A stretch of DNA of 64,000 nucleotides, taken from positions 248,001 through 312,000 of the forward strand of contig NZ_JAQZAO010000008.1 of the NCBI RefSeq assembly GCF_028737315.1, written 5' to 3'. A program made the translations under genes and the position numbers. Shown in pieces: positions 1 to 64,000 of the stretch. A model generated the notes under the pieces. It ran no database searches, was not told where the DNA came from, and worked only from the letters and a program-made list of their open reading frames with translations. This DNA is from Actinomycetospora lemnae (GTDB lineage Bacteria; Actinomycetota; Actinomycetes; Mycobacteriales; Pseudonocardiaceae). The first letter of the stretch is position 1. Each line of letters opens with the position of its first letter.

Positions 1-308
1 TCGCCCACCGCACGGCGGCGTTCTCGGGCAAGCCGGCGCGCTGGTTGCTCGACGTCGTGCTGCCCGTCGGGCAGGGCGCCGGCACGGCGGCGCAGTGGAA
101 CCTCGGGGCGTCGCACCGCACGCTCACCCAGACCGCCGACGAGCCCGCGGGCGCCGCGGCCAGGCTCGCCCGCCTGCTCTGGGAGCTCGACGAGCGCGAC
201 GCCGCCGGCATCGTCACCGTCCGCCGGTCACCCGACGGCCTCGAGCTCGACCTCCAGCCGTTCGCGCCGTCGACGGCTCCCCGGTCACCGGCTCCTGCTC
301 ACACCTGA
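1..308 (+). CDS. C-terminal part of an unrecognised protein (cut by window edge)
   Basis: The reading frame is open from base 3 to a TGA at 306-308, giving the last 101 codons of a gene that starts before the window. I do not recognise the family. The visible part has no membrane segment; it contains a hydrophobic stretch near WLLDVVLPVGQGAG, an Ala/Leu/Arg-rich helix near LARLLWELDERDAAG and a Pro/Ala-rich tail. The stop overlaps the end of the convergent CPBP protease gene by 10 nt. Confidence 0.5.
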   Translation, partial: AHRTAAFSGKPARWLLDVVLPVGQGAGTAAQWNLGASHRTLTQTADEPAGAAARLARLLWELDERDAAGIVTVRRSPDGLELDLQPFAPSTAPRSPAPAHT

Positions 309-994
309 GTGCCGAGGGCGAGCACGAGCGCGAACGAGATGAGGTTGAACGTCGCGTGGGCCGCCACCGGCGGCCAGATCGATCCGGTGCGCTCGTAGAG
401 CAGGGCGTTGACGACGCCCAGCAGGAACGCCGCCGCGAACACCACGTTGAGACCGTGGGCGATCGCGAAGATCCCCGCCGAGAGCACCACCGCGAGCACG
501 CGCCCGAGCCGGCGCAGCACGCCGTAGGCGAGGCCGCGGAACAGCAGCTCCTCGCCGAGCGGCACCACCAGCCCGCCGATGAGCACGACGAGCGTCGCCG
601 CGACCGGACCGCTGAACAGCGTCAGCGCGGCCTGCGGGTCCGAGGTGTCCCCGGTCAGCGCGACGTAGACGACGATGAGGACGCGCGAGACGAGCCAGAC
701 GAGGACGCCGATCCCCGCGCCGAGCGCGACGGCGCGGGCAGCGGGGCGGACGAGCCCCACCGCGGCGGGCGAGCGCACCCGCAACGCCAGCGCGATCGCC
801 ACCGCGAGCAGGGCCGACGCCCCGGACACGGCGACCAGCGCGGGCGCGGGCGGGCTGCCCTCGCTCAGCAGCCCGAGCGCGACGAACAGCAGCAACTGCA
901 GCGCGACGTAGGCGACCGCCCCGACGACCAGCTCGAGCCAGCCCAGCGACGGCCGGGCGACGGGAGCCGCGTGCTCGACCGGCTGCTCAGTCAC
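299..994 (-). CDS. CPBP family intramembrane glutamic endopeptidase (CAAX-like protease)
   Basis: A 231-residue polytopic membrane protein with about six to eight hydrophobic helices. It carries the CPBP/Abi motifs: an EELLFRG segment (paired Glu plus Arg), then FAIAHG (Phe-x3-His type), then HATFN near the C terminus, which together form the membrane-embedded active site. Members cleave prenylated or membrane-anchored substrates or process peptides; the substrate here is unknown. The GTG at 994 is chosen because it overlaps the stop of the upstream ChaB-like gene by 8 nt, which implies translational coupling; the longer open frame upstream reads as low-complexity Arg/Thr/Ser sequence of another frame. 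Confidence 0.85.
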   Translation of the reverse strand: MTEQPVEHAAPVARPSLGWLELVVGAVAYVALQLLLFVALGLLSEGSPPAPALVAVSGASALLAVAIALALRVRSPAAVGLVRPAARAVALGAGIGVLVWLVSRVLIVVYVALTGDTSDPQAALTLFSGPVAATLVVLIGGLVVPLGEELLFRGLAYGVLRRLGRVLAVVLSAGIFAIAHGLNVVFAAAFLLGVVNALLYERTGSIWPPVAAHATFNLISFALVLALGTQV

Positions 995-1391
995 CCCGGG
1001 CCTTGCGGGTCTCGCGGTCGTTGGCCTTCTGCACGGCCTTCGCGAGCTCGTCCTTGTCCATCTTGGAGCGCCCCGAGACGTCGAGCTGCTGCGCCCGCTC
1101 GTAGAGGTGCTCCTTGCTGGCGTTGGCGTCGACCCCGCCGCCGGTCTCACCGCTGGGGTTCGCGCCGCCGCTCTCGGCGCGCGAGTCGGAGGGGCCGTAC
1201 TCCTCCTTCTGCTCCCAGTGGTCGCCGACCTTCTCGTGCGTGTGCTTCAGCGCCGCGTAGGCCGTCCGGCTCGCGCGCTCGCCCTTGCCGTACGTCTCCT
1301 CCGCGGACTCCTTGGCCTTCGCGTAGGTCTCGCGGGCACTCTCCGGCGAGCGCTGCAGCGTCGACGGCAGGTCCTCGTACTTCTCTGGCAT
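987..1391 (-). CDS. ChaB-like protein with C-terminal Rho-N/SAP-like domain
   Basis: A 134-residue charged soluble protein. Residues 1-65 match the ChaB family (MPEKYEDLPSTLQRSPESAR at the start, then repeated A-K-E-T-Y helices and a HTHEKVGDHWEQK segment). Residues 70-90 are a Gly/Ser/Asn linker and 92-125 (SKEHLYERAQQLDVSGRSKM and following) resemble the Rho N-terminal/SAP-like nucleic-acid-binding fold. ChaB was named from a cation-transport locus, but its biochemical role is unclear. ATG at 1391; the stop overlaps the CPBP protease start, so the two are likely co-transcribed. Confidence 0.85.
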   Translation of the reverse strand: MPEKYEDLPSTLQRSPESARETYAKAKESAEETYGKGERASRTAYAALKHTHEKVGDHWEQKEEYGPSDSRAESGGANPSGETGGGVDANASKEHLYERAQQLDVSGRSKMDKDELAKAVQKANDRETRKARGD

Positions 1392-1420
1392 GGTCGAGAA
1401 GTACCCCGTGGGCGGGGAAA

Positions 1421-2200
1421 TCAGCCCCGGACCCCCACCTCGAGGTCCGCCACGCTCGCCACGACCTGCTGCGGCCGGTACGGGTAGCGGTCCATCTCGG
1501 CGGGGTCGGTGACGCCCGAGAGCACGAGGATCGTGTGCAACCCGGCCTCCATGCCGGCGACCATGTCGGTGTCCATCCGGTCGCCGATCATCGCGGTGGT
1601 CTCGGAGTGCGCGCCGATGGTGTTGAGCCCGGCCCGGATCATCAGCGGATTCGGCTTGCCGACGAAGTACGGGTTCCTGCGCGTCGCGTGCGTGATGAGC
1701 GCGGCCACCGAACCGGCGGCGGGCAGCGTCCCCTCGGGCGACGGCCCGGTCGCGTCCGGGTTGGTGACGATGTAGCGCGCGCCGCCCTCGATCAGCCGGA
1801 TCGCGCGCGTGATCGCCTCGAACGAGTAGGTGCGCGTCTCGCCGATGACGACGTAGTCGGGGTCGCGGTCGGTGAGGATGTAGCCGACGTCGTGCAGGGC
1901 GGTGGTCAGTCCCGCCTCGCCGACGACGAACGCGCTGCCGCCGGGGCGCTGGTCGTCGAGGAACTGCGCGGTGGCCAGCGCCGAGGTCCACAGGTGCCCG
2001 GCCGGGATGTCGATGCCGCTGGCGTGCAGGCGCGCCTGCAGGTCGCGCGGCGTGTAGATCGAGTTGTTGGTCAGCACCAGGAAGCGCTTGCCCGCCTCGC
2101 CCAGGCGCCGGATGAACTCGTCGGCGCCGGGCAGCGCGTTCTCCTCGTGGACGAGCACCCCGTCCATGTCGATGAGGTAGCTCTCGAGCGGCTCGCTCAT
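1421..2200 (-). CDS. HAD-IIA family hydrolase (NagD-like phosphatase)
   Basis: A 259-residue HAD phosphatase. Motif I is LIDMDGVL (nucleophile D11, acid/base D13), motif II is VLTNNS, the Lys motif lies in FVGKPNP and motif IV is MIGDRMDTD. The C2-type cap between motifs II and III places it in the NagD/4-nitrophenylphosphatase subfamily acting on small phosphometabolites; the substrate cannot be read from sequence. ATG at 2200 overlaps the stop of the upstream dienelactone hydrolase gene (ATGA), so they form an operon; an in-frame extension upstream is non-natural sequence. Confidence 0.88.
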   Translation of the reverse strand: MSEPLESYLIDMDGVLVHEENALPGADEFIRRLGEAGKRFLVLTNNSIYTPRDLQARLHASGIDIPAGHLWTSALATAQFLDDQRPGGSAFVVGEAGLTTALHDVGYILTDRDPDYVVIGETRTYSFEAITRAIRLIEGGARYIVTNPDATGPSPEGTLPAAGSVAALITHATRRNPYFVGKPNPLMIRAGLNTIGAHSETTAMIGDRMDTDMVAGMEAGLHTILVLSGVTDPAEMDRYPYRPQQVVASVADLEVGVRG

Positions 2201-2904
2201 GCGGTCGCCTCCCGCAGGTGCATGTCGAAGAAACGCAGGATGCGCCCCCACGCGTCCTCGGCCGAGGGCCGGTGCAGGCCCAATCCGAACACCGCGAGCG
2301 GCGCCGGCATCGGCTCGAGGAAGCTGTGGTTGGCGTCGGGGTAGGTCTTCACGTCGTGCTCGACGCCCAGCGCCGTCAGGGCCGCCTCGAGCCGCTCGGG
2401 GTGCCCGCGCAGCGACGGGTCCTTGCCGCCGAAGCTCGCGACGACCGGGCAGATGCCGGCGAGCTCGCGCTCCGCGTCGTCGGGGACCCGGCCGTAGTTC
2501 GGAGCCGCGGCGGCGTAGTCGTGGCGCGCGGCGGAGAGCAGCGCGAAGCCGCCGCCCTGGCAGAAGCCGATGACGCCGACGCGCCCCGTGCAGTCCTCGC
2601 GGGCGGCGAGCCAGGTGCGGGCGGCCTCGATGTCGTCGAACACCGGGCCGGTGCCGGTGGTCATCGACTTCATCGTCGCCGCGATGCAGCGCGGCCCGCC
2701 GCCCCGCGCGGTGTACAGGGCCGGCGCCACCGCGAGGTAGCCCGCCGCGGCCAGGCGCTCGGTGTGCTCGCGCAGCGTCCCGCGCAGGCCGAAGGCGTCC
2801 TGGAGCACGACCACGCCGGGGAACGGACCGTCACCGACCGGCGGGACGGCGAGGAACGCCGCCTGGTGGCTGCCCGCGGACGCGGGGATGTGCAGGTCGG
2901 GCAC
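2197..2904 (-). CDS. Dienelactone hydrolase family protein
   Basis: A 235-residue alpha/beta hydrolase. The Cys-Asp-His triad of dienelactone hydrolases is visible: C115 in GFCQGGG, D162 in GGKDPS and H193 in DANHSF. Such enzymes open cyclic lactones in chloroaromatic degradation, but many paralogues are generic esterases. A GTG at 2904 is preceded by a GGGGG run 6 nt upstream and gives a family-like N terminus (VPDLHIPASAG). It is the first gene of a two-gene operon with the HAD phosphatase and is divergent from ohr. Confidence 0.85.
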   Translation of the reverse strand: MPDLHIPASAGSHQAAFLAVPPVGDGPFPGVVVLQDAFGLRGTLREHTERLAAAGYLAVAPALYTARGGGPRCIAATMKSMTTGTGPVFDDIEAARTWLAAREDCTGRVGVIGFCQGGGFALLSAARHDYAAAAPNYGRVPDDAERELAGICPVVASFGGKDPSLRGHPERLEAALTALGVEHDVKTYPDANHSFLEPMPAPLAVFGLGLHRPSAEDAWGRILRFFDMHLREATA

Positions 2905-2992
2905 GGACGCCCCCGGGGGGTCTCGGCGGTGCTGGCGTCGCCGAGCCTCGCAGGAGCGGTGGGCGACGGCCATCGCGGGTACGCCCCATCGT

Positions 2993-3409
<417 letters not shown>

Positions 3410-3433
3410 GGTCGATGCGCCACCCTGCCCGGT

Positions 3434-4402
3434 GTGCGCCTCCCCCTCGGTCTCCGCGTCGTTGGCACGGCCCGCCGTCTGCTCGGCGGGTCGATCGCCC
3501 ACCTCGACCCCGCCGACGTCCCCGCCGCCCGGGCCGCCGTCCTGCGCCTGCAGCACGGTCCGCTCGGGCGGGCGGTGATCGGCACCCCGCCGCGTGACGT
3601 CGTCGTCGAGGAGACGGCGCTGCCCACCGCATCGGTGCCCGCGGGACTGACGGTCCGCGTCTACCGGCCGCCCTCGACGCAGGCGCCCGCGCCGGTCGTC
3701 GTCAACTTCCACGGCGGCGGGTTCGTGCAGGGCGACCTCGACCAGTCCGAGTGGTTCTGCGCGCACGTCGCGCGTGAGTCCGCGGCGGTCGTGGTGTCGG
3801 TGGACTACCGCCTCGCGCCCGAGCACCGCTTCCCCGTGCCCGCGCAGGACGCCTACGAGGCCGTGGCGGCGCTCGCGGCCGCCCCCGGGCGCGTCGGGAT
3901 CGACCCGGCGCGGATCGCGGTCATGGGCGACAGCGCGGGCGGCAACCTCGCCACCGTCGCGTGCCTCATCGCGCGCGACCGCCGTCGCGAGGGTCGTGAC
4001 GCGCCGGCGATCGCGGCGCAGGTGCTCGTCTACCCGGGCGTGGAGATGGTCGAGGTCCTGCCCTCGGAGCGCGCGATCCCCGTCGCCCCGATCCTGTCCG
4101 CCGCCGACATCCGCGGCTTCCACGCGCTCTACCTCGGCGACGCCGACGGCACGCACCCCTACGCCTCGCCGCTGCGCGCCGACCTGCGCGGGCTCCCGCC
4201 CGCCCTGGTGCAGACCGCCGATCACGACCCGCTGCGCGACCACGGCGAGCGCTACGTCGAGGCGCTCGACGCCGCCGACGTCCCGGTGCGCCACACCCGC
4301 TACCTCGGCGCCGCGCACGGCTACGTGGCCACCGGCGGCCTGACCCCGCGCACCTCGCTCCAGGCGGTCGCGGAGATCGGGGCGTTCCTCCGCGCCATGT
4401 GA
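3434..4402 (+). CDS. Alpha/beta hydrolase, hormone-sensitive-lipase family esterase
   Basis: A 322-residue esterase/lipase. The HGGGF oxyanion motif is at 93-97, the nucleophile S167 is in GDSAGG, the acid is probably D265 (TADHDPL) and the base H295 (GAAHGY). Family members hydrolyse short-chain esters or lactones. The GTG start at 3434 is 24 nt after ohr, so co-transcription is plausible. The TGA stop (4400-4402) lies inside the left end of an intergenic palindrome. Confidence 0.88.
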   Translation: MRLPLGLRVVGTARRLLGGSIAHLDPADVPAARAAVLRLQHGPLGRAVIGTPPRDVVVEETALPTASVPAGLTVRVYRPPSTQAPAPVVVNFHGGGFVQGDLDQSEWFCAHVARESAAVVVSVDYRLAPEHRFPVPAQDAYEAVAALAAAPGRVGIDPARIAVMGDSAGGNLATVACLIARDRRREGRDAPAIAAQVLVYPGVEMVEVLPSERAIPVAPILSAADIRGFHALYLGDADGTHPYASPLRADLRGLPPALVQTADHDPLRDHGERYVEALDAADVPVRHTRYLGAAHGYVATGGLTPRTSLQAVAEIGAFLRAM

Positions 4403-4441
4403 GCAGTTGGCACGGCTATCGCCGTGGCAACTACTCACATG
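4396..4441. repeat. Intergenic palindrome, GTGAGC family, copy 1
   Basis: Inverted repeat CATGTGAG...CTCACATG. The inner arms are GTGAGCAGTTGGCACGGC (4399-4416) and GCCGTGGCAACTACTCAC (4421-4438) around the loop TATC, with two mismatches. The stop codon of the upstream esterase is inside the left end. There is no T-tract on either side. Confidence 0.85.
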
Positions 4442-4486
4442 CGGTCCGGGCCCCGGGCTCACGGGGCGGGGCTACCGTGGAGGCCC

Positions 4487-5137
4487 GTGACCCCCGACCG
4501 AGCCGCACCGGTGCGTGCCGTGCTGCTCGGCGGCTGCGCGGGCGTCGTCGGCGTCGCGGCGCACGGCTCGGCCGGCGGGGCGCTCCTCGTCTCCTCGACG
4601 ACCGTGCTCGTCACCCTCGCGGTCGCGCTGGTCACGGCCGCGCTCGGGACGCGTCCCCAGCACGCGGGCCGGCTCGCGGCGGTGCTCGCCGCCGGGCAGC
4701 TCGCGATCCACCTCGTCCAACCGGCCGACGTGCACGCCGGTCACCACGGGGTGCACGCCGTGTCGGACGCGGGGATGGTGCTCGCGCACGTCGCCGTGGC
4801 CGTGCTCGTCGCCCTCGGGTTCGCGCACGCCGACCGCGCCCTCGCGCGCACCGCCCGCCGGCGTGCCGCGGCGTGGGCGCGACGCCTCGCCGGCCCGCCG
4901 GTCCCGTCGGAGCCGGCGCGCGCGCCGGTGCCCCCGCCGGCGCCCACGGCCCGGCGGCGCCACGCCGTCGTCACCCACCACCCGCGTCGGGGACCGCCGT
5001 CGCCGCCCCGGACCGGACGCGCCACCGCGTCCCCGGTCCGCGCCGCGACACCACCCCGACCCGGAAGGACCCCTCCATGCCCACTCCGCGGACCCCGTCC
5101 GCCCGTCCCCGCCGCGGCGTCCTCGCCGCCCTGCTGA
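4487..5137 (+). CDS. Small membrane protein with His-rich loop, upstream of copC
   Basis: About 216 residues with four hydrophobic segments in the first 130 and a Pro/Arg-rich cytoplasmic-looking tail. The loop between helices 3 and 4 is His-rich (DVHAGHHGVHAV) with a further His in helix 4, which suggests a metal site. GTG at 4487 follows GTGGAGG by a few nt; the open frame extends upstream into the palindrome but without a ribosome site. The gene overlaps copC by 61 nt, so its last 20 codons read through the copC signal-peptide region. Function unknown; a role with CopC in copper handling is inference. Confidence 0.65.
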   Translation: MTPDRAAPVRAVLLGGCAGVVGVAAHGSAGGALLVSSTTVLVTLAVALVTAALGTRPQHAGRLAAVLAAGQLAIHLVQPADVHAGHHGVHAVSDAGMVLAHVAVAVLVALGFAHADRALARTARRRAAAWARRLAGPPVPSEPARAPVPPPAPTARRRHAVVTHHPRRGPPSPPRTGRATASPVRAATPPRPGRTPPCPLRGPRPPVPAAASSPPC

Positions 5138-5706
5138 CCGGCCTGCTCGCGTTCTCCGCGCTGCTCGTCACCGCCGGCACCGCGAGCGCCCACGACGTCG
5201 TCACCGGCAGCGACCCCGCGGACGGGGCGACCGTCCCGACCGCGCCGACCAGCGTCTCGGTGACCTTCAGCGACGAGCCGCAGGGCAACCTGTCCACGCT
5301 GACCGTCGTCGGCCCCGACGGCGCCCACCACGAGGCGGGGCCGACGACCACGCAGGGCCAGGTCGTCTCGGTGCCGGTGGGCCCGCTGCCGCAGGCCGGC
5401 CGCTACGAGATCGGCTACCGCATCATCTCGAGCGACGGCCACCCGACGACCGGCTCCGTGTCGTTCGAGCTGACGACCCCGTCGGCGGGCTCGGCAGCCA
5501 GCGCGCCCCCCGGCACCGCGGCGGCCGCGCCGGGCGCCGGGACGGACCACTCCGCCCACGCCGGCCACGAGGCCGCCCCGCCGTCGCCCGCCGCGGCGGC
5601 CGGTCCCGACGACGCGGGCGGGGGCGTGCCCGCCTGGGTCTTCGTCGTCATCGCGGTGGTCGTCGTCGGTGGCGCCGTCGCGCTCGTGCTGCGCCGTCGG
5701 GTCTGA
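5077..5706 (+). CDS. copC: CopC-domain copper-binding protein, membrane anchored
   Basis: A 209-residue exported protein. A signal peptide ends at GTASA (about 38), so H39 would become the mature N terminus, as in CopC where His1 binds Cu(II). The CopC/YobA domain spans about 39-133, with the second copper half-site SSDGHPTTGSVSF. A His-rich linker (GTDHSAHAGHEA) and one C-terminal transmembrane helix followed by RRRV anchor it in the membrane. GGAAGGA precedes the ATG at 5077. No CopD-type permease is adjacent. Confidence 0.88.
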   Translation: MPTPRTPSARPRRGVLAALLTGLLAFSALLVTAGTASAHDVVTGSDPADGATVPTAPTSVSVTFSDEPQGNLSTLTVVGPDGAHHEAGPTTTQGQVVSVPVGPLPQAGRYEIGYRIISSDGHPTTGSVSFELTTPSAGSAASAPPGTAAAAPGAGTDHSAHAGHEAAPPSPAAAAGPDDAGGGVPAWVFVVIAVVVVGGAVALVLRRRV

Positions 5707-5748
5707 GCCGGGCGCCGAGTCGGACGCTGGACCGGCCCTGAGCCGGAC

Positions 5749-5783
5749 GGGCGAGGGGCACCCCCCTCGGGTGCCCCTCGCCC
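5749..5783. terminator. Bidirectional hairpin between copC and L,D-transpeptidase
   Basis: A perfect 15-bp inverted repeat, GGGCGAGGGGCACCC (5749-5763) and GGGTGCCCCTCGCCC (5769-5783), with a 5-nt loop, lies between convergent genes. No T-run is present, as is common for actinomycete terminators. Confidence 0.8.
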
Positions 5784-5823
5784 GCCGCGCCCGGCCACGG
5801 CCGCGCGTCGGGGCCGGGAGGCC

Positions 5824-6324
5824 CTACTCGACGATCTGGACCCGGTCGTTCGGGTTGAGGTGCTCGAAGAAGCGCTTGGCGTCGTCCTCGCCGAGGCGCA
5901 CGCACCCGGCCGACTCGCGGTCGGTGCTGCCGCCGTGGAACGCGCGGCCCTCGTTGTCGAAGAACACCGCGTACGGCATCGGCGAGCCCTCGTACTCCTG
6001 GCTCACGTGGTGCCGTTCCTTGCGCTGGATGATGTAGTCCCCGGTCGGGGTCTCGTGGCCCTCGGCGCCGTGGCTGTTGCGCACCGGGCCGTGGACGACG
6101 TCGCCGTCCCCGTCGAGCAGCCAGGCGCGGTTCTCGGAGAGGTCGACGCACGCCTTGATCCGCGCGTCGGTGCACGGCGTACCGCCGACGCCGCCGCCCC
6201 CGGCCGGTGCCGCGACGGCCACACCACCCAGCTGGAGCGCTCCGAGACCGATCGTGGCCACCGAGACCGCGAACCGACCGGACGGCACCCCGCGCTGCGT
6301 CCCCCTGCGATGCCTGCCCGCCAT
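5824..6324 (-). CDS. L,D-transpeptidase (YkuD domain), exported
   Basis: A 166-residue exported enzyme that would form 3-3 peptidoglycan cross-links or attach proteins to the wall. The N terminus MAGRHRRGTQRG is followed by a hydrophobic export segment (about 17-39) and then a compact YkuD domain; the catalytic motif HGGSTDRESAGCVRLG puts the nucleophile at C141. It is short for the family and lacks the Ig-like domains of mycobacterial Ldt enzymes. ATG at 6324 follows AGGGGCAGGA. A BldN-type promoter lies about 60 nt upstream, grouping it with the small secreted proteins at 50-54 kb. Confidence 0.9.
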   Translation of the reverse strand: MAGRHRRGTQRGVPSGRFAVSVATIGLGALQLGGVAVAAPAGGGGVGGTPCTDARIKACVDLSENRAWLLDGDGDVVHGPVRNSHGAEGHETPTGDYIIQRKERHHVSQEYEGSPMPYAVFFDNEGRAFHGGSTDRESAGCVRLGEDDAKRFFEHLNPNDRVQIVE

Positions 6325-6380
6325 ACGTCCTGCCCCTCGCTCACGTCCGCGCGGCTCCCACACCGCGCGATCCGACGGGC

Positions 6381-6408
6381 ACAACGAGGCAGTCACGACG
6401 GGGTCACG
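6381..6408 (-). promoter_or_regulatory. BldN-type promoter of the L,D-transpeptidase gene
   Basis: On the minus strand, CGTGAC (6408-6403), a 16-nt spacer and CGTTGT (6386-6381). This differs from CGTAAC-N16-CGTTGA at one position in each hexamer, and the flanking CCTCGTTG is identical to the promoters of the tandem secreted-protein genes. The distance to the ATG is about 60 nt. Confidence 0.65.
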
Positions 6409-6512
6409 GACCGTTTCCGGTGGTCCGGAGCACGTCACCGGAACCGGTTCGGCGCACAACCTCTGTGGGTTCCGGACGTCGTGGACACAGCGCGTTCAGC
6501 GCTAGGGACGAT

Positions 6513-7037
6513 TCACCCACACGATTCCGCCGCGCGGACGAAGGCGTCGAAGACTTGATCGCTGAACAGGATGAACTGTGCCGCGCGCACGGCACTCTCG
6601 GTGGTCCGCACGGTCGTCACGGCGATCCGCGCGGCGTCGGCGAGCGGCCACCCGTACACGCCCGCCGACACCGCGGGGAACGCGACGGTCCGCGCGCCGA
6701 CCTCGTCGGCCACCCGCAGCGACTCCCGGTACGCCGAGGCCAGGAGCTCCGAGCGGTCCTCGCTCTTCGCGTACACCGGGCCGACGGTGTGGATGACCCA
6801 GCGCGCCGGCAGCCGCCCCGCCGTGGTGGCGACGGCCTGCCCGGTCGGCAGGCCGTCGGGCAGCGTGGTGCGCCGCAGCTCGCGGCACGCCTCGAGGATG
6901 TCCGGCCCGCCGGCGCGGTGGATGGCGCCGTCGACGCCGCCGCCGCCGAGGAGCCCGGAGTTCGCGGCGTTGACGACGGCGTCGACCTGCGCGGCCGTGA
7001 TGTCGCCCCGGTGCAGCGTGATCTCCGGCGTGCCCAT
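6513..7037 (-). CDS. Macro-domain protein, ADP-ribose/O-acetyl-ADP-ribose hydrolase
   Basis: A 174-residue single macro domain. Visible motifs are the N-terminal [19 protein letters not shown], the Gly-rich [17 protein letters not shown], and the phosphate-binding loop [11 protein letters not shown], characteristic of the MacroD/YmdB class that deacetylates O-acetyl-ADP-ribose or removes mono-ADP-ribose. ATG at 7037 gives the expected N terminus [12 protein letters not shown]. It is divergent from the SRPBCC gene with 57 nt between starts. Confidence 0.92.
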
Positions 7038-7094
7038 GCGCGCCAGGTACCCGCCGTGGCGGCCGGCCACGACCGTCCCTGACACCATCGCCGT

Positions 7095-7544
7095 GTGAGC
7101 GACACGCGCATCGAGGTCACCGACACCGTCGACGCCCCCGTCGAGCGGGTCTTCGCCCTGCTCGCCGACCCCGACCGGCACCCCGACCTCGACGGCAGCG
7201 GCACCGTCCACGCCTCGCACACCCACCTCGCGATCACCGAGGTCGGCGACGTCTTCGTCATGGAGATGGAGCACCCCGCGCGCGGGCGCTACCGGGTCGA
7301 GAACCACGTGGTGCGCTACGAGGAGGACCGCGCGCTCGCCTGGACGCCCGCGGCCGTCGGCAAGCCGCCGTCGGGGCACGTGTGGGGCTGGGAGCTGGCG
7401 TCGGACGGTGGCGACCGGACCGTCGTGACGCACTACCACGACTGGGCGGACCTCTCCGACCCCGAGATCCTCGGGCGTGTCCGCGAGGTCTCGGCCGACG
7501 ACATGCGCTCGACGATCGCCAACCTCGCGGCCGCCCTCGCCTAG
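7095..7544 (+). CDS. SRPBCC family protein
   Basis: A 149-residue START/Bet v1-like fold protein: an initial strand ([20 protein letters not shown]), a D-P-x-R-H-P segment, central strands and a long C-terminal helix ending [13 protein letters not shown]. Members bind hydrophobic ligands or act as cyclases; no specific function can be assigned. GTG at 7095. The TAG stop is followed 16 nt later by palindrome copy 2. Confidence 0.8.
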
Positions 7545-7560
7545 GTGCGCTGTCGCGCTC

Positions 7561-7600
7561 GTGAGCAGAGAGAAGTGCTCCAGCACTTCCCTCTGCTCAC
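7561..7600. repeat. Intergenic palindrome, GTGAGC family, copy 2
   Basis: Arms of 19 nt at 7561-7579 and 7582-7600 (GTGAGCAGAGAGAAGTGCT against its complement, one mismatch) with a CC loop, between convergent genes. The stop codon of the minus-strand pseudouridine synthase (7597-7599) lies in the right-hand TCAC end. Weaker pairing continues outward (GGTGCGCT on the left). Confidence 0.85.
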
Positions 7601-8304
7601 CTGCCCGGAGGGCACAGGGCGTCGAAGTCGTCGCCCGGTGGGGCCTCGAGGTCGTGGCGGGTGCCGTCGGGGCCGGTGAAGCCCAGGCGCCAGGCGTGCA
7701 GGGCGGTGCGGGTGGCCGGGTCCTTCTCGAACAGCGGGTCGCCGACGAGGGCGTGGCCGATCCAGGCGAGGTGGACGCGGATCTGGTGGCGGCGGCCGGT
7801 CGCCGGCGTCACCGCCAGCATGGTCCGGTCCTCGCCGCGGCGGAGCACCTCGAACGTCGTCGTCGACGGGTAGACGTCACCGGGCAGCACCGCGTCGTCG
7901 GGCACCGACCACACGTCGTCGGTGCACGTGATCGCCTCGCGCGGGGCGGCGATCCGCACCCGGTTCTTGCGGCCCACCGACAGCGGGAGCTCGATCGTGC
8001 CCCGCTCGGGCAGGCCGGTGCCGGACGCGACGGCGAGGTAGGTCTTGGCGACGGTGCGGTCGGCGAACTGGCGCGTGAGGTCGCCGTGCGCCTGGAGGCG
8101 GCGCGCGAAGAGCACGATCCCCGAGGTCACCTTGTCGATGCGGTGGGCGGGCCAGAGCGTCTCGCCGGCGTCGCGCGCCAGGCGGACGAGGTCGGTGTCG
8201 TGGCGCTCGCCCATCACCGACCAGCCCGCCGGCTTGTCGAGGACGAGCAGGTCGTCGTCGCGCAGCAGCTCGCGACCGGCGCGCACCTCGTCCCAGGTGC
8301 TCAC
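7597..8304 (-). CDS. RluA-family RNA pseudouridine synthase
   Basis: A 235-residue pseudouridine synthase. The catalytic Asp is D57 in the RluA motif HRIDKVTSG; further motifs are KTYLAVASG and [21 protein letters not shown]. There is no N-terminal S4 domain, so it is the short RluA/TruC-like form; whether rRNA or tRNA is the target is not clear. The GTG start at 8304 overlaps the stop of the upstream isochorismate synthase gene by 4 nt (GTGA), so the two are translationally coupled. Confidence 0.9.
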
Positions 8305-9476
8305 GCCTCGTCGAGGCCCAGCGCGTCGAGCAGGGTGCGCAGCTTGACCCCGGTCTCGGCGAGCTCGTCGGCCGGCCGCGACGCGGGCACGATCCCCGCG
8401 CCCGCCCACAGCCGGACGCGGTCGCCCTGGACCTCGCCGCAGCGCAGCGCCATGACCCACTCGCCGTCGCCGCGGGCGTCGGTCCAGCCGACGGCGCCGG
8501 TGTAGAAGCCGCGGTCGAACGGCTCGATCTCGGTGATCGCGGTGTGGGCGGCCGCGCGCGGCACCCCGCAGACCGCGGGGGTCGGGTGGAGGGCCTGGGC
8601 GAGGTGCAGCGCCGAGGTGTCGCGGTCGGTCGCGCGGGCGCGCACGGTGGTGGACAGGTGCCAGAGGGTCGGGGTGCGGACCAGCGACGGCGCGGCGGGC
8701 ACCTCGAGGTCGTCGACGACGGGACGCAGGCGCTCGGCGACGTCGGCGACGACGAGCGCGTGCTCGTGGCGGTCCTTCGCCGACGCGAGCAGCGCCTCGC
8801 CCCGGCGGCGGTCCTCCTCGGGGTCCGACGAGCGCGCCGCCGAGCCGGCGAGCGGGTTCGCGGTGACCGTCGCGCCGCGCCGCGAGAGCAGCAGCTCCGG
8901 GCTCGCGCCGAGCAGCGTGCGCGGCGTCCCCGCGCGCTCGGGCGGGAGGTCGACGGCGAACAGGTAGCTGCGCGGGTCGCGGCGCGCGAGCTCGCGCAGC
9001 ATCGGCACCGCGTCGACCGGCCCGTCGGCGACGACCTCGAGCGCCCGGGCGAGCACCACCTTGTCCAGCCCGCCGGCCGCCATGCGCGCGAGCGCCTCGG
9101 CGACCATCGCCTCGTAGGCCGCGGGGGCGGGGATCGGGCGGGCGGTGCCGGCGACGGGCGAGCCGCCGGGGCCGGCGACGAGGACCGCGCCGAGGGGGTC
9201 GGCGCGCTCGACGTGCTCGGGGACGACGAGGTGCGCGTCCGCCGCGGGGTCGAAGGGCAGCGCGCCCACCGCGACCGCGTCGTCACCGAGGTCACGGAGG
9301 CACCGCAGGACCGCGTCGGCGTCGCCGGGGGGCAGACCGGTGAGGACGCCACGGGTGCGCAGGGAGCCGGCGGGCCCGGAGAACCAGGAGCCGCTGCCCG
9401 GGGTCCAGGAGCGGAGCAGCCGTACCGGGTCGGCGACGCCGAGCGGCGCGCGCGCAGCCGGGCTGGTGCTCGTCAC
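8301..9476 (-). CDS. menF: Isochorismate synthase (chorismate-binding enzyme)
   Basis: A 391-residue enzyme of the MenF/EntC/DhbC family, which converts chorismate to isochorismate for menaquinone or salicylate/siderophore synthesis. The chorismate-binding C-terminal domain shows [63 protein letters not shown] and an ending [18 protein letters not shown]. No menD or siderophore genes are adjacent, so the menaquinone role is inferred from the usual actinomycete setting. GTG at 9476 follows GGGAG. Confidence 0.85.
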
Positions 9477-9645
9477 GTCTCGCTCCCGTCCGCGGGGGGC
9501 CGCTGGTGTGCAGCTCTCGGTGGCATCGTGGTCCACGGCACCGGACGGTGCCTGTCGGGCCTGTCCGGGATGTCCCGGACACCATCCACCCTCCGCTCGT
9601 GGTGACAGACGGTCCAGCCGGGGAGGGCGTGACACGCCGCACCGT

Positions 9646-9660
9646 CATACTCTGGGTATG
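9646..9660. promoter_or_regulatory. Candidate operator between menF-like and P450 genes
   Basis: Inverted repeat CATAC-TCTGG-GTATG in the divergent intergenic region, 27 nt before the P450 start. The local A+T content is raised. The cognate regulator is not identifiable in the window. Confidence 0.4.
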
Positions 9661-9686
9661 TGACGACCCAGGGGGAGGTCCCGTCC

Positions 9687-11045
9687 GTGACCACCGACCA
9701 GGCGGAGCCGCGCACCACGCCCTTGCCCCTGCCCCGCTGGCGGGCGGACCTGCGCCTGGGCTCGCGGATCGTCGCGATGCGCGCGGGCGGGCTCGCGCTG
9801 GCCGTCCGCGGCGATCCCGTCGCGCGCCTCATGCACAAGCCCTGGCGCCTCGATCCGTACCCGACCTACGCGCGCCTGCGCGCCACCGGCGCCGCGACCG
9901 GCGGGGTGGCCCGCAGCCGCACCGGCATCCGGGCCGTCGCCAGCCACGAGGCCTGCACGGCCGTGCTGCGCGACCGCCGCTTCGGCGTGCGGCTGGCGGA
10001 CGGGCGGATGCCGTTCGACCCCACCGACGACGCGAGCACCGCCTCCAGCCACGACCCCACCGACCCCGGCACGGCGCTGATCGAGCCCATCGACCTCTCC
10101 CTGCTCGGTCTCGACGCCCCCGACCACACCCGGCTGCGCCGCCTCGCCCAGCCGACGTTCGCGCCGAAGCGCCTCGCGCAGTACCGCGAGACCGCCCGCG
10201 CCGTCACCGGCCGCCTGCTCGACGCGGCCCCGACCGACGCCCCGTTCGACCTGGTCGGCGCGCTCGCCGCGCCGCTGCCGATCAGCGTCATCTCCGAGCT
10301 GCTCGCGATCCCCGACGTCGACACCCCGCGCTTCGCCGCCTGGGGCCGCGTGGTCGGTGCCGCGCTCGACGGCGTCCGCTCGGTGCGCCACGCCCACGCC
10401 CTCTCCCGCGCCACCGCGGACCTGCGGGCCCTGTTCGCCGACCTCGTCGAGCGCCGCCGCGCCGACCCGGGCGAGGACGTGATCTCGCAGCTCGTGCACG
10501 CGCTCGACGAGGGCCAGCTGACGCTCGACGAGCTGGTGTCGCTGGCACAGCTGCTGCTCATCGCCGGGTTCGAGACGACGACCAACCTCGTCGGCAACGC
10601 CGTGCGCGCGCTGCACACCTCGGGCCCGTGGGAGGACCTCGTCGCCGACCCGGCCCTCGCGGCGGGTGTCGTCGAGGAGACCCTGCGGTGGGACCCGCCG
10701 GTGCAGCTCACGGCCCGGTTCGCGCACGAGGACGTCGAGATCGGCGGGCAGCGGCTGCGCCGCGACACCGGGGTGCTCGTGCTGCTGGCGAGCGCGGGCC
10801 GCGACCCGGCCGCGCACCCGGATCCCGACCGATTCGACCCGCACCGCGAGCAGGCGACCGCACACCTCGCGTTCTCCGGCGGCGCGCACTACTGCCTCGG
10901 CGCGGCGCTGGCGCGCATGGAGGGCGAGGTGGCCCTGGAGATGCTCGCCGAGCGGCTGCCCCGCCTGCGCCCGGCCGGCCGGTTCGTGCCGCGCGTCGCG
11001 ACGGTCCTGCGCGGGCCCCGGCGCTTCGGCGTCCGCGCCGACTGA
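9687..11045 (+). CDS. Cytochrome P450
   Basis: A 452-residue bacterial P450. The I-helix motif AGFETTT is at about 293, the K-helix EETLR at 330, and the heme loop FSGGAHYCLGAAL places the thiolate at about C403. The substrate is unknown. The GTG at 9687 is chosen over one at 9660 because GGGGGAGG lies 8 nt upstream, whereas 9660 overlaps the palindrome and has no ribosome site. A VOC protein follows after 20 nt and may share the transcript. No ferredoxin gene is adjacent; the FprA/FprB reductases at 39-43 kb are possible electron donors. Confidence 0.92.
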   Translation: MTTDQAEPRTTPLPLPRWRADLRLGSRIVAMRAGGLALAVRGDPVARLMHKPWRLDPYPTYARLRATGAATGGVARSRTGIRAVASHEACTAVLRDRRFGVRLADGRMPFDPTDDASTASSHDPTDPGTALIEPIDLSLLGLDAPDHTRLRRLAQPTFAPKRLAQYRETARAVTGRLLDAAPTDAPFDLVGALAAPLPISVISELLAIPDVDTPRFAAWGRVVGAALDGVRSVRHAHALSRATADLRALFADLVERRRADPGEDVISQLVHALDEGQLTLDELVSLAQLLLIAGFETTTNLVGNAVRALHTSGPWEDLVADPALAAGVVEETLRWDPPVQLTARFAHEDVEIGGQRLRRDTGVLVLLASAGRDPAAHPDPDRFDPHREQATAHLAFSGGAHYCLGAALARMEGEVALEMLAERLPRLRPAGRFVPRVATVLRGPRRFGVRAD

Positions 11046-11065
11046 TCGCGCGCTACCGTTCCCGC

Positions 11066-11461
11066 GTGCCCGAGCTGCCCTCGATCTCCCACGTCGCGCT
11101 GTCGGTGACCGACCTCGCCACCAGCCTGCCCTGGTACCAGCGGCTGTTCGGCGTCGAGCCGGCGATGACGCTGTCCGACGGCCCGTTCGAGCGGAAGGTG
11201 TTCGCGCTGGCCGGCGGCCAGCTCTTCGGGCTCACCGCCCACCACGGCGCGCGCTCCGGCGACCGCTTCGACGTCGTCGCGCCCGGCCTCGACCACGTCG
11301 GCTTCGCCTGCGCCGACCGCGCCGAGGTCGCCGCGTGGCAGACCCACCTCGACCTCATCGGCGTCGCGCACGGCGGCGTCGTCGAGGCCGACTACGGCTG
11401 GGCCCTGTCGTTCACCGACCCCGACGGCAACGCGCTGGAGTTCTTCGCCCTCGCGTCCTGA
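11066..11461 (+). CDS. VOC family protein (glyoxalase/bleomycin-resistance fold)
   Basis: A 131-residue VOC metalloprotein: beta-alpha-beta-beta-beta halves beginning SISHVALSVTDLATSLPWYQ and GLDHVGFACADR, ending SFTDPDGNALEFFAL. Metal ligands are likely H (SHVAL), H (DHVGF) and E (LEFF). The family includes dioxygenases, glyoxalases and resistance proteins; no substrate can be assigned. GTG at 11066 lies 20 nt after the P450 stop and lacks a clear Shine-Dalgarno, so translation may depend on the upstream gene. Confidence 0.82.
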   Translation: MPELPSISHVALSVTDLATSLPWYQRLFGVEPAMTLSDGPFERKVFALAGGQLFGLTAHHGARSGDRFDVVAPGLDHVGFACADRAEVAAWQTHLDLIGVAHGGVVEADYGWALSFTDPDGNALEFFALAS

Positions 11462-11531
11462 GGCGCCCACGAGAGGGACCGGCGCACCACGACACCCCTC
11501 CCGGCCACACCCTCTCTTCGGCCAGTCCTCG

Positions 11532-11571
11532 GTTGTCGCAGGACTAGTGCGACAACGCTTCACCTGCGACA
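11532..11571. promoter_or_regulatory. Candidate metal-regulator operator upstream of cbiM
   Basis: Perfect inverted repeat GTTGTCGCA (11532-11540), 7-nt spacer, TGCGACAAC (11548-11556), with a third half-site TGCGACA at 11565-11571. It lies 80-120 nt upstream of the cobalt-transporter operon. I see no B12-box-like riboswitch core, so protein-mediated control is more likely. Confidence 0.5.
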
Positions 11572-11650
11572 CACTCGGGGACGCCACCCGACCGGGTGGC
11601 CCGCCGAGGCTGGGGGGTGACGCGTGGAGCCGCACACCGGGCTCGTCGCC

Positions 11651-12328
11651 ATGCACATGAGCGACGGGATCGTGGACGCGCCGACGTCGGTGATCTTCGG
11701 GTTCGTGGCCGTGCTCGGCCTCGCCGTGTGCGTCGCGCGCGCCCGGCGCGACCTCGACGACCGCACCGCCCCGATGGCCGGGCTCGTCGCGGCGTTCGTC
11801 TTCGCCGTCCAGATGCTGAACTTCCCGATCCTGCCCGGGGTCAGCGGGCACCTGCTCGGCGGCGCGCTCTGCGCGATCCTCGTCGGGCCCTACGTCGGCG
11901 CGATCTGCGTGTCGATCGTGCTGCTGCTCCAGGCGCTGCTCTTCGCCGACGGCGGGCTCTCCGCGCTCGGCACGAACATCACGAACATGGCCCTGCTCGG
12001 CACGTTCGTCGGCTACGGCGTGGCCGTCGCGATGCGCCGGATCGCGACGCGCAGCCGCGGCGGGCTGGTGCTGACGGCGTTCGTCGCGGCCTGGGTGAAC
12101 ACCGTCGTCGCGTCGCTGGGCTTCGTCCTCGAGTACGCGATCGGCGGCGAGGGCCTCGCGCTCGGCACCGTGATCGGGCTGATGGCGGGCTTCCACGCGC
12201 TGATCGGGATCGGCGAGGGGATCATCACCGCGCTCACCGTCGGCGCCGTCGCGTCCGTGCGCCCCGACCTCGTCTACCTGACGCGCTCCGCCGCCCCGTC
12301 GCTGACGATCAAGGGAGTCTCCGCGTGA
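11651..12328 (+). CDS. cbiM: Cobalt ECF transporter substrate-binding component CbiM
   Basis: A 225-residue membrane protein, the S component of a group I ECF transporter for Co(II) or Ni(II). The N terminus MHMSDGIVDAP matches the CbiM/NikM metal site, in which the terminal Met amine and His2 coordinate the ion; this is why the ATG at 11651 is chosen. A GTG at 11624 with a strong GGGGGTG upstream would add nine residues and is the alternative. Several hydrophobic helices follow, including the conserved HLLGGALCAILVGP. It overlaps cbiN by 4 nt in the order cbiM-N-Q-O. Confidence 0.9.
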   Translation: MHMSDGIVDAPTSVIFGFVAVLGLAVCVARARRDLDDRTAPMAGLVAAFVFAVQMLNFPILPGVSGHLLGGALCAILVGPYVGAICVSIVLLLQALLFADGGLSALGTNITNMALLGTFVGYGVAVAMRRIATRSRGGLVLTAFVAAWVNTVVASLGFVLEYAIGGEGLALGTVIGLMAGFHALIGIGEGIITALTVGAVASVRPDLVYLTRSAAPSLTIKGVSA

Positions 12329-12756
12329 CCAGCCCTGGATCGGGTCGAGCTCCGCGGCGCTCCGTCTCCCGGCTCCCCGTCGCCTTCTACGCCGGCTTCC
12401 TCGTCGTGGCCCTGCTCCTGGCCGGGGTGATGTCCTACGCCGCGAGCGGCAGCCCGGACGGCCTGGACGCGGTGACGCAGACCGGCTGCGAGCTCGACGA
12501 GGCCGGCGAGCCGGTCGGCGGGCGGTGCATCGCCCAGAACGCGGGCGAGCACGCCACCGCCGGGAGCCCGCTCGCCGACTACGCCGTCGGCGGCTCCGAG
12601 GGCACCACCGGCATCGCGGGCGTCATCGGCGTGCTCGCGACGCTCGTCGTGGCCGGCGGGCTGTTCTGGGTGCTGCGCGGGAGACGCAGCGGAACCGGGC
12701 TCGACCCGGGCGACGGGCGCGGCCTGCGCGACGAGCCCTCCAGCCGGGTCGAGTAG
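12325..12756 (+). CDS. cbiN: CbiN/PDGLE-domain component of cobalt ECF transporter
   Basis: A 143-residue protein with two transmembrane helices (about 17-38 and 94-115) flanking an extracytoplasmic loop that starts with the signature SPDGLDAV (PDGLE type). CbiN is needed with CbiM for metal loading of the ECF complex. The two loop cysteines (TGCELDE, GGRCIAQ) and the acidic tail are less usual. GTG at 12325 overlaps the cbiM stop (GTGA), and cbiQ starts 2 nt after its stop. Confidence 0.85.
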   Translation: MTSPGSGRAPRRSVSRLPVAFYAGFLVVALLLAGVMSYAASGSPDGLDAVTQTGCELDEAGEPVGGRCIAQNAGEHATAGSPLADYAVGGSEGTTGIAGVIGVLATLVVAGGLFWVLRGRRSGTGLDPGDGRGLRDEPSSRVE

Positions 12757-12758
12757 CG

Positions 12759-13523
12759 GTGGCCGCCGGACACGCGCACCCGCTCTACCGCGCCGGCGAC
12801 TCGGTGGTCCACCGGTTGCCGGCGCACGTCAAGATCGTCGTCGCCTTCCTGTTCGTGCTCGCGGTGGTGGCGACGCCGCGCGAGGCGTTCGCGGTCTTCG
12901 GGCTGCAGTTCCTGCTGCTGGTGGGCGTGTGGATCGCCGCCCGCATCCCGCCCGGCTGGCTCGCGACGCGCGCGCTGATCGAGGCGCCGTTCGTCGTGCT
13001 CGCGGTGCTGCTGCCGTTCTTCGCCGACGGCCCGCGGGTCGAGTGGTGGGGGATGTCGCTCGCGGTGGACGGCCTGCTCGCGGGCTGGAACATCCTGGTC
13101 AAGGGCACGCTGGGCGTGCTGGTGTCGGTGACGCTCGCCGCGACGACCCCGCTGCGCGACCTCGTCTCGGGGCTCTCGCGGCTGCGGGTGCCGTCGATGG
13201 TGTGCGTGATCGCGACGCTGATGCTGCGCTACCTCGAGGTGATCGTCGCCGAGGCCCGGCGGATGCGGCTGGCCCGCATCTCGCGGGGCCACGACCCGCG
13301 CTTCGCCTGGCAGCTCGGGGCGACCGTGCGCTCGGTGGGCGCGCTGTTCCTGCGCTCCTACGAGCGGGGGGAGCGCGTGCACCTGGCGATGCTGTCGCGG
13401 GGCTACACGGGGACCATGCCCGCGTTCACCACCGCGCCCGCGTCGGCGGCGACGTGGTCGGTGGCCCTCGTGCCGGCGATCGCGGCGGCCCTGCTCGCGC
13501 TGTCCGGATACTGGGTGGCGTGA
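12759..13523 (+). CDS. cbiQ: Cobalt ECF transporter T component CbiQ
   Basis: A 254-residue transmembrane coupling protein. Visible features are the N-terminal HRLPAHVKI segment, four or more hydrophobic helices, and the two Ala-Arg-Gly-type coupling motifs that contact the ATPase (EARRMRLARISRG and MLSRGYTG). It couples ATP hydrolysis by CbiO to substrate release by CbiM. The GTG at 12759 is 2 nt after the cbiN stop. Confidence 0.9.
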   Translation: MAAGHAHPLYRAGDSVVHRLPAHVKIVVAFLFVLAVVATPREAFAVFGLQFLLLVGVWIAARIPPGWLATRALIEAPFVVLAVLLPFFADGPRVEWWGMSLAVDGLLAGWNILVKGTLGVLVSVTLAATTPLRDLVSGLSRLRVPSMVCVIATLMLRYLEVIVAEARRMRLARISRGHDPRFAWQLGATVRSVGALFLRSYERGERVHLAMLSRGYTGTMPAFTTAPASAATWSVALVPAIAAALLALSGYWVA

Positions 13524-13558
13524 CCGGCAGGGAGACGGAGCGGAGCGGAGCTCGACCC

Positions 13559-14290
13559 ATGGTCGCCAGTCTCGAGGTGTCGGGCCTGGCGTTCGCCTAC
13601 CCCGACGGTCACCAGGCCCTCTTCGGCGTCGACCTGCGCATCGAGCGCGGCGAGCGCGTGGCGCTGCTGGGCCCCAACGGCGCGGGGAAGACGACGCTCG
13701 TGCTGCACCTCAACGGCGTGCACCGCGCCGGGGCCGGCACGGTGCGCGTCGGCGGGCTCGAGGTCACGCGCGAGAACGTCCAGGAGATCCGCCGGCGGGT
13801 CGGCATCGTCTTCCAGGACCCCGACGACCAGCTGTTCATGCCGACCGTCGGCGACGACGTCGCGTTCGGGCCGGCGAACTTCGGGGTCACCGAGCCGGAG
13901 CTCTCGCTGCGGGTCAAGGAGGCGCTCGACGCCGTCGGGGTCGCCGAGCTCGCCGACCGCTCCCCCATGCACCTCTCCGGCGGCCAGCGGCGCCGCGCCG
14001 CGCTGGCGACGGTGCTGGCGTGCGACCCGGAGATCCTCGTGCTCGACGAGCCGTCGACCCACCTCGACCCGGTCGCGCGCCGCGAGCTCGCGGAGGTGCT
14101 GCTCGGGCTGGAGCGGACGATGCTCATGGTCACCCACGACCTGCCCTACGCCCTGCAGCTCTGTCCGCGCTCGGTGGTGATCGACGGCGGCGTGGTGGTC
14201 GCCGACGCCCCGACCCGCGAGCTGCTCGCCGACGCGGACTTCCTCGCCGCTCACCGCCTGGAGCTGCCGTTCGGGTTCGCGCCGGGCTGA
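13559..14290 (+). CDS. cbiO: Cobalt ECF transporter ATPase CbiO
   Basis: A 243-residue ABC ATPase. Walker A is GPNGAGKTT, the Q-loop is VFQDPDDQLF (the DPDDQ form typical of ECF ATPases), the signature is LSGGQRRR, Walker B is ILVLDEP and the switch His is in MVTHDL. It powers the CbiMNQ complex. ATG at 13559 has GGAG upstream; a GTG at 13520 overlapping the cbiQ stop would add 13 residues. It ends the operon; no cobalamin-synthesis gene is adjacent. Confidence 0.9.
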   Translation: MVASLEVSGLAFAYPDGHQALFGVDLRIERGERVALLGPNGAGKTTLVLHLNGVHRAGAGTVRVGGLEVTRENVQEIRRRVGIVFQDPDDQLFMPTVGDDVAFGPANFGVTEPELSLRVKEALDAVGVAELADRSPMHLSGGQRRRAALATVLACDPEILVLDEPSTHLDPVARRELAEVLLGLERTMLMVTHDLPYALQLCPRSVVIDGGVVVADAPTRELLADADFLAAHRLELPFGFAPG

Positions 14291-14311
14291 CCCCGTGCCA
14301 CGCTCGCGGCC

Positions 14312-14743
14312 ATGGACCTCGACGACTTCCGCGAGCGCGCGGCCGGCGAGCAGTTCCTCGTCGTCGTGTCGACGGCCCGGGCGGACGGGTCGATCCAGTC
14401 GAGCGTCGTCAACGCCGGCGTGATGGACCACCCGGTGCACGGCACGCCGGTCCTGGCGCTGGTGGCGGCGGGCGGGTCGGTGAAGCTCGCGAACCTGCGC
14501 GCGCGACCGTGGACGACGATCACGGTCCGGTCCGGGTGGCGGTGGACCACGGTGGAGGGCGCCGCCGAGATCGCGGGCCCCGACGACCCGCTCGCCGGCG
14601 TCGACGACGTCCCGGCGCTGCTGCGCGAGGTCTTCGTGGCGGCCGGGGGACAGCACGACGACTGGGTCGAGTACGACGAGACCATGGCCCGCGAGCGCCG
14701 GGCCGCGGTGCTCGTCACCCCGAGCCGGGTCTACGGGGTCTAG
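14312..14743 (+). CDS. PPOX-class (flavin/F420-dependent) oxidoreductase family protein
   Basis: A 143-residue split-barrel protein: FLVVVSTARADGSIQSSVVN, then a central VLALVAAGGSVKLANLRARP and TTITVRSGWRWTTVEG, as in the pyridoxamine-5-phosphate-oxidase/F420-dependent reductase superfamily. Cofactor (FMN, F420 or heme) and substrate cannot be told from sequence. The ATG at 14312 follows the cbi operon by 21 nt but is probably functionally unrelated. The TAG stop touches the outer arm of palindrome copy 3. Confidence 0.78.
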   Translation: MDLDDFRERAAGEQFLVVVSTARADGSIQSSVVNAGVMDHPVHGTPVLALVAAGGSVKLANLRARPWTTITVRSGWRWTTVEGAAEIAGPDDPLAGVDDVPALLREVFVAAGGQHDDWVEYDETMARERRAAVLVTPSRVYGV

Positions 14744-14813
14744 GTGCGCTTCGCGCTCGTGAGCACCCTCGCGGGCCGTAGCACCGAAAGTGCTCACCTG
14801 CGCGGAGCGCACC
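14743..14813. repeat. Intergenic palindrome, GTGAGC family, copy 3 with extended outer arms
   Basis: Inner ends GTGAGCAC (14759-14766) and GTGCTCAC (14790-14797) flank a poorly paired 23-nt centre. Outside them GGTGCGCT (14743-14750) pairs with AGCGCACC (14806-14813), making a long imperfect cruciform between convergent genes. The minus-strand stop codon (14794-14796) is inside it. Confidence 0.7.
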
Positions 14814-15306
14814 AGGTGTAGGCGAGCGCCTCGTCGGGGCCCAGGCGGCGCCAGCGCTCGCGCAGGTCGCGGAGGTCGGTCAGCGCCGCGGCGACCTGCT
14901 CGGCGGTGAAGGGGGCGCGGCCGGTCTCGGTGATGCCCCAGGCCTCGTCGAGCTCCGTGACCACCACCGGGGCGCGTCGGTCGATGCCCTGCGCGAGCAC
15001 GCCGACGACGACCTCGGCGAGCCGCAGGTCCCGGGCGTGGTCCCGGCGCACGCGGTCGGACACCGTGTACCGGTCGTGGCGCGGCTTCCCGCCGATGATC
15101 TCCAGGCTGTCGAACAGCGCGCCGGCCCGGATCGAGCCCCAGAGCCCGCGCGCCATCCCGAGCGCGCGCTCGCCGAGGAGGTGGACGGCGTCGTGCGGGA
15201 CCGTGCCGGTCCGGTCGTAGGAGCGCAGCCGCAGCCGCAGGCCGTCCCCGCGGTCGATGTCCGCGAGCGATCCGCCGTCGGGGCGCCGGGTGAACGCGAC
15301 GTGCAC
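14794..15306 (-). CDS. Conserved hypothetical protein
   Basis: A 170-residue soluble protein I do not recognise. It begins VHVAFTRRPDGGSLADIDRG, has basic and acidic helices in the middle (SDRVRRDHARDLRLAEVVVG) and ends TWCAPRR. No motif points to a function. GTG at 15306; the upstream open frame is low-complexity. It follows the Clp-N gene by 31 nt on the same strand, so the two may be co-transcribed, and its stop lies in palindrome copy 3. Confidence 0.6.
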   Translation of the reverse strand: MHVAFTRRPDGGSLADIDRGDGLRLRLRSYDRTGTVPHDAVHLLGERALGMARGLWGSIRAGALFDSLEIIGGKPRHDRYTVSDRVRRDHARDLRLAEVVVGVLAQGIDRRAPVVVTELDEAWGITETGRAPFTAEQVAAALTDLRDLRERWRRLGPDEALAYTWCAPRR

Positions 15307-15337
15307 GCCGCCATCGGACCACGGGCGCGCGCCGGCC

Positions 15338-16075
15338 TCACTCCGTTTTCGGGTCCTGCGGCGCGCCGGCGAGCGAGGACAGCGTGCGCACGACGTGCCC
15401 TTCCACGGCGTCACGACCCAGCCCGAGCCCGGTGAGCGTCCCGGCGCCGTCCTCCTGCTCGAGCAGCGCGAGCAGGATGTGCTCGGTGCCGACGTAGTTG
15501 TGGCCGAGGCGCAGGGCCTGGCGGAACGTCAGCTCCAGCGCCTTCTTGCAGGCCGCGTCGAACGGGATCAGCGCCCCGATCTCCGACGCCTTCGGCGGCA
15601 GGGTGCCGACCAGGGTGCGGCGCACCGTCTCCGGCGAGACGTCGAGCGCCTTCATGGTCAGGACGGCCAGCGACTCCGGCTCGTGGAGCAGCCCGAGCGC
15701 GAGGTGGGCCGGCGTGATCTCGGCGTTGCCCGCGGAGCGGGCCTCCTCCTGGGCGGCGACGACGACGTTGCGGGCGCGCGGGGTGAAGCGTCCGAAGCCC
15801 TCCTCCATGTCGATGTCGCCGCTCGCGCCCTTGGGCACGAACCGCTTCTGGGCGGCCTGCTTCGTGACGCCCATGCGCTTGCCGATCTCGGTCCAGGACG
15901 CCCCGGAGCGTCGGGCCTGGTCGACGAAGTGGCCGATGAGGTGGTCGGCGACCTCGCCGAGGTGCTCGGCGGCGAGCACGGCGTCCTGGAGCTGCTCGAG
16001 GGTGTCGGTGTGGACCGAGGTGATCGCGTTGATGAGGTCGTCGAGTCGGACGGGGGTCGGGGACGTGTCGGCCAT
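15338..16075 (-). CDS. Clp N-terminal-domain protein with N-terminal helix-turn-helix
   Basis: A 245-residue protein without any ATPase module. Residues about 1-85 form a helical region with a helix-turn-helix-like segment (SWTEIGKRMGVTKQAAQKRF). Residues about 95-155 and 165-235 are the two Clp-N repeats (FTPRARNVVVAAQEEARSAG; GHNYVGTEHILLALLEQEDG) that in ClpC/ClpA bind adaptors or substrates. A DNA-binding domain fused to Clp-N suggests a regulator that interacts with the Clp machinery; that is inference. It is divergent from the MerR-methyltransferase gene across repeated TTGACG sites. ATG at 16075. Confidence 0.85.
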   Translation of the reverse strand: MADTSPTPVRLDDLINAITSVHTDTLEQLQDAVLAAEHLGEVADHLIGHFVDQARRSGASWTEIGKRMGVTKQAAQKRFVPKGASGDIDMEEGFGRFTPRARNVVVAAQEEARSAGNAEITPAHLALGLLHEPESLAVLTMKALDVSPETVRRTLVGTLPPKASEIGALIPFDAACKKALELTFRQALRLGHNYVGTEHILLALLEQEDGAGTLTGLGLGRDAVEGHVVRTLSSLAGAPQDPKTE

Positions 16076-16082
16076 GCGTCTA

Positions 16083-16125
16083 CCTTAGGTTGACGAACCC
16101 GGTTTTCGTCAACCTTGGATTGACG
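16083..16125. promoter_or_regulatory. Repeated TTGACG operator sites in divergent promoter
   Basis: Direct repeats CCTTAGGTTGACG (16083-16095) and CCTTGGATTGACG (16113-16125) start 30 nt apart, about three helical turns. Between them CGTCAACC (16108-16115) forms an inverted pair with GGTTGACG of the first copy. Either the Clp-N/HTH protein or the MerR fusion could bind here. Confidence 0.55.
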
Positions 16126-16164
16126 CTTGCCCCTCCCACGGTGTGAGGTCCTAGCGTCCCCGTC

Positions 16165-17385
16165 GTGGCCGAGGGACGGACGGTGGGCGAGCTGGCGGAG
16201 GCCACCGGGCTCTCGGTGCGCGTGCTGCGGCACTGGGACGAGCGCGGGGTGGTCTCGCCCTCGCGCACCCCGGCCGGCCACCGCCTCTATTCGCCCGCCG
16301 ACGTCGTCCGGCTGCACCGCGCGATCACCCTGCGCGCGCTGGGCCTGCGCCTCGAGCAGGTCGCGGCCCTGCTCGACGGCGTCGACCCCGACCCGGCCGC
16401 GACGCTGCGGGCGCACCTGGCCGGCCTCGACGCCGACCTGCGGCGGCGCCGGACGGTCCGGGACCGCCTCGGCGCGGTCCTCGGCGAGGCCGCGGGTGGC
16501 GCCCCCGACGACGTCCTGTCCACCGTGCTCCGGGAGATGACCATGATCGGGTCCTACGTCCACGGCTTCCACGCGAGCGAGGCGACCCGCCTGCGCGACC
16601 AGGCCGCGACGCTCGCCGACCTGCTCCACGACGGCGTCTCGTTCCCCGACGGCGCCCACGTCCTCGAGCCCGGCTGCGGCGTGGGCGCGCAGACGGTCGT
16701 GCTCGCCGCCCGCAGCCCGGGCGCACGGTTCACGGCCCTCGATCGCGAGCCCGGCCAGGTAGCCGCGGCGCGCGCCCGCGTCGAGGCCGCCGGCATCGGG
16801 GAGCGGGTCGACGTGCGGGTCGGCGATGTGCACGACCCGCCCGGACCCGTCGACCACGTCGTCGTGTTCTTCCTGCTCGAGCACCTCCCCCACCCGGTGG
16901 AGGCGCTGCGCGCGCTGCGGGGCGCGCTGCGTCCCGGCGGGACGATCACCGTCGTCGAGGGTGACCACGGCGCCACCGCCTTCCACCCCGACAGCGCCGA
17001 CGCGCGGGCGGTGATCGCGTGCCAGGAGGTGCTCCAGCGCCAGGCCGGCGGGGACGCCGGGATCGGCCGCCGGCTCGCCCCGCTGCTCGCGGACGCCGGG
17101 TTCGACGACGTGCGCGTCGAGCCCCGCACCGCCCACGCCCACGCCGGACGCCCCGACCTCACCGACAGCCTCGTGCGCCGGACCTTCACCCCGATGGTCG
17201 CCGGCGTGCGCGAGCCGGCCCTCGCGGCCGGGCTGATCACGCCCGAGCGCTTCGACGCCGGCGTCCGCGACCTCTTGCGCACCGCCGAGCCCGGCGGGAC
17301 CTTCAGCTACACGTTCTTCCGCGCCGTCGGCACCAGGTCGGCGTCCACGAGGTCGGTGAGCCCGACGAACCCGAGCCGGGCGTAG
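16165..17385 (+). CDS. MerR-family regulator fused to a SAM-dependent methyltransferase
   Basis: A 406-residue fusion. Residues 1-75 are a MerR winged helix (TVGELAEATGLSVRVLRHWDE, then AGHRLYSPADVVRLHR), and 76-115 resemble the MerR dimerisation helix. Residues about 150-390 are a class I methyltransferase with motif I VLEPGCGVGAQ, an acidic residue after strand 2 (ALDRE), VFFLLEHLPHPVEALRALRG and a Pro-Gly-Gly loop. A regulator whose effector domain is an enzyme is unusual; SAM or the methyl acceptor may be the signal. GTG at 16165. Its last 79 nt overlap the convergent GNAT gene. Confidence 0.85.
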   Translation: MAEGRTVGELAEATGLSVRVLRHWDERGVVSPSRTPAGHRLYSPADVVRLHRAITLRALGLRLEQVAALLDGVDPDPAATLRAHLAGLDADLRRRRTVRDRLGAVLGEAAGGAPDDVLSTVLREMTMIGSYVHGFHASEATRLRDQAATLADLLHDGVSFPDGAHVLEPGCGVGAQTVVLAARSPGARFTALDREPGQVAAARARVEAAGIGERVDVRVGDVHDPPGPVDHVVVFFLLEHLPHPVEALRALRGALRPGGTITVVEGDHGATAFHPDSADARAVIACQEVLQRQAGGDAGIGRRLAPLLADAGFDDVRVEPRTAHAHAGRPDLTDSLVRRTFTPMVAGVREPALAAGLITPERFDAGVRDLLRTAEPGGTFSYTFFRAVGTRSASTRSVSPTNPSRA

Positions 17386-18140
17386 AGCGCGTTGCTCGTG
17401 GCGTTCGCGAGGTCGGTGAACAACAGGACCTCGTCGGCGCCCCGTGCCCGCGCCTGCTGCGCCGCGGCCGCGGTGACCGCCGCACCGTGCCCGCGACCGC
17501 GGTGCCCCGGACGCGTGTAGACGGGGCCGATCCGGGCGGTCCCGAGCACCACCGGCGACGCCGACGCGTACCCGACCGGCTCGTCGCCGGGCACCGCGAC
17601 CACCACTCGGGACTCGTCGATCGCGGCGTCCAGCGCGGCGCGCTGTGGCGGTGGATCGTGCGGGGTGGCCTGGTGGTGGAACTCCTGGAGCCACGACCAG
17701 AGCAGGTCGCGATCGGCGTCGCCCGCCGGCCGCGTGGGGGTGGGGGCGGCCGGCAGCCGCAGGCGCGCGAGGCGGTGCAGCCGCTCGGTGACCACGGCCT
17801 CCCAGGTCGCGTCCCAGGCCGCGGCCAGCTCGGCGACGCTCCCGGGCGGGGCGAGCACGCGGTGGGGGCACGGCCGCTGGGCCGCCCACGCGACGGCGGC
17901 CCCGGGCGGCAGGGCCGAGACGACCGGCCGGTGCCGCGGGGTGTGGACGACGACCGCGGAGGCCCCGACCCCGTCGTCCCACCAGGCCAGCGCGCTGGGC
18001 CCGCCGAACGCCTCCCGCCCACGGCGGCGCAGGGTGTCGACGATGGTCAGCTCCACCGTGCAGGCGACGCGGTGCGCCGCGAGGAACCCCGCGGCCGCGG
18101 CCCAGAACTCGTCGACGTCGTCGGTGACCGTCCAGCCCAT
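17307..18140 (-). CDS. GNAT family N-acetyltransferase
   Basis: A 277-residue protein whose C-terminal half is a GNAT domain: ARIGPVYTRPGHRGRGHGAA holds the acetyl-CoA R/Q-x2-G-x-G/A loop and NALYARLGFVG is motif B. The N-terminal 140 residues (GWTVTDDVDEFWAAAAGFLA and following) look like a degenerate second GNAT-like or accessory domain. Substrate unknown. ATG at 18140. The 3' end overlaps the convergent MerR-methyltransferase gene. Confidence 0.82.
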   Translation of the reverse strand: MGWTVTDDVDEFWAAAAGFLAAHRVACTVELTIVDTLRRRGREAFGGPSALAWWDDGVGASAVVVHTPRHRPVVSALPPGAAVAWAAQRPCPHRVLAPPGSVAELAAAWDATWEAVVTERLHRLARLRLPAAPTPTRPAGDADRDLLWSWLQEFHHQATPHDPPPQRAALDAAIDESRVVVAVPGDEPVGYASASPVVLGTARIGPVYTRPGHRGRGHGAAVTAAAAQQARARGADEVLLFTDLANATSNALYARLGFVGLTDLVDADLVPTARKNV

Positions 18141-18168
18141 GGTCCGAGGATCCCGGGGCTGTCGAGGG

Positions 18169-18753
18169 TCAGGGGATCCAGAACCGCAGCGTCGCGGGCG
18201 CCCCGGCGCCGTGTGGGCGCGACGCCGGCCAGCCGGGGTCGGGCTGCCCGCCGCAGCGGGTGATGACGGCGAGCGAGCCGGGGTTGTCCTCGCGGCACGT
18301 CACGAGGACGGGCCCGACGCCGCGGGCGCGCAGCAGCGCGACGCTGCGGCGCAGGATCGCGGTGGCGTGGCCGCGGCGCCGCTCGCCGGGCAGGACCGCG
18401 TAGCCGACGTGCCCGCCCTCGACGCACAGGGTGTCGTTGAGCATGTGCCGGATCGAGGTCCGGCCGACGACCCGCCCGGCGACCTCGGCGTAGAGGAAGG
18501 TCATGGGCACCCGGCCCGGCGGCAGGTCGAGGCCGCGCTGCTCGCGGTCGAGGCGGTCGAGGTAGGCCAGCCAGGGCTCGCCGTCGGGCCAGAGCCCGAA
18601 GTCGAAGCCCTCGGGCGCGAGCGCGGCCTGCGCGTCGCGGGCGACCGGCTCGTCGGACGGGCGCGGGGCGCGCAGGACCAGGTCGTCGGGGCCCGCGGCG
18701 GGGCTGGCGTCGGGGCTCGCGTCGGGGCTCGCGTCGGGGTGGGCGTCGGCCAC
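18169..18753 (-). CDS. GNAT family N-acetyltransferase with N-terminal D-A-S-P repeat
   Basis: A 194-residue GNAT acetyltransferase: GYAVLPGERRRGHATAIL is the acetyl-CoA loop and CREDNPGSLAVITRCGG the C-terminal motif. The N terminus carries three D-A-S-P repeats encoded by an exact 12-bp tandem repeat. GTG at 18753 is the most plausible start because the open frame upstream is another gene's antisense. It lies 28 nt upstream of the other GNAT gene, so co-transcription is likely. Confidence 0.8.
   Translation of the reverse strand: MADAHPDASPDASPDASPAAGPDDLVLRAPRPSDEPVARDAQAALAPEGFDFGLWPDGEPWLAYLDRLDREQRGLDLPPGRVPMTFLYAEVAGRVVGRTSIRHMLNDTLCVEGGHVGYAVLPGERRRGHATAILRRSVALLRARGVGPVLVTCREDNPGSLAVITRCGGQPDPGWPASRPHGAGAPATLRFWIP
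18707..18742. repeat. 12-bp tandem repeat in GNAT coding sequence
   Basis: Two exact copies and a third nearly exact copy of GCGTCGGGGCTC, encoding D-A-S-P on the minus strand near the start of the GNAT gene. It is in frame and so a candidate for length variation between strains. Confidence 0.75.
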
Positions 18754-18871
18754 GTCCCCAGCCTGGCCCGGCCGCTCCCGCACGGCACGCCGAGGGTGAA
18801 GTGGCCCACGACCCGCCGGGCACCAGGGCGGGATCGGGGGACGATGGAGGTCCCGACGAAGGAGACCCGCG

Positions 18872-19618
18872 GTGTCCGCGACGCCCACGGACCAGTCCCC
18901 CGACACCCACACCGACGTCACGCGGCACCTCGCCAACCTCCGCGACGTGGGCGGGCTGCCGACCCGCGACGGTGGGCGCACCCGCCCGGGCGTGCTGTGG
19001 CGCGCCGACGCCCCGCTCGCCGGCGACGACACCGTCGGGCCCGGCGGTCTCGCGTGGCCGCCCGGCAGCGTCGTCGACCTGCGCAACCCCGCCGAGCTCC
19101 GCGACCCGCACCCGCTGCCCGCCCTCGGCGCCGAGCTGACGTCCCTGCCGCTCGTCGAGTCCCTGGCGCCGGCCGAGCAGGCCCGCGGGCGCCGCGGGGA
19201 GCTGGGCGTCGACGAGCTCTACCTGCTGCTCGTGCGCATCGGCGAGGCGTGGCTGCCCCAGCTGTTCCGGGTCGCGGCGTACGGTCCGGGCCCGGTGCTC
19301 GTGCACTGCGCCGCGGGCAAGGACCGCACCGGCGTCGCCGTCGCCCTGCTGCTGCGCGCGGCGGGCGTCGACCGCGCCACCGTGGCCGCCGACTTCGCCG
19401 CCACCAACGAGCACCGCGTCGCCCTGCGCGACCGTCTCGTGGCCCAGGGCGCGCTCGACCCGGGCGTCGAGGCGAGCCGGATCGGGGTGACGCCCGAGCA
19501 CCTCGAGCCGGTGCTCGACCTCGTCGACGACGACCCGCGTGCCCCGCTGCGCGAGGCCGGCGTGCCCGACGCGGACGTCGACGCCTGGCGCGCTCGGCTG
19601 GTCGACGGACAGTCCTAG
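18872..19618 (+). CDS. Tyrosine-protein phosphatase (MptpB/LipA-like)
   Basis: A 248-residue dual-specificity-like phosphatase. The N-terminal NLRDVGGLPTRDG and LWRADAP motifs and the P-loop HCAAGKDRTG (C146, R152) match the bacterial atypical phosphatase family that includes mycobacterial MptpB, which removes phosphate from phosphotyrosine and phosphoinositides. The lysine in the P-loop (AGKDRTG) is characteristic of that family. GTG at 18872 follows AAGGAGA. It is divergent from the GNAT gene at 18753. Confidence 0.88.
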   Translation: MSATPTDQSPDTHTDVTRHLANLRDVGGLPTRDGGRTRPGVLWRADAPLAGDDTVGPGGLAWPPGSVVDLRNPAELRDPHPLPALGAELTSLPLVESLAPAEQARGRRGELGVDELYLLLVRIGEAWLPQLFRVAAYGPGPVLVHCAAGKDRTGVAVALLLRAAGVDRATVAADFAATNEHRVALRDRLVAQGALDPGVEASRIGVTPEHLEPVLDLVDDDPRAPLREAGVPDADVDAWRARLVDGQS

Positions 19619-19779
19619 GGCCATCCGGTCGCACCGCGCCGGCACGCTGTGCCGGGCCACAACGGCGCCGTCGTGATCTCTGTGCGCGGGCACAGTGCCC
19701 GGCCGGGCTGCGGGCCGAAGACTGGGAGGTACGCCGGGCGGTCGGTCCGGTGGCGCCGAACCAGCTCGAGGTGACGACG

Positions 19780-20004
19780 ATGGAGACCCCGACGACGTGC
19801 CCGTGCTGCGGGGTCGTGGTCATGCCCCGCGAGATGTCCTACGACTTCGACGGCGAGACCGTCGCGTCGCTGACGCGCGAGGTGGCCTACCTGCGCGCCA
19901 CCGTCGCCCGCCTGCGCGGCGTCGCCCGGCCCACGGTGCTGCCGCTGCCGCGCACCGGCCAGGCCCTCGACGCCGACGCCCGCCCCGAGGCCGTCAGCGC
20001 CTGA
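19780..20004 (+). CDS. Small protein with N-terminal CPCC motif
   Basis: A 74-residue protein, METPTTCPCCG at the start, followed by an amphipathic helix with coiled-coil character (VASLTREVAYLRATVARLRG) and a Pro/Ala-rich tail. C-P-C-C suggests a half zinc ribbon or redox site, perhaps completed by dimerisation. GAGGTGA lies 7 nt before the ATG at 19780, deciding the start. It overlaps the convergent homocysteine methyltransferase gene by 11 nt. I know no function. Confidence 0.6.
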   Translation: METPTTCPCCGVVVMPREMSYDFDGETVASLTREVAYLRATVARLRGVARPTVLPLPRTGQALDADARPEAVSA

Positions 20005-21919
20005 CCCGCCCGCCGGCCGCGGCGCGCAGCCGCGCGAGCGCGGTCGCCGGGTCCGGCCCTGGCCAGCGCACGACGACGCCCTCGACGAGCTCGGCGGCCT
20101 CGGCGACCAGGTCCGCGGCCAGCGCCAGGCCCGTGTGCGCGGCGTCGGGTCCGTCGCCCGCGCGGCGCATCGGCTCGACCACGGTGTCGGGCACGACGAC
20201 GTCGGGCACCTCGTGGCGCAGGTGCTCGGCCTGCGCGTAGCCCGTCAGCGCGCCGACCGACGCGAGCACCGGCACGCGACGCCCGGCCGCCTCGAGGGTC
20301 TCGACGACCGCCCGCAGCCCCTGCAGCTCGAACACCGGCCGCGTCACGAGGAACTCCGCGCCGGCCTCCACCTTCGCGACGGCCCGCTCGGCCTCGTGCG
20401 CGAGGTCGTCGGCGCCGGGGGTGACGCGCGCGCCGAGACGGAACGCGGTCGGCGTGCCCAGCTCCGCGCCGTCGGCGTCGACCCCGCGGTTGAGCCCGGC
20501 GGCGAGCCGCAGCAGCGCGAGACCGTCGACCTCCCACACGCCGTCGCGCACCGCCTGCTCCGCGTGCACCGGCGGGTTGCCCGTCTCGCACACGAGCGTG
20601 CGCAGGCCCAGCGCGTGCAGCCCGAGCAGGTCGGCCTGCAGCGCGAGCAGGCTCGTCTGCCAGCTCGTGACGGTGAGCGCGGTGTCGACGTCGACGCGGT
20701 CGTGCAGGTGCACCCCGAGCGCGGCGGTGCTCGTGCTCGCGCGCCGCGTCCGCGACCGGCTGACCCACAGCACCGACGCGCCGCCGGCGACGGCGCGGCG
20801 GGCCCGGGCGAGGTGCTCGTCGGGACCGCCCGCGCCGGCGACCTCGGCGGCGACGAGGAAGCCGCGACCCGAGCGGCGCGGCTGCAGCCAGCGCTCGACC
20901 GCGCCGCGCCCGGGGCCGGCGCCGTCGGCGGTGTCCTCGGGGACGGGCGCGGGCACCGACAGCCGCGCGGACCGGCGCGGCGCCGGCAGGGCGTCGGCGT
21001 CCGGCGGGCTCGCGGGCGGGGACCAGGCGTCGTGGGTGGTCAGGGCCCGCGCGGCCGCCGCGATGTGCTCGGGCGTCGTGCCGCAGCAGCCCCCGACGAG
21101 GCGCGCGCCGGCCTCGACGTAGCGCAGCACGTAGCGCGCGAAGTGCTCGGCGTCGCCGGCGAAGCGCACGCTGCGGTCGGCGACGACGTGCGGCAGGCCG
21201 GCGTTCGGCTGGGCGGAGAGCACCGGCCCGTCGGTCGGCCCCATCCGGCGCACGACGTCGAGCAGGCCCTGGGGCCCGAGCGTGCAGTTGGTCCCGATCG
21301 CGACCGCGCCCGCCCCGGCCAGGCGCGCGACGACCTCGGCGGGCGACTCGCCAGCCGCGGTGACGTGGCCCGCGTCCTCGTCGACGAACGTGGCCTGCGC
21401 GACGACGGGCAGGTCGGTCACCTCGCGCACCGCCCGGACGGCGGCGAGCAGCTCGTCCGCGCGGCTGAACGTCTCGAGCACGACGAGGTCGACGCCGCCC
21501 TCGACGAGCGCCTCGACCTGCTCGCGGACCGCGGCCGCGGCGCGCGCGGGGTCGGTCGGCGCGGTCTGGCCGGGCGGGGTCACGGGCGACACGGACCCCC
21601 CGACCCAGGCCGGGCGCCCCGCCCCGTCGCGCACCGCCCCGGCCAGACGGGCGCCCGCCAGGTTGATCTCGCGGACGCGGCGGGCGAGACCGTGGCGCTC
21701 GAGGCGGGGACGCGAGGCCGCGAAGGTGTGGGTCTGCAGGACGTCGGCGCCGGCGGCGAGGTAGCGCTCGTGCAGCGCCGTGACCAGCTCCGGCGCGAGG
21801 ACGCAGAGCTCCGCCCCGTGGCCCTCGGCCCGTCCGCCGCTCGCCCGCGCCAGCGTGCCCATCGCGCCGTCGGCGAGCAGCACCCGGCGCGCCAGGGCGT
21901 CGGCGAAGGACTCGCTCAC
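19994..21919 (-). CDS. Bifunctional homocysteine S-methyltransferase / 5,10-methylenetetrahydrofolate reductase
   Basis: A 641-residue fusion like Bacillus YitJ. Residues about 1-295 are a homocysteine methyltransferase with the zinc ligands in GTNCTLGP and GGCCGTTPEH, and the start LLADGAMGTLARASGG. Residues about 335-641 are an MTHFR-like TIM barrel (GFLVAAEVAGAGGPDEHLAR; LVCETGNPPVH; EFLVTRPVFEL). The pair would make methyl-folate and use it, or another donor, to form methionine. GTG at 21919 overlaps the stop of the upstream PucR gene (GTGA). No SAM riboswitch-like leader is visible because the gene is internal to the operon. Confidence 0.88.
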   Translation of the reverse strand: MSESFADALARRVLLADGAMGTLARASGGRAEGHGAELCVLAPELVTALHERYLAAGADVLQTHTFAASRPRLERHGLARRVREINLAGARLAGAVRDGAGRPAWVGGSVSPVTPPGQTAPTDPARAAAAVREQVEALVEGGVDLVVLETFSRADELLAAVRAVREVTDLPVVAQATFVDEDAGHVTAAGESPAEVVARLAGAGAVAIGTNCTLGPQGLLDVVRRMGPTDGPVLSAQPNAGLPHVVADRSVRFAGDAEHFARYVLRYVEAGARLVGGCCGTTPEHIAAAARALTTHDAWSPPASPPDADALPAPRRSARLSVPAPVPEDTADGAGPGRGAVERWLQPRRSGRGFLVAAEVAGAGGPDEHLARARRAVAGGASVLWVSRSRTRRASTSTAALGVHLHDRVDVDTALTVTSWQTSLLALQADLLGLHALGLRTLVCETGNPPVHAEQAVRDGVWEVDGLALLRLAAGLNRGVDADGAELGTPTAFRLGARVTPGADDLAHEAERAVAKVEAGAEFLVTRPVFELQGLRAVVETLEAAGRRVPVLASVGALTGYAQAEHLRHEVPDVVVPDTVVEPMRRAGDGPDAAHTGLALAADLVAEAAELVEGVVVRWPGPDPATALARLRAAAGGRVRR

Positions 21920-23235
21920 GCCTCCATCTCCCCGAGGATCTCCAGGGCCACCTGCGCGGCGAGGCGGTCGCGGTAGGCGTCGAGGTCGAGCCCGCTCTGC
22001 TCCTCGGCGCGGCGCAGCCGGTAGCCGACGGTGTTCGGGTGGACGTTGAGGGCCTTCGCGACGCGCTGCGGGCTGCCGTCCTCGAGGAAGTAGCGGGCCA
22101 GGGTGCGCAGCAGCTCGGCGGTGCGCTCGGAGCGGTCGGTCGCGAGCCGGCCGAGCACCTCGTGGGCGAAGGCGCGGGCGGCCTCGGGGTCGGGGATCTG
22201 GAGCAGCAGGCGGTGCACGCCGAGGTCGTCGAAGCGCAGCACCCGCCCGGTGCGCCCGAGGCGGCGGGCGGCGACGAGGGTCCGCCGGGCCTGGTCGTAG
22301 GAGGCGGCGATCTCCGTCGCCTCCCGGACGGGGCCGCCGACGGCCACGGTCACCGGCCAGTGCGCGTCCGGGTCGGGCACGCGGCCGCGGGCGAGCCGGC
22401 GCGCGCAGGCGGCCCCGACGGCGGCCGGATCGTCGGGCTCGGGGACGACGGCGACGGTCTCGCTGTCGCGGACGACGGTCAGCGCGGTCGGCGCGGCGGC
22501 GAGCAGGTGCTCCTCGGCGTCGCCGAGCAGGCTCGCCGGCCCGGCACCGTGCGCGGCGTCGTCGTCGGGCGACACGACGACCACGCGGTGCGCGACCCCC
22601 TGGTCGTAGCCGACGTGCTCCGCCCACTGGGCGGCCTGGTCGGCGTCGCGGGCGCGGTCGAGCAGGAGCCCGGAGACGAGGTCGCCGCGCACCTGCCCGG
22701 CCGCGGTGGCGAGCACCCGGTCGCGTCCGGCGAGGACGCCCACCACGGTCGCGGCGTGCTCGGCGACCAGCAGCAGGACGTCGTCGCCGGCGAGGGCGTC
22801 GGGGCGGCGGTGACGGGCGGCGCTGTCCTCCTCGGCGAGCACGAACGCGGGCACCTCGCGGCCGAGCAGCACCGGGGCGACGACCTGCACGAGGTGCCCG
22901 GCGCCGGGGACCCGCAGCGCGCGGCCGGCGCTCGCGGCGACGTCGAGGGTGCGCGGCCAGACGGCGGTGCGGGCCTCGCCGCGGACGAGGGAGGACGCCT
23001 CGGCCGGGCCCGTGCCCGGTGCGGCCGCGGCGAGCACCTCGCCGGCCGGACCGACGACGGCGGCGAGCACCCCGAGCTCGCCGGCCATCACCGCCGTCAC
23101 CGCCTGGGCGTCCGCGGCGGGCCCGGCGACCAGCCCCGAGAGCCGGCGGTAGAGCCCGACGAGCCCGCGGGGCCCGGCGGCCCGGTCGGTGTCCGGACGT
23201 GCCGGGGCGATCGCCCGCGCCTGGCCCGTCGTCAC
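21916..23235 (-). CDS. PucR/CdaR-family transcriptional regulator
   Basis: A 439-residue regulator. The C-terminal PucR helix-turn-helix is clear (TLARYFLEDGSPQRVAKALN then VHPNTVGYRLRRAEEQSG), preceded by a GGDEF-like/CdaR central region (VAVGGPVREATEIAASYDQA) and an N-terminal sensor-like segment. PucR/CdaR proteins usually activate catabolic genes for purines, sugars or amino acids. It is the first gene of an operon with the bifunctional methionine enzyme, an unusual pairing that hints at control by a one-carbon or methionine signal. GTG at 23235. Confidence 0.87.
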   Translation of the reverse strand: MTTGQARAIAPARPDTDRAAGPRGLVGLYRRLSGLVAGPAADAQAVTAVMAGELGVLAAVVGPAGEVLAAAAPGTGPAEASSLVRGEARTAVWPRTLDVAASAGRALRVPGAGHLVQVVAPVLLGREVPAFVLAEEDSAARHRRPDALAGDDVLLLVAEHAATVVGVLAGRDRVLATAAGQVRGDLVSGLLLDRARDADQAAQWAEHVGYDQGVAHRVVVVSPDDDAAHGAGPASLLGDAEEHLLAAAPTALTVVRDSETVAVVPEPDDPAAVGAACARRLARGRVPDPDAHWPVTVAVGGPVREATEIAASYDQARRTLVAARRLGRTGRVLRFDDLGVHRLLLQIPDPEAARAFAHEVLGRLATDRSERTAELLRTLARYFLEDGSPQRVAKALNVHPNTVGYRLRRAEEQSGLDLDAYRDRLAAQVALEILGEMEA

Positions 23236-23360
23236 CCGCTCATCCTGCTACGCGGCGCCGTCGCGTGCGTCCCGTCGTCGGCGGCGCCGCGGGACCCCGC
23301 GCGGCCGGGCACCCCCGAACGGGTCATGATCGGGGCCCCCACACCGACCCGGGAGGACCC

Positions 23361-23978
23361 GTGACCGACCCGTCCGGCAGGGCGCCGCGCATCGCCGTCG
23401 TCTTCTACTCCGCGACCGGGAACGTGGCCGCGCTCGCCGAGGCCCTCGCCGAGGGCGCGCGGGAGGCGGGCGCCGAGACCCGCGTGCGGCCGGTCGCCGA
23501 GCGCGCGCCGCGCGAGGCGATCGAGGCGAACCGGCGGTGGAAGGCGTGGGTCGACGACAACCCGTACGACACCCTCGCCTCGCTCGACGACCTCGAGTGG
23601 GCCGACGGCCTCGCGCTGGGCAGCCCCACGCGCTTCGGCAACAGCGCCGAGCAGCTCAAGGCGTTCCTCGACACGACCGGCGGCCTGTGGGCGCAGGGCA
23701 AGCTCGCGGGCCTGGTCGGGACCTCGTTCACCAGCGCCTCGACGGGCCACGGCGGGCTCGAGGCGACCATCCTGTCGATGAACAACGTGCTCTACCACTG
23801 GGGCGCGCTCGTCATGCCGCTCGGCTACGCCGCCGACCCGTCGCTGATGTCGTCGGGCAACCCGTACGGCGCGTCCTGGGTGTCGCGGAAGTCCGCCGCG
23901 CCCGACGACGGCGCCCTGCAGGCCGCCCGCGTCCAGGGCACCCGGCTCGCGCAGGTGGCCGCGAAGCTGATCACCTGA
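23361..23978 (+). CDS. wrbA: WrbA-like NAD(P)H:quinone oxidoreductase (flavodoxin fold)
   Basis: A 205-residue flavodoxin-like protein. The FMN phosphate loop is FYSATGNVAALAEALAEG, the second FMN loop is LGSPTRFGNSAEQLKAFLD and the third is TSFTSASTGHGGLEATILSM, which matches WrbA. It would reduce quinones by two electrons in oxidative defence. GTG at 23361 follows GGGAGGA. Palindrome copy 4 begins 11 nt after the stop. Confidence 0.9.
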   Translation: MTDPSGRAPRIAVVFYSATGNVAALAEALAEGAREAGAETRVRPVAERAPREAIEANRRWKAWVDDNPYDTLASLDDLEWADGLALGSPTRFGNSAEQLKAFLDTTGGLWAQGKLAGLVGTSFTSASTGHGGLEATILSMNNVLYHWGALVMPLGYAADPSLMSSGNPYGASWVSRKSAAPDDGALQAARVQGTRLAQVAAKLIT

Positions 23979-23988
23979 CGAGCCGTAC

Positions 23989-24031
23989 GTGAGTGATTTT
24001 CTGAGCTGTAGCGCGGAAGATCGCTCACATG
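23989..24031. repeat. Intergenic palindrome, GTGAGC family, copy 4 (degenerate)
   Basis: Ends GTGAGTGATTTTC (23989-24001) and GAAGATCGCTCAC (24016-24028) pair with two mismatches; the centre is poorly paired. Unlike most copies it lies between co-directional genes, and the ATG of the next gene (24029-24031) directly abuts its right end. Confidence 0.65.
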
Positions 24032-24637
24032 CTGGAGGGGTACGCCGAGGCCGCGGAGGCGGTCACCGGGCTGGTCGAGCGGATACCGGACGACGCGTGG
24101 GACGGCCCCGGGCTCGGGGAGTGGGACCTGCGGGCGCTGGTCGGGCACACGAGCCGGTCGTTCGTCACCGTGCTGACCTACCTGGACCGGCCCGCCGAGA
24201 CCGAGGACATCGACTCGCCGGAGGGCTACTACGCCCTGCTGCCGTCGATGACCGGCGAGGGCCTCGACCAGGCCGCGGTCGCGCAGCGCGGGCGGGACGC
24301 GGGCGTCGCGCTGGGCGACGACCCGGCCGCGGCGTTCGCCTCGCTCGCGGAGCGGGCGGTGGCCGCGGCCCGGGCGGCCGATCCCGACATGCTCATCGCG
24401 AGCATCGCCGGCGGCCTGCGGGTCGCCTCGTACGTGCCGACCCGCACGATCGAGCTCGTCGTGCACGGGAACGACATCGCGGCCGCCACGGGCCTCGACG
24501 TCACCTTCTCCACGCACACGACGACCCAGGTGGCGACGGTGCTCGCCCGCACCGCCGTCCGCCTGGGCCACGGTGGGCTGCTCCTGCGCGCCCTCACCGG
24601 CCGCGCCGCCCTCCCGCCGGGGTTCTCGGTGGTCTGA
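24029..24637 (+). CDS. Maleylpyruvate-isomerase/DinB-like N-terminal-domain protein
   Basis: A 202-residue helical-bundle protein of the mycothiol-dependent maleylpyruvate isomerase/DinB superfamily: LVERIPDDAWDGPGLGEWDL followed by LVGHTSRSF, with later metal-ligand candidates in ELVVHGNDIA. Members use mycothiol or a divalent metal for isomerase or thiol-transfer reactions. The start ATG at 24029 abuts palindrome copy 4; a GGAAG 9 nt upstream, inside the palindrome arm, would be the ribosome site. Confidence 0.78.
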   Translation: MLEGYAEAAEAVTGLVERIPDDAWDGPGLGEWDLRALVGHTSRSFVTVLTYLDRPAETEDIDSPEGYYALLPSMTGEGLDQAAVAQRGRDAGVALGDDPAAAFASLAERAVAAARAADPDMLIASIAGGLRVASYVPTRTIELVVHGNDIAAATGLDVTFSTHTTTQVATVLARTAVRLGHGGLLLRALTGRAALPPGFSVV

Positions 24638-24643
24638 GTCCTC

Positions 24644-24683
24644 GTGAGCACTTTCCACGCCGATAGCCGTGGAAAGTGCTCAC
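24644..24683. repeat. Intergenic palindrome, GTGAGC family, copy 5
   Basis: Perfect 16-bp arms GTGAGCACTTTCCACG (24644-24659) and CGTGGAAAGTGCTCAC (24668-24683) around CCGATAGC, between convergent genes. On the reverse strand the centre reads CACGGCTATCGGCGTG, nearly the centre of copies 1 and 6. Confidence 0.9.
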
Positions 24684-24690
24684 ACGGGCG

Positions 24691-25404
24691 TCAGGCCGCC
24701 GAGCCCACCGTGCTGACGAGGTCGTCGAAGCGCGCCGCGAGGTCGAGGTCGATCGCCGTGACGACCTCCTGGCGCTCGGAGCGCGCCCGCACCGTCAGCG
24801 AGGTCGGCGTGCGGTCGACGATCCGCAGCCGCTGGCCGGTGTCGCGCTCGACGCCGCGCAGGCGCTCGAGCAGCAGGTCGAGGTGCTCCGAGGGCAGCTC
24901 GACGGTGCGCTGGATGCCCGACCGGTCGCCGGACCACGAGGTGAGCTCCTGGGCCAGCACCCGCTCGAGCTCGTCGGCGTCGACCGGCTGCGGCCGCCCC
25001 TGCGCGCCCTCCGACGCGGCGTCCGGCGGGAGCGTCGGGCCGCCGCCCTGCAGGTCGGCGGGCACCACGCGCGCGATCCGGTCGCCGAGGTCGGCGTCCT
25101 CCGCCGCGAGCTGGCCGGTGACCGCGGTCAGCGCGTAGCGGGCCCGCTCGGGCGGCCAGCCGGTGCGGCGGGCCACCTGCTCGACGAGGTCGGCCTCGCT
25201 CGGCGTGCCGCCGTGGCTCGGGTGGTCCACGCCGGACTCCTGCTCGAGCAGGTTCGGCAGGGCCTGCGCGAGGGCGTCGCGGTCGTCGTCGGACAGGTGG
25301 TCGGCCAGCGTGGCCAGCACGGCGTCGGCGGCCCGGCGGGCGTCGTCGGTGTCGGCGAAGCCACCTCGGGTGGCCACGCCCGCGAGGAACTCCTGGTGTC
25401 GCAT
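24691..25404 (-). CDS. DUF2267 domain protein with extra C-terminal domain
   Basis: A 237-residue soluble protein. Residues 1-125 carry two DUF2267-like helical repeats (HQEFLAGVATRGGFADTDDA; DHLSDDDRDALAQALPNLL; VARRTGWPPERARYALTAVT). Residues 150-237 form a second domain with an alternating strand pattern (IQRTVELPSEHLDLLLERLR, TSLTVRARSERQEVVTAIDL). DUF2267 proteins are often stress-associated; the biochemical role is unknown. ATG at 25404. Confidence 0.78.
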   Translation of the reverse strand: MRHQEFLAGVATRGGFADTDDARRAADAVLATLADHLSDDDRDALAQALPNLLEQESGVDHPSHGGTPSEADLVEQVARRTGWPPERARYALTAVTGQLAAEDADLGDRIARVVPADLQGGGPTLPPDAASEGAQGRPQPVDADELERVLAQELTSWSGDRSGIQRTVELPSEHLDLLLERLRGVERDTGQRLRIVDRTPTSLTVRARSERQEVVTAIDLDLAARFDDLVSTVGSAA

Positions 25405-25448
25405 GGGCCTGGCCTACCCGTCGGTCCGGGGCGGCACGCCCCTCGTGA

Positions 25449-26018
25449 TCAGCAGAAGGCGGACGGGGTGGCGACGTCACCGGTCCAGACGTAGGCGAGC
25501 AGGGCGGGACGGTCGCCGGTCGTCATGGCGTGGGGCTGCCACGGCGCGTGGTGGACGAGGACGCCGGCCGGCCCGGCCCCGTGGAGCCACCGGATCGTGG
25601 CGCCCGGCAGGTAGAACTCCTCGGCGGGGTGGTGGTGCGGCGGGTAGTGCACCTGCGGCCCGAGCAGCAGGAGCCCGACCGCGACGTCGTCGCCGGACAC
25701 CAGCGTGGCGTGGGCGTAGCCGTCGAGGAAGCCGGGGCCGGGCGGCTCGCGGACGTAGGACGCGGTCTGCGTCCACCGCGCGCTCGCGGCCACCGACCCG
25801 AGGACGGCGGCGAGCTCGCCGTCCACCTCCTCACCGGCCCGGGCGACGGCGTCGTCGAGGTGGGCGAGCACGGGGAGGTCCCCACCGGCGGTGCCCGCCG
25901 GGGCGGCCCCGGACAGGACCCCGTCCAGGGCTCCCGCCTGCCCGGCGTACCCCCGGTCCACCAGCGCCGCCCGCAGCCGCCCGACCAGCACCGCGAGCGG
26001 CTCGGACCCCGGCGTCAC
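25449..26018 (-). CDS. Cupin of the dimethylsulfoniopropionate-lyase (DddL/DddQ-like) family
   Basis: A 189-residue protein with a helical N-terminal half and a C-terminal cupin barrel. The metal and catalytic motif HYPPHHHPAEEFYLPG (H124, H128-H130, E134, Y136) and later H156/H163 resemble the H-x-H/E-Y pattern of DMSP lyases, which split DMSP to dimethyl sulfide and acrylate. I cannot exclude another cupin activity, as the family is broad in soil actinomycetes. GTG at 26018; divergent from a tiny membrane-protein gene. Confidence 0.65.
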   Translation of the reverse strand: MTPGSEPLAVLVGRLRAALVDRGYAGQAGALDGVLSGAAPAGTAGGDLPVLAHLDDAVARAGEEVDGELAAVLGSVAASARWTQTASYVREPPGPGFLDGYAHATLVSGDDVAVGLLLLGPQVHYPPHHHPAEEFYLPGATIRWLHGAGPAGVLVHHAPWQPHAMTTGDRPALLAYVWTGDVATPSAFC

Positions 26019-26045
26019 GCGACCCGGCGGTGGGTGGAGACCGGC

Positions 26046-26156
26046 ATGCGCATCGGTTCGAGCATCGCCCTCATCGCGATCGGTCTCATCCTCGCCCTCA
26101 CCGTCAACTTCTCCCTGAGCGGCATCGACATCCTCCCGCCCACCCGCGGTCTCTGA
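26046..26156 (+). CDS. 36-residue single-span membrane protein (DUF6458-like)
   Basis: ATG at 26046 preceded by GGTGGAG. The peptide is one hydrophobic helix (IGSSIALIAIGLILALTVNF) and a short LSGIDILPPTRGL tail. The start resembles the N terminus of DUF6458 proteins, which have the pattern G-x-I-F-L-I-A-x-G-x-I-L-A-F-x-V-N and normally carry a second helix; here the second helix is absent. Function unknown; convergent with the ABC permease. Confidence 0.55.
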   Translation: MRIGSSIALIAIGLILALTVNFSLSGIDILPPTRGL

Positions 26157-26167
26157 GCGGGGGGCGG

Positions 26168-26974
26168 TCAGTCGATCGCCCGCCGCACGAAGCCGCGGAT
26201 GCCGATCGCCCCGAACAGCGCGCACGCGGCGACGAGGGCGAGCAGGCAGAGCCACCCCGGCAGGTGCGGCACCGACGGCGTCAGCGCGCCGCGCAGGCCC
26301 TCGGAGACGTAGGTGATCGGGTTGAGCGCGCAGATCACCTGGAACCAGCGCAGGTTGCCCAGCTGCAGGAACGGGAACTGCGTCGAGCCCGTGAACAGCA
26401 GCGGCGTGATCACCACCGCGAACACCACGTTGATCCGCCGGGGCGAGACGAGCGTGCCGATGACGAGGCCCGCCGCGCCGCCGGCCAGCGACCCGAGCAC
26501 GAGCAGCAGCGCCGCGAACGGCAGCCCCGCGAGATCCCAGGCGACCTCGTCGAGCACCAGGTAGCCGACCGGGATCATCACCAGCGAGCCGAACAGCCCC
26601 CGCAGCGCCCCGAACACGATCTTCTCGACGGCCACCAGCCGCGTCGAGAGCGGCGCGAGCAGGCGGTCCTCGATCTCCTTGGTGTACGAGAAGTCGATGA
26701 CCAGCGGCAGCGCCGTCGCCTGCACCGCGACGAAGAACGCGTTGAGCGCCAGCAGGCCGGGCAGCAGCAGCTGCGCGTACCCCGGCGTGACGTAGCCGAG
26801 CTGGCCCAGCACCACGCCGAACACGAACAGCAGGAAGAACGGCTGCACCAGCACCTGGCTGATGAAGCTGCCGAACTCCTTGCCGGTGACCGCGAGGTCG
26901 CGGCCCAGCACCCCGAGGAACGCGCGGCCCTGGCCGGGCCCGGCCTGCCTCGGTGCGGTGGTCGGCGCGCTCAC
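26168..26974 (-). CDS. ABC-2 type transporter permease
   Basis: A 268-residue permease with about six hydrophobic helices, including FISQVLVQPFFLLFVFGVVL at the start and the conserved ABC-2 region DFSYTKEIEDRLLAPLSTRL followed by LNPITYVSEGLRG. It pairs with the ATPase gene immediately upstream as a DrrAB-like exporter. GTG at 26974 overlaps the ATPase stop by 4 nt. Confidence 0.9.
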   Translation of the reverse strand: MSAPTTAPRQAGPGQGRAFLGVLGRDLAVTGKEFGSFISQVLVQPFFLLFVFGVVLGQLGYVTPGYAQLLLPGLLALNAFFVAVQATALPLVIDFSYTKEIEDRLLAPLSTRLVAVEKIVFGALRGLFGSLVMIPVGYLVLDEVAWDLAGLPFAALLLVLGSLAGGAAGLVIGTLVSPRRINVVFAVVITPLLFTGSTQFPFLQLGNLRWFQVICALNPITYVSEGLRGALTPSVPHLPGWLCLLALVAACALFGAIGIRGFVRRAID

Positions 26975-27984
26975 CGCAACCCCCTCCCGGTCAGGTCGAT
27001 GAAGACGTCCTCGAGCGTCGGCTCGCCGAGCTCGACCTGCGACACGGTCGCGCCCGCGTCGGCCACCGCCCCGAGCACCGGGGCGAGCACCGCGCCCGCC
27101 TCGCCGTCGCAGCGCACGCGCAGGTGGGTGTCCGGGCGCTCGCCGGTGAGGTCCTCCACGCCCGCGATCCCGCGGACGGCGTCGATGCGGCCGCGCACGG
27201 ACGCGACGTCGGCGCCGGTGAGCGTCAGGTCGATGGTGGCCTCGCCCGGCAGCGCCGCGACCAGCGCGGACGGGGTGTCGAGGGCGAGCAGCCGGCCGTG
27301 GTCGACGATGCCGACCCGGTCGGCGAGCTTGGCCGCCTCGTCCATGTCGTGGGTGGTGAGCACGACCGTCACGCCCGACGCGGCGAGCTCGGCGACCCGG
27401 TCGTGCACGAACAGGCGCGCCTGCGGGTCGAGCCCCGTGGACGGCTCGTCGAGGAAGAGCACCCGGGGGTCGTGCATGAGGCCCCGCGCGATGATCAGCC
27501 GCTGGGCCTGCCCGCCGGAGAGCTCGTCGGGGTTGGTGGTCGCCTTGTCCGCGAGGCCCATCCGCTCGAGCAGCTCGTCGGCGAGCGCGCGCCGCCGTGC
27601 CCGGGGCACCCCGTGGTACGCGGCGTGCCAGACGAGGTTGCCGCGGGCGTCGAGCGAGCGGTCGAGGTTGGGCCGCTGCGGCACGACGCCGAGCACCGCG
27701 CGGGCGGCCACCGGGTCGGCGGCGACGTCGATGCCCGCCACCGTCGCGCGCCCCGAGGTCTTGGTGACGCGCGTGGTGAGGACGCCGACCGTGGTGGTCT
27801 TGCCCGCGCCGTTGGGGCCGAGCAGCCCGAACACCTCGCCGCGGCGGACCGCGAAGCTCAGCCCGTCGACCGCCGGCGTGCTGCTGCGCCCGTAGCGCTT
27901 GACGAGATCGGCCACCTCGACCGCCGGCGCGGCCTCGTCGGCCTCGGCCCCGGTCGACGGCCGCGTGGTGGTCTGCGTGCTCAC
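26971..27984 (-). CDS. ABC transporter ATP-binding protein (DrrA-like)
   Basis: A 337-residue ATPase: Walker A GPNGAGKTT, signature LSGGQAQR, Walker B VLFLDEP with D-loop STGLDPQAR, and switch TTHDMDEA. A C-terminal domain (GEATIDLTLTGADVASVRGR and following, ending TLEDVFIDLTGRGLR) is typical of daunorubicin-resistance DrrA subfamily exporters for drugs or lipids. GTG at 27984 has GGGGGAGG upstream. Forms an operon with the permease. Confidence 0.92.
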   Translation of the reverse strand: MSTQTTTRPSTGAEADEAAPAVEVADLVKRYGRSSTPAVDGLSFAVRRGEVFGLLGPNGAGKTTTVGVLTTRVTKTSGRATVAGIDVAADPVAARAVLGVVPQRPNLDRSLDARGNLVWHAAYHGVPRARRRALADELLERMGLADKATTNPDELSGGQAQRLIIARGLMHDPRVLFLDEPSTGLDPQARLFVHDRVAELAASGVTVVLTTHDMDEAAKLADRVGIVDHGRLLALDTPSALVAALPGEATIDLTLTGADVASVRGRIDAVRGIAGVEDLTGERPDTHLRVRCDGEAGAVLAPVLGAVADAGATVSQVELGEPTLEDVFIDLTGRGLR

Positions 27985-28126
27985 CGATGGTCCTCCCCCG
28001 CGCGCCGAACCGTTCGACGAGCGCCATCGCGACGCTACGCCGGGGGCCCGACACCCCTCTTGTCGGTTTCGGTGCTCCGTGATCGCCGCCATGACCAGCA
28101 GCGTGGGACCTCGACGAAGCTCGAGG

Positions 28127-29743
28127 TCAAGCGCTCCCGGACGACGGCACCCGCACGTGCACCAGGCGCGGTCCCGGGCCCGCGAACCCGCGCCGTACGG
28201 CCGCCCGCAGCTCCTCGACGGTGCCGACGCTCTCGGCGGGCACGCCGTAGGCCTGTGCGAGGGCGAGGTGGTCGAGCTCGGGGAGGTCGAGGCCGGGCAC
28301 CTTGGGCGTCTGCTCGCGCGCCGCGAACCACTTGAGGATCGCGTACTCCTGGTTGTCGAGCACCAGCACGGTCACCGGGACCTGCAGCGAGGCCGCCGTC
28401 GCCAGCGCCTGGACCGCGTACTGCAGCGACCCGTCACCGATCGCCGCGAGCACGGGCCGCGCGGGCTCGGCGAGCCCCACCCCGACCGCGGCCGCGAGCC
28501 CGAAGCCGAGCCCACCCGAGGCGGTGAAGTACGAGCTGCCGGGCCGGCTGATCGGCAGGCGCGCCTGCTGGGTCGCGCGGTGCGAGGGGGCCTCGCTGAC
28601 CAGCACCCCGTCCTCCGGCCACTCCTGCGCGAGCGCGGTGAACACCTCGTCGGCGGTCAGGCGCCCCTCGCCGGCGGATCGGGGCGCGTCGAGCTCCGCC
28701 GGCTGCGGCGGGGCCGCACGGTCGGCCGGACCGTCGCCCACGCGCTCGAGCAGCGCGCGCAGCGTCAGCGTCGGGTCGGCGACGACGGCATCGCCCATCG
28801 GGGCCCGGGCGGCCTGGTCGTGGTCGGCGGTGACGTGCAGCAGCCGCGTCCCCGCGGGCAGGAACGGGCCCGGCACGTAGGGGTAGTAGCGGAACACCGC
28901 GGCGCCGACGACGAGCACCACGTCGAACGGCTCGAGGGCCTCGGCGACGGGGGCGATCGCCATCGGCAGGGCGCCCTGGAACAGGCGGTGGTCGGTGGGG
29001 AACCCGACGCGACCCTCCACGGGCGGGGCGAACACCGCGGCGTCGAGGCGCTCGGCGAGCGCGACGGCGTCGTGGAAGCCGCCGGTGGCGTCGACGTCAC
29101 CGCCCACGACGAGCGCCGGCGCCCGCGCCCCGTCGAGGGCCTCGACGAGGACGTCGAGACCGCTCGGGTCGGGCGCGGCGCGCTGGTGCACCCGGCGTCC
29201 GGCGACGAGGCCGGCGGGCTCGGTGGAGGGGTCGAGCTCGGCGTCCCAGTCGTCCATCGGGATCGACACGAACACCGGGCCCCACGGCGGGCTGGTGGCG
29301 ACGTGGATCGCCCGCGCGAGGACGGCGGGGACGTCCTGCGGGCGGGCGGGCTCGAGGGAGAGCTTCACCGCCGGCCGCGGCAGGGTCGTCGCGTCCGGGT
29401 TGGTGAGCAGCGCCTCGAGATTGATCATGGGCCGGACCTGCTGGCCGGCGGTGACGACGAGCGGCGCGCCGTTGGCGGCCGCGTTGACCAGCGCTCCCAC
29501 GGCGTTGCCGACGCCGGGCGCGGTGTGCAGGTTGACCAGTGCCGGACGACCGCTGGCCTGGGCCCAGCCGTCGGCCATGCCCACGACCGCGGCCTCCTGG
29601 AGGCCGAGCACGTAGCGGAAGTCGTCGGGGAGCTCGGCGAGCATGGGGAGCTCGGTGGACCCCGGGTTGCCGAACACGGTCGTCATGCCGTGGGCCCGGA
29701 ACACCTCGAGCGAGGCCTCCCGGACGCTGGGTCCGCTCGCCAT
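28127..29743 (-). CDS. mdlC: Thiamine-diphosphate enzyme, benzoylformate decarboxylase-like
   Basis: A 538-residue ThDP enzyme. The N-terminal FGNPGSTELPML (S29), the activating E50 (LQEAAVVGMADG) and H73 (NLHTAPGVGN) match benzoylformate decarboxylase active-site residues. The cofactor motif is GDGSLQYAVQALATAASLQV with N in LVLDNQEYAILKW. Expected reaction: benzoylformate to benzaldehyde and CO2 in mandelate catabolism; no mandelate genes are nearby, so related 2-keto-acid decarboxylase activity is possible. ATG at 29743. Confidence 0.88.
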   Translation of the reverse strand: MASGPSVREASLEVFRAHGMTTVFGNPGSTELPMLAELPDDFRYVLGLQEAAVVGMADGWAQASGRPALVNLHTAPGVGNAVGALVNAAANGAPLVVTAGQQVRPMINLEALLTNPDATTLPRPAVKLSLEPARPQDVPAVLARAIHVATSPPWGPVFVSIPMDDWDAELDPSTEPAGLVAGRRVHQRAAPDPSGLDVLVEALDGARAPALVVGGDVDATGGFHDAVALAERLDAAVFAPPVEGRVGFPTDHRLFQGALPMAIAPVAEALEPFDVVLVVGAAVFRYYPYVPGPFLPAGTRLLHVTADHDQAARAPMGDAVVADPTLTLRALLERVGDGPADRAAPPQPAELDAPRSAGEGRLTADEVFTALAQEWPEDGVLVSEAPSHRATQQARLPISRPGSSYFTASGGLGFGLAAAVGVGLAEPARPVLAAIGDGSLQYAVQALATAASLQVPVTVLVLDNQEYAILKWFAAREQTPKVPGLDLPELDHLALAQAYGVPAESVGTVEELRAAVRRGFAGPGPRLVHVRVPSSGSA

Positions 29744-29848
29744 CCGTGGGCTCTCCCGTCGGTCGTCCGGCGCGTCCGGACGTGGGAGTACCCCGGTTGC
29801 TGAGGGCCATCCCCGTGACGGTGTGGAGGACCGTCCCCGGGACGACCC

Positions 29849-30076
29849 TCAGCGGGGGCTGTGCAGCCGCGAGATGCGGATGTGCACGTCCGGCAGGCCG
29901 TCGCCGTCGAACTCGCGCCGCATCTCCTCCGCGCGCAGGGTCGCCTCGACGCCCTCGTACGGACCGTGCGCGTCGAGCTCGCCGGTCTCCGGGTCGAAGA
30001 TCAGGACGACGTAGCCGTCGCACTCGTCCAGGTCCGCCGCCGCGGCGAGCAGGGCCGCGGATCGATCGTTCAGCAT
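29849..30076 (-). CDS. Small conserved hypothetical protein
   Basis: A 75-residue acidic protein (MLNDRSAALLAAAADLDECD, then VVLIFDPETGELDAHGPYEG, ending HIRISRLHSPR) that I do not recognise. The start at 30076 is decided by a near-perfect Shine-Dalgarno GGAGGTGA 7 nt upstream; ATG codons at 30100 and 30109 would include that site in coding sequence. Confidence 0.65.
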   Translation of the reverse strand: MLNDRSAALLAAAADLDECDGYVVLIFDPETGELDAHGPYEGVEATLRAEEMRREFDGDGLPDVHIRISRLHSPR

Positions 30077-30254
30077 GCTGATCACCTCCACCTCGTGCAT
30101 CGCCACCATGAGGCCCCGCGTGACACCTCGGCACGAAGTTGGCTCGTTCGGGTCATGAACTCCAGCCGTCGGCGTGTCGCACCGGTGCGCGGCCATCGCC
30201 GGATCGGACGCGTCGCCCGGCGGCCGTCCGGCGGCGTGGATACGGTGATCTCTC

Positions 30255-31430
30255 GTGGCCGCTGACGCTCCCGTGCCCGCCGGCGATCCGGCCGTCGAGG
30301 TCGTGCCGTTCGTGCTCGACGTGCCCGAGGAGCAGCTCGCTGACCTGCGGGAACGACTGCGGCGCGTCCGCCTGCCCGAGCCCGCGACCGATCCGTCGCA
30401 GGGCATTGGCCTCGACGCGGTCGGCGAGCTCTGCCGGGCCTGGCTCGAGGAGCACGACTGGCGCCGCGTCGAGGACGAGCTCAACCGTCGTGGTCAGTTC
30501 CGCACCGCGATCGATGGTCTCGGCGTGCACTTCCTGCACGTTCGGTCACCGCGTCGTGACGCTCGGCCACTGATCGTCACCCACGGGTGGCCCGGCTCGG
30601 TGGTCGAGGTCCTCGACGTCCTGGACGCCCTCGTCGACCCCGGCGACGGTCCCGACGGTCAGCCCCTGCCCGCCTTCCACGTCGTCGCGCCGTCCCTGCC
30701 CGGCTTCGGGTTCAGCGACAAGCCGACGGGTCGGGGATGGGGCGTGGAGCGCATCGCGGACGCCTGGGCCGGGCTGATGAGCCGGCTGGGCTACGACCGC
30801 TTCCTCGCGCAGGGCGGCGACTGGGGCGCGATGGTCACGACCGCGCTCGCCGTCCGGCACCCCGACCGCGTCGCGATGATGCACACGACGATGCCGATGG
30901 TCCGCCGCCCGGAGGGGTTCGACGACGCGTCGATGTCGGAGCTGTCGGACACCGAACGGCGCTGGCTCGCCGGGACCGAGGAGTTCCGCCGGGTCGGCTC
31001 GGGCTACTCGGCCCAGCAGCGGACCCGCCCGCAGACGCTGGGCTACGGCCTCGTCGACTCCCCCGCGGGCCAGCTCGCGTGGATCGCCGAGAAGTTCGTC
31101 GCCTGGACCGACGGCGACGGCTTCGGCGGCGTGCCCCGCGACCGGGTGCTCGACAACGCGGCGATCTACTGGCTCACCGCGTCCGGGGCCTCCTCGGCGC
31201 GGCTGTACTGGGAGAGCTTCGGGGGCACCGACGTCGACTCGCCGGTGACCGTCCCGAGCGCGGTCTCGATCTTCCCGGCGGAGATGGCCAAGCCGCCGCG
31301 GGCGTGGGTGGAGGCGCGCTTCCGCGACCTGCGCCACTGGAACGTCCTGCCCACCGGCGGGCACTTCGCCTCCCTCGAGGTCCCGGGCGACTTCGTCGAC
31401 GAGCTGCGGACGGCGTTCGCGCGCGCCTGA
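30255..31430 (+). CDS. Epoxide hydrolase (EHN domain plus alpha/beta hydrolase)
   Basis: A 391-residue enzyme. The N-terminal EHN domain (LDVPEEQLADLRERLRRVRL; ELCRAWLEEHDWRRVEDELN) precedes an alpha/beta hydrolase fold with oxyanion HGWPGS, nucleophile Asp in QGGDWGAM and catalytic His in TGGHFASLE. It resembles microsomal-type epoxide hydrolases, which open epoxides to diols. GTG at 30255. It is convergent with the oxidoreductase gene at 31484, with a weak hairpin between. Confidence 0.88.
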   Translation: MAADAPVPAGDPAVEVVPFVLDVPEEQLADLRERLRRVRLPEPATDPSQGIGLDAVGELCRAWLEEHDWRRVEDELNRRGQFRTAIDGLGVHFLHVRSPRRDARPLIVTHGWPGSVVEVLDVLDALVDPGDGPDGQPLPAFHVVAPSLPGFGFSDKPTGRGWGVERIADAWAGLMSRLGYDRFLAQGGDWGAMVTTALAVRHPDRVAMMHTTMPMVRRPEGFDDASMSELSDTERRWLAGTEEFRRVGSGYSAQQRTRPQTLGYGLVDSPAGQLAWIAEKFVAWTDGDGFGGVPRDRVLDNAAIYWLTASGASSARLYWESFGGTDVDSPVTVPSAVSIFPAEMAKPPRAWVEARFRDLRHWNVLPTGGHFASLEVPGDFVDELRTAFARA

Positions 31431-31434
31431 GATC

Positions 31435-31457
31435 GCAGCGAACGGGTATCTCGCTGC
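31435..31457. terminator. Weak hairpin between epoxide hydrolase and oxidoreductase
   Basis: GCAGCGA (31435-31441) and TCGCTGC (31451-31457) around ACGGGTATC, between convergent genes. The GGTATC centre recalls the GTGAGC palindromes, but the GTGAGC/GCTCAC ends are absent. Confidence 0.4.
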
Positions 31458-31483
31458 TTCTACGCGCGCGAGGTCCCCGTTGA

Positions 31484-32545
31484 TCACGGGCGCACGACGA
31501 TCTTCCCGACGCGCTCGGCCGCCGCGAACTCCTCCTGGGCGGTGTGGATCGCCGCCAGCGGGTGGGTCGCGCTGACGAGCGGGCGGACCCGGCCGGCGCG
31601 GGCGTCGGCGACGAGCTCGTCGAAGTGCGCCGGCGTGTGCATCGACGAGCCGACGAGGCTGACGTTGTGCAGGTAGAGCCGGCGCAGGTCGAGGTCGACG
31701 CGCGCGCCGGCGATGGCGCCCGCCACGACCCAGCGCCCGCCGTCGCGCACGTGCTCGAGCAGAGCCGGCAGCAGCGCCCCGCCGACGACGTCGACGACGG
31801 CGTCGAGCGGACCGCCCGCGGCCTCCCGCACGGCCGCCGCGACGACGGACGCGTCGGGGCCCCGGTGCACGACGGCCGCCGCACCGGCCTCGCGCACGGC
31901 CTGCTCCTTGGCCGGCGCGGTCAGCGCCACGACCCGCGCGCCCCGGGCCGTCGCGAGCTGCACCGCCGCCAGGCCCACGCCGCCCGAGGCGCCCGTGACG
32001 AACACCGTCTCGCCCTCACCGATCCCGCCGCGCGCGAGCATCCCGGCCGCCGTCCCGTACGCGACCGGCAGAGCCGCGAGCTCCTCGTCGGACAGCGGGG
32101 AGTCGGTGACGTCGTGCGCGCGCCCGTCGGCGACCAGGGCGTACTGCGCGAACCCCCCGTCGGCCTCGCTGCCGAGCAGGCCGACCGGGCTCGCGTCGGG
32201 CCCCGGGCCGTCGTAGAACGCGGGGTCGACGAGCACCCGCCGGCCGACCCGGGCGGGGTCGACGCCGTCGCCGACGGCCACGACCTCGCCGGCGATGTCG
32301 CCGCCCTGGATGCGGGGGAAGTCGACCGGCCCGCGCCACCCGGCGAGGGCATCGGGGTCGCCGGGCAGGCCGTACGCGCCCCGGCGGGTCCAGATGTCGG
32401 TGTTGTTGAGCGCCGCCGCGCCCACGCGCACGAGCACCTCGCTCGCGCCGGGCCGGGGCACGGGAACTGCGCGGACCTCCAGCACCTCCGGTCCCCCGAA
32501 GCCCGTGAGCACCGCGGCCTGCATCGTCTCGGGCACCGCCGTCAT
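31484..32545 (-). CDS. MDR-family zinc-independent alcohol dehydrogenase / quinone oxidoreductase
   Basis: A 353-residue medium-chain reductase. The N-terminal GroES-like domain (GASEVLVRVGAAALNNTDIW) is followed by a Rossmann motif VTGASGGVGLAAVQLA and a VDVVGG segment. The structural-zinc four-Cys loop and catalytic Cys are missing, so it fits the quinone oxidoreductase-like branch that uses NADPH. GAGGAGGGG precedes the ATG at 32545. It is divergent from a TetR gene that shares operator-like sites. Confidence 0.87.
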   Translation of the reverse strand: MTAVPETMQAAVLTGFGGPEVLEVRAVPVPRPGASEVLVRVGAAALNNTDIWTRRGAYGLPGDPDALAGWRGPVDFPRIQGGDIAGEVVAVGDGVDPARVGRRVLVDPAFYDGPGPDASPVGLLGSEADGGFAQYALVADGRAHDVTDSPLSDEELAALPVAYGTAAGMLARGGIGEGETVFVTGASGGVGLAAVQLATARGARVVALTAPAKEQAVREAGAAAVVHRGPDASVVAAAVREAAGGPLDAVVDVVGGALLPALLEHVRDGGRWVVAGAIAGARVDLDLRRLYLHNVSLVGSSMHTPAHFDELVADARAGRVRPLVSATHPLAAIHTAQEEFAAAERVGKIVVRP

Positions 32546-32559
32546 GACCCCTCCTCGAC

Positions 32560-32603
32560 TACACTGATCTGTGAACCGCCCCCCACGGTACACAGATCTG
32601 TGA
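32560..32603. promoter_or_regulatory. Twin TetR operators in divergent promoter
   Basis: Two copies of TACAC(T/A)GATCTGTGA: CACTGATCTGTG at 32562-32573 and the perfect palindrome CACAGATCTGTG at 32591-32602, starting 29 nt apart between the oxidoreductase (start 32545) and TetR (start 32614) genes. This is the expected layout for autoregulation and control of the divergent target. Confidence 0.75.
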
Positions 32604-32613
32604 GTGCATCCCC

Positions 32614-33180
32614 ATGACGACGACGCTGACGCCCGGTGCCCGGCGCATCCTCGAGGTCGCCTCCGAGCTCTTCTACGCGCGCGGCATCCACGCGGTCGGC
32701 GTGGACACGATCGCGGCCGAGTCGGGGGTCACCAAGCGCACGCTCTACGACCGGTTCGGGTCGAAGGACGAGCTCGTCGCCGCCTACCTGCGGGCCCGTG
32801 ACGAGCGGTGGCGGGAACGGGTGACCGCCGCGGTCGAGGCCGAGACCGATCCGGTGCGCCGGGCCCTGGCGCCGTTCGCGGTGCTCGAGTCGTGGATGGT
32901 CGACGCGGAGCGCGGCTGCGCGTTCGTCAACGCCTACGCCGAGCTGGACCGCGCCGACCATCCCGGCCGCGCCGTCATCGACGACGAGAAGCGCTGGCTG
33001 CGGGAGCTGTTCGCGACCGAGCTGGCCCGGGCGGGCCTGACCGACCCCGACCTCGCGCTGCAGCTGCTCGTCCTGCACGAGGGCGCGATGGTCGCCTACG
33101 CCGCGGCGGCGACGCCGGACGCGCCGCGGGTGGCGACGGCGGCGGCGCGGGCGCTCGTGGAGTCCGCAGCGCGCTCGTGA
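32614..33180 (+). CDS. TetR-family transcriptional regulator
   Basis: A 188-residue repressor. The TetR helix-turn-helix occupies about 10-57 (ILEVASELFYARGIHAVGVD, then ESGVTKRTLYDRFGSKDELV); the C-terminal helical ligand domain follows. It is divergent from the quinone-oxidoreductase-like gene and overlies operator-like palindromes, so it probably represses itself and that gene in response to a small, perhaps electrophilic, ligand. The TGA stop is within palindrome copy 6. Confidence 0.9.
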   Translation: MTTTLTPGARRILEVASELFYARGIHAVGVDTIAAESGVTKRTLYDRFGSKDELVAAYLRARDERWRERVTAAVEAETDPVRRALAPFAVLESWMVDAERGCAFVNAYAELDRADHPGRAVIDDEKRWLRELFATELARAGLTDPDLALQLLVLHEGAMVAYAAAATPDAPRVATAAARALVESAARS

Positions 33181-33216
33181 GCAGTGGGCACGGCTATCGC
33201 CGTGCCCACTGCTCAC
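33177..33216. repeat. Intergenic palindrome, GTGAGC family, copy 6 (perfect)
   Basis: Perfect 18-bp arms GTGAGCAGTGGGCACGGC (33177-33194) and its complement (33199-33216), loop TATC, between convergent genes. The TGA of the TetR gene (33178-33180) and the TGA of dinB (33215-33213 on the minus strand) are both inside the palindrome ends. Confidence 0.95.
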
Positions 33217-34568
33217 ATGGGCGGAGGCACCCGGTCGAGCGCCGCGACCGGGTCGGCACGGGTGAGGGCCGGGTCGGCGGCGCGGAAGGTGCGGGCGCGG
33301 CCGGGGCCGGTCGCGGCGGTCTCGAAGCGGACGGTGACGCGACCGTGCCCGGCGCCCTGCACCCAGCCGTGGCCGTGCTCGGGGTGGGCGACGTCGTCGC
33401 CGGTGCGCCACTCGCGCCCCGGCTCGGGCTCCTCGGGCGCCTCCACCGGCGCGGGGTCCGGCGCGTGGTCCGGCGCGGGGTCCGGCGCCGGCGACGGGGA
33501 CCGTGCGGGCGTCCCCGGGAAGAGCGCCTCCTGCACGGCCGTCGTGAGCCCGGAGAACGAGACGCCGACGAGCCGCACGCCGGCGTCGGGCAGGGCGGCG
33601 ACGGCGAGGCGCTGGGCGGTGTCGGTGAGGGTCGCGAGGTCGGTGGTGGCGTCGGCGTGGGTCTCGGCGCGGCTGGTCGTCCCGAACGACGCGCTGCGGA
33701 TCTTCACGCTGACGGTGCGGGCGGCCCGGTGCGAGGCGACGAGCCGCCGGTGCGCGCCCTCGGCCAGCTCGGCGACGGCCGCCCGCACCGCGCCGAGGTC
33801 CGAGAGGTCGGCGTCGAACGTCGTCTCCGCGCTGACCTGCTTCGCCTCGCCCCGCTCGACCAGCGGCCGGTCGTCCAGCCCGCGCGCGAGCCGGTGCAGC
33901 CCGGTGCCGACGGCGCTGCCGAGCAGGGCGGTGACGTCGGCGAGGTCCATCGCGGCGAGCGCGGCCACGGTCTCGACGCCGCTGCGGTGCAGCGTGGCCT
34001 CGGCGACCGGGCCGATCCCCCAGAGCGCACGCACCGGCAGCGGGTCGAGCAGCGCCCGCTCCCCGCCCTGGGCGACGACGTGGACGCCGTCCGGCTTCGC
34101 CAGCCCTGACGCGATCTTGGCGACCTGCTTGCCCGAGCCCGCGCCGACCGAGACCGCCAGCCCCGTGACCTCGCGGACCTCCGCCCGCAGGCGCTCGGCG
34201 AAGGCGCGCACGTCGTCGGCGTCCGCGTCGGCGAGCGCCTCAGGCTCGGCGAAGGTCTCGTCGTAGGCGATCTGCTCGAGCACCGGCGCCCACGCCCGCA
34301 CGACACCGAAGAACCGCTCGGAGAGCACCCGGTAGAGCGCGGTGCGCGGGGGCAGGGCGGTGGCGTGCGGGCAGAGCCGGCGCGCCTGGCCCATCGGCAT
34401 CGCCGACCGCGCCCCGCACGCCTTCGCCTCGCCGCTCGCGCCGGCGACGATGCCGCGCGGCCCGAGCCCGCCGACGAGCACCGGGCGCCCGCGCAGCGTC
34501 GGACGGGTCAGCTGCTCGGCCGACGCGAAGAACGAGTCGAGGTCGAGGTGCAGGACCCAGCGGGGCAC
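33213..34568 (-). CDS. dinB: DNA polymerase IV (Y-family) with C-terminal Tudor-like extension
   Basis: A 451-residue translesion polymerase. Catalytic residues are in HLDLDSFFAS and in IAYDETF (D103, E104), where the usual S-x-D-E-A motif is altered to A-Y-D-E-T. Thumb helix-hairpin-helix (GIGPVAEATL) and little-finger domains follow. After a Pro/Ala/Asp repeat linker, residues about 385-440 (REWRTGDDVAHPEHGHGWVQ) resemble the Tudor-like module at the C terminus of PcrA/UvrD helicases. GTG at 34568, 4 nt after the HAD phosphatase gene. Confidence 0.9.
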   Translation of the reverse strand: MPRWVLHLDLDSFFASAEQLTRPTLRGRPVLVGGLGPRGIVAGASGEAKACGARSAMPMGQARRLCPHATALPPRTALYRVLSERFFGVVRAWAPVLEQIAYDETFAEPEALADADADDVRAFAERLRAEVREVTGLAVSVGAGSGKQVAKIASGLAKPDGVHVVAQGGERALLDPLPVRALWGIGPVAEATLHRSGVETVAALAAMDLADVTALLGSAVGTGLHRLARGLDDRPLVERGEAKQVSAETTFDADLSDLGAVRAAVAELAEGAHRRLVASHRAARTVSVKIRSASFGTTSRAETHADATTDLATLTDTAQRLAVAALPDAGVRLVGVSFSGLTTAVQEALFPGTPARSPSPAPDPAPDHAPDPAPVEAPEEPEPGREWRTGDDVAHPEHGHGWVQGAGHGRVTVRFETAATGPGRARTFRAADPALTRADPVAALDRVPPPM

Positions 34569-34572
34569 GTGC

Positions 34573-35040
34573 TCAGCATGCCCCGAGGGCCCACAGCTCG
34601 TCCGGGTGCTCGAGCACGACGCGCGCGCCGGCCGCGCGCAGCGCGTCGGGCCGCGAGCCGCCCCAGGCCACGCCGACCGGGACGAGGTCGTGGGCGCGCG
34701 CGGCCGCGAGGTCGACCGGGCTGTCGCCGAGCATCGGCGTGCCGGGCTCGGCCGCGGCGATGCCCAGGCCGAGCAGGGCCTCGCCCACCACCGCGGTCTT
34801 GCCCGCGTCGACGCCGTCGAGCCCGCGCCCGGCGACGCTGTCGACGCACCCGAGCAGGCCCAGCTCGTCGAGCACCCGGCGCGCCACCGGCGTCGAGGCC
34901 GACGTCGCCACCGCCAGCGGCACCCCGCGCGCGTGCAGGGCCTCGACCAGAGCGACCACCCCGGGGGCGGCCCGGGTGGTGCCGGGGACGGTGAGCGTGC
35001 CGTCGAGGTCGAGCACGACGGCGGGGAACGGGGGCGCCAC
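34573..35040 (-). CDS. HAD-superfamily hydrolase (phosphoglycolate-phosphatase-like)
   Basis: A 155-residue HAD phosphatase: motif I VLDLDGTLTV, motif II ATSAS, Lys motif in DGVDAGKTAV and motif IV MLGDSPVDL. The cap is minimal, so it is shorter than typical Gph proteins. A role in clearing phosphoglycolate or modified nucleotides would suit its place 4 nt upstream of dinB, but this is inference. GTG at 35040. Confidence 0.82.
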   Translation of the reverse strand: MAPPFPAVVLDLDGTLTVPGTTRAAPGVVALVEALHARGVPLAVATSASTPVARRVLDELGLLGCVDSVAGRGLDGVDAGKTAVVGEALLGLGIAAAEPGTPMLGDSPVDLAAARAHDLVPVGVAWGGSRPDALRAAGARVVLEHPDELWALGAC

Positions 35041-35057
35041 GGTCCTGGAGTCTGGCG

Positions 35058-35771
35058 TCAGTGCACCGGACGTGCGCCGGCCGCCCGCCACAGCCACACC
35101 ACCGACACCCCGAACGACCACACCAGCGCGACCAGGGCCACCGCGACCAGCGCGAGCTCGACGCCCACCGGCAGCACCCCGGCCGCCGCGACGATGAGCG
35201 CCACGCCCTGCAGCGCCGCCACCACCTTCGCCGACCGCCGCACGGGCAGCTGGCCCCGCAGCCACGGCAGGACCCGCGCGGCCGCGACGAACGCGTAGCG
35301 CAGCAGGGCCACCGCCAGCACCCACGGCGCCCCGGTGACCAGCGCGACGTGCACGGCCAGCACCAGCAGCAGGAGCGCGTCGGTCTCCACGTCGAGCCGG
35401 GCGCCGAGCGCCGACGCGGTCCCGGTGCGCCGGGCGACGGGGCCGTCGACCCCGTCGAGGGCGAGCGCGACGACGGTCAGCGTGACCAGCGCGGCGGACG
35501 CGGTGTCGCGACCGACGAGCGCGACCGCGGCGACCACGAGCGCGCCGCGCGCGAGCGTCACGCTCCCGGCCGGGCCCAGCGTCGGGACCCCCGCCCGGGC
35601 CGCGGCCCGGACCACCAGCACGACGGCGACGACGGCCACCAGCACCGCGACCCCGAGGCCCACGACGCCGACCCCGACGACGGCCGCGAGCAGCGCGAGC
35701 ACCCCGGCCAGCAGGCCCCCCGACGCCAGCAGCTGGACGGCCACGGGCGTGGCGAGGGAGCGGCGGGTCAC
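35058..35771 (-). CDS. CDP-alcohol phosphatidyltransferase family protein
   Basis: A 237-residue membrane enzyme with about six helices. The signature D-G-x2-A-R-x8-G-x3-D-x3-D is present as DGPVARRTGTASALGARLDV followed by ETD. Such enzymes join a CDP-activated lipid or polyol to an alcohol acceptor in phospholipid synthesis; the acceptor cannot be told. GTG at 35771 overlaps the stop of the FkbM methyltransferase gene. Confidence 0.88.
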   Translation of the reverse strand: MTRRSLATPVAVQLLASGGLLAGVLALLAAVVGVGVVGLGVAVLVAVVAVVLVVRAAARAGVPTLGPAGSVTLARGALVVAAVALVGRDTASAALVTLTVVALALDGVDGPVARRTGTASALGARLDVETDALLLLVLAVHVALVTGAPWVLAVALLRYAFVAAARVLPWLRGQLPVRRSAKVVAALQGVALIVAAAGVLPVGVELALVAVALVALVWSFGVSVVWLWRAAGARPVH

Positions 35772-36556
35772 GACGGTCCAGGATGCCGGATCTCCGGGGA
35801 CGCGGCACCGCCGTGCGGGCGGGCGTAGACGTCGCCCGAGCGCCCCAGCGGGCGACGCCGGTCGAGCAGCGCCACGAGCTCGTCCGCGTCGAGCCAGCGG
35901 TCGCCGGCGGTGGTGTCCCAGCGCATCGTCTCGATCGGCGAGTAGCGGTAGCGGTGCGGCCCGAGCGCCTCGACGCGGGCCAGCGCGTCGAGCGCGGCGT
36001 CGTGGGCCGCGGGCAGGTACTCGAACGACAGTGCCGGCAGCGGGCGCGACAGGCCGGCGAGCACCTCCGCCTCGAACCCCTCCACGTCGATCTTGCAGAA
36101 GGCCGGGACGCCGTGGGTGGCGACGAGCTCGTCGAGGGTCGTGACCGGCACGGTGACCGTGTCCTGCCAGCGCACGGACGTGAACCCCGCATCGCCGGAC
36201 ACCGTGTCCCGCCAGGCCGCCGACACCGTCGAGACCGTCGGCGTCGCCCGGGAGATGCCCAGCTCGGCGGTGCCCGGGCGCGCGCCGAGCGCCGACGGGA
36301 CCACGGTCACCTCCGGGTCGCGGCCGAAGAACAGGCGCAGGAGGCGCACGAAGTCCGGCTGCGGCTCGACGGCGACGACCCGCGCGCCCAGGGCCCGCCA
36401 CGCCCGCACCCGGTTGCCGGCGTGCGCGCCGACGTCGACGGCGAGGTCCCCGGGCCCGAGGAACTGCCCGTAAAACGCGCGCATCCGCCGCTGGCGCCCC
36501 GGGATGCCGTGGTACATCGCGAGGGAGCGGGCGATCCCGGCGGCTCGGACCAGCAC
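35768..36556 (-). CDS. FkbM-family methyltransferase
   Basis: A 262-residue SAM-dependent methyltransferase. Motif I is AVDVGAHAGNRVRAWRALG, the acidic post-motif is VAVEPQPD, and the FkbM hallmark FCKIDVEGFEAEVLAGL is present. FkbM enzymes O-methylate sugars or polyketides, and with the downstream CDP-alcohol transferase may modify an envelope glycolipid. GTG at 36556. Confidence 0.87.
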   Translation of the reverse strand: MLVRAAGIARSLAMYHGIPGRQRRMRAFYGQFLGPGDLAVDVGAHAGNRVRAWRALGARVVAVEPQPDFVRLLRLFFGRDPEVTVVPSALGARPGTAELGISRATPTVSTVSAAWRDTVSGDAGFTSVRWQDTVTVPVTTLDELVATHGVPAFCKIDVEGFEAEVLAGLSRPLPALSFEYLPAAHDAALDALARVEALGPHRYRYSPIETMRWDTTAGDRWLDADELVALLDRRRPLGRSGDVYARPHGGAASPEIRHPGPS

Positions 36557-36611
36557 CCGACCGAGGGTAGGTGAGCGGTTGTCCGTCGGGTCGGCTGGTT
36601 ACCCGCGCCCC

Positions 36612-36824
36612 ATGGGTTACGACGTCACGCAGGTGCAGAAGACGCTCGCCGGGTTCCAGTACCCGGGCGGGCCCGACGACCTGGCCTCGCACGCGAGCTC
36701 GAACGGTGCGGACCAGCAGCTCGTCGACACGCTCAAGGGCCTCGACAAGCAGCAGTTCGACGGCCCCAACGCCGTCATGGCGAAGCTCAGCGAGGCCGGG
36801 GTCCTCGGCGGCAGCAACAACTGA
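36612..36824 (+). CDS. DUF2795 domain protein
   Basis: A 70-residue protein (MGYDVTQVQKTLAGFQYPGG, then ELAxxA-like helices and DGPNAVMAKLSEAGVLGGSN) of the DUF2795 family, small helical proteins common in actinomycetes with unknown function. ATG at 36612; a very strong terminator follows 20 nt after the stop, implying a monocistronic, well-expressed gene. Confidence 0.82.
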   Translation: MGYDVTQVQKTLAGFQYPGGPDDLASHASSNGADQQLVDTLKGLDKQQFDGPNAVMAKLSEAGVLGGSNN

Positions 36825-36844
36825 GCGCCACCACCACGGTACGG

Positions 36845-36883
36845 ACGACGCCCTCGCTGCCCAGCAGGCAGCGAGGGCGTCGT
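36845..36883. terminator. Strong hairpin after DUF2795 gene
   Basis: Perfect 17-bp stem ACGACGCCCTCGCTGCC (36845-36861) and GGCAGCGAGGGCGTCGT (36867-36883), 5-nt loop, between convergent genes. Confidence 0.85.
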
Positions 36884-36916
36884 TCGCTGCTCGGAGCCGC
36901 GCCGGACCGGCGAGCG

Positions 36917-37180
36917 TCAGTGCGGCAGCGTCGGCAGGCCCCGCTCGACCATGTCCCGGGCGCCCTCGAGCGTCCCGTCGCCGACCCAGGTGTTCGGGTC
37001 GAGCTGCGAGACGTTCCAGCCGCCCGGGCGCACGCGCGTGGAGTACAGGAACGTGTCCTTGTTCTCCACCCACTGGATCTCGTAGTCGATGGTCGACGGG
37101 CCCTGGGAGCTCCACCGCCAGGCGGCGCCGGATCCACGCGACGTCTCGTGGATCTCGACGCCGTCCACCTCGATGCCCAT
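36917..37180 (-). CDS. Conserved hypothetical protein
   Basis: An 87-residue protein with mostly beta-strand-like sequence (MGIEVDGVEIHETSRGSGAA; STIDYEIQWVENKDTFLYST; RPGGWNVSQLDPNTWVGDGT). I do not recognise it. GGAAGGGG just upstream of the ATG at 37180 supports the start. Convergent with the DUF2795 gene. Confidence 0.6.
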   Translation of the reverse strand: MGIEVDGVEIHETSRGSGAAWRWSSQGPSTIDYEIQWVENKDTFLYSTRVRPGGWNVSQLDPNTWVGDGTLEGARDMVERGLPTLPH

Positions 37181-37256
37181 GCCCACCCCTTCCGGCCCGG
37201 GATGAGCCGATCGGAGCAGAAATGTACCCGCCGTCCGGAGTGACGAACGGGACCGG

Positions 37257-37499
37257 TCAGGCGGCCGAGTGAGGTGCCCACCCCTCCCGGGTGAGGGCAC
37301 CGACGATGCGGACGGCCTCGCGGCGGTGGGCGTCGGCCTGGTGCGTGGTCCAGCTCCACTGCTCGCAGTCGGCGTGCAGGAGGTGGCAGACGACGGTGAC
37401 GGCGTGCTCGCGGTCGTCGGCGGTGACGTCCGCGGCCTGCGGACGCGCGCCCGGACGCATCAGCTGGGCGACGGGCGAGTGAGCGGGAACGGCCTTCAT
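37257..37499 (-). CDS. Conserved hypothetical protein
   Basis: An 80-residue soluble protein with Cys and His clustered in the middle (VTVVCHLLHADCEQWSWTTH), a possible metal site. The ATG at 37499 is preceded by GGGGAGG. No known family; separated by 76 nt from the next minus-strand gene. Confidence 0.55.
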   Translation of the reverse strand: MKAVPAHSPVAQLMRPGARPQAADVTADDREHAVTVVCHLLHADCEQWSWTTHQADAHRREAVRIVGALTREGWAPHSAA

Positions 37500-37684
37500 G
37501 GACGGACCTCCCCTGCGGCGGCCGGAGGACCGGCCGACCCGGGTCGTGTGCGGCGGCGACGTCGACGCGCTGCCTGACCTCCCGAGGGTGACCGACGGGG
37601 ATCACGCCGGAAACGGCAGGGGGACCCAGGCCACAGGCCGCCGACCGGGACGTTCACCACAGCCGAGGACCGCGGAGGACCTGC

Positions 37685-38443
37685 ATGATGGCCGCCATGG
37701 CCACAGCGAGGGAGCCCGCGACCGGCTGGACCGTGGAGCTCGACGACACCCCGGGGCGTCGTCAGGCGCAGGAGGAGTTCGTGCTCCACCACCCCGACGG
37801 CACCGACGAACGGATCACGCTGCACGACTACGCGCGGGTCTACGACGTGCCCGGGCTGTACGAGGAGGTCGTCCAGCACCGCCTGGAGTGCGCGTCGCCC
37901 GCCACCGTCGCCGGCGCTCTCGTCGAGGCCGCGGAGGCCGAGGGCCGCCCGGTGGGCGAGCTGCGCGCGTTCGACCTCGGGGCCGGCAACGGCGTCGTCG
38001 GCGAGGAGCTGCGCGATCGCGGCGTCACCGTCGTCGCCGGCGCCGACGGCATCCCCGAGGCCCGCGACGCCGCGCACCGCGACCGCCCGGGGCTCTACCG
38101 GCACTACCTCGTCGGCGAGCGGCTCGACGTCGACCAGGTGACCCGGCTGGTGCACGAGGAGGGCCTCACCGCGCTCGTCGCCGCCGGCGCGGTCGGTGAG
38201 GGCCACGTGCCGGTCGACGCCCTCGCGCAGCTGTGGGAGGCGTTCCCGCCGGGGTCGTTCCTCGCGCTCACCCTGGCCGGCGGGGAGGCCGACCACGACA
38301 TCACCGACGTCGAGGCGATGATCGAGGCGACCGCCGGGTCGGCGCACCCGTCGCACACCCTCGTGCGGCGACGCTTCCGGCACCGCCTGAGCATGGCCGG
38401 GAACGAGCTGTCCTACCTCGTGCTCGTCGCCGTGAAGCGGTAG
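37685..38443 (+). CDS. Class I SAM-dependent methyltransferase
   Basis: A 252-residue methyltransferase with motif I FDLGAGNGVVGEEL and an aspartate loop VAGADGIPEAR; the later part keeps the Rossmann fold (GSFLALTLAGGEADHDITD). The substrate is unknown. GGAGGA precedes the first ATG at 37685; ATGs at 37688 and 37697 are alternatives. Confidence 0.8.
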   Translation: MMAAMATAREPATGWTVELDDTPGRRQAQEEFVLHHPDGTDERITLHDYARVYDVPGLYEEVVQHRLECASPATVAGALVEAAEAEGRPVGELRAFDLGAGNGVVGEELRDRGVTVVAGADGIPEARDAAHRDRPGLYRHYLVGERLDVDQVTRLVHEEGLTALVAAGAVGEGHVPVDALAQLWEAFPPGSFLALTLAGGEADHDITDVEAMIEATAGSAHPSHTLVRRRFRHRLSMAGNELSYLVLVAVKR

Positions 38444-38454
38444 TCCGGTCCGGA

Positions 38455-38733
38455 TCAGTCCCGGACGACCGTGAGCCGCGGCCGGATCGGCGGCGGCGTC
38501 ACGGCCGGGCGGCTGGGCTGCGGGCCGGGCCGGGTGCCGTGGTGCGGGCTGCGGCGGTGCCGTCGCGGGCGCGCGGCGCCGACCAGGCCGACGAGGTCGT
38601 TGACGAGGTCGTCGGCGAGCTCCTCGGACAGCACGCCACCACCGGCGTAGTCGTCGAGGACGTCGAGCCCCCGGCGCCACGGCCGCGGCGCCGTGCCCGT
38701 GTCCTCGAGCGCACCGTTCTCGTCGCTGATCAT
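38455..38733 (-). CDS. Hypothetical protein
   Basis: A 92-residue protein with an acidic N-terminal half containing a predicted helix (VLSEELADDLVNDLVGLVGA) and a basic His/Arg/Pro tail. I do not recognise it. ATG at 38733. Convergent with the methyltransferase. Confidence 0.45.
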   Translation of the reverse strand: MISDENGALEDTGTAPRPWRRGLDVLDDYAGGGVLSEELADDLVNDLVGLVGAARPRRHRRSPHHGTRPGPQPSRPAVTPPPIRPRLTVVRD

Positions 38734-38929
38734 CGCGGACGACGTTAGCCCTGGTGACGGGCCCTTCTCGCGCTCGGTGATCCCATGGAGTGACCACTCG
38801 ACCGAGGCGTCGGCGGGCCACGCCCCGACTCGGGATCACTCGTCCGTCGGCGTGTCGACCCCGGCGTGGCGGGATCACGGACCGGAGTGGACGGGTGCGC
38901 CCTGCGTCCCTGTGGGCCACGATGATCGC

Positions 38930-40288
38930 GTGGAGAATCACGCGACGCGACCCCACCACGTCGCCGTCGTCGGTTCCGGGCCGTCGGGCTTCTACGCCGC
39001 GGCCGCGCTACTGGACGCGGATCTCGACGTGCGGGTGGACATGTTCGACCGGCTGGCCACGCCCTGGGGCCTGGTCCGTGCGGGGGTGGCCCCCGACCAC
39101 CCGAAGATCAAGTCGGTGTCCGCGCAGTACGACAAGACCGCCCGGCGCGAGGGCTTCCGGTTCTTCGGGCACGTCCACCTCGGCGAGGACATCACCCGCG
39201 ACGAGCTGCTCGAGCGCTACGACGCCGTCGTCTACGCCGTCGGCTCGCAGACCGAGCGCCGCCTGGGCATCCCCGGCGAGGACCTGCCCGGCAGCATCGC
39301 CTCGGTCGACTTCGTCGGGTGGTACAACGGCCACCCCGACCACGTCGACCTCGCGCCGCCGCTGGACACCGAGCGCGCCGTCGTCATCGGCGCGGGCAAC
39401 GTCGCGCTCGACGTCGCGCGCATGGTGCTGCTCCCCGAGGCCGACCTGCGCGCCACCGACACCGCCGACCACGCCCTCGACGCGCTCGTCGCCTCGAGCG
39501 TGCGCGAGGCCCTCATCTGCGGGCGCCGCGGGCCGCGCGAGGCCGCGTTCACCACCACCGAGCTGCGCGAGCTCGCCGACATCGACGACCTCGCCGTCGA
39601 CGTCGACCCCGAGCAGGTCCCCGCCGGCATCGCCGACGACGACACCCTGACCAAGGGCACCCGGCGCAACCTGGAGATCCTGCGCGGGTTCGCCGAGAAG
39701 GGCCCCGACCCCGCCGCGGGGCACCGCATGGTGTTCCGGTTCCTGCGCTCGCCGGTCGAGATCCGGGGCGACGGGCGCGTCGAGGAGATCGTGCTCGGCG
39801 TCAACCGGCTCGAGACCGGCGAGGACGGGCGCACCCGCGCCGTCGACACCGGCGAGCGCGAGACCGTCGCGACCGGCCTGGTCCTGCGGGCCGTCGGCTA
39901 CCGCGGGATGGCGCTGCCCGGCGTCCCGTTCGACGACGAGACGGGCACGGTGCCCCACGAGGAGGGCCGCATCACCGGCCGCGACCGCGAGTACGTCGTC
40001 GGCTGGATCAAGCGCGGGCCCACCGGGATCATCGGCACCAACAAGAAGGACGCCAACGAGACCGTCCGCCACCTCGTCGCCGACCTGGCCGACCGTGCGC
40101 CGGCCGAGCGCGACGACGAGCACCGGGCGGCCGTCGAGAGCTGGCTGCGCGAGCGCTGCGCCGACCTCGTCGACCAGACCGGGTGGGAAGCCATCGACGC
40201 CCACGAGCGCGGCCGCGGCGAGCCGCACGGCCGTCCGCGGGTCAAGGTCGTCGACCGCGAGGAGCTCACGAAGCTCAGCCGCCCCTGA
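38930..40288 (+). CDS. fprA: Ferredoxin/flavodoxin-NADP+ reductase, FprA-type
   Basis: A 452-residue flavoprotein of the adrenodoxin-reductase/FprA family. The FAD motif is VVGSGPSGFYAAAALLDA, the NADP region is VIGAGNVALDVARMVL with RRGPREAAFT, and the C-terminal FAD contact is YVVGWIKRGPTGIIGTNKKD. It passes NADPH electrons to ferredoxins that feed P450s or diiron oxygenases. GTG at 38930 (an in-frame GTG at 38912 is possible). It lies 128 nt upstream of the first AurF-like gene. Confidence 0.92.
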   Translation: MENHATRPHHVAVVGSGPSGFYAAAALLDADLDVRVDMFDRLATPWGLVRAGVAPDHPKIKSVSAQYDKTARREGFRFFGHVHLGEDITRDELLERYDAVVYAVGSQTERRLGIPGEDLPGSIASVDFVGWYNGHPDHVDLAPPLDTERAVVIGAGNVALDVARMVLLPEADLRATDTADHALDALVASSVREALICGRRGPREAAFTTTELRELADIDDLAVDVDPEQVPAGIADDDTLTKGTRRNLEILRGFAEKGPDPAAGHRMVFRFLRSPVEIRGDGRVEEIVLGVNRLETGEDGRTRAVDTGERETVATGLVLRAVGYRGMALPGVPFDDETGTVPHEEGRITGRDREYVVGWIKRGPTGIIGTNKKDANETVRHLVADLADRAPAERDDEHRAAVESWLRERCADLVDQTGWEAIDAHERGRGEPHGRPRVKVVDREELTKLSRP

Positions 40289-40350
40289 CGGCGTGGCCGC
40301 GGTCTCGGTGAGCGCGGCCACACCTCGCTCCGGCCGGACATGGTGTCACT

Positions 40351-40365
40351 GTTACCTTGGGTATC
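40351..40365. promoter_or_regulatory. TetR-type operator upstream of first diiron oxygenase
   Basis: GTTACC-TTG-GGTATC, an imperfect palindrome 51 nt before the ATG at 40417. The same pattern (GTTACC-N3-GGTAAG) sits at 44658-44672 between the TetR gene and the second diiron oxygenase. A further GGTAAC half-site follows at 40376-40381. Confidence 0.6.
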
Positions 40366-40416
40366 ACCTACTGCAGGTAACGGTGACCGCAAGTCCGGCC
40401 AGGAGGAGAGACAGAC

Positions 40417-41328
40417 ATGACGACCGCGGAGCAGGACGCCGCCACCCTCGGCGACCACCGGGCGGACGTCGCCGAACGGCTGCTCGACTCAGCCGGTCAG
40501 CTCTCGTACGACCCCTTGCGCGAGGTCGACTGGGACAGCCCGGTCGACCCGCTGCACCACGGCGCGAGCCCCGAGTGGAGCACGCTCTACGGCACCGCCT
40601 ACTGGGACGAGATGACCGAGGAGCAGCGCGCGGCGCTGACCCGCCAGGAGGCGGCGTCGGTCGCGAGCACCGGCATCTGGTTCGAGATGATCCTGCAGCA
40701 GATGGTCATCCGGGACTTCTACGCGAAGGACCCGACCGACCCGGCGTTCCAGTGGGCGCTCACCGAGATCGCCGACGAGTGCCGGCACTCGATCATGTTC
40801 GCCCGCGGCGCCGAGAAGCTCGGCGCCCCGGCGTACCGCCCGCCGCGCCACGTCATCGAGGGCGGGCGGGTGTTCAAGACCCTCGCCAAGGGTGAGGCCG
40901 CCTACGCCGCGATCCTCGTGGCCGAGGAGGTCCTCGACGTCATGCAGCGCGACTGGATGCGCGACGAGCGCGTCGCCCCGTTCGCGCGCACGATCAACAA
41001 CATCCACGTGGTCGAGGAGGCGCGCCACATGCGCTTCGCCCGCGAGGAGACCCGCGAGCGCCTGCGGGGCGCCGGCCCCCTTCGTCGCCGGTTCAACGCG
41101 CTCGTCGTCGCCTTCGCCGGCTACTTCATCGTCACGAGCATGTGGAACGGCAAGGTCTACGAGAACGCGGGCCTGGACCCGAAGCGTGCGCGCCGCGAGG
41201 CGAGGCGCAACCAGAACCACCAGGCCCTGCTGCGCTCGAGCTGCGCGGGGCTCATGGAGTTCCTCGACTCGGCCGGGCTGCTCACCGCTCCGGCGAAGGT
41301 GCTCTACCGCGCCGCGCACGTCCTGTAG
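40417..41328 (+). CDS. AurF-like diiron oxygenase
   Basis: A 303-residue helical-bundle protein. It has the AurF double motif E-x(28-37)-D/E-E-x2-H: E90 with DECRH (120-124), and E170/E171 with EEARH (200-204), which supply the diiron ligands. AurF N-oxygenates p-aminobenzoate; relatives oxidise other amines or C-H bonds. AGGAGGA precedes the ATG at 40417. An FprB-type ferredoxin reductase follows after 10 nt as a likely electron donor. The second paralogue is at 44739. Confidence 0.85.
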   Translation: MTTAEQDAATLGDHRADVAERLLDSAGQLSYDPLREVDWDSPVDPLHHGASPEWSTLYGTAYWDEMTEEQRAALTRQEAASVASTGIWFEMILQQMVIRDFYAKDPTDPAFQWALTEIADECRHSIMFARGAEKLGAPAYRPPRHVIEGGRVFKTLAKGEAAYAAILVAEEVLDVMQRDWMRDERVAPFARTINNIHVVEEARHMRFAREETRERLRGAGPLRRRFNALVVAFAGYFIVTSMWNGKVYENAGLDPKRARREARRNQNHQALLRSSCAGLMEFLDSAGLLTAPAKVLYRAAHVL

Positions 41329-41338
41329 ACATCGCGCC

Positions 41339-42835
41339 GTGCCGTACGCGATCACGCAGTTGTGCTGCACGGACGCCTCGTGCGTCACGGCGTGCCCGGT
41401 CAACTGCATCCACCCCACGCCCGACGAGCCCGACTTCGGCACCACCGACATGCTCTACGTCGACCCGCGCACGTGCATCGACTGCGGGGCGTGCGCGGAG
41501 GTGTGCCCGGTCGACGCGGTGTTCCCGGCCGAGACGCTGACCGGCGCGCTCGCGGACTACCCCGCGATCAACGCCGAGCACTTCGCCGGCACCGAGCCCG
41601 CCGCGCCGCCGGAGGGCTCGCCCCTGTTCCACGCGTGGGGACCGGTGCGGTTCGACCGGGTGCTGCCGGCGGACTTCCCGACGCTCGACGTGGCGGTGGT
41701 CGGCAGCGGGCCGGCCGGGATGTACACGGTGCAGGACCTGCTGCTGCACACCACGGCCAAGGTCACGCTCTACGACCGGCTGCCGGTCGCGGGCGGGCTC
41801 GTGCGGTTCGGGGTCGCGCCCGACCACGCCGACACCAAGCGCATCGGCGAGTCGTTCGCCCGCTACCACGACCACCACCGACTGCGGCTGCGCCTCGGCG
41901 TGGAGGTCGGCAGCGGTGTCACCGTCGACGAGCTGGCGCGGCGCCACGACGCGGTGGTCTACGCCGTGGGCGCGCCGACCGCGCGCACCCTGGGCGTGCC
42001 CGGCGAGGACCTGGCCGGGCACCTGGCGTCGACCACCGTCGTCGGGTGGTACAACGGCCACCCCGAGATCGACGCCGACGCGGTGCCGGTGGACACGGTG
42101 GACCCGGCGCGGGCGGTCGTCGTCGGCACCGGCAACGTCGCGCTCGACATCGCCCGCATCCTCGCCGCCGACCCCGCGCGCCTCGACGGCGCCTTCGCCC
42201 CGGCGGTGCTGCAGCGGCTGCGGGCGAGCCGGGTGCGCGAGGTCGTGCTGCTCGCCCGGCGCGGCCCGGAGCACGCCGCCTACACGCGCGGGGAGCTGCT
42301 CGCGCTCCTGCGTCGCGACGACCTCGACGTCGTCGTCGACGACCACGACCCGCGGGTCGGCGAGACCATCGACGCCGCGGCGCCCGGCGAGCACGCGGCG
42401 CTGCTGCAGGGCGTGCCGCGCGTCCGGGTGGACGACGTCCCGGCGGCCGGCGAGCGCCGCCGGGTCGTCCTGCGCTTCCACGCGCCGCCCGAGGCGCTGG
42501 TCGGCGAAGACCGGGTGACCGCGATCCGCGTCGGCGGGCCGGACGGGCCGGGCGAGCTCGCGACCGGGCTCGTCGTGCGCGCGATCGGCCACCGCGGGCG
42601 CCCGCTCGCGGGCCTGCCGTTCGACGAGGAGACCGGCACCGTCCCGAACCACGCCGGGCGCGTCGACGGGCGGCCGGGCACCTACGTCGTCGGTTGGATC
42701 AAGCGCGGGCCCGGCGGCGGCATCGGCACCAACCGCCGCGACGCCGCCGAGACCGTCGCCGCCCTCATCGAGGACGGCAAGCAGCACCTCGTCGGCGCGA
42801 AGCCCCGCCGCCGCGGCTTCCTGCGCCGCGCCTGA
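41339..42835 (+). CDS. fprB: Ferredoxin fused to ferredoxin-NADP+ reductase, FprB-type
   Basis: A 498-residue fusion. Residues 1-65 are a 7Fe/8Fe ferredoxin (cysteines near 9, 15, 19, 23 and C46-x2-C49-x2-C52-x3-C56). Residues about 105-498 are an adrenodoxin-reductase-like flavoprotein (VVGSGPAGMYTVQDLL; VVGTGNVALDIARIL; YVVGWIKRGPGGGIGTNRRD). It should deliver NADPH electrons to the neighbouring diiron oxygenase. GTG at 41339, 10 nt after that gene. The TGA is followed by palindrome copy 7. Confidence 0.92.
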   Translation: MPYAITQLCCTDASCVTACPVNCIHPTPDEPDFGTTDMLYVDPRTCIDCGACAEVCPVDAVFPAETLTGALADYPAINAEHFAGTEPAAPPEGSPLFHAWGPVRFDRVLPADFPTLDVAVVGSGPAGMYTVQDLLLHTTAKVTLYDRLPVAGGLVRFGVAPDHADTKRIGESFARYHDHHRLRLRLGVEVGSGVTVDELARRHDAVVYAVGAPTARTLGVPGEDLAGHLASTTVVGWYNGHPEIDADAVPVDTVDPARAVVVGTGNVALDIARILAADPARLDGAFAPAVLQRLRASRVREVVLLARRGPEHAAYTRGELLALLRRDDLDVVVDDHDPRVGETIDAAAPGEHAALLQGVPRVRVDDVPAAGERRRVVLRFHAPPEALVGEDRVTAIRVGGPDGPGELATGLVVRAIGHRGRPLAGLPFDEETGTVPNHAGRVDGRPGTYVVGWIKRGPGGGIGTNRRDAAETVAALIEDGKQHLVGAKPRRRGFLRRA

Positions 42836-42836
42836 C

Positions 42837-42886
42837 CCCTCGTGAGCGGACTTTCCAGGTATCGCTGGAAAGTCCGCTCACGAGGG
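42837..42886. repeat. Intergenic palindrome, GTGAGC family, copy 7 (perfect)
   Basis: Perfect 22-bp arms (42837-42858 and 42865-42886) containing CTCGTGAGCGGACTTTCCAG and its complement, loop GTATCG, between convergent genes. The ACTTTCCA arm segment is shared with copy 5. Confidence 0.95.
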
Positions 42887-42890
42887 TGGG

Positions 42891-43448
42891 TCAGACCGCG
42901 ATCCGGCACTCCGCCACGGCCTCGGGCGTCGCGAGCACGGTGGCGACGTGCACGCCGACGTGGTGGCGGATCTCCGCGTCCAGGTCGCCGAGGCGGCGCA
43001 GGAACACCCCGCCCACGCCACGGGTGCGGATGTCGGCGTCGATGTCCTCGCTGCGCACCGGGTCGACGTCGATCTCCACCGCGCCCGGCGCCGCGCGGCC
43101 GACCAGGCCCACGCGGACCACGAGGTCGACCTCCGCGGGGATCGAGCGCGACCCGACCACGACGGTGACGTCGAGGGCGACCGGGACGCACACGATCACG
43201 CGGGTGACGCCGTCGCGCCAGGCGGTGAGCCGCCCGACCGTGCCGGTGGCCGACGCGGTGGCCATGCCGTGCGGGCCGGCCGGGACCGGGCCGAAGTCGA
43301 CCGTGGGCCCGAGGAGGCCGGTGACGACGGAGACGGCGCGGTGCGGGGTGGCGACGGCCAGGACGTCGTCGAGCGACAGGCCGTGCGCGGCGGCCTCCCG
43401 CTCGGCGATCTCCCGGCCCTCGGCGCGTCGTTCGCCGGGGGCCGCCAT
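42891..43448 (-). CDS. Conserved hypothetical protein in TetR-DUF4873 operon
   Basis: A 185-residue protein I do not recognise. It has alternating hydrophobic strands (VTRVIVCVPVALDVTVVVGS; EVDLVVRVGLVG; AVEIDVDPVRSEDIDADIRT) suggestive of a beta-rich lipid- or ligand-binding fold, with no signal peptide. ATG at 43448 overlaps the stop of the DUF4873 gene (ATGA). It is the third gene of the TetR operon. Confidence 0.6.
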   Translation of the reverse strand: MAAPGERRAEGREIAEREAAAHGLSLDDVLAVATPHRAVSVVTGLLGPTVDFGPVPAGPHGMATASATGTVGRLTAWRDGVTRVIVCVPVALDVTVVVGSRSIPAEVDLVVRVGLVGRAAPGAVEIDVDPVRSEDIDADIRTRGVGGVFLRRLGDLDAEIRHHVGVHVATVLATPEAVAECRIAV

Positions 43449-43822
43449 CAGACCGCCCCGACCGTGGCGGCGGCCGCGGGGACACCCGCCGACCCGACCG
43501 CGAACGGCGGCGTCGACGTGCCCGCGAGCCGGTAGCGGCCCCAGGGGTCGACGTCGGAGAGCTCGCCGTCGGCCGTGCCGGCCGGGGTCGTCACGCGTGC
43601 GGCGTGCTTCTTCCCGCCCAGCGCCGCGTGCAGCTCGTCGTGCGCCGCCACGCGCCCGTACCAGTGGTAGCGGCCGTCGAGGGGCTCGAAGTGGCCCACG
43701 AGCGTCACGTCGACGGCGTAGGAGGTGCCGTCGACGACGAGGGTGGCCGGCCCGCGGTGGCCGTCCTCGTCGTGCTCGCCGTGGTCGTGCCGGTCGTGCT
43801 CGGGTGTTGCCGCTGGCGTCAT
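43448..43822 (-). CDS. DUF4873 domain protein with His/Asp-rich N terminus
   Basis: A 124-residue protein. Residues 7-22 are His/Asp/Glu-rich (PEHDRHDHGEHDEDGH), a potential metal-binding tail. Residues 25-110 match DUF4873: ATLVVDGTSYAVDVTLVGHF, then PLDGRYHWYGRV and VDPWGRYRLAGTSTPPF. DUF4873 domains occur beside or fused to flavin monooxygenases, as here with the monooxygenase at 46667. ATG at 43822 follows GAGGAG and overlaps the TetR stop. Confidence 0.78.
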   Translation of the reverse strand: MTPAATPEHDRHDHGEHDEDGHRGPATLVVDGTSYAVDVTLVGHFEPLDGRYHWYGRVAAHDELHAALGGKKHAARVTTPAGTADGELSDVDPWGRYRLAGTSTPPFAVGSAGVPAAAATVGAV

Positions 43823-44631
43823 CGCTCCGGGCTCCTCACTGCTCGATCGGTACTGCCCCCGGTGGTGGTGCGACCACCGGCCCGACCGGTGCCCGGCGCC
43901 GCCGGGACCCGGTCGCTGCCCGCTCGGAGCTGGACCACCTTGTTGATCTCGAGCGGGACGTTGGGATCGATCGTGACGCCGTGCTGGCGGGCGAAGCCGT
44001 CGATGGCCGCCCACACGAGCGTCGTCAGGTACTCGGTGACGCTCTCACGGCTCATGGACTGGCGGTCGAGCCACCACTCCGCCGTGTTCTGCACGAACCC
44101 GACCACGCCGTACGCCCACGGCTCGGCGGGTCCGGAGTCGAGGCCGAAGGCGCGCAGGTAGTCGCCCAGCATCGCCGACAGCGCGGTCGCGATGATCTCC
44201 TTGTCCTCGCGCACCACGTCGGAGCCGCGGCCGTCGATCGGCGTGTGCCGGGCCAGCACCCAGTAGAGGTTCGGGTAGTCGTCCAGCGTCCCGAAGAAGG
44301 CGTCGATCGACTTGCGGATGCGCGGGAGCGGCGCCTCCTCGCTGTTCAGCGCGGGGATCAGCCGGTCCAGGAGGATCTCCGTGGCCCGCTCGCCCATCGC
44401 CTCGACGAGGTCGGCCTTGTCGGAGAAGTGCCGGTAGAGCACCGGCTTCGTGACGCCGGCCTCGAGCGCGACCTGCTCGATGCCGAAGTCCGGCCCGACG
44501 TCGGCGAGGACGCGCATCGCGGCCTCGACGAACTCCGCCCGCCGCTCGGCGCGGTGCTTCTCCCACCGCGTGCGGCGCCCGTCACGCGAGGGGGCGTTCC
44601 CGGGGCGGTTCGGCTTGACATCGTCCGGCAC
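43819..44631 (-). CDS. TetR-family transcriptional regulator of the diiron oxygenase cluster
   Basis: A regulator of about 270 residues. The helix-turn-helix is about 20-65 (FVEAAMRVLADVGPDFGIEQ; EAGVTKPVLYRHFSDKADLV), followed by a ligand-binding domain like those of fatty-acid or sterol-responsive TetRs, and a disordered Gly/Thr/Arg tail. It is divergent from the second AurF-like gene over a GTTACC-N3-GGTAAG site that also occurs before the first. GTG at 44631 is a choice; a GTG at 44649 would add six residues. Confidence 0.87.
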   Translation of the reverse strand: MPDDVKPNRPGNAPSRDGRRTRWEKHRAERRAEFVEAAMRVLADVGPDFGIEQVALEAGVTKPVLYRHFSDKADLVEAMGERATEILLDRLIPALNSEEAPLPRIRKSIDAFFGTLDDYPNLYWVLARHTPIDGRGSDVVREDKEIIATALSAMLGDYLRAFGLDSGPAEPWAYGVVGFVQNTAEWWLDRQSMSRESVTEYLTTLVWAAIDGFARQHGVTIDPNVPLEINKVVQLRAGSDRVPAAPGTGRAGGRTTTGGSTDRAVRSPER

Positions 44632-44657
44632 GGTTCCGCAGGCTACCACCAGTTACA

Positions 44658-44672
44658 GTTACCACGGGTAAG
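44658..44672. promoter_or_regulatory. TetR-type operator upstream of second diiron oxygenase
   Basis: GTTACC-ACG-GGTAAG between the TetR start and the AurF-like ATG at 44739. It matches the site at 40351-40365 at 11 of 15 positions, including GTTACC and GGGTA. Confidence 0.6.
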
Positions 44673-44738
44673 ACGTACAGGAAGTGCGGGTTACCCGGTG
44701 TACGGGACAGCAGCCGGCGAGCAGGAGGACCCCCAGCC

Positions 44739-45638
44739 ATGAGCGCCCCCACGGCGGACCGCCACGCGACGGCGGCACGGCTGCTGAAGTCGTCGGCGAA
44801 GAAGTCGTACGACCCGGCCGTCGACATCGACTGGGACGCCCCACTGCCCGCCGACAAGATCTGGGTCCCGGAGCACCGGGTCTCGCTCTACGGCACGGAG
44901 CTCTGGGAGCGCCTCACCCCCGCGCAGCGCGTCGAGCTGGGCAAGCACGAGGCGTGCAGCGTCGCGTCGGTCGGCCTGTGGTTCGAGGTCCTGCTCATGC
45001 AGCGCCTGCTCAAGGACTTCTACGCCGAGGACCCGACCACGCCGCGCGCCCAGTTCGCGCTCACCGAGGTCGCCGACGAGTGCCGCCACTCGCAGATGTT
45101 CGCGCGCATGGTCGACACCGCCGGGGTCGAGCCCTACGGGCCGCGGGAGTCGATCCGCCGCCTCGGCAAGCTCTTCTCGGTGGTCAGCTGGGGGCCCGCG
45201 GCCTACGGCGCGATCCTCGTGGCCGAGGAGGTGCTCGACCGGCTCCAGCGCGAGCAGGCCGAGGACGAGCGCATCCAGCCGCTCATGCGCCAGGTCAACC
45301 GCATCCACATCATGGAGGAGGCGCGCCACGTCTCCTTCGCCCGCGACGAGGTCACCCGCGGGATGGCCGGGCTCTCGCGCGCCGAGCTGGCGTACCAGCG
45401 CTTCATCATCGCCTACATCTCGATGTTCGTGACGCGCAGCCTCATCAACCCGAAGGTCTACGCCGCCGTCGGCATCGATCCCGCCGAGGGCCGTCGAGCC
45501 GCGCTCGGCAACCCGCACCACCACGAGATGATCCGCTGGGGCGGCGAGAAGATCATGCCGTTCCTCGACCAGGCGGGGCTCGTCGGTCGCCCGGGCATGA
45601 CCTGGTGGCGTCGATCGTTCCTCCTGGGTGAGAGCTGA
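44739..45638 (+). CDS. AurF-like diiron oxygenase (second paralogue)
   Basis: A 299-residue paralogue of the protein at 40417. Diiron ligands are retained: E83 with DECRH (113-117), and the Glu pair in LVAEEVLDRL with EEARH (193-197). The two proteins share the start pattern S-x-K-x-S-Y-D-P...D-I/V-D-W-D and the C-terminal helices. AGGAGGA precedes the ATG at 44739. A hydrolase and a flavin monooxygenase follow in the same direction. Confidence 0.85.
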   Translation: MSAPTADRHATAARLLKSSAKKSYDPAVDIDWDAPLPADKIWVPEHRVSLYGTELWERLTPAQRVELGKHEACSVASVGLWFEVLLMQRLLKDFYAEDPTTPRAQFALTEVADECRHSQMFARMVDTAGVEPYGPRESIRRLGKLFSVVSWGPAAYGAILVAEEVLDRLQREQAEDERIQPLMRQVNRIHIMEEARHVSFARDEVTRGMAGLSRAELAYQRFIIAYISMFVTRSLINPKVYAAVGIDPAEGRRAALGNPHHHEMIRWGGEKIMPFLDQAGLVGRPGMTWWRRSFLLGES

Positions 45639-45663
45639 CGGCGAGCGCGACGAGGGGAGCCCC

Positions 45664-46689
45664 GTGGTGCGGGAGACGGTCGACCGGTTCGCGACCCCGG
45701 ACGGCACGCGGCTGCGTGTCGGCGACGCCGGGGAGGACGGTCGTGACGGCCGCCCGACGCTCGTGCTGGTGCACGGGTGGTCGCAGGACCTCCGGACGTG
45801 GGACCGGGTCGTCGACGACCTGCGCCGCACGGGCATCACCTCCCGCATCGTGCGCTACGACCACCGCGGTCACGGCGGGTCCGACGCCGCGGCCGAGGGC
45901 ACGGCGACCATCGGCACCGCCGCCGATGACCTCGCCGCGCTCATCCGTGACCGCATCCCCGACGGCCCGCTCGTGCTGGCCGGCCACTCGATGGGGGGCA
46001 TGACGCTCATGGCCCTGGCCGAGCGCCATCCCGAGCTGGTGGCCGAGCGGGTCGTCGGGGTCGCCTTCGTCGCCACCGCCAGCGACGACATGGACCGGCT
46101 CGACCTCGGGCTGTCCGGCCGGCGCGGACGGCTGGTGGCCCGCGGCGAGCAGGTGCTCGTCCCGCTGACCGCCCGCCTCGGCCACCGCGCGCCCGCCGGG
46201 GAGATCGGCGACGTCGGCCGGGCCGGCGGCGCCCGCCCGCGCGCCCGCGCCACCGCGCTCGCCGGCGTGGTGCGCGCGCTGGTCTTCGGCCGGCACCCGC
46301 GCCGCGCCGACGTCCTGTCGGTCGCCGAGCAGGCGCTCGCGGCGCACCCGCCGAGCGTCGCGGCCTTCCGGATGTCGATCGCCGAGCACCGCCGGCGCTC
46401 GTTCCTCACCGCGCTGCGCGGCACGCCGACCGTCGTGCTCGTCGGCGACCACGACCGCCTCTGCCCCCAGCGCCACGCGCGGGCGATCGCCGAGGCGCTG
46501 CCCGACGCGCGCATCGTGCTGCTGCCCGGGGCCGGACACATGATCAACCTGGAGCGCGCCGACGAGGTCGCCGCGCACGTCGCCGGGCTCCTCGCGGCGC
46601 CCGCCGTCCCCACTCCCGTCCCCACTCCCGCCCCCACCGCCGTCATCACCGAGGAGGACCCCGCCCGTGGCGAGCCCGTCGATGCCTGA
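45664..46689 (+). CDS. Alpha/beta hydrolase
   Basis: A 341-residue hydrolase: oxyanion LVHGWSQD, YDHRGHGGSD, nucleophile Ser in LAGHSMGGMT, acid in GDHDRLCP and His in PGAGHMINLE. It resembles haloperoxidase/esterase-type enzymes and could cleave the ester made by the downstream monooxygenase. A GTG at 45664 after GGGGAG is preferred to one at 45628 that overlaps the diiron gene. The C terminus has P-T-P-V repeats and overlaps the next gene by 23 nt. Confidence 0.85.
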   Translation: MVRETVDRFATPDGTRLRVGDAGEDGRDGRPTLVLVHGWSQDLRTWDRVVDDLRRTGITSRIVRYDHRGHGGSDAAAEGTATIGTAADDLAALIRDRIPDGPLVLAGHSMGGMTLMALAERHPELVAERVVGVAFVATASDDMDRLDLGLSGRRGRLVARGEQVLVPLTARLGHRAPAGEIGDVGRAGGARPRARATALAGVVRALVFGRHPRRADVLSVAEQALAAHPPSVAAFRMSIAEHRRRSFLTALRGTPTVVLVGDHDRLCPQRHARAIAEALPDARIVLLPGAGHMINLERADEVAAHVAGLLAAPAVPTPVPTPAPTAVITEEDPARGEPVDA

Positions 46690-48250
46690 GTCGGTCACCG
46701 ACCAGGACAGCGTCCACGAGGTGGTCGTCGTCGGCTCGGGGTTCGCCGGTCTCGGGCAGCTCCTCGCGCTGCGCCGGGCGGGGATCACCGACGTCGTGCT
46801 GCTCGAGAAGGCCGACGCGCTGGGCGGCACGTGGCGCGACAACACCTATCCCGGGTGCGCGTGCGACATCCCGTCGCACATGTACTCGCTCTCGACCGTC
46901 CCGAACCCCGACTGGTCGCGCTCCTACTCGCCGCAGCCGGAGATCCGCGCCTACCTGGAGCGGGTGGCCGACGACGAGGACCTGCGCGGGCACGTGCGCT
47001 TCGGGCAGGAGATGACCGGCGCGACGTGGGACGAGCAGCGGCGGACCTGGACGGTGCGCACCCGCGGCGGGCGTACCTGGACCGCGCGCTTCCTCGTCTC
47101 CGGGCTCGGCGCGCTGCACCTGCCGAAGACGCCCGACCTGCCCGGCGCCGAGACCTTCACCGGGGCCTCGTTCCACTCCGCGCGCTGGGACCACGACGTC
47201 GACCTGCGCGGCAGGAAGGTCGCGGTGATCGGCACCGGGGCGTCCGCGATCCAGTTCGTCCCGCAGATCGCCGGGGTCGCCGCCGAGGTGCAGCTCTACC
47301 AGCGCACGCCGGCCTGGGTGCTGCCCAAGGGCGACCGGCCGCTGTCGGGCGCACGCCGGCGCTTCCTCGCGCGCCACCCGGGCGTGCACCGCGCCTACCG
47401 CGCCGCGATGTACGCCGCGCTGGAGTCGCGGGCCGTCGGGTTCAACGCGAACCCGGCGCTGCTCAAGCCGGTCGAGTGGCTCGCGACCCAGCACATCAAG
47501 CGCTCGATCGACGACCCGGAGCTCGTCGCGAAGCTGACGCCGGACTACTCGATCGGCTGCAAGCGCGTGCTCGTGTCCAACGACTACTACCCGGCGCTCG
47601 CCCGCCCGGACGTCGACGTCATCACGAGCGGGGTCCGCGAGGTGCGCGGCAGCTCGATCGTCGACGGCGACGGGACCGAGCGCGACGTCGACGTCATCAT
47701 CTACGGCACGGGCTTCCACGTCACCGACGCCTACGACGGGCTCGAGATCACCGGCCGGGGCGGGCGGACGCTGCGCGAGACCTGGGCCGCCGAGGGCATG
47801 GCGACGCACCTGGGGATGACGGTCGCCGACTTCCCCAACCTGTTCCTCCTGCTCGGGCCCAACACCGGCCTCGGCCACAACTCGGTCGTGTTCATGATCG
47901 AGTGCCAGACGCGCTACGTCGCGCAGGCGATCACCGCGGTGCACGCGAGCGGCATGGGCGGGCTCGACGTGCGCGCCGAGGTGCAGCAGCGGTCCAACGC
48001 CGCGGTGCAGCAGCGCCTGGAGAAGGGCATCTGGACCCGCGGCGGCTGCACGAGCTGGTACCTGGACGCCGCCGGGGTCAACCGCACGATCTGGCCCGGG
48101 TTCACGGTGCGGTACTGGTGGGAGACCCGGCACGTCGACACCACCGACTTCGAGTTCTTCGGCCGCGCGGCCGACGCGGTGGACGAGGCGGAGGTCGCGG
48201 GGACCGGCGAGCCCGCCCCCGCCCCGCCCGCCCCCGCCGGCGTCGGCTGA
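46667..48250 (+). CDS. Flavin-containing monooxygenase, Baeyer-Villiger type
   Basis: A 527-residue class B flavoprotein. The FAD motif is VVGSGFAGLG (23-30), followed by GGTWRDNTYPGCACDIPSH, the Baeyer-Villiger fingerprint F-x-G-x3-H-x3-W-(P/D) as FTGASFHSARWD (164-175), and the NADPH motif VIGTGASAIQ. It should convert ketones to esters or lactones, or oxidise heteroatoms. Overlap with the upstream hydrolase gene implies coupled expression, a ketone-to-ester-to-acid route being plausible. GTG at 46667 follows GGAGGA. Confidence 0.9.
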   Translation: MASPSMPESVTDQDSVHEVVVVGSGFAGLGQLLALRRAGITDVVLLEKADALGGTWRDNTYPGCACDIPSHMYSLSTVPNPDWSRSYSPQPEIRAYLERVADDEDLRGHVRFGQEMTGATWDEQRRTWTVRTRGGRTWTARFLVSGLGALHLPKTPDLPGAETFTGASFHSARWDHDVDLRGRKVAVIGTGASAIQFVPQIAGVAAEVQLYQRTPAWVLPKGDRPLSGARRRFLARHPGVHRAYRAAMYAALESRAVGFNANPALLKPVEWLATQHIKRSIDDPELVAKLTPDYSIGCKRVLVSNDYYPALARPDVDVITSGVREVRGSSIVDGDGTERDVDVIIYGTGFHVTDAYDGLEITGRGGRTLRETWAAEGMATHLGMTVADFPNLFLLLGPNTGLGHNSVVFMIECQTRYVAQAITAVHASGMGGLDVRAEVQQRSNAAVQQRLEKGIWTRGGCTSWYLDAAGVNRTIWPGFTVRYWWETRHVDTTDFEFFGRAADAVDEAEVAGTGEPAPAPPAPAGVG

Positions 48251-48274
48251 CCGGGGCGCGACGCACGGTGTGTT

Positions 48275-48297
48275 GTCAGCGTGGCGTCCACGCTGAC
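48275..48297. terminator. Hairpin after monooxygenase gene
   Basis: Perfect 10-bp inverted repeat GTCAGCGTGG (48275-48284) and CCACGCTGAC (48288-48297) with a CGT loop, 25 nt after the monooxygenase stop. A second GTCAG at 48305 may extend the structure. Confidence 0.65.
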
Positions 48298-48437
48298 ATC
48301 GAACGTCAGTCTTTCCCCCAGCTCGCGGCTCGGCCCTGTCTCAAGATCGTGGGGCTTCTCCTGACGTCTGACGCCGGCGTGGACCCCAGGCTGAGACACG
48401 CCGTGCCTCGCCGACACCGCTCGTAGGGTCGGAGGGC

Positions 48438-48923
48438 GTGACCCTGCCGCCCGCACCGCCCTGGACGCCGACGGGCGCCGCCCGCCCCCTCGTCGCCGCC
48501 GGCGCGATCTACCGGGATCCGGAGGGGCGCGTGCTGCTCGTCCACCCGACCTACAAGCCGGGCTGGGACGTGCCGGGCGGGCTCGTCGAGACCGGGGAGG
48601 CGCCGGCGGTGGCGTGCCGCCGGGAGGTCCTCGAGGAGCTGGGGCTCGACCAGGTGCCCGGGCCGCTGCTCACCGTCGACTGGACCGACGTCGGCGGCCA
48701 CGACAAGCTGCTGTTCCTCTTCGACGGCGGGCTGCTCGGCGACGACGAGCACCGCATCGTGCTGCAGGCCGACGAGCTCGACGCGTGGGCGTGGGTGGCG
48801 CCCGACGACCTCGCCGACCACCTGCCCCCGCCGCTCGCCCGGCGCGTGGGCAGCACCGTCGCGGGGGCCACCGGCCCGTACCTCGAGCACGGCCTCCCGG
48901 TCAGGAGCGACGCCGCCGGATGA
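48438..48923 (+). CDS. Nudix hydrolase
   Basis: A 161-residue Nudix protein. The Nudix box is complete: G-x5-E-x7-R-E-x2-E-E-x-G as GLVETGEAPAVACRREVLEE followed by LG. Members hydrolyse nucleoside diphosphates linked to other moieties; the substrate is unknown. GTG at 48438. The 3' end overlaps the convergent thioesterase gene by 23 nt. Confidence 0.88.
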   Translation: MTLPPAPPWTPTGAARPLVAAGAIYRDPEGRVLLVHPTYKPGWDVPGGLVETGEAPAVACRREVLEELGLDQVPGPLLTVDWTDVGGHDKLLFLFDGGLLGDDEHRIVLQADELDAWAWVAPDDLADHLPPPLARRVGSTVAGATGPYLEHGLPVRSDAAG

Positions 48924-49854
48924 GCCCCTCCTGCACGACGGAGGCGACGAGCACCCCGTCGCGCGTGTAGAAGCGGCCCGCCGCCAGGCCCCGGCCGCCG
49001 CCGGCGCTCGGCGACTCCTGCACGTAGAGCAGCCACTCGTCGGCGCGGAACGGGCGGTGGAACCAGACGGCGTGGTCGAGGCTCGCGAGGCTGACCTCAC
49101 CGGACGCCGCACCCCCGACGACGTGCGGGAACACCGCCGCCTCGAGCAGCGTCAGGTCGCTGGCGTAGGTGAGGACGCAGACGTGGAGCAGGCGTCCGCC
49201 CGACGACCCCGGGTCGGGCAGCTCCCCGTCGGCGCGCACCCACACCCGGTTGCGCGGGTCGCGGTCCTCGGTCTCGTCCCACGGCGAGTGGTCGACGTAG
49301 CGGACGTCGAGCGGCCAGGTCAGCGCCCGCCCCGTCGTGGTGAACGCGGGCTCGTCGCGCGGCACCGGCGGCATGTCGCGGCGGGGGAACCCGTCGGGGC
49401 CGGGCGTCTCCGGCATCGGCGCCTGGTGGTCCACGCCCTCCTCGGGGCGCTGGAACGACGCCGACATCGTGAAGATCGTCTCGCCGTGCTGGACGGCGGT
49501 GACGCGGCGGGTGGTGAAGGAGCGCCCGTCGCGGGTGCGGTCCACCTCGTAGACGATCGGGGCGAACGGGTCACCGGGACGCAGGAAGTACCCGTGCAGC
49601 GAGTGCACGCCCCGGTCGTCGTCGACGGTGCGTCCGGCGGCCACCATGGCCTGCCCGGCGACCTGGCCCCCGAAGACGCGCAGCAACGACTCGCGGGGAC
49701 TCCGCCCCCGGAAGATGTCGCGCTCGATGCGCTCGAGGTCGAGCACGTCGTCGACGAGCTCCCGCAGCGCCTGACCCACACCGACCGCCTCTCGTCCCGC
49801 CGACCGGCGGTCATCGTCGCGCACGAGCGGCCCAGCGCGCCCGGGACCCGTCAC
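48901..49854 (-). CDS. tesB: Acyl-CoA thioesterase II (TesB-like)
   Basis: A double hot-dog thioesterase of about 317 residues: LDLERIERDIFRGRSP, then VFGGQVAGQAMVAA, GVHSLHGYFLRPGD, FTMSASFQ, and in the second repeat LTYASDLTLLEAA and SLDHAVWFHRPFRADEWLLY. Asp/Gln/Thr-type catalytic residues of TesB lie in these motifs. It hydrolyses acyl-CoAs to free acids. The start is uncertain: GTG 49854 or GTG 49821. Confidence 0.88.
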   Translation of the reverse strand: MTGPGRAGPLVRDDDRRSAGREAVGVGQALRELVDDVLDLERIERDIFRGRSPRESLLRVFGGQVAGQAMVAAGRTVDDDRGVHSLHGYFLRPGDPFAPIVYEVDRTRDGRSFTTRRVTAVQHGETIFTMSASFQRPEEGVDHQAPMPETPGPDGFPRRDMPPVPRDEPAFTTTGRALTWPLDVRYVDHSPWDETEDRDPRNRVWVRADGELPDPGSSGGRLLHVCVLTYASDLTLLEAAVFPHVVGGAASGEVSLASLDHAVWFHRPFRADEWLLYVQESPSAGGGRGLAAGRFYTRDGVLVASVVQEGLIRRRRS

Positions 49855-50211
49855 CCAGCGCGTCGGTGGCGCTCGCTACATCGAGACCGCCGTTCGGGCT
49901 GCGTGACCGGCGACGCGGTCGCCGCGCGACGCTTCCGCTGGGCCGACAGGGTCTGTACGCCTGCCCGATCGGGTCACGGACCGCGCTGCCGAGCAGCAGA
50001 GCGGGAGCACTCACCGTCACCGAAAACCGACGTCCGGATTCCCTGCGTAACCGCGCCGTGACCCCCTCGTTGACCACCCTGACGTCACTCCCGGGACCCA
50101 TCAAGTCCCGGCGTGGCTCCGCGGGGACACCGTCCGCAGTCCGTGCCCGCAACAGGCGGGCGGACCCATCCGGTCGTCCCGCTCCCCGACACAGCTCTAC
50201 GAGGAGTTCAC
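49855..50211. other. 357-nt intergenic region before the chaplin-like array
   Basis: I see no gene. It holds the first BldN-type promoter of the array (50046-50073), then an unusually long leader of about 130 nt compared with about 60 nt for the other array genes. The last 25 nt contain the shared leader element GCTCCCCGACAC and the ribosome site GAGGAG. Confidence 0.7.
50046..50073 (+). promoter_or_regulatory. BldN-type promoter, array gene 1 (exact consensus)
   Basis: CGTAAC (50046-50051), 16-nt spacer, CGTTGA (50068-50073). This is an exact match to CGTAAC-N16-CGTTGA, the consensus I know for the Streptomyces developmental sigma factor BldN. Confidence 0.75.
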
Positions 50212-50508
50212 GTGATCAAGAAGCTGGGTGTCGTGACGGTCGGCGTGGCCGCCGGCCTCATGGCCGCCGCCCCGTTCGCCTCCGCCACCGAGGGCGGGCA
50301 CCACCACGACGGCGAGCACAAGAGCTCCGGCTCCTGCAACGTCACCGGCGGCTCGGCCGAGGCCAACGGCGGCATCGACGGCGACTCGTTCGCCGGCAAC
50401 CTGCTCGCGCAGGCCCCGGTCGGTGGCGCCAACGCCCTGAACATCGTCTGCAACGACATCCTCAACGACAACGTCAGCGGCAACGCCGTCGACGTCGACG
50501 TCCTCTGA
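50212..50508 (+). CDS. Chaplin-like small secreted protein, array gene 1
   Basis: A 98-residue exported protein. A Sec signal peptide spans 1-25 (VIKKLGVVTVGV...APFASA), then a short His/Glu/Lys-rich segment (TEGGHHHDGEHKSSG), then the shared domain from C42 (CNVTGGSAEANGGIDGDS) to C80 (NIVCNDILN) and a strand-like VDVDVL end. The two cysteines, N-G-G and G-N turns and the GNLLAQAP...NIVCN pattern resemble the chaplin domain (GN-x2-QVP...N-x-CGN), which forms amyloid surface films on aerial hyphae. GTG at 50212 follows GAGGAG. Confidence 0.8.
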   Translation: MIKKLGVVTVGVAAGLMAAAPFASATEGGHHHDGEHKSSGSCNVTGGSAEANGGIDGDSFAGNLLAQAPVGGANALNIVCNDILNDNVSGNAVDVDVL

Positions 50509-50525
50509 GGACTGCACGGCGAGCG

Positions 50526-50553
50526 GACGAGCCGCGCTGACGCGCGGCTCGTC
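50526..50553 (+). terminator. Hairpin after array gene 1
   Basis: GACGAGCCGCGC (50526-50537) and GCGCGGCTCGTC (50542-50553), loop TGAC, 17 nt after the stop. The sequence is unrelated to the GGCCCGG-type hairpins after the later array genes. Confidence 0.75.
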
Positions 50554-50625
50554 CCGGCGGCTCGGGACCCGATCCGTCACCTGCACGACCACTCGAGCAG
50601 TACCGACGATCTCCTTGGGGGAAAC

Positions 50626-50946
50626 ATGTTCAAGAAGGCAGGCGTCGTCACCGTCGCCGTCACCGCGGGCCTGCTCGCGGCCGCGCCCTTCGCCTCGGCC
50701 GGCGAGGCGCACAGCGACGACCACGACCACGACCACAAGAAGAAGAGCCACCACCACGACGACAGCTCGGACTGCAACGTCACCGGTGGCTCCGCCGAGG
50801 CCAACGGCGGCATCAGCGGCGACTCGGTGCTGGGCAACGTCCTCGCCCAGGCGCCGATCGGTGGGGCCAACATCGGCAACATCGTCTGCAACGACATCCT
50901 GAACGACAACCTCAGCGGCAACAGCGTCGCCCTCGACCTGCTCTGA
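50626..50946 (+). CDS. Chaplin-like small secreted protein, array gene 2
   Basis: A 106-residue paralogue: signal peptide 1-25 (MFKKAGVVTVAV...), then the most His/Asp/Lys-rich segment of the array (HSDDHDHDHKKKSHHHDDSS), C50 and C88 with the invariant 37-residue spacing, and G-G-I-S-G-D-S in place of G-G-I-D-G-D-S. The protein ends VALDLL. ATG at 50626 follows TTGGGGGA. It is the only Cys-containing member without a recognisable CGTTG promoter and without the GCTCCCCGACA leader, so it may depend on read-through or another sigma factor. Confidence 0.8.
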   Translation: MFKKAGVVTVAVTAGLLAAAPFASAGEAHSDDHDHDHKKKSHHHDDSSDCNVTGGSAEANGGISGDSVLGNVLAQAPIGGANIGNIVCNDILNDNLSGNSVALDLL

Positions 50947-50986
50947 GGTCCTGACGACGTCCCGCGAGGACGTCCGCCGTACGACG

Positions 50987-51025
50987 ACGAAGGCCCGGCC
51001 ATCCGATCGGTGGCCGGGCCTTCGT
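50987..51025 (+). terminator. Hairpin after array gene 2
   Basis: ACGAAGGCCCGGCCA (50987-51001) and TGGCCGGGCCTTCGT (51011-51025), perfect 15-bp stem; the loop TCCGATCGG is nearly identical to that of the hairpin after gene 4. Confidence 0.85.
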
Positions 51026-51083
51026 GCGTTCCGGGATCGTCCGGCGTGATCCGCCCCGATCGGGCGTAAGCCCCGATGAGGTC

Positions 51084-51111
51084 GTCACCAAACACATCAC
51101 GTCCTCGTTGC
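51084..51111 (+). promoter_or_regulatory. BldN-like promoter, array gene 3
   Basis: GTCAC (51084-51088), 17-nt spacer, CGTTG (51106-51110), within CTCGTTGCTCCGTTCGAG, the variant of the shared 18-nt box. Confidence 0.6.
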
Positions 51112-51177
51112 TCCGTTCGAGGCGGGCTCAGCCATTCGGTCCCGCCGCTGCTCCCCCGACACCTTCCAGGAGTTCTC

Positions 51178-51513
51178 GTGCTGAAGAAGATGGGCGTCGT
51201 CACCGTCGGCGTCTCCGCCGGCCTGCTGGTCGCCGCGCCGTTCGCCTCCGCCCACGAGTCGGGCCACGACTCGGACCACGAGCGCCACGGCGCGGGCTCG
51301 GACTGCAACGTCACCGGCGGCTCGGCCGAGGCCAACGGCGGCATCGACGGCGACTCGTTCGCCGGGAACGTCCTCGCGCAGGCCCCGGTCGGTGGCGCCA
51401 ACGCCCTGAACGTCGTCTGCAACGACATCCTCAACGACAACCTCAGCGGCAACACCGTCGACGTCGAGATCGGCGGCGGCCTCCTGCCCGAGCTGCCCGC
51501 GCCGCCGGTGTAG
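51178..51513 (+). CDS. Chaplin-like small secreted protein, array gene 3
   Basis: A 111-residue paralogue: signal peptide 1-25, variable segment HESGHDSDHERHGAGSD, core domain from C43 to C81, then a C-terminal extension VDVEIGGGLLPELPAPPV that is Pro/Leu-rich. The core reads SFAGNVLAQAPVGGANALNV before VCNDILN, closest to gene 1. GTG at 51178 follows CCAGGAGTTC; the leader has the shared CTCCCCCGACAC element. Monocistronic, with its own promoter and terminator. Confidence 0.82.
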   Translation: MLKKMGVVTVGVSAGLLVAAPFASAHESGHDSDHERHGAGSDCNVTGGSAEANGGIDGDSFAGNVLAQAPVGGANALNVVCNDILNDNLSGNTVDVEIGGGLLPELPAPPV

Positions 51514-51528
51514 GTCCTGACGGACGCC

Positions 51529-51566
51529 ACGACGGCCCGGCCACCGCACGGTGGCCGGGCCGTCGT
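51529..51566 (+). terminator. Hairpin after array gene 3
   Basis: Perfect 17-bp stem ACGACGGCCCGGCCACC (51529-51545) and GGTGGCCGGGCCGTCGT (51550-51566), loop GCAC. Confidence 0.85.
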
Positions 51567-51624
51567 GCTGTCGAGGGCCGATCCGGCGCGCTGTCCCTCC
51601 TTCGGGTGTCGCGACGCGGCCGGT

Positions 51625-51662
51625 CGTGCCGCCGGCGTCGCGCTCTCGTTGAGCCGTCCGAG
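51625..51662 (+). promoter_or_regulatory. BldN-like promoter, array gene 4
   Basis: CGTGCC (51625-51630), 16-nt spacer, CGTTGA (51647-51652), within the conserved 18-nt box CTCGTTGAGCCGTCCGAG (51645-51662). Confidence 0.65.
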
Positions 51663-51728
51663 GCGTGCCCGGGTGCTCATCATCCGCTCGGCCCACGCCC
51701 GCTCCCCGACAGACACTCAGGAGTTCGC

Positions 51729-52127
51729 ATGCTGAAGAAGATGGGCGTCGTCACCGTCGGCGTCACCGCGGGCCTGCTGGCCGCCGCGCCGTTCGCCTCC
51801 GCCACCGAGGGCGGGCACCACCACGACGGCGAGCACAAGAGCTCCGGCTCCTGCAACGTCACCGGCGGCTCGGCCGAGGCCAACGGCGGCATCGACGGCG
51901 ACTCGTTCCTGGGCAACACCCTCGTGCAGGCCCCGATCGGCGGCGCCAACCTGGCCAACATCGTCTGCAACGACATCCTCAACGACAACCTCAGCGGCAA
52001 CACCGTCGAGGTGAGCGTCCTCAGCGCGGACGAGGAGGAGACCGAGGAGCCCGGCGGCGTCGACATCGATCCCGAGGACCTCAACGGCAACGGGGTGCCG
52101 GACGACGAGGAGATCACCGCCACCTGA
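51729..52127 (+). CDS. Chaplin-like small secreted protein, array gene 4, with acidic tail
   Basis: A 132-residue paralogue. Signal peptide 1-25; the segment TEGGHHHDGEHKSSGS is identical to gene 1; core from C42 to C80 (SFLGNTLVQAPIGGANLANI before VCNDILN). A unique acidic C-terminal extension follows: DEEETEEPGG and then DIDPEDLNGNGVPDDEE, whose D-x-N-x-N-G spacing resembles a calcium-binding loop. ATG at 51729 after CAGGAGTTC. Identity to gene 1 in the N-terminal half points to duplication or gene conversion. Confidence 0.82.
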   Translation: MLKKMGVVTVGVTAGLLAAAPFASATEGGHHHDGEHKSSGSCNVTGGSAEANGGIDGDSFLGNTLVQAPIGGANLANIVCNDILNDNLSGNTVEVSVLSADEEETEEPGGVDIDPEDLNGNGVPDDEEITAT

Positions 52128-52148
52128 GCATCCCCTCCCGCAGGACCC

Positions 52149-52185
52149 CGAAGGCCCGGTCATCCGATCGGTGGCCGGGCCTTCG
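52149..52185 (+). terminator. Hairpin after array gene 4
   Basis: CGAAGGCCCGGTCA (52149-52162) and TGGCCGGGCCTTCG (52172-52185), one G-T pair; the TCCGATCGG loop repeats that after gene 2. Confidence 0.85.
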
Positions 52186-52274
52186 TCTGTCCGGGGTACG
52201 GCCTGAATTCCTTCGCCACCGCAGGTTTGCGCAGGGTGTCGTGTCACTCGTTCGGGGATCACCCGTTACCTGAT

Positions 52275-52312
52275 CGTTGCACGGTCCGCCTGACCTCGTT
52301 GTCCCTCCCGAG
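52275..52312 (+). promoter_or_regulatory. BldN-like promoter, array gene 5 (divergent)
   Basis: CGTTGC (52275-52280), 16-nt spacer, CGTTGT (52297-52302), within CTCGTTGTCCCTCCCGAG (52295-52312), the least conserved copy of the box. Confidence 0.5.
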
Positions 52313-52375
52313 GCGCGGTGCCGTGCGCATCCGGTGCGCGGGTCGCGTCCGCTCCCCGACGAACAAGGAGTCGAC

Positions 52376-52714
52376 ATGCTGAAGAAGCTGGGCGTCGTCA
52401 CCGTCGGCGTCTCCGCCGGCCTGCTGGTCGCCGCACCGTTCGCGTCCGCGAGCGAGTCGAGCCACGAGTCCGACCACCACGAGAGCCACGAGTCGAGCCA
52501 CGAGTCGAGCTCGGACTGCAACGTCACCGGCGGCTCCGCCGAGGCCAACGGCGGCATCGACGGCGACTCGTTCCTGGGCAACGCCCTCGTGCAGGCCCCG
52601 GTCGGCGGCAGCAACCTGGGCAACGTCGTCTGCAACGACATCCTCAACGGGAACCTCAGCGGCAACAGCGTCGACGTCGACCTCGGCGGCGGCCTGCCTT
52701 CCCTCCCCGCCTAG
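52376..52714 (+). CDS. Chaplin-like small secreted protein, array gene 5
   Basis: A 112-residue paralogue: signal peptide 1-25, a Ser/Glu/His repeat segment (SSHESDHHESHESSHESSSD) with S-H-E-S units, core from C48 to C86 (SFLGNALVQAPVGGSNLGNV before VCNDILN), and a short Gly/Leu/Pro tail (GGGLPSLPA) like gene 3. ATG at 52376 follows AAGGAGTCGAC. The GCTCCCCGACGAACA leader element is present. Confidence 0.82.
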   Translation: MLKKLGVVTVGVSAGLLVAAPFASASESSHESDHHESHESSHESSSDCNVTGGSAEANGGIDGDSFLGNALVQAPVGGSNLGNVVCNDILNGNLSGNSVDVDLGGGLPSLPA

Positions 52715-52733
52715 GAGCGCGCAAGCGCACCAG

Positions 52734-52770
52734 CGACGGCCCGGCCACCCACGGGGTGGCCGGGTCGTCG
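52734..52770 (+). terminator. Hairpin after array gene 5
   Basis: CGACGGCCCGGCCACCC (52734-52750) and GGGTGGCCGGGTCGTCG (52754-52770), one G-T pair, 3-nt loop. Confidence 0.85.
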
Positions 52771-52843
52771 TGTGTCGGCGTGGTTCATCGGCGCCGTGTT
52801 CCCCGGCCTCCATCCCACGATCGGGGGCATCGGGGCGGAAACC

Positions 52844-52881
52844 GGTAACACCGGCATGACCACCTCGTTGAGCCGTCCGAG
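52844..52881 (+). promoter_or_regulatory. BldN-type promoter, array gene 6
   Basis: GGTAAC (52844-52849), 16-nt spacer, CGTTGA (52866-52871), within the 18-nt box CTCGTTGAGCCGTCCGAG (52864-52881). One mismatch to the BldN consensus. Confidence 0.72.
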
Positions 52882-52945
52882 CGTGGGGGCGCACTCCCCA
52901 GCCATCCAGCCCACGCCGCTCCCCGACACAACCTCTGGAGTTCTC

Positions 52946-53326
52946 GTGCTGAAGAAGCTCAGCGTCGTCACCGTCGGCGTCTCGGCGGGCCTGCTGGTCG
53001 CCGCCCCGTTCGCGTCCGCCCACGAGTCGGGCCACCACGGTCACCACAAGCACCACGACGCCAGCGCCGACTGCAACGTCACCGGCGGCTCGGCCGAGGC
53101 CAACGGCGGCATCGACGGCGACTCGTTCCTGGGCAACGCCCTCGTGCAGGCCCCGATCGGCGGCGCCAACCTGGCCAACATCGTCTGCAACGACATCCTC
53201 AACGGCAACCTCAGCGGCAACGTCGTCGACGTGAACGTGCTGAGCCCCGAGGTCGCGGCGCCCGTCGAGGAGGAGGAAGGGGAGGCCCCGGTCGCGAACC
53301 CGCTCGAGGGCGCTCCGACCGCCTGA
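52946..53326 (+). CDS. Chaplin-like small secreted protein, array gene 6
   Basis: A 126-residue paralogue: signal peptide 1-25 (VLKKLSVVTVGV...), His-rich segment HESGHHGHHKHHDASAD, core from C43 to C81 (SFLGNALVQAPIGGANLANI before VCNDILN), and an acidic Val/Glu/Pro tail (APVEEEEGEAPVANPLEGAP). GTG at 52946 after TGGAGTTCTC. The core is almost identical to gene 4, while the tails differ completely. Confidence 0.82.
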   Translation: MLKKLSVVTVGVSAGLLVAAPFASAHESGHHGHHKHHDASADCNVTGGSAEANGGIDGDSFLGNALVQAPIGGANLANIVCNDILNGNLSGNVVDVNVLSPEVAAPVEEEEGEAPVANPLEGAPTA

Positions 53327-53342
53327 GCAACATCTGGTGCTC

Positions 53343-53381
53343 ACGAAGGGCCCGGTCACCACGCGGTGGCCGGGCCTTCGT
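53343..53381 (+). terminator. Hairpin after array gene 6
   Basis: ACGAAGGGCCCGGTCACC (53343-53360) and GGTGGCCGGGCCTTCGT (53365-53381), with one bulged G and one G-T pair. Confidence 0.8.
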
Positions 53382-53432
53382 CTGCTCCGGGCCCGAGGTT
53401 GATCCCCCGATCGGGTCGATCTCACCCACGCG

Positions 53433-53470
53433 GATCACGAAGACATCACGGCCTCGTTGAGCCGTCCGAG
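53433..53470 (+). promoter_or_regulatory. BldN-like promoter, array gene 7
   Basis: GATCAC (53433-53438), 16-nt spacer, CGTTGA (53455-53460), within the 18-nt box CTCGTTGAGCCGTCCGAG (53453-53470), identical to those of genes 4 and 6. Confidence 0.65.
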
Positions 53471-53536
53471 ACCACGGCGCCGCGCTCCTCCACCGTCCGG
53501 CGCCGTTCCCTTCCCCCGAGCCACACAGGAGTCCCC

Positions 53537-53833
53537 GTGCTGAAGAAGCTGGGCGTCGTCACCGTCGGCGTCACCGCCGGCCTGCTCGCCGCCGCGCCGT
53601 TCGCGTCGGCCGAGTCGCACATCGACGAGAACAACAACGTCACGTCCGAGGGCAGCAACATCGGCGTCGACACGGGCAACCGCATCGGCCAGGGCAACGG
53701 CCAGGGCAACACGTTCAACGGCGTGGAGGTGCCCGGCCTGCCGGACGCGCCGACCCTGCCCGCGGTGCCGCCGCTCTCCGACTTCCTGCCCGAGCTGCCG
53801 AGCCAGTTCGAGCTCCCGGGCATCCCCGCCTGA
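53537..53833 (+). CDS. Divergent small secreted protein, array gene 7 (no cysteines)
   Basis: A 98-residue protein with the same signal peptide (VLKKLGVVTVGV...APFASA) and promoter as its neighbours, but the mature part is different: no cysteine, no His segment, an Asn/Gly-rich stretch (DENNNVTSEGSNIGVDTGNR, then IGQGNGQGNTFNGVEV) and a Pro/Leu-rich tail (PALPxLP-like, ending FELPGIPA). The G-N-x-x-G-Q-G-N pattern is reminiscent of rodlin or curli-type amyloid repeats. GTG at 53537 after CAGGAGTCCC. Confidence 0.75.
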   Translation: MLKKLGVVTVGVTAGLLAAAPFASAESHIDENNNVTSEGSNIGVDTGNRIGQGNGQGNTFNGVEVPGLPDAPTLPAVPPLSDFLPELPSQFELPGIPA

Positions 53834-53852
53834 GGCGCGCTCCGCACGACGA

Positions 53853-53886
53853 CGGGCCCGGTCCACCGCTCGGTGGGCCGGGCCCG
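53853..53886. terminator. Hairpin after array gene 7
   Basis: CGGGCCCGGTCCACCG (53853-53868) and CGGTGGGCCGGGCCCG (53871-53886), one G-T pair. It separates the array from the convergent MFS gene. Confidence 0.85.
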
Positions 53887-53903
53887 TTCGTGTGTCCGGG
53901 GTG

Positions 53904-55640
53904 TCAGCGCCCGACCGTGCCCGCGGTGCCAGCGAAGTGCCGTTGCTGACGATCAGTGTCCGTATCGGTACTTCGATCACCGCGCCCGCCGGTTGCCACG
54001 GCGCCGTCGGGCAGGACGACGACCGGGCAGGGACCGTCCTCGAAGAGCGCGCGGTCGGCGCTCGGCGAGGTGAGCGCGGCCAGCGCCCCGCCCCGCGGGC
54101 GCCCGACGACGACGGCGCGGGCGTGGTGGCGCCGGGCCACCGCGACGAGTGCGCCGCCGACGCCGTCGTGGGCGACGACGGGCGCGAGGGTCTCGGCGGT
54201 CACCGTCGCGTCCCGACCGACGGCCTCCCGCGCGGCGCCCAGGGACCGCTCGAGGCCGGGCCCGGTGTCGGTGTCGGCGGCGGCCGCGGCGTCCACCACG
54301 GCCGATTCCGGGACGTGCACGACGACCAGCGGCGCCTCGAGCAGCGTCGCGAGCCGGCCGCCCGCCGCCGCGACCGCCGGCGCGTGCGGCGACCCGTCGA
54401 CGGCCACGAGGACCGGCCGTGCCGACTCCCCCGTCTCCTCGACGGTCGACTCCCCCACCGTCAGCTCGCCGGTCTCCACGCGCCGCAGCAGGCGGTGGGC
54501 GGTGGCGAGCACCAGCGCGCCGACGGCGACGACCACCGCGCCGACCCAGAACGGGGTGTTCGGCAGGAACGCGTCGGCGAGGAGGCCGGCGATCCACGGG
54601 GCGAGCCCGCCGCCCAGGAAGCGCACGAAGCTGTAGGACGCCGAGGCCACGGGGCGCTCGACCGGGGCCACGGACATGACGGCCTGGGTGACCAACGTGT
54701 TGTTGAGGCCGATCATCGCGCCGGCGACGATCACCGCCCCGATGACGACGCCCGGGGTGTCGTTCCAGGCGGCGATGACGAGCAGGTCCACCGCGAGGAG
54801 CCCGAGGACGAAGTAGAGGACGCGCACGGTGCCGAAGCGCCGCTCGAGGGCCGGGGCGACGAACACCGCGAAGATCGCGACGAGCACGCCCCAGGCGGTG
54901 AAGACGCCGCCGAGGCCGAGCTCGGAGAGCCCGCCCATCGAGTACGGCGAGTACGCGAGCAGCGTGAAGAAGCCCCAGTTGTAGGCGAAGGCGGTCAGCG
55001 CGATCGTCGCGAGGCTGCGGTGGCGCAGCGCCTTGAGCGGGTCGAGCAGCCCGATCGTCCGCGCCGGCTTCGGGGTCTTGTCGAGCAGCACCAGCGTCGC
55101 GATCAGCGCGATCGCCATGAGGACGGCGACGCCGAAGAACGGCGCCCGCCAGCTCACCGAGCCGAGCAGTCCGCCGACGAGCGGACCGAGCGCGATGCCG
55201 ACCCCGAGCGCCGTCTCGTAGAGGATGATTGCGCCGGCGAAACCGCCGCTCGCGGAGGCGACGATGACCGCGAGCGAGGTCGCGATGAACAGGGCGTTGC
55301 CGAGGCCCCAACCGGCACGGAAGCCCACGATCTCGCCGATCGAACCGGACGCCCCGGCGAGGGCGGCGAAGACGACGATGATCGTCAGGCCGGTCAGCAG
55401 CGTCGCCTTGGCACCGATGCGGCTGGAGACCCAGCCGGTGACGAGCATGGCGACCGCGGTGATGAGCAGGTAGCTCGTGAACAGCAGCGAGACCTGCGCG
55501 GGCGTGGCCTCGAGCTGCTCGGCGAGCGCGGGCAGGATCGGGTCGACCAGGCCGATCCCCATGAAGCTGATGACGCAGGCGAAGGCGACGGCCCAGACGG
55601 CCTTCGGTTGGCGGAACGGGCTGTCGGTGGACGTGCTCAC
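53904..55640 (-). CDS. MFS transporter fused to a C-terminal UspA domain
   Basis: A 578-residue fusion. Residues 1-395 are a 12-helix major facilitator (VISFMGIGLVDPILPALAEQ; TGWVSSRIGAKATLLTGLTI), of the drug-efflux type. Residues about 415-545 are a universal stress protein domain (RPVLVAVDGSPHAPAVAAAG ... VGRPRGGALAALTSPSADRA ... CPVVVLP). The G-x2-G-x9-G-S/T ATP-binding motif of UspA is only partly kept. GTG at 55640 overlaps the MarR stop, so the regulator and transporter are co-expressed. Confidence 0.88.
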   Translation of the reverse strand: MSTSTDSPFRQPKAVWAVAFACVISFMGIGLVDPILPALAEQLEATPAQVSLLFTSYLLITAVAMLVTGWVSSRIGAKATLLTGLTIIVVFAALAGASGSIGEIVGFRAGWGLGNALFIATSLAVIVASASGGFAGAIILYETALGVGIALGPLVGGLLGSVSWRAPFFGVAVLMAIALIATLVLLDKTPKPARTIGLLDPLKALRHRSLATIALTAFAYNWGFFTLLAYSPYSMGGLSELGLGGVFTAWGVLVAIFAVFVAPALERRFGTVRVLYFVLGLLAVDLLVIAAWNDTPGVVIGAVIVAGAMIGLNNTLVTQAVMSVAPVERPVASASYSFVRFLGGGLAPWIAGLLADAFLPNTPFWVGAVVVAVGALVLATAHRLLRRVETGELTVGESTVEETGESARPVLVAVDGSPHAPAVAAAGGRLATLLEAPLVVVHVPESAVVDAAAAADTDTGPGLERSLGAAREAVGRDATVTAETLAPVVAHDGVGGALVAVARRHHARAVVVGRPRGGALAALTSPSADRALFEDGPCPVVVLPDGAVATGGRGDRSTDTDTDRQQRHFAGTAGTVGR

Positions 55641-56086
55641 GACGCTCCTCGCGAGGGGTCGACGGGGGTCTGGGTCAGGCGTGACAGGGCACCGGCCGCG
55701 GCGTCGACGGCGGCGCGGTCCTCGGGGCCGAGCTGGTCGAGGAGGTCCGCCAGCCGCGACGCACGGCGGGTGCGCCGGGCGTGGAGGACCTCGCGGCCCG
55801 CGTCGGTCAACGTCACGACCACGGCGCGCCGGTCGCTCGGGTCGTCGCCGCGCGTGGCGAGGCCGTCGCGTTCCAGGCGCGTGACCAGCGCGGTCATGCT
55901 CGGCTGCGTGACGCCCTCGCGGACGGCGAGGTCGGACAGGCGCTGGGGCCCGTCGCGGTCGAGCGTCGCGAGTGTCGACGCCGTCGTCAGGCTGAGGTCA
56001 CGGCTCGCGGTGGAGCGCAGGACCCACGCCGCGAAGGCGTCGAGCGCGGCGGCGGTGGCCAGGCGCGCGTCGGTCGGTGCGGTCAC
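55637..56086 (-). CDS. MarR-family transcriptional regulator
   Basis: A 149-residue winged-helix repressor: LTTASTLATLDRDGPQRLSD, VTQPSMTALVTRLERDGLAT and the wing DDPSDRRAVVVTLTDAG. It is the first gene of a two-gene operon with the MFS-UspA transporter, the usual drug-responsive arrangement. GTG at 56086. An A+T-richer stretch just upstream probably holds its operator. Confidence 0.9.
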   Translation of the reverse strand: MTAPTDARLATAAALDAFAAWVLRSTASRDLSLTTASTLATLDRDGPQRLSDLAVREGVTQPSMTALVTRLERDGLATRGDDPSDRRAVVVTLTDAGREVLHARRTRRASRLADLLDQLGPEDRAAVDAAAGALSRLTQTPVDPSRGAS

Positions 56087-56092
56087 CGAACC

Positions 56093-56112
56093 GTTGTATC
56101 ACCTAACTATGT
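56093..56112. promoter_or_regulatory. Candidate MarR operator/promoter stretch
   Basis: GTTGTATCACCTAACTATG, a rare A+T-rich patch 7-26 nt upstream of the marR GTG. On the minus strand it reads TAGTTAGGTGATAC; the symmetry is imperfect. Confidence 0.35.
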
Positions 56113-56154
56113 TCTTCGCCGTGATGGCGACCGTCCCTCGAGGGCGCGCGGGGA

Positions 56155-56847
56155 TCAGGAGCCGAACGAGAGCAGCGACGGCGAGGACGACGACGCGTCG
56201 CCGAACGAGAGCAGCGACGTCGCGCCCGAGACGGTGGTGCCGAGGCCGCCGACGACGCCGCCGAGCAGGCCGCCATCGCGTCCACCACCCGAGCCCTCCG
56301 AGCCCTCCGAGCCCTCCGAACCGCCCGACCCACCGGGGTCACCCGAGCCACCGGACCCGCCCGAGCCGCCGGAACCGCCGCCGGCACCCCCGCCCGATGC
56401 CCCGGAACCCTGCGAGCCGCCGCCCGAACCGGACCCGCCACCCGAGGCGCGGATCGGGGTGTCGCCGTCGCGGGCGGCGCTCGCCGTACGCGCGGAGCCG
56501 TCGGTGCGCGTCGCCCGACGGGCGGGCGCGGCGTCGGCGTCGGCCCGCCCACCGGTGCGGGTGCCGACGGTGCCGGCGGGCCGGCCGAGGCCGACGGGGT
56601 CGCCGGTGGACGCGAGGTCGAGCACCTGGACCGGGGCCGGCGGCACACCCGGCGCGAGGGGCAGCGAGGCCGCGGGAGCCGTGCCGCCGCCGCCCGGCGC
56701 GGGCGGTGCCAGGGGCGCGTCGGAGCTGACGGGGCTCATCACCACGGAGCCGATCCCGATCGCGCCGACGGTGGCGACCAGCGGGAGCGCGCCGAGCGCG
56801 ACCCGGGCGCGCGTCGCGGACGACGCCCCCATCTGGTGCCTGCCCAT
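56155..56847 (-). CDS. Gly/Ser-rich exported protein under a BldN-type promoter
   Basis: A 230-residue protein of no known family. It begins MGRHQMGASSATRARVALGA, followed by an export/anchor helix (about 15-35). The middle is Pro/Ala/Arg-rich; about residues 128-195 are a low-complexity Gly/Ser region with G-G-S and E-G-S repeats, and the end holds the repeat SLLSFG twice. The composition suits a surface or matrix protein. A perfect CGTAAC-N16-CGTTGA promoter lies about 85 nt upstream. ATG at 56847. Confidence 0.65.
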   Translation of the reverse strand: MGRHQMGASSATRARVALGALPLVATVGAIGIGSVVMSPVSSDAPLAPPAPGGGGTAPAASLPLAPGVPPAPVQVLDLASTGDPVGLGRPAGTVGTRTGGRADADAAPARRATRTDGSARTASAARDGDTPIRASGGGSGSGGGSQGSGASGGGAGGGSGGSGGSGGSGDPGGSGGSEGSEGSEGSGGGRDGGLLGGVVGGLGTTVSGATSLLSFGDASSSSPSLLSFGS

Positions 56848-56929
56848 GTCTGGCTCTCCGTCCGTTCGTCCGGCCAGCTCGTCCGGTAGGGAGCGCACCA
56901 CCGATCGGGTGACTGCTCCTCCGGAACGC

Positions 56930-56957
56930 TCAACGGCCGTCACGGCCGGAGGTTACG
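56930..56957 (-). promoter_or_regulatory. BldN-type promoter of the Gly-rich protein (exact consensus)
   Basis: On the minus strand, CGTAAC (56957-56952), 16-nt spacer, CGTTGA (56935-56930), followed by GC as in the array promoters (CGTTGAGC). Confidence 0.75.
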
Positions 56958-57095
56958 GACGCGGGCCGTCCGGGCTTGAGTCCATCGATGAGGTGAACCC
57001 GGGTCCTCACCCCACCCGGCGGCACCGGTTGGCCCCGGAGGCGGTCCGGCCACAGACTGTGCGCCCGGCGGAGCGTCGACGAGGAGGTCACCACC

Positions 57096-58580
57096 GTGAA
57101 GCAGCTGTCGGGCCTGGACTCGGTGTTCCTGGACGCGGAGGACGACCACCAGTTCACCCACGTCAGCCAGCTGCTGATCCTCGAGCGGCCGGACCCCGAC
57201 TTCGAGCCCTACCCCGCCTGGCGCCGCCAGCTCGCCGACCGCATCCACCAGCTCGAGCCGCTACGCCGCCGGCTGGTGGAGGTGCCCTTCGGGCTCGACC
57301 ACCCGTACTGGATCGCCGACCCGGACTTCGACCTCGACTTCCACGTCCGCCACAGCGCCGTCCCGCCGCCCGGCGGTGACGGCGAGCTCGACGAGCTGGT
57401 CGGCCGCCTCGTCGCCGCGCCGATGGACCGCGACCACCCGCTGTGGGTCTCGCACGTCATCGAGGGCCTCGACGGCGACCGCTTCGCGATCCTCACGATG
57501 ATCCACCACAGCGCCGTCGACGGGGCCGCGGGCGCGGACCTGCTCGAGCTCATGCTCGAGGACTCCCCCGACGCCGGTCGCCCCGCCGAGGCCGGACGGT
57601 GGCGCGCCGAGAGCCCGCCGTCGACGGCCGAGGTGCTCGCCCGCGCCGCGGTCAACGGCGTCCGGCGCCCCGCCCGCGGGCTGCTGCTCGCGGCCCGTGC
57701 AGGACAGAAGCTGGCGCGGGCCTCGCGCAGCCCGGCGGCCATCGACCTGGCCGACAAGGTCCGCGGCACGCTGCGCGGGCCGCTGGGGTCGGTGCTCAAC
57801 GCCGGGCGCGCCCGCGACGACGACGGCCGCCTGCCCCGGCTGCCCCCGCTCGTGTCGCCGCGGACCCCGTTCAACCACCCGATCAGCCGCTACCGCCGCT
57901 TCGCGCACCGCTCGCTGCCGCTGGCCGAGGTGAAGTCCGTCGGGAAGCAGGCCGGGGCGACGATCAACGACGTCGTCGTCGCGATCTGCGGCGGCGGGCT
58001 GCGGCACTGGCTGACCGAGCGTGGCGAGCTCCCCGACCGACCCTTGACCGCCCTCATCCCCGTCTCGCTGCGCAGCGGTGACGAGGAGGAGCGCTGGACC
58101 AACCGCGTCTCGGGCACCATCGCCGCCCTGCCGACCGACCTCGACGGCCCCCTCGAGCGCCTGCGCGGCGCGCACGAGGCACTGGACCTGGCCAAGCAGG
58201 TGTTCAAGGCGCTGCCCGGCGAGCTCGCGCCGGACGTCGCCGGGCTCGGGACGCCGCTGGCGACGACGGCGGTCAGCCGAGCGGTCACGCGCTGGTCGAC
58301 CGCGGCGGCGGCGCCGTTCAACCTCGTCGTCTCCAACGTCCCGGGGCCGACCGACCCGCTCTACGTCGGTCCCGCGCCCATGCGCCACTACGTCCCGGTC
58401 TCCGCGATCGCCGACGGTGTCGGGCTCAACATCACCGTGCAGAGCTACGTCGACCAGCTCGACATCGGGCTGCTCGCCTGCGCCGAGCTGGTGCCCGACC
58501 TCGCCGACCTCGCCGACGCGGTCGTCGCGGAGTTCGACCTCCTGCGCGACGCCGTCCGGTCCGCGGAGGAACCCGCGTGA
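57096..58580 (+). CDS. Wax ester synthase / diacylglycerol acyltransferase (WS/DGAT)
   Basis: A 494-residue acyltransferase. The catalytic HHxxxDG motif is HHSAVDG (H137-H138, D142), with the N-terminal LSGLDSVFLDAEDDHQFTHV and the C-terminal NLVVSNVPGPTDPLYVGPAP typical of mycobacterial Tgs proteins. It esterifies diacylglycerol or fatty alcohols with acyl-CoA for storage lipid. GTG at 57096 follows GAGGAGG. It is coupled to the next gene by a GTGA overlap. Confidence 0.92.
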   Translation: MKQLSGLDSVFLDAEDDHQFTHVSQLLILERPDPDFEPYPAWRRQLADRIHQLEPLRRRLVEVPFGLDHPYWIADPDFDLDFHVRHSAVPPPGGDGELDELVGRLVAAPMDRDHPLWVSHVIEGLDGDRFAILTMIHHSAVDGAAGADLLELMLEDSPDAGRPAEAGRWRAESPPSTAEVLARAAVNGVRRPARGLLLAARAGQKLARASRSPAAIDLADKVRGTLRGPLGSVLNAGRARDDDGRLPRLPPLVSPRTPFNHPISRYRRFAHRSLPLAEVKSVGKQAGATINDVVVAICGGGLRHWLTERGELPDRPLTALIPVSLRSGDEEERWTNRVSGTIAALPTDLDGPLERLRGAHEALDLAKQVFKALPGELAPDVAGLGTPLATTAVSRAVTRWSTAAAAPFNLVVSNVPGPTDPLYVGPAPMRHYVPVSAIADGVGLNITVQSYVDQLDIGLLACAELVPDLADLADAVVAEFDLLRDAVRSAEEPA

Positions 58581-59341
58581 CGGCGGTCGAGCGCCTGGCG
58601 CCGCTGCTCGACGTGCCGCTGCCCGCGGACGCCGGCGCGCCGTACATCGACCTCGTCGACGGCCGACCCGGCTCGCGCGGCCGCATCCAGGACCTGTGGG
58701 AGTCGGCGGGCGGCGCCGGGTTCTACGACCTGGTGCTGGCCGGCGGCGACCGCATCCACGACCGCCTCCCGGGCGTCGTCGGCGGGGCGGTCGTGCGCGA
58801 CTTCTACGACGTCGCACGTCGGCTCGACCTCGTCGGCGGCGAGACCGTGCTCGACCTCGCGTGCGGCCCGGGGACCCTGACCCGCCGCCTCGCCGACGGC
58901 GTCAGACCCGACGGGCTGGTGATCGGGGCCGACCTGTCGCCGCCGATGCTGCGGCGCGCGGCGCGGGCCGTGCGGTCGGCGAACACGGTGTTCGTGCGGG
59001 CCGACGCGATGGCGCTGCCGCTGCGCGACGGCGCGGTCGAGGCCGTGTGCTGCTCGCTGTGCCTGCAGCTCGTGCCCGACCTCGACACCGCGCTCGCCCA
59101 GATCCGGCGCGTCCTCGGTCCCGGCGGCCGGCTCACCGCCACCGTCCCGACGCACGGCCGAGGCCCGTTGCGCCTCTACACCGAGCTCCTCGGACGGGGC
59201 GGTCAGGCGCGGCTGTTCCACCCCGGCGAGCTCGCCGACGCCCTCGTGCGCCACGGGTTCGGGCGGGTCGCGACGCGGTGGGGGACGCTCATCGAGATCG
59301 TGGACGCCGTCGCCCCGGGAGCAGCGCCCCCGCGAGGGTGA
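58577..59341 (+). CDS. SAM-dependent methyltransferase (UbiE/methyltransferase-11 type)
   Basis: A 254-residue methyltransferase: motif I VLDLACGPGTLTRRLADG, IGADLSPPML, VRADAMALPLRDGAVEAVCC and LGPGGRLTATVP. A Cys-rich patch (VCCSLCLQL) sits in motif II. GTG at 58577 overlaps the WS/DGAT stop, so a lipid substrate is plausible. Its last 53 nt overlap the convergent PAP2 gene. Confidence 0.86.
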   Translation: MTAVERLAPLLDVPLPADAGAPYIDLVDGRPGSRGRIQDLWESAGGAGFYDLVLAGGDRIHDRLPGVVGGAVVRDFYDVARRLDLVGGETVLDLACGPGTLTRRLADGVRPDGLVIGADLSPPMLRRAARAVRSANTVFVRADAMALPLRDGAVEAVCCSLCLQLVPDLDTALAQIRRVLGPGGRLTATVPTHGRGPLRLYTELLGRGGQARLFHPGELADALVRHGFGRVATRWGTLIEIVDAVAPGAAPPRG

Positions 59342-59948
59342 CGACGCCCGTGGTCGCGGCGACGACGCCGAGCGCCGCGACGACGTCGCTCGGCCGGTGC
59401 CAGCCGGCGACCATCGTGGCCACGCCCGCGACGCCGGTGACCGCGAGAGCGGCGAGGGCGGCCAGCGGACGCAGCGCCCGGGGCACCACCAGCACGAGCG
59501 CGACCCCGAGCGACGCCACCAGCGTGACGTGGCCGCTGGGCAGGGAGTTGCCCTCGGCGGACTCGGGGCGGACGAGGCCCGCCTTGAGCAGCTGGGTCAC
59601 CAGCTGCGCACCGAGCACCAGCGCGACGACGCCGACGGCCCGGTCGCCCCGGCCTCGGGCCAGCGCCACGCCGCCGAGGACGAGCACCGCGAGCGCGACC
59701 GTCGGGACCCCGACCAGCTCGAGCACCCGCAGCCCCTCGCCGCGCAGGCCCACGCCGGTCGCGGTCTCGAGGGCGGCGTCGTCGAGGGCGCGTCCGGTGG
59801 GGTCGAGCACGCCGAGCACGTACGACCCGACGACCGTCGCGGCGCCGAGGAGCACCGCCAGCACGGCCGCGACCCGCCCGCCCGGGCGGTGGCGCCGCGT
59901 TGGTGCGTCGAGCAGGGGCACCGTCGGCGCGGCGGCGAGCGGGATCAT
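59289..59948 (-). CDS. PAP2-family membrane phosphatase
   Basis: A 219-residue protein with about six helices. The three PAP2 motifs are KAGLVRPESAEG (K-x6-R-P-like), SLPSGHVT (P-S-G-H) and AGWHRPSDVV (R-x5-H-x3-D type). Members dephosphorylate phosphatidate or undecaprenyl pyrophosphate. ATG at 59948. The neighbouring WS/DGAT uses diacylglycerol, the product of a phosphatidate phosphatase, which is suggestive only. Confidence 0.87.
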   Translation of the reverse strand: MIPLAAAPTVPLLDAPTRRHRPGGRVAAVLAVLLGAATVVGSYVLGVLDPTGRALDDAALETATGVGLRGEGLRVLELVGVPTVALAVLVLGGVALARGRGDRAVGVVALVLGAQLVTQLLKAGLVRPESAEGNSLPSGHVTLVASLGVALVLVVPRALRPLAALAALAVTGVAGVATMVAGWHRPSDVVAALGVVAATTGVVTLAGALLPGRRRPRSR

Positions 59949-60015
59949 GGCCTCCACGCTCCGCCCGGGCCGTGTGGGCGGCCTGACGTGCTGCTGTGAC
60001 AGGGCTGAGAACACG

Positions 60016-60056
60016 ACGACGGCCGGGTCCCGCTCCCCAGCGGACCCGGCCGTCGT
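60016..60056. terminator. Hairpin downstream of the first sortase gene
   Basis: ACGACGGCCGGGTCC (60016-60030) and GGACCCGGCCGTCGT (60042-60056), perfect 15-bp stem with an internally paired loop, just after the minus-strand sortase stop. Confidence 0.8.
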
Positions 60057-60071
60057 CTCGCGAGCCGTCGC

Positions 60072-60719
60072 TTACCGGTACGCCTCCACCGCGTGCCCGT
60101 ACACGACGACGTTGTCCTCGTAGCTGCGCACGTCGGCGTCGAACTCGCCGCCGCACGTGATGAGCCGCAGCTCCGGGCCGGGGGTCGACCCGTAGACCTG
60201 CACGGTCGGGAAGGCGTCCTTCGGGACCTCGGCGACGCGGTCGACCGCGTAGACGACCGTGACGCCGTCGGTGCGCTCGACGAGCACCTGGTCACCGGCC
60301 TCGACGTCCGCGAGGCGGGCGAAGCCGCCCTCCACGCCCCCGTAGTTCACGTGCGAGGCGTAGACCGCCGGGCCGTCCTGGCCGGGGGCCGCGCCGCCGC
60401 GGTAGTGGCCGACGGTCGTGGCGTCCCGCGGGACCTCCAGCCGGCGGTCCTCGGTCTGGCCCAGCTCGGTGAGCTGCCGGGTGTCGACCCCGATCGACGG
60501 GATGCGCAGGTTCGCCGTCTCGGCCCAGTCGAGCGGGAGGGCGACCTCGGTGCGCCCGGCCGGCAGGTCGACGACCGCCGGGCCGGTGCGCGCCGCGGTC
60601 GCACCCACCGTCAGGTAGGCCGCCACGGCGACCAGCGCGACGACGAGGAGGACACCGATCGTCGCGCGTGCGGTCCCGCGCTGCTGCTGCGTGCTCTGGT
60701 GCTTGCCCGTGGTGGCCAT
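60072..60719 (-). CDS. Class F sortase (copy A)
   Basis: A 215-residue membrane-anchored transpeptidase. One N-terminal helix (about 18-40) follows MATTGKHQSTQQQRG. The catalytic His is H123 (ASHVNY), Cys C189 (LITCGG) and Arg R198 (VRSYEDN). Class F sortases of actinomycetes attach or link surface proteins, with poorly known substrates. The Excalibur protein encoded 5 nt upstream is the natural candidate. ATG at 60719. Confidence 0.9.
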   Translation of the reverse strand: MATTGKHQSTQQQRGTARATIGVLLVVALVAVAAYLTVGATAARTGPAVVDLPAGRTEVALPLDWAETANLRIPSIGVDTRQLTELGQTEDRRLEVPRDATTVGHYRGGAAPGQDGPAVYASHVNYGGVEGGFARLADVEAGDQVLVERTDGVTVVYAVDRVAEVPKDAFPTVQVYGSTPGPELRLITCGGEFDADVRSYEDNVVVYGHAVEAYR

Positions 60720-60724
60720 GGCGA

Positions 60725-61678
60725 TCAGCCCTGCCGCGCGTAGCGACGGACGACGACCAGGCCGGTGGCGCCGAGGCCGGCCACCGCGCCCGCGGCCTGC
60801 GCGAGCTCGACGGCCGAGGCACCGGACCCGGTGCTGCCGTCACCGGTCGAGACCCCGCCCTCGGGGTAGCTGACGTATTCGACGTGACCCTCGTCGTCGT
60901 CGCCGTGGGCGTTGGCCTCGCAGGCCTCGCCGTCGTCGTCACGGTCGAGCCGGAACGGGTCGGACGAGTCCCAGTCGAGGATGGCGTTGGCCTCGTCGTA
61001 GGTCAGCTCGTCGCAGTCGACGTCGTAGCGGTGGTGCCAGTAGGTGCCCCACCACTCGACCGGGGCCGAGGTGTTGAAGACGTAGGTCGTCGAGAAGTAG
61101 TTGCTCTCGTAGACCGTCGTGTTGTTCTCGATGTCGACCGTCGTGTTGTTCTCGACCGTCGTGTTGTTCTCGACCGTCGTGTTGTTCTCGACCGTCGTGT
61201 TGTTGGTCGTGTTGTTGTTCGTCGTCGTGTTGTTGGTCGTGTTGTTGTTCGTCGTGGTGTTGTTGCTGTTGGTCGTGTTGTTGCTGTTCGACGAGTTGTT
61301 GCTGTTCGACGCCGTCGTGTTGTTGCTGTTCGTCGTCGTCGTGTTGTTGCTGTTGTTCGTCGTCGTGTTGTTGCTGTTGTTCGTCGTCGTGCTGTTGCTG
61401 TTGTTCGTCGTCGTGATGCTCTCGGCAACCGTCACGTCGTTCCGGTTGACGCTCGTGCGCGAGTTGGCAACCGTGCTGTCGGTCGAGGAGTCGTCGTTTG
61501 CCGGAACGCCGTCGTCACAGACCCCGCCGACCCACCCGTAGCCCGCTTCGACGCAGTCCGCCTCTGTGGTGATGCCGTCGACCGGAGCAGCGAGCGCGAG
61601 CCCCGGAGCCATCACCGCCAGTCCCACGCACCCGGCCAGCACGACCGCGGCGCTGCGGCTGCTCCGTCGACCCCTCAT
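60725..61678 (-). CDS. Excalibur-domain surface protein with Asn/Thr-rich stalk (copy A)
   Basis: A 317-residue exported protein. Signal peptide about 1-30; then a region of about 110 residues made almost only of Asn, Thr and Ser (TTTNNSNN, NTTVENNTTV repeats); then an Excalibur-type calcium loop (DVDCDELTYDEANAILDWDS ... RLDRDDDGEACE); then SYPEGGVSTGDGS, a hydrophobic helix and RRYARQG. The layout is that of a sortase-anchored stalk. It is immediately upstream of sortase copy A. ATG at 61678. Confidence 0.82.
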   Translation of the reverse strand: MRGRRSSRSAAVVLAGCVGLAVMAPGLALAAPVDGITTEADCVEAGYGWVGGVCDDGVPANDDSSTDSTVANSRTSVNRNDVTVAESITTTNNSNSTTTNNSNNTTTNNSNNTTTTNSNNTTASNSNNSSNSNNTTNSNNTTTNNNTTNNTTTNNNTTNNTTVENNTTVENNTTVENNTTVDIENNTTVYESNYFSTTYVFNTSAPVEWWGTYWHHRYDVDCDELTYDEANAILDWDSSDPFRLDRDDDGEACEANAHGDDDEGHVEYVSYPEGGVSTGDGSTGSGASAVELAQAAGAVAGLGATGLVVVRRYARQG

Positions 61679-61923
61679 CTCCTGCTCCCCTTGTCCGTTC
61701 GGCCCGTCCGGTGGGCCGTTCGGCGATGTCTCGCAGGAGGAGGGGCCGTCGTTAGCGGATCTCCGGCGCCGAGCCCCGGGATCACTCGATCGTGGCGGTA
61801 GACGCCAGTTTCGGCCGCTCGGGCCGAGGCGCGTACCCCTTTGCTCCCCCCGCCGTTACAGCGAACGGGGGAGTCGCCGGTCGACGACCCCGAAGACCAT
61901 CGGGCGAGCGGATCGGGTCGGGC
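61679..61923. promoter_or_regulatory. Divergent control region between the two Excalibur genes
   Basis: A 245-nt region that must hold promoters for both operons. I see no CGTAAC-N16-CGTTGA match here. A GTTACAGCGAAC stretch and CCCCTTT are the only A+T-richer parts. Confidence 0.4.
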
Positions 61924-62589
61924 ATGGGGAACGGACGTCGGCGCGCGGCGAGCGCGCTGGTCGGGCTGGTGGCGGCGGGGATGATCTCGACGGCGGGGGT
62001 GGCGTCGGCGTCCGGCCCGGACCTCTCCGACCCGGGCGGCGCCATCGGGGACGTCGTCGGCGGCATCGTCGACTCGCTCAGCGGGCTGATCGGCGGCGGC
62101 AGCGGCAACCTCCCCGAGAACCCCGAGCTCCCCGAGATCCCGACCCCGACCACCACGACGAGCCCGACCACCACGACCTCGTCGTCGCCCCACCACCACG
62201 ACACGGAGACGAACACCGTCTACGTGCCGGTGCCGGTGTACGGGCCCGGCAGCCCGTACTACCGCTACGTGCCGCCGGTGGTCTCGGTCTACGACCTCGA
62301 CTGCCACGACTTCGCGGACTCCGCCGACGCCCAGGCCGTGCTCATCGCCGACCCGTCGGACCCGAACAACCTCGACGGCGACAACGACGGCCGGGCCTGC
62401 GACTGGGGCGTCGGGCGCGACTCCTCGTCGTACACCGGCTACCCGCGGGGCGGCGTCGCGGCCGGCGACGGGTCCGACGAGGGCCCGACGATCGGCCAGG
62501 TGATCTTCCTGGCGATCGCCGGCATCGGCGCCGGGGCCGGGGTCGTCCGCGGCGGCCAGCTGGTCGCCGCGCGGCGGGAGAACGCCTGA
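61924..62589 (+). CDS. Excalibur-domain surface protein (copy B)
   Basis: A 221-residue exported protein, the divergent counterpart of copy A. Signal peptide about 1-30 ([14 protein letters not shown]...GVASA), a short Pro/Thr stalk ([20 protein letters not shown]), a [17 protein letters not shown] segment, the Excalibur loop ([20 protein letters not shown] ... [13 protein letters not shown]), then [13 protein letters not shown] and a C-terminal helix with a basic end. The motif before the helix matches copy A (Y-P-x-G-G-V-x2-G-D-G-S). ATG at 61924. Confidence 0.82.
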
Positions 62590-62590
62590 C

Positions 62591-63256
62591 GTGGCCGCTC
62601 CGGAGGCACCGCCCGAGAGCCCGTCGGGGCGTGGGGGCATCCTCGACCGGGTGACGGGACGCTTCACCGCGCTGATCCTCGCCCTGCTCGCCGTCGGGGT
62701 GCTCGTGGCGTTCGTCAACTCCGGCGGCGAGGAACCCGCGCCGGCACGGTCGTTGCCGCCCGCCGAGCGGGTGGCGGTGCCCGTGCCGCTCCCGGCCGCG
62801 CAGATCACCGGCCTCGACGTCCCGTCCATCGGGCTGTCGACGGAGGACCTGACGAGCCTCGGCCTGCGCGACGACAACTCGCTCGACGTGCCGCGCAGCG
62901 CCGGCACCGTCGGCTGGTACCAGCGCAGCGCGAGCCCCGGCGAGGCCGGGCCCGCGGTGCTCGCCGCGCACGTCAACTTCCGCGGCGAGGAGGGCGCGTT
63001 CTACCGGCTGGGCCAGATGGCTCCCGGCCAGACCGTCGAGGTCCACCGGGACGACGGCACCACCGCGGTGTTCGCCGTCGACCGGGTCGACCAGGTCGCC
63101 AAGGACGCCTTCCCGACCGAGGCCGTCTACGGGCCCACGCCCGACGGCCAGATCCGGCTGATCACCTGCGGCGGCGTGTTCAACGAGCAGACCCGCAGCT
63201 ACGAGGACAACATCGTCGTCTACGGGCACCTCACCGAGGCCTACCGCCCGGCGTGA
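62591..63256 (+). CDS. Class F sortase (copy B)
   Basis: A 221-residue sortase with one N-terminal helix (about 25-43). Catalytic residues H127 (AAHVNF), C193 (LITCGG) and R202 (TRSYEDN) are in the same context as copy A, and both end YGH-x3-EAYR. GTG at 62591 is 1 nt after the stop of the Excalibur gene, so the pair is co-expressed. Confidence 0.9.
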   Translation: MAAPEAPPESPSGRGGILDRVTGRFTALILALLAVGVLVAFVNSGGEEPAPARSLPPAERVAVPVPLPAAQITGLDVPSIGLSTEDLTSLGLRDDNSLDVPRSAGTVGWYQRSASPGEAGPAVLAAHVNFRGEEGAFYRLGQMAPGQTVEVHRDDGTTAVFAVDRVDQVAKDAFPTEAVYGPTPDGQIRLITCGGVFNEQTRSYEDNIVVYGHLTEAYRPA

Positions 63257-63265
63257 CCACCGCTG

Positions 63266-63296
63266 CCCGGGCCCCGGTCGTCGACCGGGACCCGGG
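63266..63296. terminator. Hairpin between sortase B and the mannosyltransferase
   Basis: CCCGGGCCCCGGTC (63266-63279) and GACCGGGACCCGGG (63283-63296), 14-bp arms with one mismatch and a GTC loop, between convergent genes. Confidence 0.85.
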
Positions 63297-63316
63297 CGAG
63301 CCGGTCGGCGAGGGCC

Positions 63317-64000
63317 TCAGGAGGCCGGGGTCGCCAGGTCGTACACGGTGCGTCCCGCGACGTCGATCGGCGTGAAGTGGCTCTGGACCCAGGTCCGGAT
63401 CTCGCCGGTCGTACCGCGGGCGCCGGGGCCGCCTCCCTGTCCACCACCTCCGGGACCACCGCCGGGACCACCGCCGGGGCCGCCGCCCTCGACGTAGTAG
63501 CGGACCTGGCCCGACGCGACGGCCGCCTGGAACTCGGCGAGGGTCGGGGCGGGATCGCTGCCCACGAAGCCGCCCATCGCCATGACGGGCACGCCGCTCG
63601 CGAGCTGGAGCGACGCCGCGCTCTGGGCGCCGGTCGTCGCCGCCGCCCAGCGGGTGCCCGCGCCCTGGAGCAGGGCCACGAGCTGCGGCGACGGCGTCCC
63701 GCCCTCGAGGCCACCGCGATCGGCACCGCCATCCCGCGCGCCCATCTGCCCGCCGGGACCCGCGCTGACGATCGAGCCCTGGTGCGGGGTGAGCGCGGTC
63801 TGCGCGGCGAAGGCCGTCGAGCCCCCGAGCACGGCGACCAGGGCGGCGAGCGCCCCGACGGTCGCGACCCGCGTCCACCGGGCCCGCGGGAGCAGCACCG
63901 CGATCGTCCCGAGCACCCCGGCGACGAGCAGCACCCAGCGCGCCCACGGCAGCCAGCCGTGCTGCGTGAGCACCACGGCGCTCCAGGCGGCGGTGCCGGC
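63317..64000 (-). CDS. C-terminal part of a GT39/ArnT-type mannosyltransferase (cut by window edge)
   Basis: The last 227 or so codons of a minus-strand gene running out of the window. Visible are the final transmembrane helices (WVLLVAGVLGTIAVLLP; VATVGALAALVAVLGGSTAF), an extracytoplasmic domain (ASGVPVMAMGGFVGSDPAPT; SGQVRYYVEGGG), a Gly/Pro repeat linker, and the end TWVQSHFTPIDVAGRTVYDL. This C-terminal domain is typical of the actinobacterial GT39 family that transfers mannose or related sugars from polyprenyl phosphate to cell-surface acceptors. Confidence 0.75.
   Translation of the reverse strand, partial: AGTAAWSAVVLTQHGWLPWARWVLLVAGVLGTIAVLLPRARWTRVATVGALAALVAVLGGSTAFAAQTALTPHQGSIVSAGPGGQMGARDGGADRGGLEGGTPSPQLVALLQGAGTRWAAATTGAQSAASLQLASGVPVMAMGGFVGSDPAPTLAEFQAAVASGQVRYYVEGGGPGGGPGGGPGGGGQGGGPGARGTTGEIRTWVQSHFTPIDVAGRTVYDLATPAS

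Follow-up and report, generated by a model that had tools for sequence, protein, structure and literature searches.

A tandem array of small exported-type proteins behind BldN-type promoters in Actinomycetospora lemnae, a candidate counterpart of the Streptomyces chaplins

The analysed stretch of the Actinomycetospora lemnae genome (64,000 nucleotides of contig NZ_JAQZAO010000008.1, hereafter the window) carries seven tandem plus-strand genes (50212-53833) for proteins of 98-132 aa, which on balance we regard as probable lineage-specific surface proteins under BldN control, used in place of the chaplins of Streptomyces. The proposal is drawn from sequence comparison and joins an exact sigma-BldN promoter motif at the head of the array to a family that has no recognizable kinship with chaplins. 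The source organism is a soil actinomycete.

The reading frames and signal peptides confirm a seven-gene tandem array of small exported-type proteins, as originally predicted (Table 1). All seven proteins share a near-identical signal peptide of the form x-x-K-K...APFASA, in which the features of a Sec signal (the lysine pair, the hydrophobic stretch and APFASA) can be recognized by eye. Six have exactly two cysteines with 37 residues between them, just as had been claimed, and contain the core motif quoted with that claim; the seventh has no cysteine. A His/acidic tail is likewise found in six of the seven. Averaged over 31 sequences, the tail consists of 23% His and 25% Asp plus Glu, and it is very hydrophilic (GRAVY -2.09). 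The tail and also the C-termini vary, and the core is the conserved part. GGAG lies close upstream of six genes, gene 2 having GGGGGA instead, and genes 1 and 4 share an in-register identical run of 120 nt. A hairpin seen by eye 3′ of gene 7 accounts for the end coordinate of 53886 given earlier.

Table 1. Genes, BldN-type promoter motifs and hairpins of the array and its MGRHQ neighbour (window coordinates; fractions are matches to CGTAAC-N16-CGTTGA)
Feature	Coordinates	Strand	Remarks
Promoter, gene 1	50046..50073	+	CGTAAC-N16-CGTTGA, 12/12
Gene 1 (IKK type)	50212..50508	+	98 aa, GTG start, Cys-37-Cys core
Hairpin between genes 1 and 2	50525..50554	+	perfect, 13 nt
Gene 2 (FKK type)	50626..50946	+	106 aa, ATG start
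Promoter, gene 3	51083..51111	+	10/12, 17-nt spacer
Gene 3	51178..51513	+	111 aa, GTG start
Hairpin 3′ of gene 3	51523..51572	+	24 nt, 92% complementary, terminator-like
Promoter, gene 4	51625..51652	+	10/12
Gene 4	51729..52127	+	132 aa, ATG start
Promoter, gene 5	52275..52302	+	9/12 (weak)
Gene 5	52376..52714	+	112 aa, ATG start
Hairpin 3′ of gene 5	52734..52770	+	17 nt, 94% complementary
Promoter, gene 6	52844..52871	+	11/12
Gene 6	52946..53326	+	126 aa, GTG start
Promoter, gene 7	53433..53460	+	9/12 (weak)
Gene 7	53537..53833	+	98 aa, GTG start, Cys-less GN-rich member
MGRHQ gene	56155..56847	-	Ser/Gly-rich, ~230 aa with the start set by reference to relatives; protein opens with MGRHQ
Promoter, MGRHQ gene	56930..56957	-	second exact site, 12/12

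That the array is not a chance reading is argued by its relatives, its genus-wide matches and the substitution patterns of five gene pairs. Fifteen relatives were confirmed among 90 candidate stretches, all 15 in Actinomycetospora records; matches at E ≤ 1e-3 occur in 17 of 18 Actinomycetospora genomes, two being weak (G006 and G010); and the pairs with presumed A. straminea counterparts gave dN/dS values of 0.61, 0.23, 0.53, 0.78 and 0.13, the lowest belonging to gene 7. The family is nearly restricted to Actinomycetospora, and profile searches together with this genus distribution support its description as expanded, unnamed and outside Streptomyces. In many draft genomes of the genus the arrays lie at the ends of contigs. 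The array proteins have no credible match in Pfam or NCBIfam, and the suggested structure prediction yielded no fold (AlphaFold2, mature gene 5 protein with 21 relatives; pLDDT 49, pTM 0.13). The titles listed on Actinomycetospora, chaplins and the spore surface included no report of the array family, and searches found no literature linking Actinomycetospora with chaplins or treating chaplin, Pseudonocardia, aerial hyphae and amyloid together. Other Actinomycetospora carry tandem arrays of small secreted-type proteins of a second, FRK type (L191-L197, L051), which share with the window family a His-rich tail, a Cys pair and an N-x-C-x-x-LN-x-N core but differ in signal peptide (FRKTVLTT) and Cys spacing. 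The two families are related by profile comparison (probability 94; score 41.3 against a maximum of 23.7 in 25 shuffled controls), and two FRK-type proteins searched against Pfam gave no match.

The published sigma-BldN promoter motif, as given in PMC2375139, is CGTAAC-N16-CGTTGA. Its exact form occurs only twice in the 6.06 Mb genome, once before gene 1 and once before the MGRHQ gene, a probably co-regulated neighbour; a 243 aa version of the MGRHQ protein drew no match from NCBIfam at E ≤ 0.01 and none from Pfam at E ≤ 0.1. Allowing up to one mismatch gives 10 sites genome-wide, against none for the reversed pattern. Genes 3-7 have versions matching 9/12 to 11/12 about 100 nt upstream, and gene 2 has no credible site, its best (9/12) falling inside gene 1. 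A scan of the window at up to three mismatches returned 34 sites against 34.65 expected; since the loose motif is not enriched, weight is given to sites with no mismatch or one and to positions that are conserved, and the 9/12 sites of genes 5 and 7 are assigned solely by position and conservation. Some of the likeness among the array promoters comes from copying within the array, so that they do not count as independent. Upstream regions from relatives and from the genome's own paralogues outside the window give a broader view: all 10 of the IKK type reach at least 10/12 (shuffled rate 0.011), as do 11 of 19 of the core LKK/MKK type (shuffled rate 0.0076), and among 33 CGTTG sites from relatives and own paralogues, 22 fall between -91 and -110 and another 8 between -163 and -171. 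None of eight gene-2-type upstream regions reaches 10/12 with a 16-nt spacer and one (L012) does so with a 17-nt spacer; none of seven Cys-less genes reaches 10/12. In the FRK-type arrays, a site of 10/12 or 11/12 precedes the VSTFRKT gene in all seven examined.

The exact motif at gene 1, the 11/12 motif at gene 6 and a BldN-family sigma gene in the genome would together place the array in a BldN regulon. The sigma gene scores 188 bits against a curated cut-off of 206, and the model score is under this cut-off in all 16 Actinomycetospora genomes matched; 15 of 15 near-complete genomes of the genus have one such gene. It is followed by a gene for a DUF5667 protein, an RsbN-like neighbour, whose ATG lies 72 nt past the start of an 11/12 motif. 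A BldM-like regulator (52% identity to its best matches in presumed Streptomyces genomes) has its 11/12 motif 305 nt ahead of the start, double the upstream distance seen in presumed Streptomyces, where three of the four best-hit bldM-like loci carry the exact motif some 152 nt ahead of the start. In Streptomyces, BldN drives the chaplin and rodlin genes and bldM, according to the accounts in PMC4255298 and PMC4125116. In a plain count over 34 chaplin upstream regions of presumed Streptomyces, 11 have CGTxxC-N16-CGTTxx at -76 to -89 and 23 do not fit it; two chaplins of other Pseudonocardiaceae have no such site upstream.

The array had been called chaplin-like; its sigma-BldN-type promoters support this for the role, but the comparisons do not support it for the sequence. 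PF03777 matches none of the seven proteins at E ≤ 10 and gives no hit anywhere in the genome at E ≤ 1, and the profile comparison proposed as a check found no similarity above shuffled controls, one of the two refuting results named in advance: against 35 chaplin domains the family scored a probability of 5.0, with 60 column-shuffled controls reaching 42.6. Chaplin membership was rejected on these results. The proteins could in principle be true chaplins diverged below the reach of profiles: the two groups have small pieces in common (GN-x-L-x-QAP and N-x-x-CN), both use short signal peptides of the IKK/LKK kind, some chaplin genes stand behind promoters of the same type, and a few cores look intermediate, for example GDQVPVGLNVC of L051. 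However, L051 and the FRK groups also scored within controls against the chaplin profile (1.1 and 1.2), the Cys spacing differs, and PF03777 does pick out clear chaplins in two further genomes of the Pseudonocardiaceae as well as in the Actinomycetospora genome G010, so that we consider such deep divergence distinctly improbable. Across the taxonomic family, 141 of 297 genomes have PF03777 matches above cut-off, most of those listed being weak and in frames of about 1000 aa. The requested comparison with rodlins (RdlA/RdlB) fared no better: against three sequences that we take to be rodlins from their sequence and position beside chaplin genes, the probabilities were 0.2-0.6 (0.3 for the array family), within shuffled controls, and membership was rejected. 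Also discarded were a bacteriocin reading (YxzE, E 0.014 and 9.6) and the VPA0510 family (E 0.012 and 0.029; 0.0034 in a relative), all far below cut-off, and a single meaningless PDB match to A4 (E 3.3).

The composition of the tails invites the thought that the proteins bind or buffer zinc, copper or nickel at the surface, and there are very weak matches, far below cut-off, to ZrgA at E 0.073 and, at E 0.11, to a UreE-like model; yet it is the core and not the tail that is conserved, and the promoters are of a developmental type, so we give metal binding little credence. The variable tails and C-termini, the tandem expansion, the block common to genes 1 and 4 and dN/dS values up to 0.78 could instead mark proteins, released or kept on the surface, that diversify for use in competition, recognition or adhesion and are made in development without forming a sheath. 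This is very doubtful given a constrained core, cysteines invariant in six proteins and no immunity or modification gene noticed among the reading frames of 48500-57400. ECF -10 boxes often contain CGT, and the genome has 43 sigma-70 region-2 matches, so a different ECF sigma factor with similar specificity might use the promoters, making the link to aerial development misleading. This too is unlikely: the CGTAAC -35 element with its 16-nt spacer is the exact published BldN site, and 11/12 motifs stand before the bldM-like and rsbN-like genes.

If the array is indeed a BldN-controlled surface set, genes 1 and 3-7 would be transcribed by BldN as aerial hyphae form, gene 2 probably depending on gene 1 or another promoter, and BldN would also serve the rsbN-like and bldM-like genes, as in Streptomyces. 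The short proteins would leave by the Sec route as mature forms with a His/acidic tail and a Gly/Asn-rich Cys-pair core; once outside the cell, their cores may assemble on hyphae or spores as these emerge, perhaps following oxidation of the cysteines, and alter surface wettability, with the variable tails and C-termini tuning the protein mix. Finding no chaplin gene alongside the same kind of switch suggests an aerial coat made from a different protein. We tentatively propose, at somewhat less than even confidence, that sporulating actinomycetes conserve the BldN-BldM-RsbN switch but not the coat it activates, the LKK/IKK and FRK-type families performing the task of the chaplins in Actinomycetospora. 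It is similarly conceivable, though short of probable, that a single developmental programme controls unrelated and possibly self-assembling coat proteins from lineage to lineage, here these two mutually related, unnamed Cys-pair families. Simple replacement fails across the genus, since G010 has a real chaplin as well as an FRK-type array.

According to the review PMC4255298, obvious rodlins are restricted to streptomycetes, and a few other genera have chaplin-like genes. For how actinomycetes other than Streptomyces cross the air-water interface, a BldN-controlled non-chaplin set would, if true, be a direct candidate answer, and the array might offer a new supply of surface proteins that self-assemble. 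Like ChpA-H of Streptomyces, the array is a paralogous set of small Sec-exported-type proteins, with Gly/Asn-rich cores bearing a Cys pair and with BldN-type promoters of 16-nt spacer, found on the chaplin side before part of the genes examined. With rodlins it shares a secreted type, an LKK signal peptide and two cysteines, rodlins being BldN targets in Streptomyces. Unlike chaplins, whose typical domain (CGN-x-V-x-V-x-G-x-LNPAFGN-x-C) has 17 residues between its cysteines, all six Cys-bearing array proteins have 37; they bear a His/acidic tail, and the mean core of their family is less hydrophobic (GRAVY 0.23 versus 0.43 for chaplin domains).

The seven array proteins (98, 106, 111, 132, 112, 126 and 98 aa for genes 1 to 7) all begin with a near-identical signal peptide ending in APFASA, which in six of them is followed by an acidic, His-rich, variable tail and a core holding exactly two cysteines spaced by 37 residues, the gene 7 protein being GN-rich and devoid of cysteine. 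The array thus stands as originally described, down to the spacing of the Cys pair in six proteins. Hairpins were measured 3′ of genes 1, 3 and 5, and further ones are visible by eye 3′ of genes 2, 4, 6 and 7. AlphaFold2 returned a pLDDT of 49 and a pTM of 0.13, an outcome that speaks neither for nor against an assembling protein.

Coordinates of the array, its neighbors and related loci in the same genome (window positions unless a contig or locus is named)
Feature	Position	Strand	Remark
Seven-gene tandem array, genes 1-7	50212-53833	+	reading frames in window
Gene 1 BldN-type site	50046-50073		exact match to published motif
MGRHQ gene	56155-56847	-	Ser/Gly-rich protein
MGRHQ gene BldN-type site	56930-56957	-	exact
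C27 paralogue	L011 4155-4640	-	161 aa
BldN-family gene	C25:362455-362970		TIGR02952
L130	G000:C8:55500-58500	-	162 aa secreted-looking protein, SVLSFG end; 11/12 BldN-type motif upstream
L131	G000:C25:288500-291500	-	281 aa secreted-looking protein, GDSGS motif; 11/12 BldN-type motif upstream

By sequence, the array proteins are not chaplins. None of the seven has a credible Pfam or NCBIfam match, and the chaplin domain PF03777 is absent from the whole genome at E <= 1. Against a profile of 35 chaplin domains, collected from the loci of PF03777 searches at family and class level, the window family attains a probability of 5.0, while 60 column-shuffled controls reach 42.6. The divergent genus members (19.3; controls up to 82.4), all groups pooled (2.2; up to 13.1), the L051 group (1.1; up to 1.6) and the FRK-type arrays described below (1.2, score 13.1; 25 controls, score up to 13.9) stay within their controls too, and comparison of the window family with three rodlins gives 0.3. 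The resemblance to the chaplin motif, from which a chaplin-like family had been proposed, is therefore only a short pattern that does not demonstrate a relationship. Mean GRAVY is 0.43 for chaplin domains (n = 35) versus 0.23 for family cores (n = 31, with gene 4 alone from the window and two cores starting at an extra tail Cys) and -2.09 for tails.

In the family search, PF03777 is absent at E <= 0.01 from 13 of the 18 genus genomes, A. lemnae included, and G002, G003, G009, G010 and G012 have one or two matches each. The best match of G010 reads as a true chaplin and, since this genome also has an FRK-type array, both can coexist. Many other Pseudonocardiaceae show weak PF03777 matches within frames of ~1000 aa (e.g., L070, L071 and L073-L079), perhaps large repetitive surface proteins. 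Small secreted proteins with an LKK signal also occur in two other genera of this family, g5 and g27 (L043-L055); the four g5 proteins and one g27 protein tested lack a credible Pfam match, and clear BldN-type motifs are missing in those upstreams that were read. Compared with chaplins, the g5 group exceeds its controls weakly (probability 45.8; control maximum 4.2), and so do the two L053 proteins when compared with rodlins (27.6; score 24.7 versus at most 16.6 in controls).

The genes are real and the window-type family is restricted. A scan of an 84,980-species genome collection, which may omit the window's own genome, confirmed 15 relatives from 90 candidate stretches, all in Actinomycetospora, and whole-genome searches gave matches at E <= 1e-3 in 17 of 18 genus genomes, in 38 of 297 family genomes spread over 4 of 46 genera and, at class level, in one of 394, the window's own. 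One strong core match lies outside the genus, in G066 (L042; E 2.2e-16), most other family matches there covering mainly signal peptide and tail. The window's genome holds three more paralogues (C24, C25 and C27), that on C27 having two copies of an NNTNVQ(A/V)PINQLG(V/I)L unit as well as a linker very rich in His and Asp. In several relatives, the Cys-less type is placed after the Cys-bearing genes. Matches lie within ~600 bases of a contig end in 10 of 15 relative loci (L012-L016, L018, L020-L022 and L026), as if tandem copies were breaking draft assemblies, so the counts of genes per array are lower bounds. An identical 120-nt run common to genes 1 and 4 suggests that conversion took place recently; dN/dS against presumed A. 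straminea counterparts is 0.61, 0.23, 0.53, 0.78 and 0.13 for genes 1, 2, 5, 6 and 7, the five pairs available, with genes 3 and 4 unpaired.

BldN is reported to recognize CGTAAC-N16-CGTTGA (PMC2375139) and to activate chaplin genes, rodlin genes and bldM (PMC4255298, PMC4125116), and rsbN of S. venezuelae to have a BldN-dependent promoter of its own (PMC4255298). Besides the exact site of gene 1, such sites precede gene 6 (11 of 12 positions), genes 4 and 3 (10/12, the latter with a 17-nt spacer) and genes 5 and 7 (9/12 each), with none of note upstream of gene 2. Weak sites alone mean little, because with three mismatches allowed the window holds 34 versus 34.65 expected. Exact sites number two in the whole genome, both within the window, and sites with at most one mismatch number ten, versus zero for the reversed pattern. 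Eight of these ten lie, by eye, within ~310 nt before a possible gene's reading frame, namely array genes 1 and 6, the MGRHQ gene, the rsbN-like and bldM-like genes, L128, L130 and L131; downstream of the L010 and L132 sites no frame was seen by eye. The L131 protein looks protease-like by eye and has no NCBIfam match, and 28-mers of the form CGTAAC...CCGTTGG, similar to that of L130, occur in many genus genomes among the matches listed.

Summed over the 18 genus genomes, there are 166 sites versus 36 for the reversed pattern. Exact copies number at least 15 among the matches listed, 14 of them assigned to genes and the remaining one lying in G016: six precede window-family genes (L057, L139, L144 and L148 from read sequence, and those of G014 and G015 by coordinates against family matches), six precede MGRHQ genes (L058, L133, L135, L136, L146 and L147), and two precede permease-like genes (L138 in G006, L152 in G003) that look YrbE/MlaE-type by eye. 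The MGRHQ gene with its exact site recurs in other genus genomes at L133, L135, L136, L146 and L147; its protein has no NCBIfam or Pfam family match. In the non-redundant set of upstreams of the family's genes in Actinomycetospora outside the window (leaving out L001-L006, which are copies of the window, and also L011, L029 and all from L042 on), a 16-nt spacer together with a score of 10/12 or more occurs in 10/10 IKK-type (as gene 1), 11/19 core, 0/7 FKK-type (as gene 2), 0/6 Cys-less and 1/1 truncated genes, with shuffled rates of 0.007-0.011; including the window genes, the counts become 11/11, 13/23, 0/8, 0/7 and 1/1. The FKK-type gene in L012 has 11/12 with a 17-nt spacer. Of 33 selected CGTTG sites, 22 lie at -91 to -110, 8 at -163 to -171 and 3 outside both ranges, all 33 directly preceded by T, an unscored base; these rows are not independent, because sites were selected by the boxes themselves and array copies are related by descent.

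A second kind of array, of tandem small secreted Cys-pair genes with signal peptide FRKTVLTT, is found at L191-L197 in the seven genus genomes covered by this reading (G002, G005, G006, G008, G009, G010 and G013). In G009 no window-type match occurs, in G006 and G010 the weak matches are themselves FRK type, and the other four hold divergent window-type genes besides. By profile comparison the FRK type belongs with the window family, at a probability of 94 and a score of 41.3 versus 23.7 at most in 25 controls. The VSTFRKT gene has a BldN-type site of 10/12 or 11/12 at -114 to -124 in all seven, one 28-mer being identical in at least five (G005, G006, G009, G010 and G013); with such sites at both array types, the promoter therefore goes with the protein kind at two unlike arrays.

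The single TIGR02952 (BldN family) match in the window's genome, which has 43 sigma region-2 matches, reaches 188 bits (E 4e-55), below the curated cut-off of 206; 16 of the 18 genus genomes have one match each, all 15 near-complete ones among them. Directly downstream, a frame of up to 443 aa contains a DUF5667 domain (E 6.3e-11), which Streptomyces RsbN has as well, and an 11/12 motif starts 72 nt before its chosen ATG. The response regulator at C27, with an 11/12 motif 305 nt upstream of the start of its gene, shares 52% identity with its best matches in four g68 genomes, presumably BldM. This genus, presumably Streptomyces to judge by its chaplins, rodlin-like genes and BldM sequence, supplies 10 of the 12 genomes (among 148 in the class search) with PF03777 at E <= 1e-10. 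In raw counts over 34 chaplin upstreams from L161-L190, with start codons set by rule, 11 have CGTxxC-N16-CGTTxx at -76 to -89; at -83 to -89, another four have CA(C/G)AAC-N16-CGTTGA and one has a spacer of 17 nt; and the remaining 18 show no such site at that position, nor do L067 and L068, two chaplins from other Pseudonocardiaceae. The exact motif lies 152-153 nt before the start in three of four g68 bldM-like loci, and none was found at the fourth, L202.

BldN control of the array is probable, and a surface or sheath role of its proteins is slightly favored; that they assemble, that their cysteines pair and that metals act on the His tail is conjecture. A literature search, to which most subscription papers were closed, found no report of the family. 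BldN-controlled coat proteins of sporulating actinomycetes are already known; what is new is that a protein family with no name and no detectable homology would take their place here.
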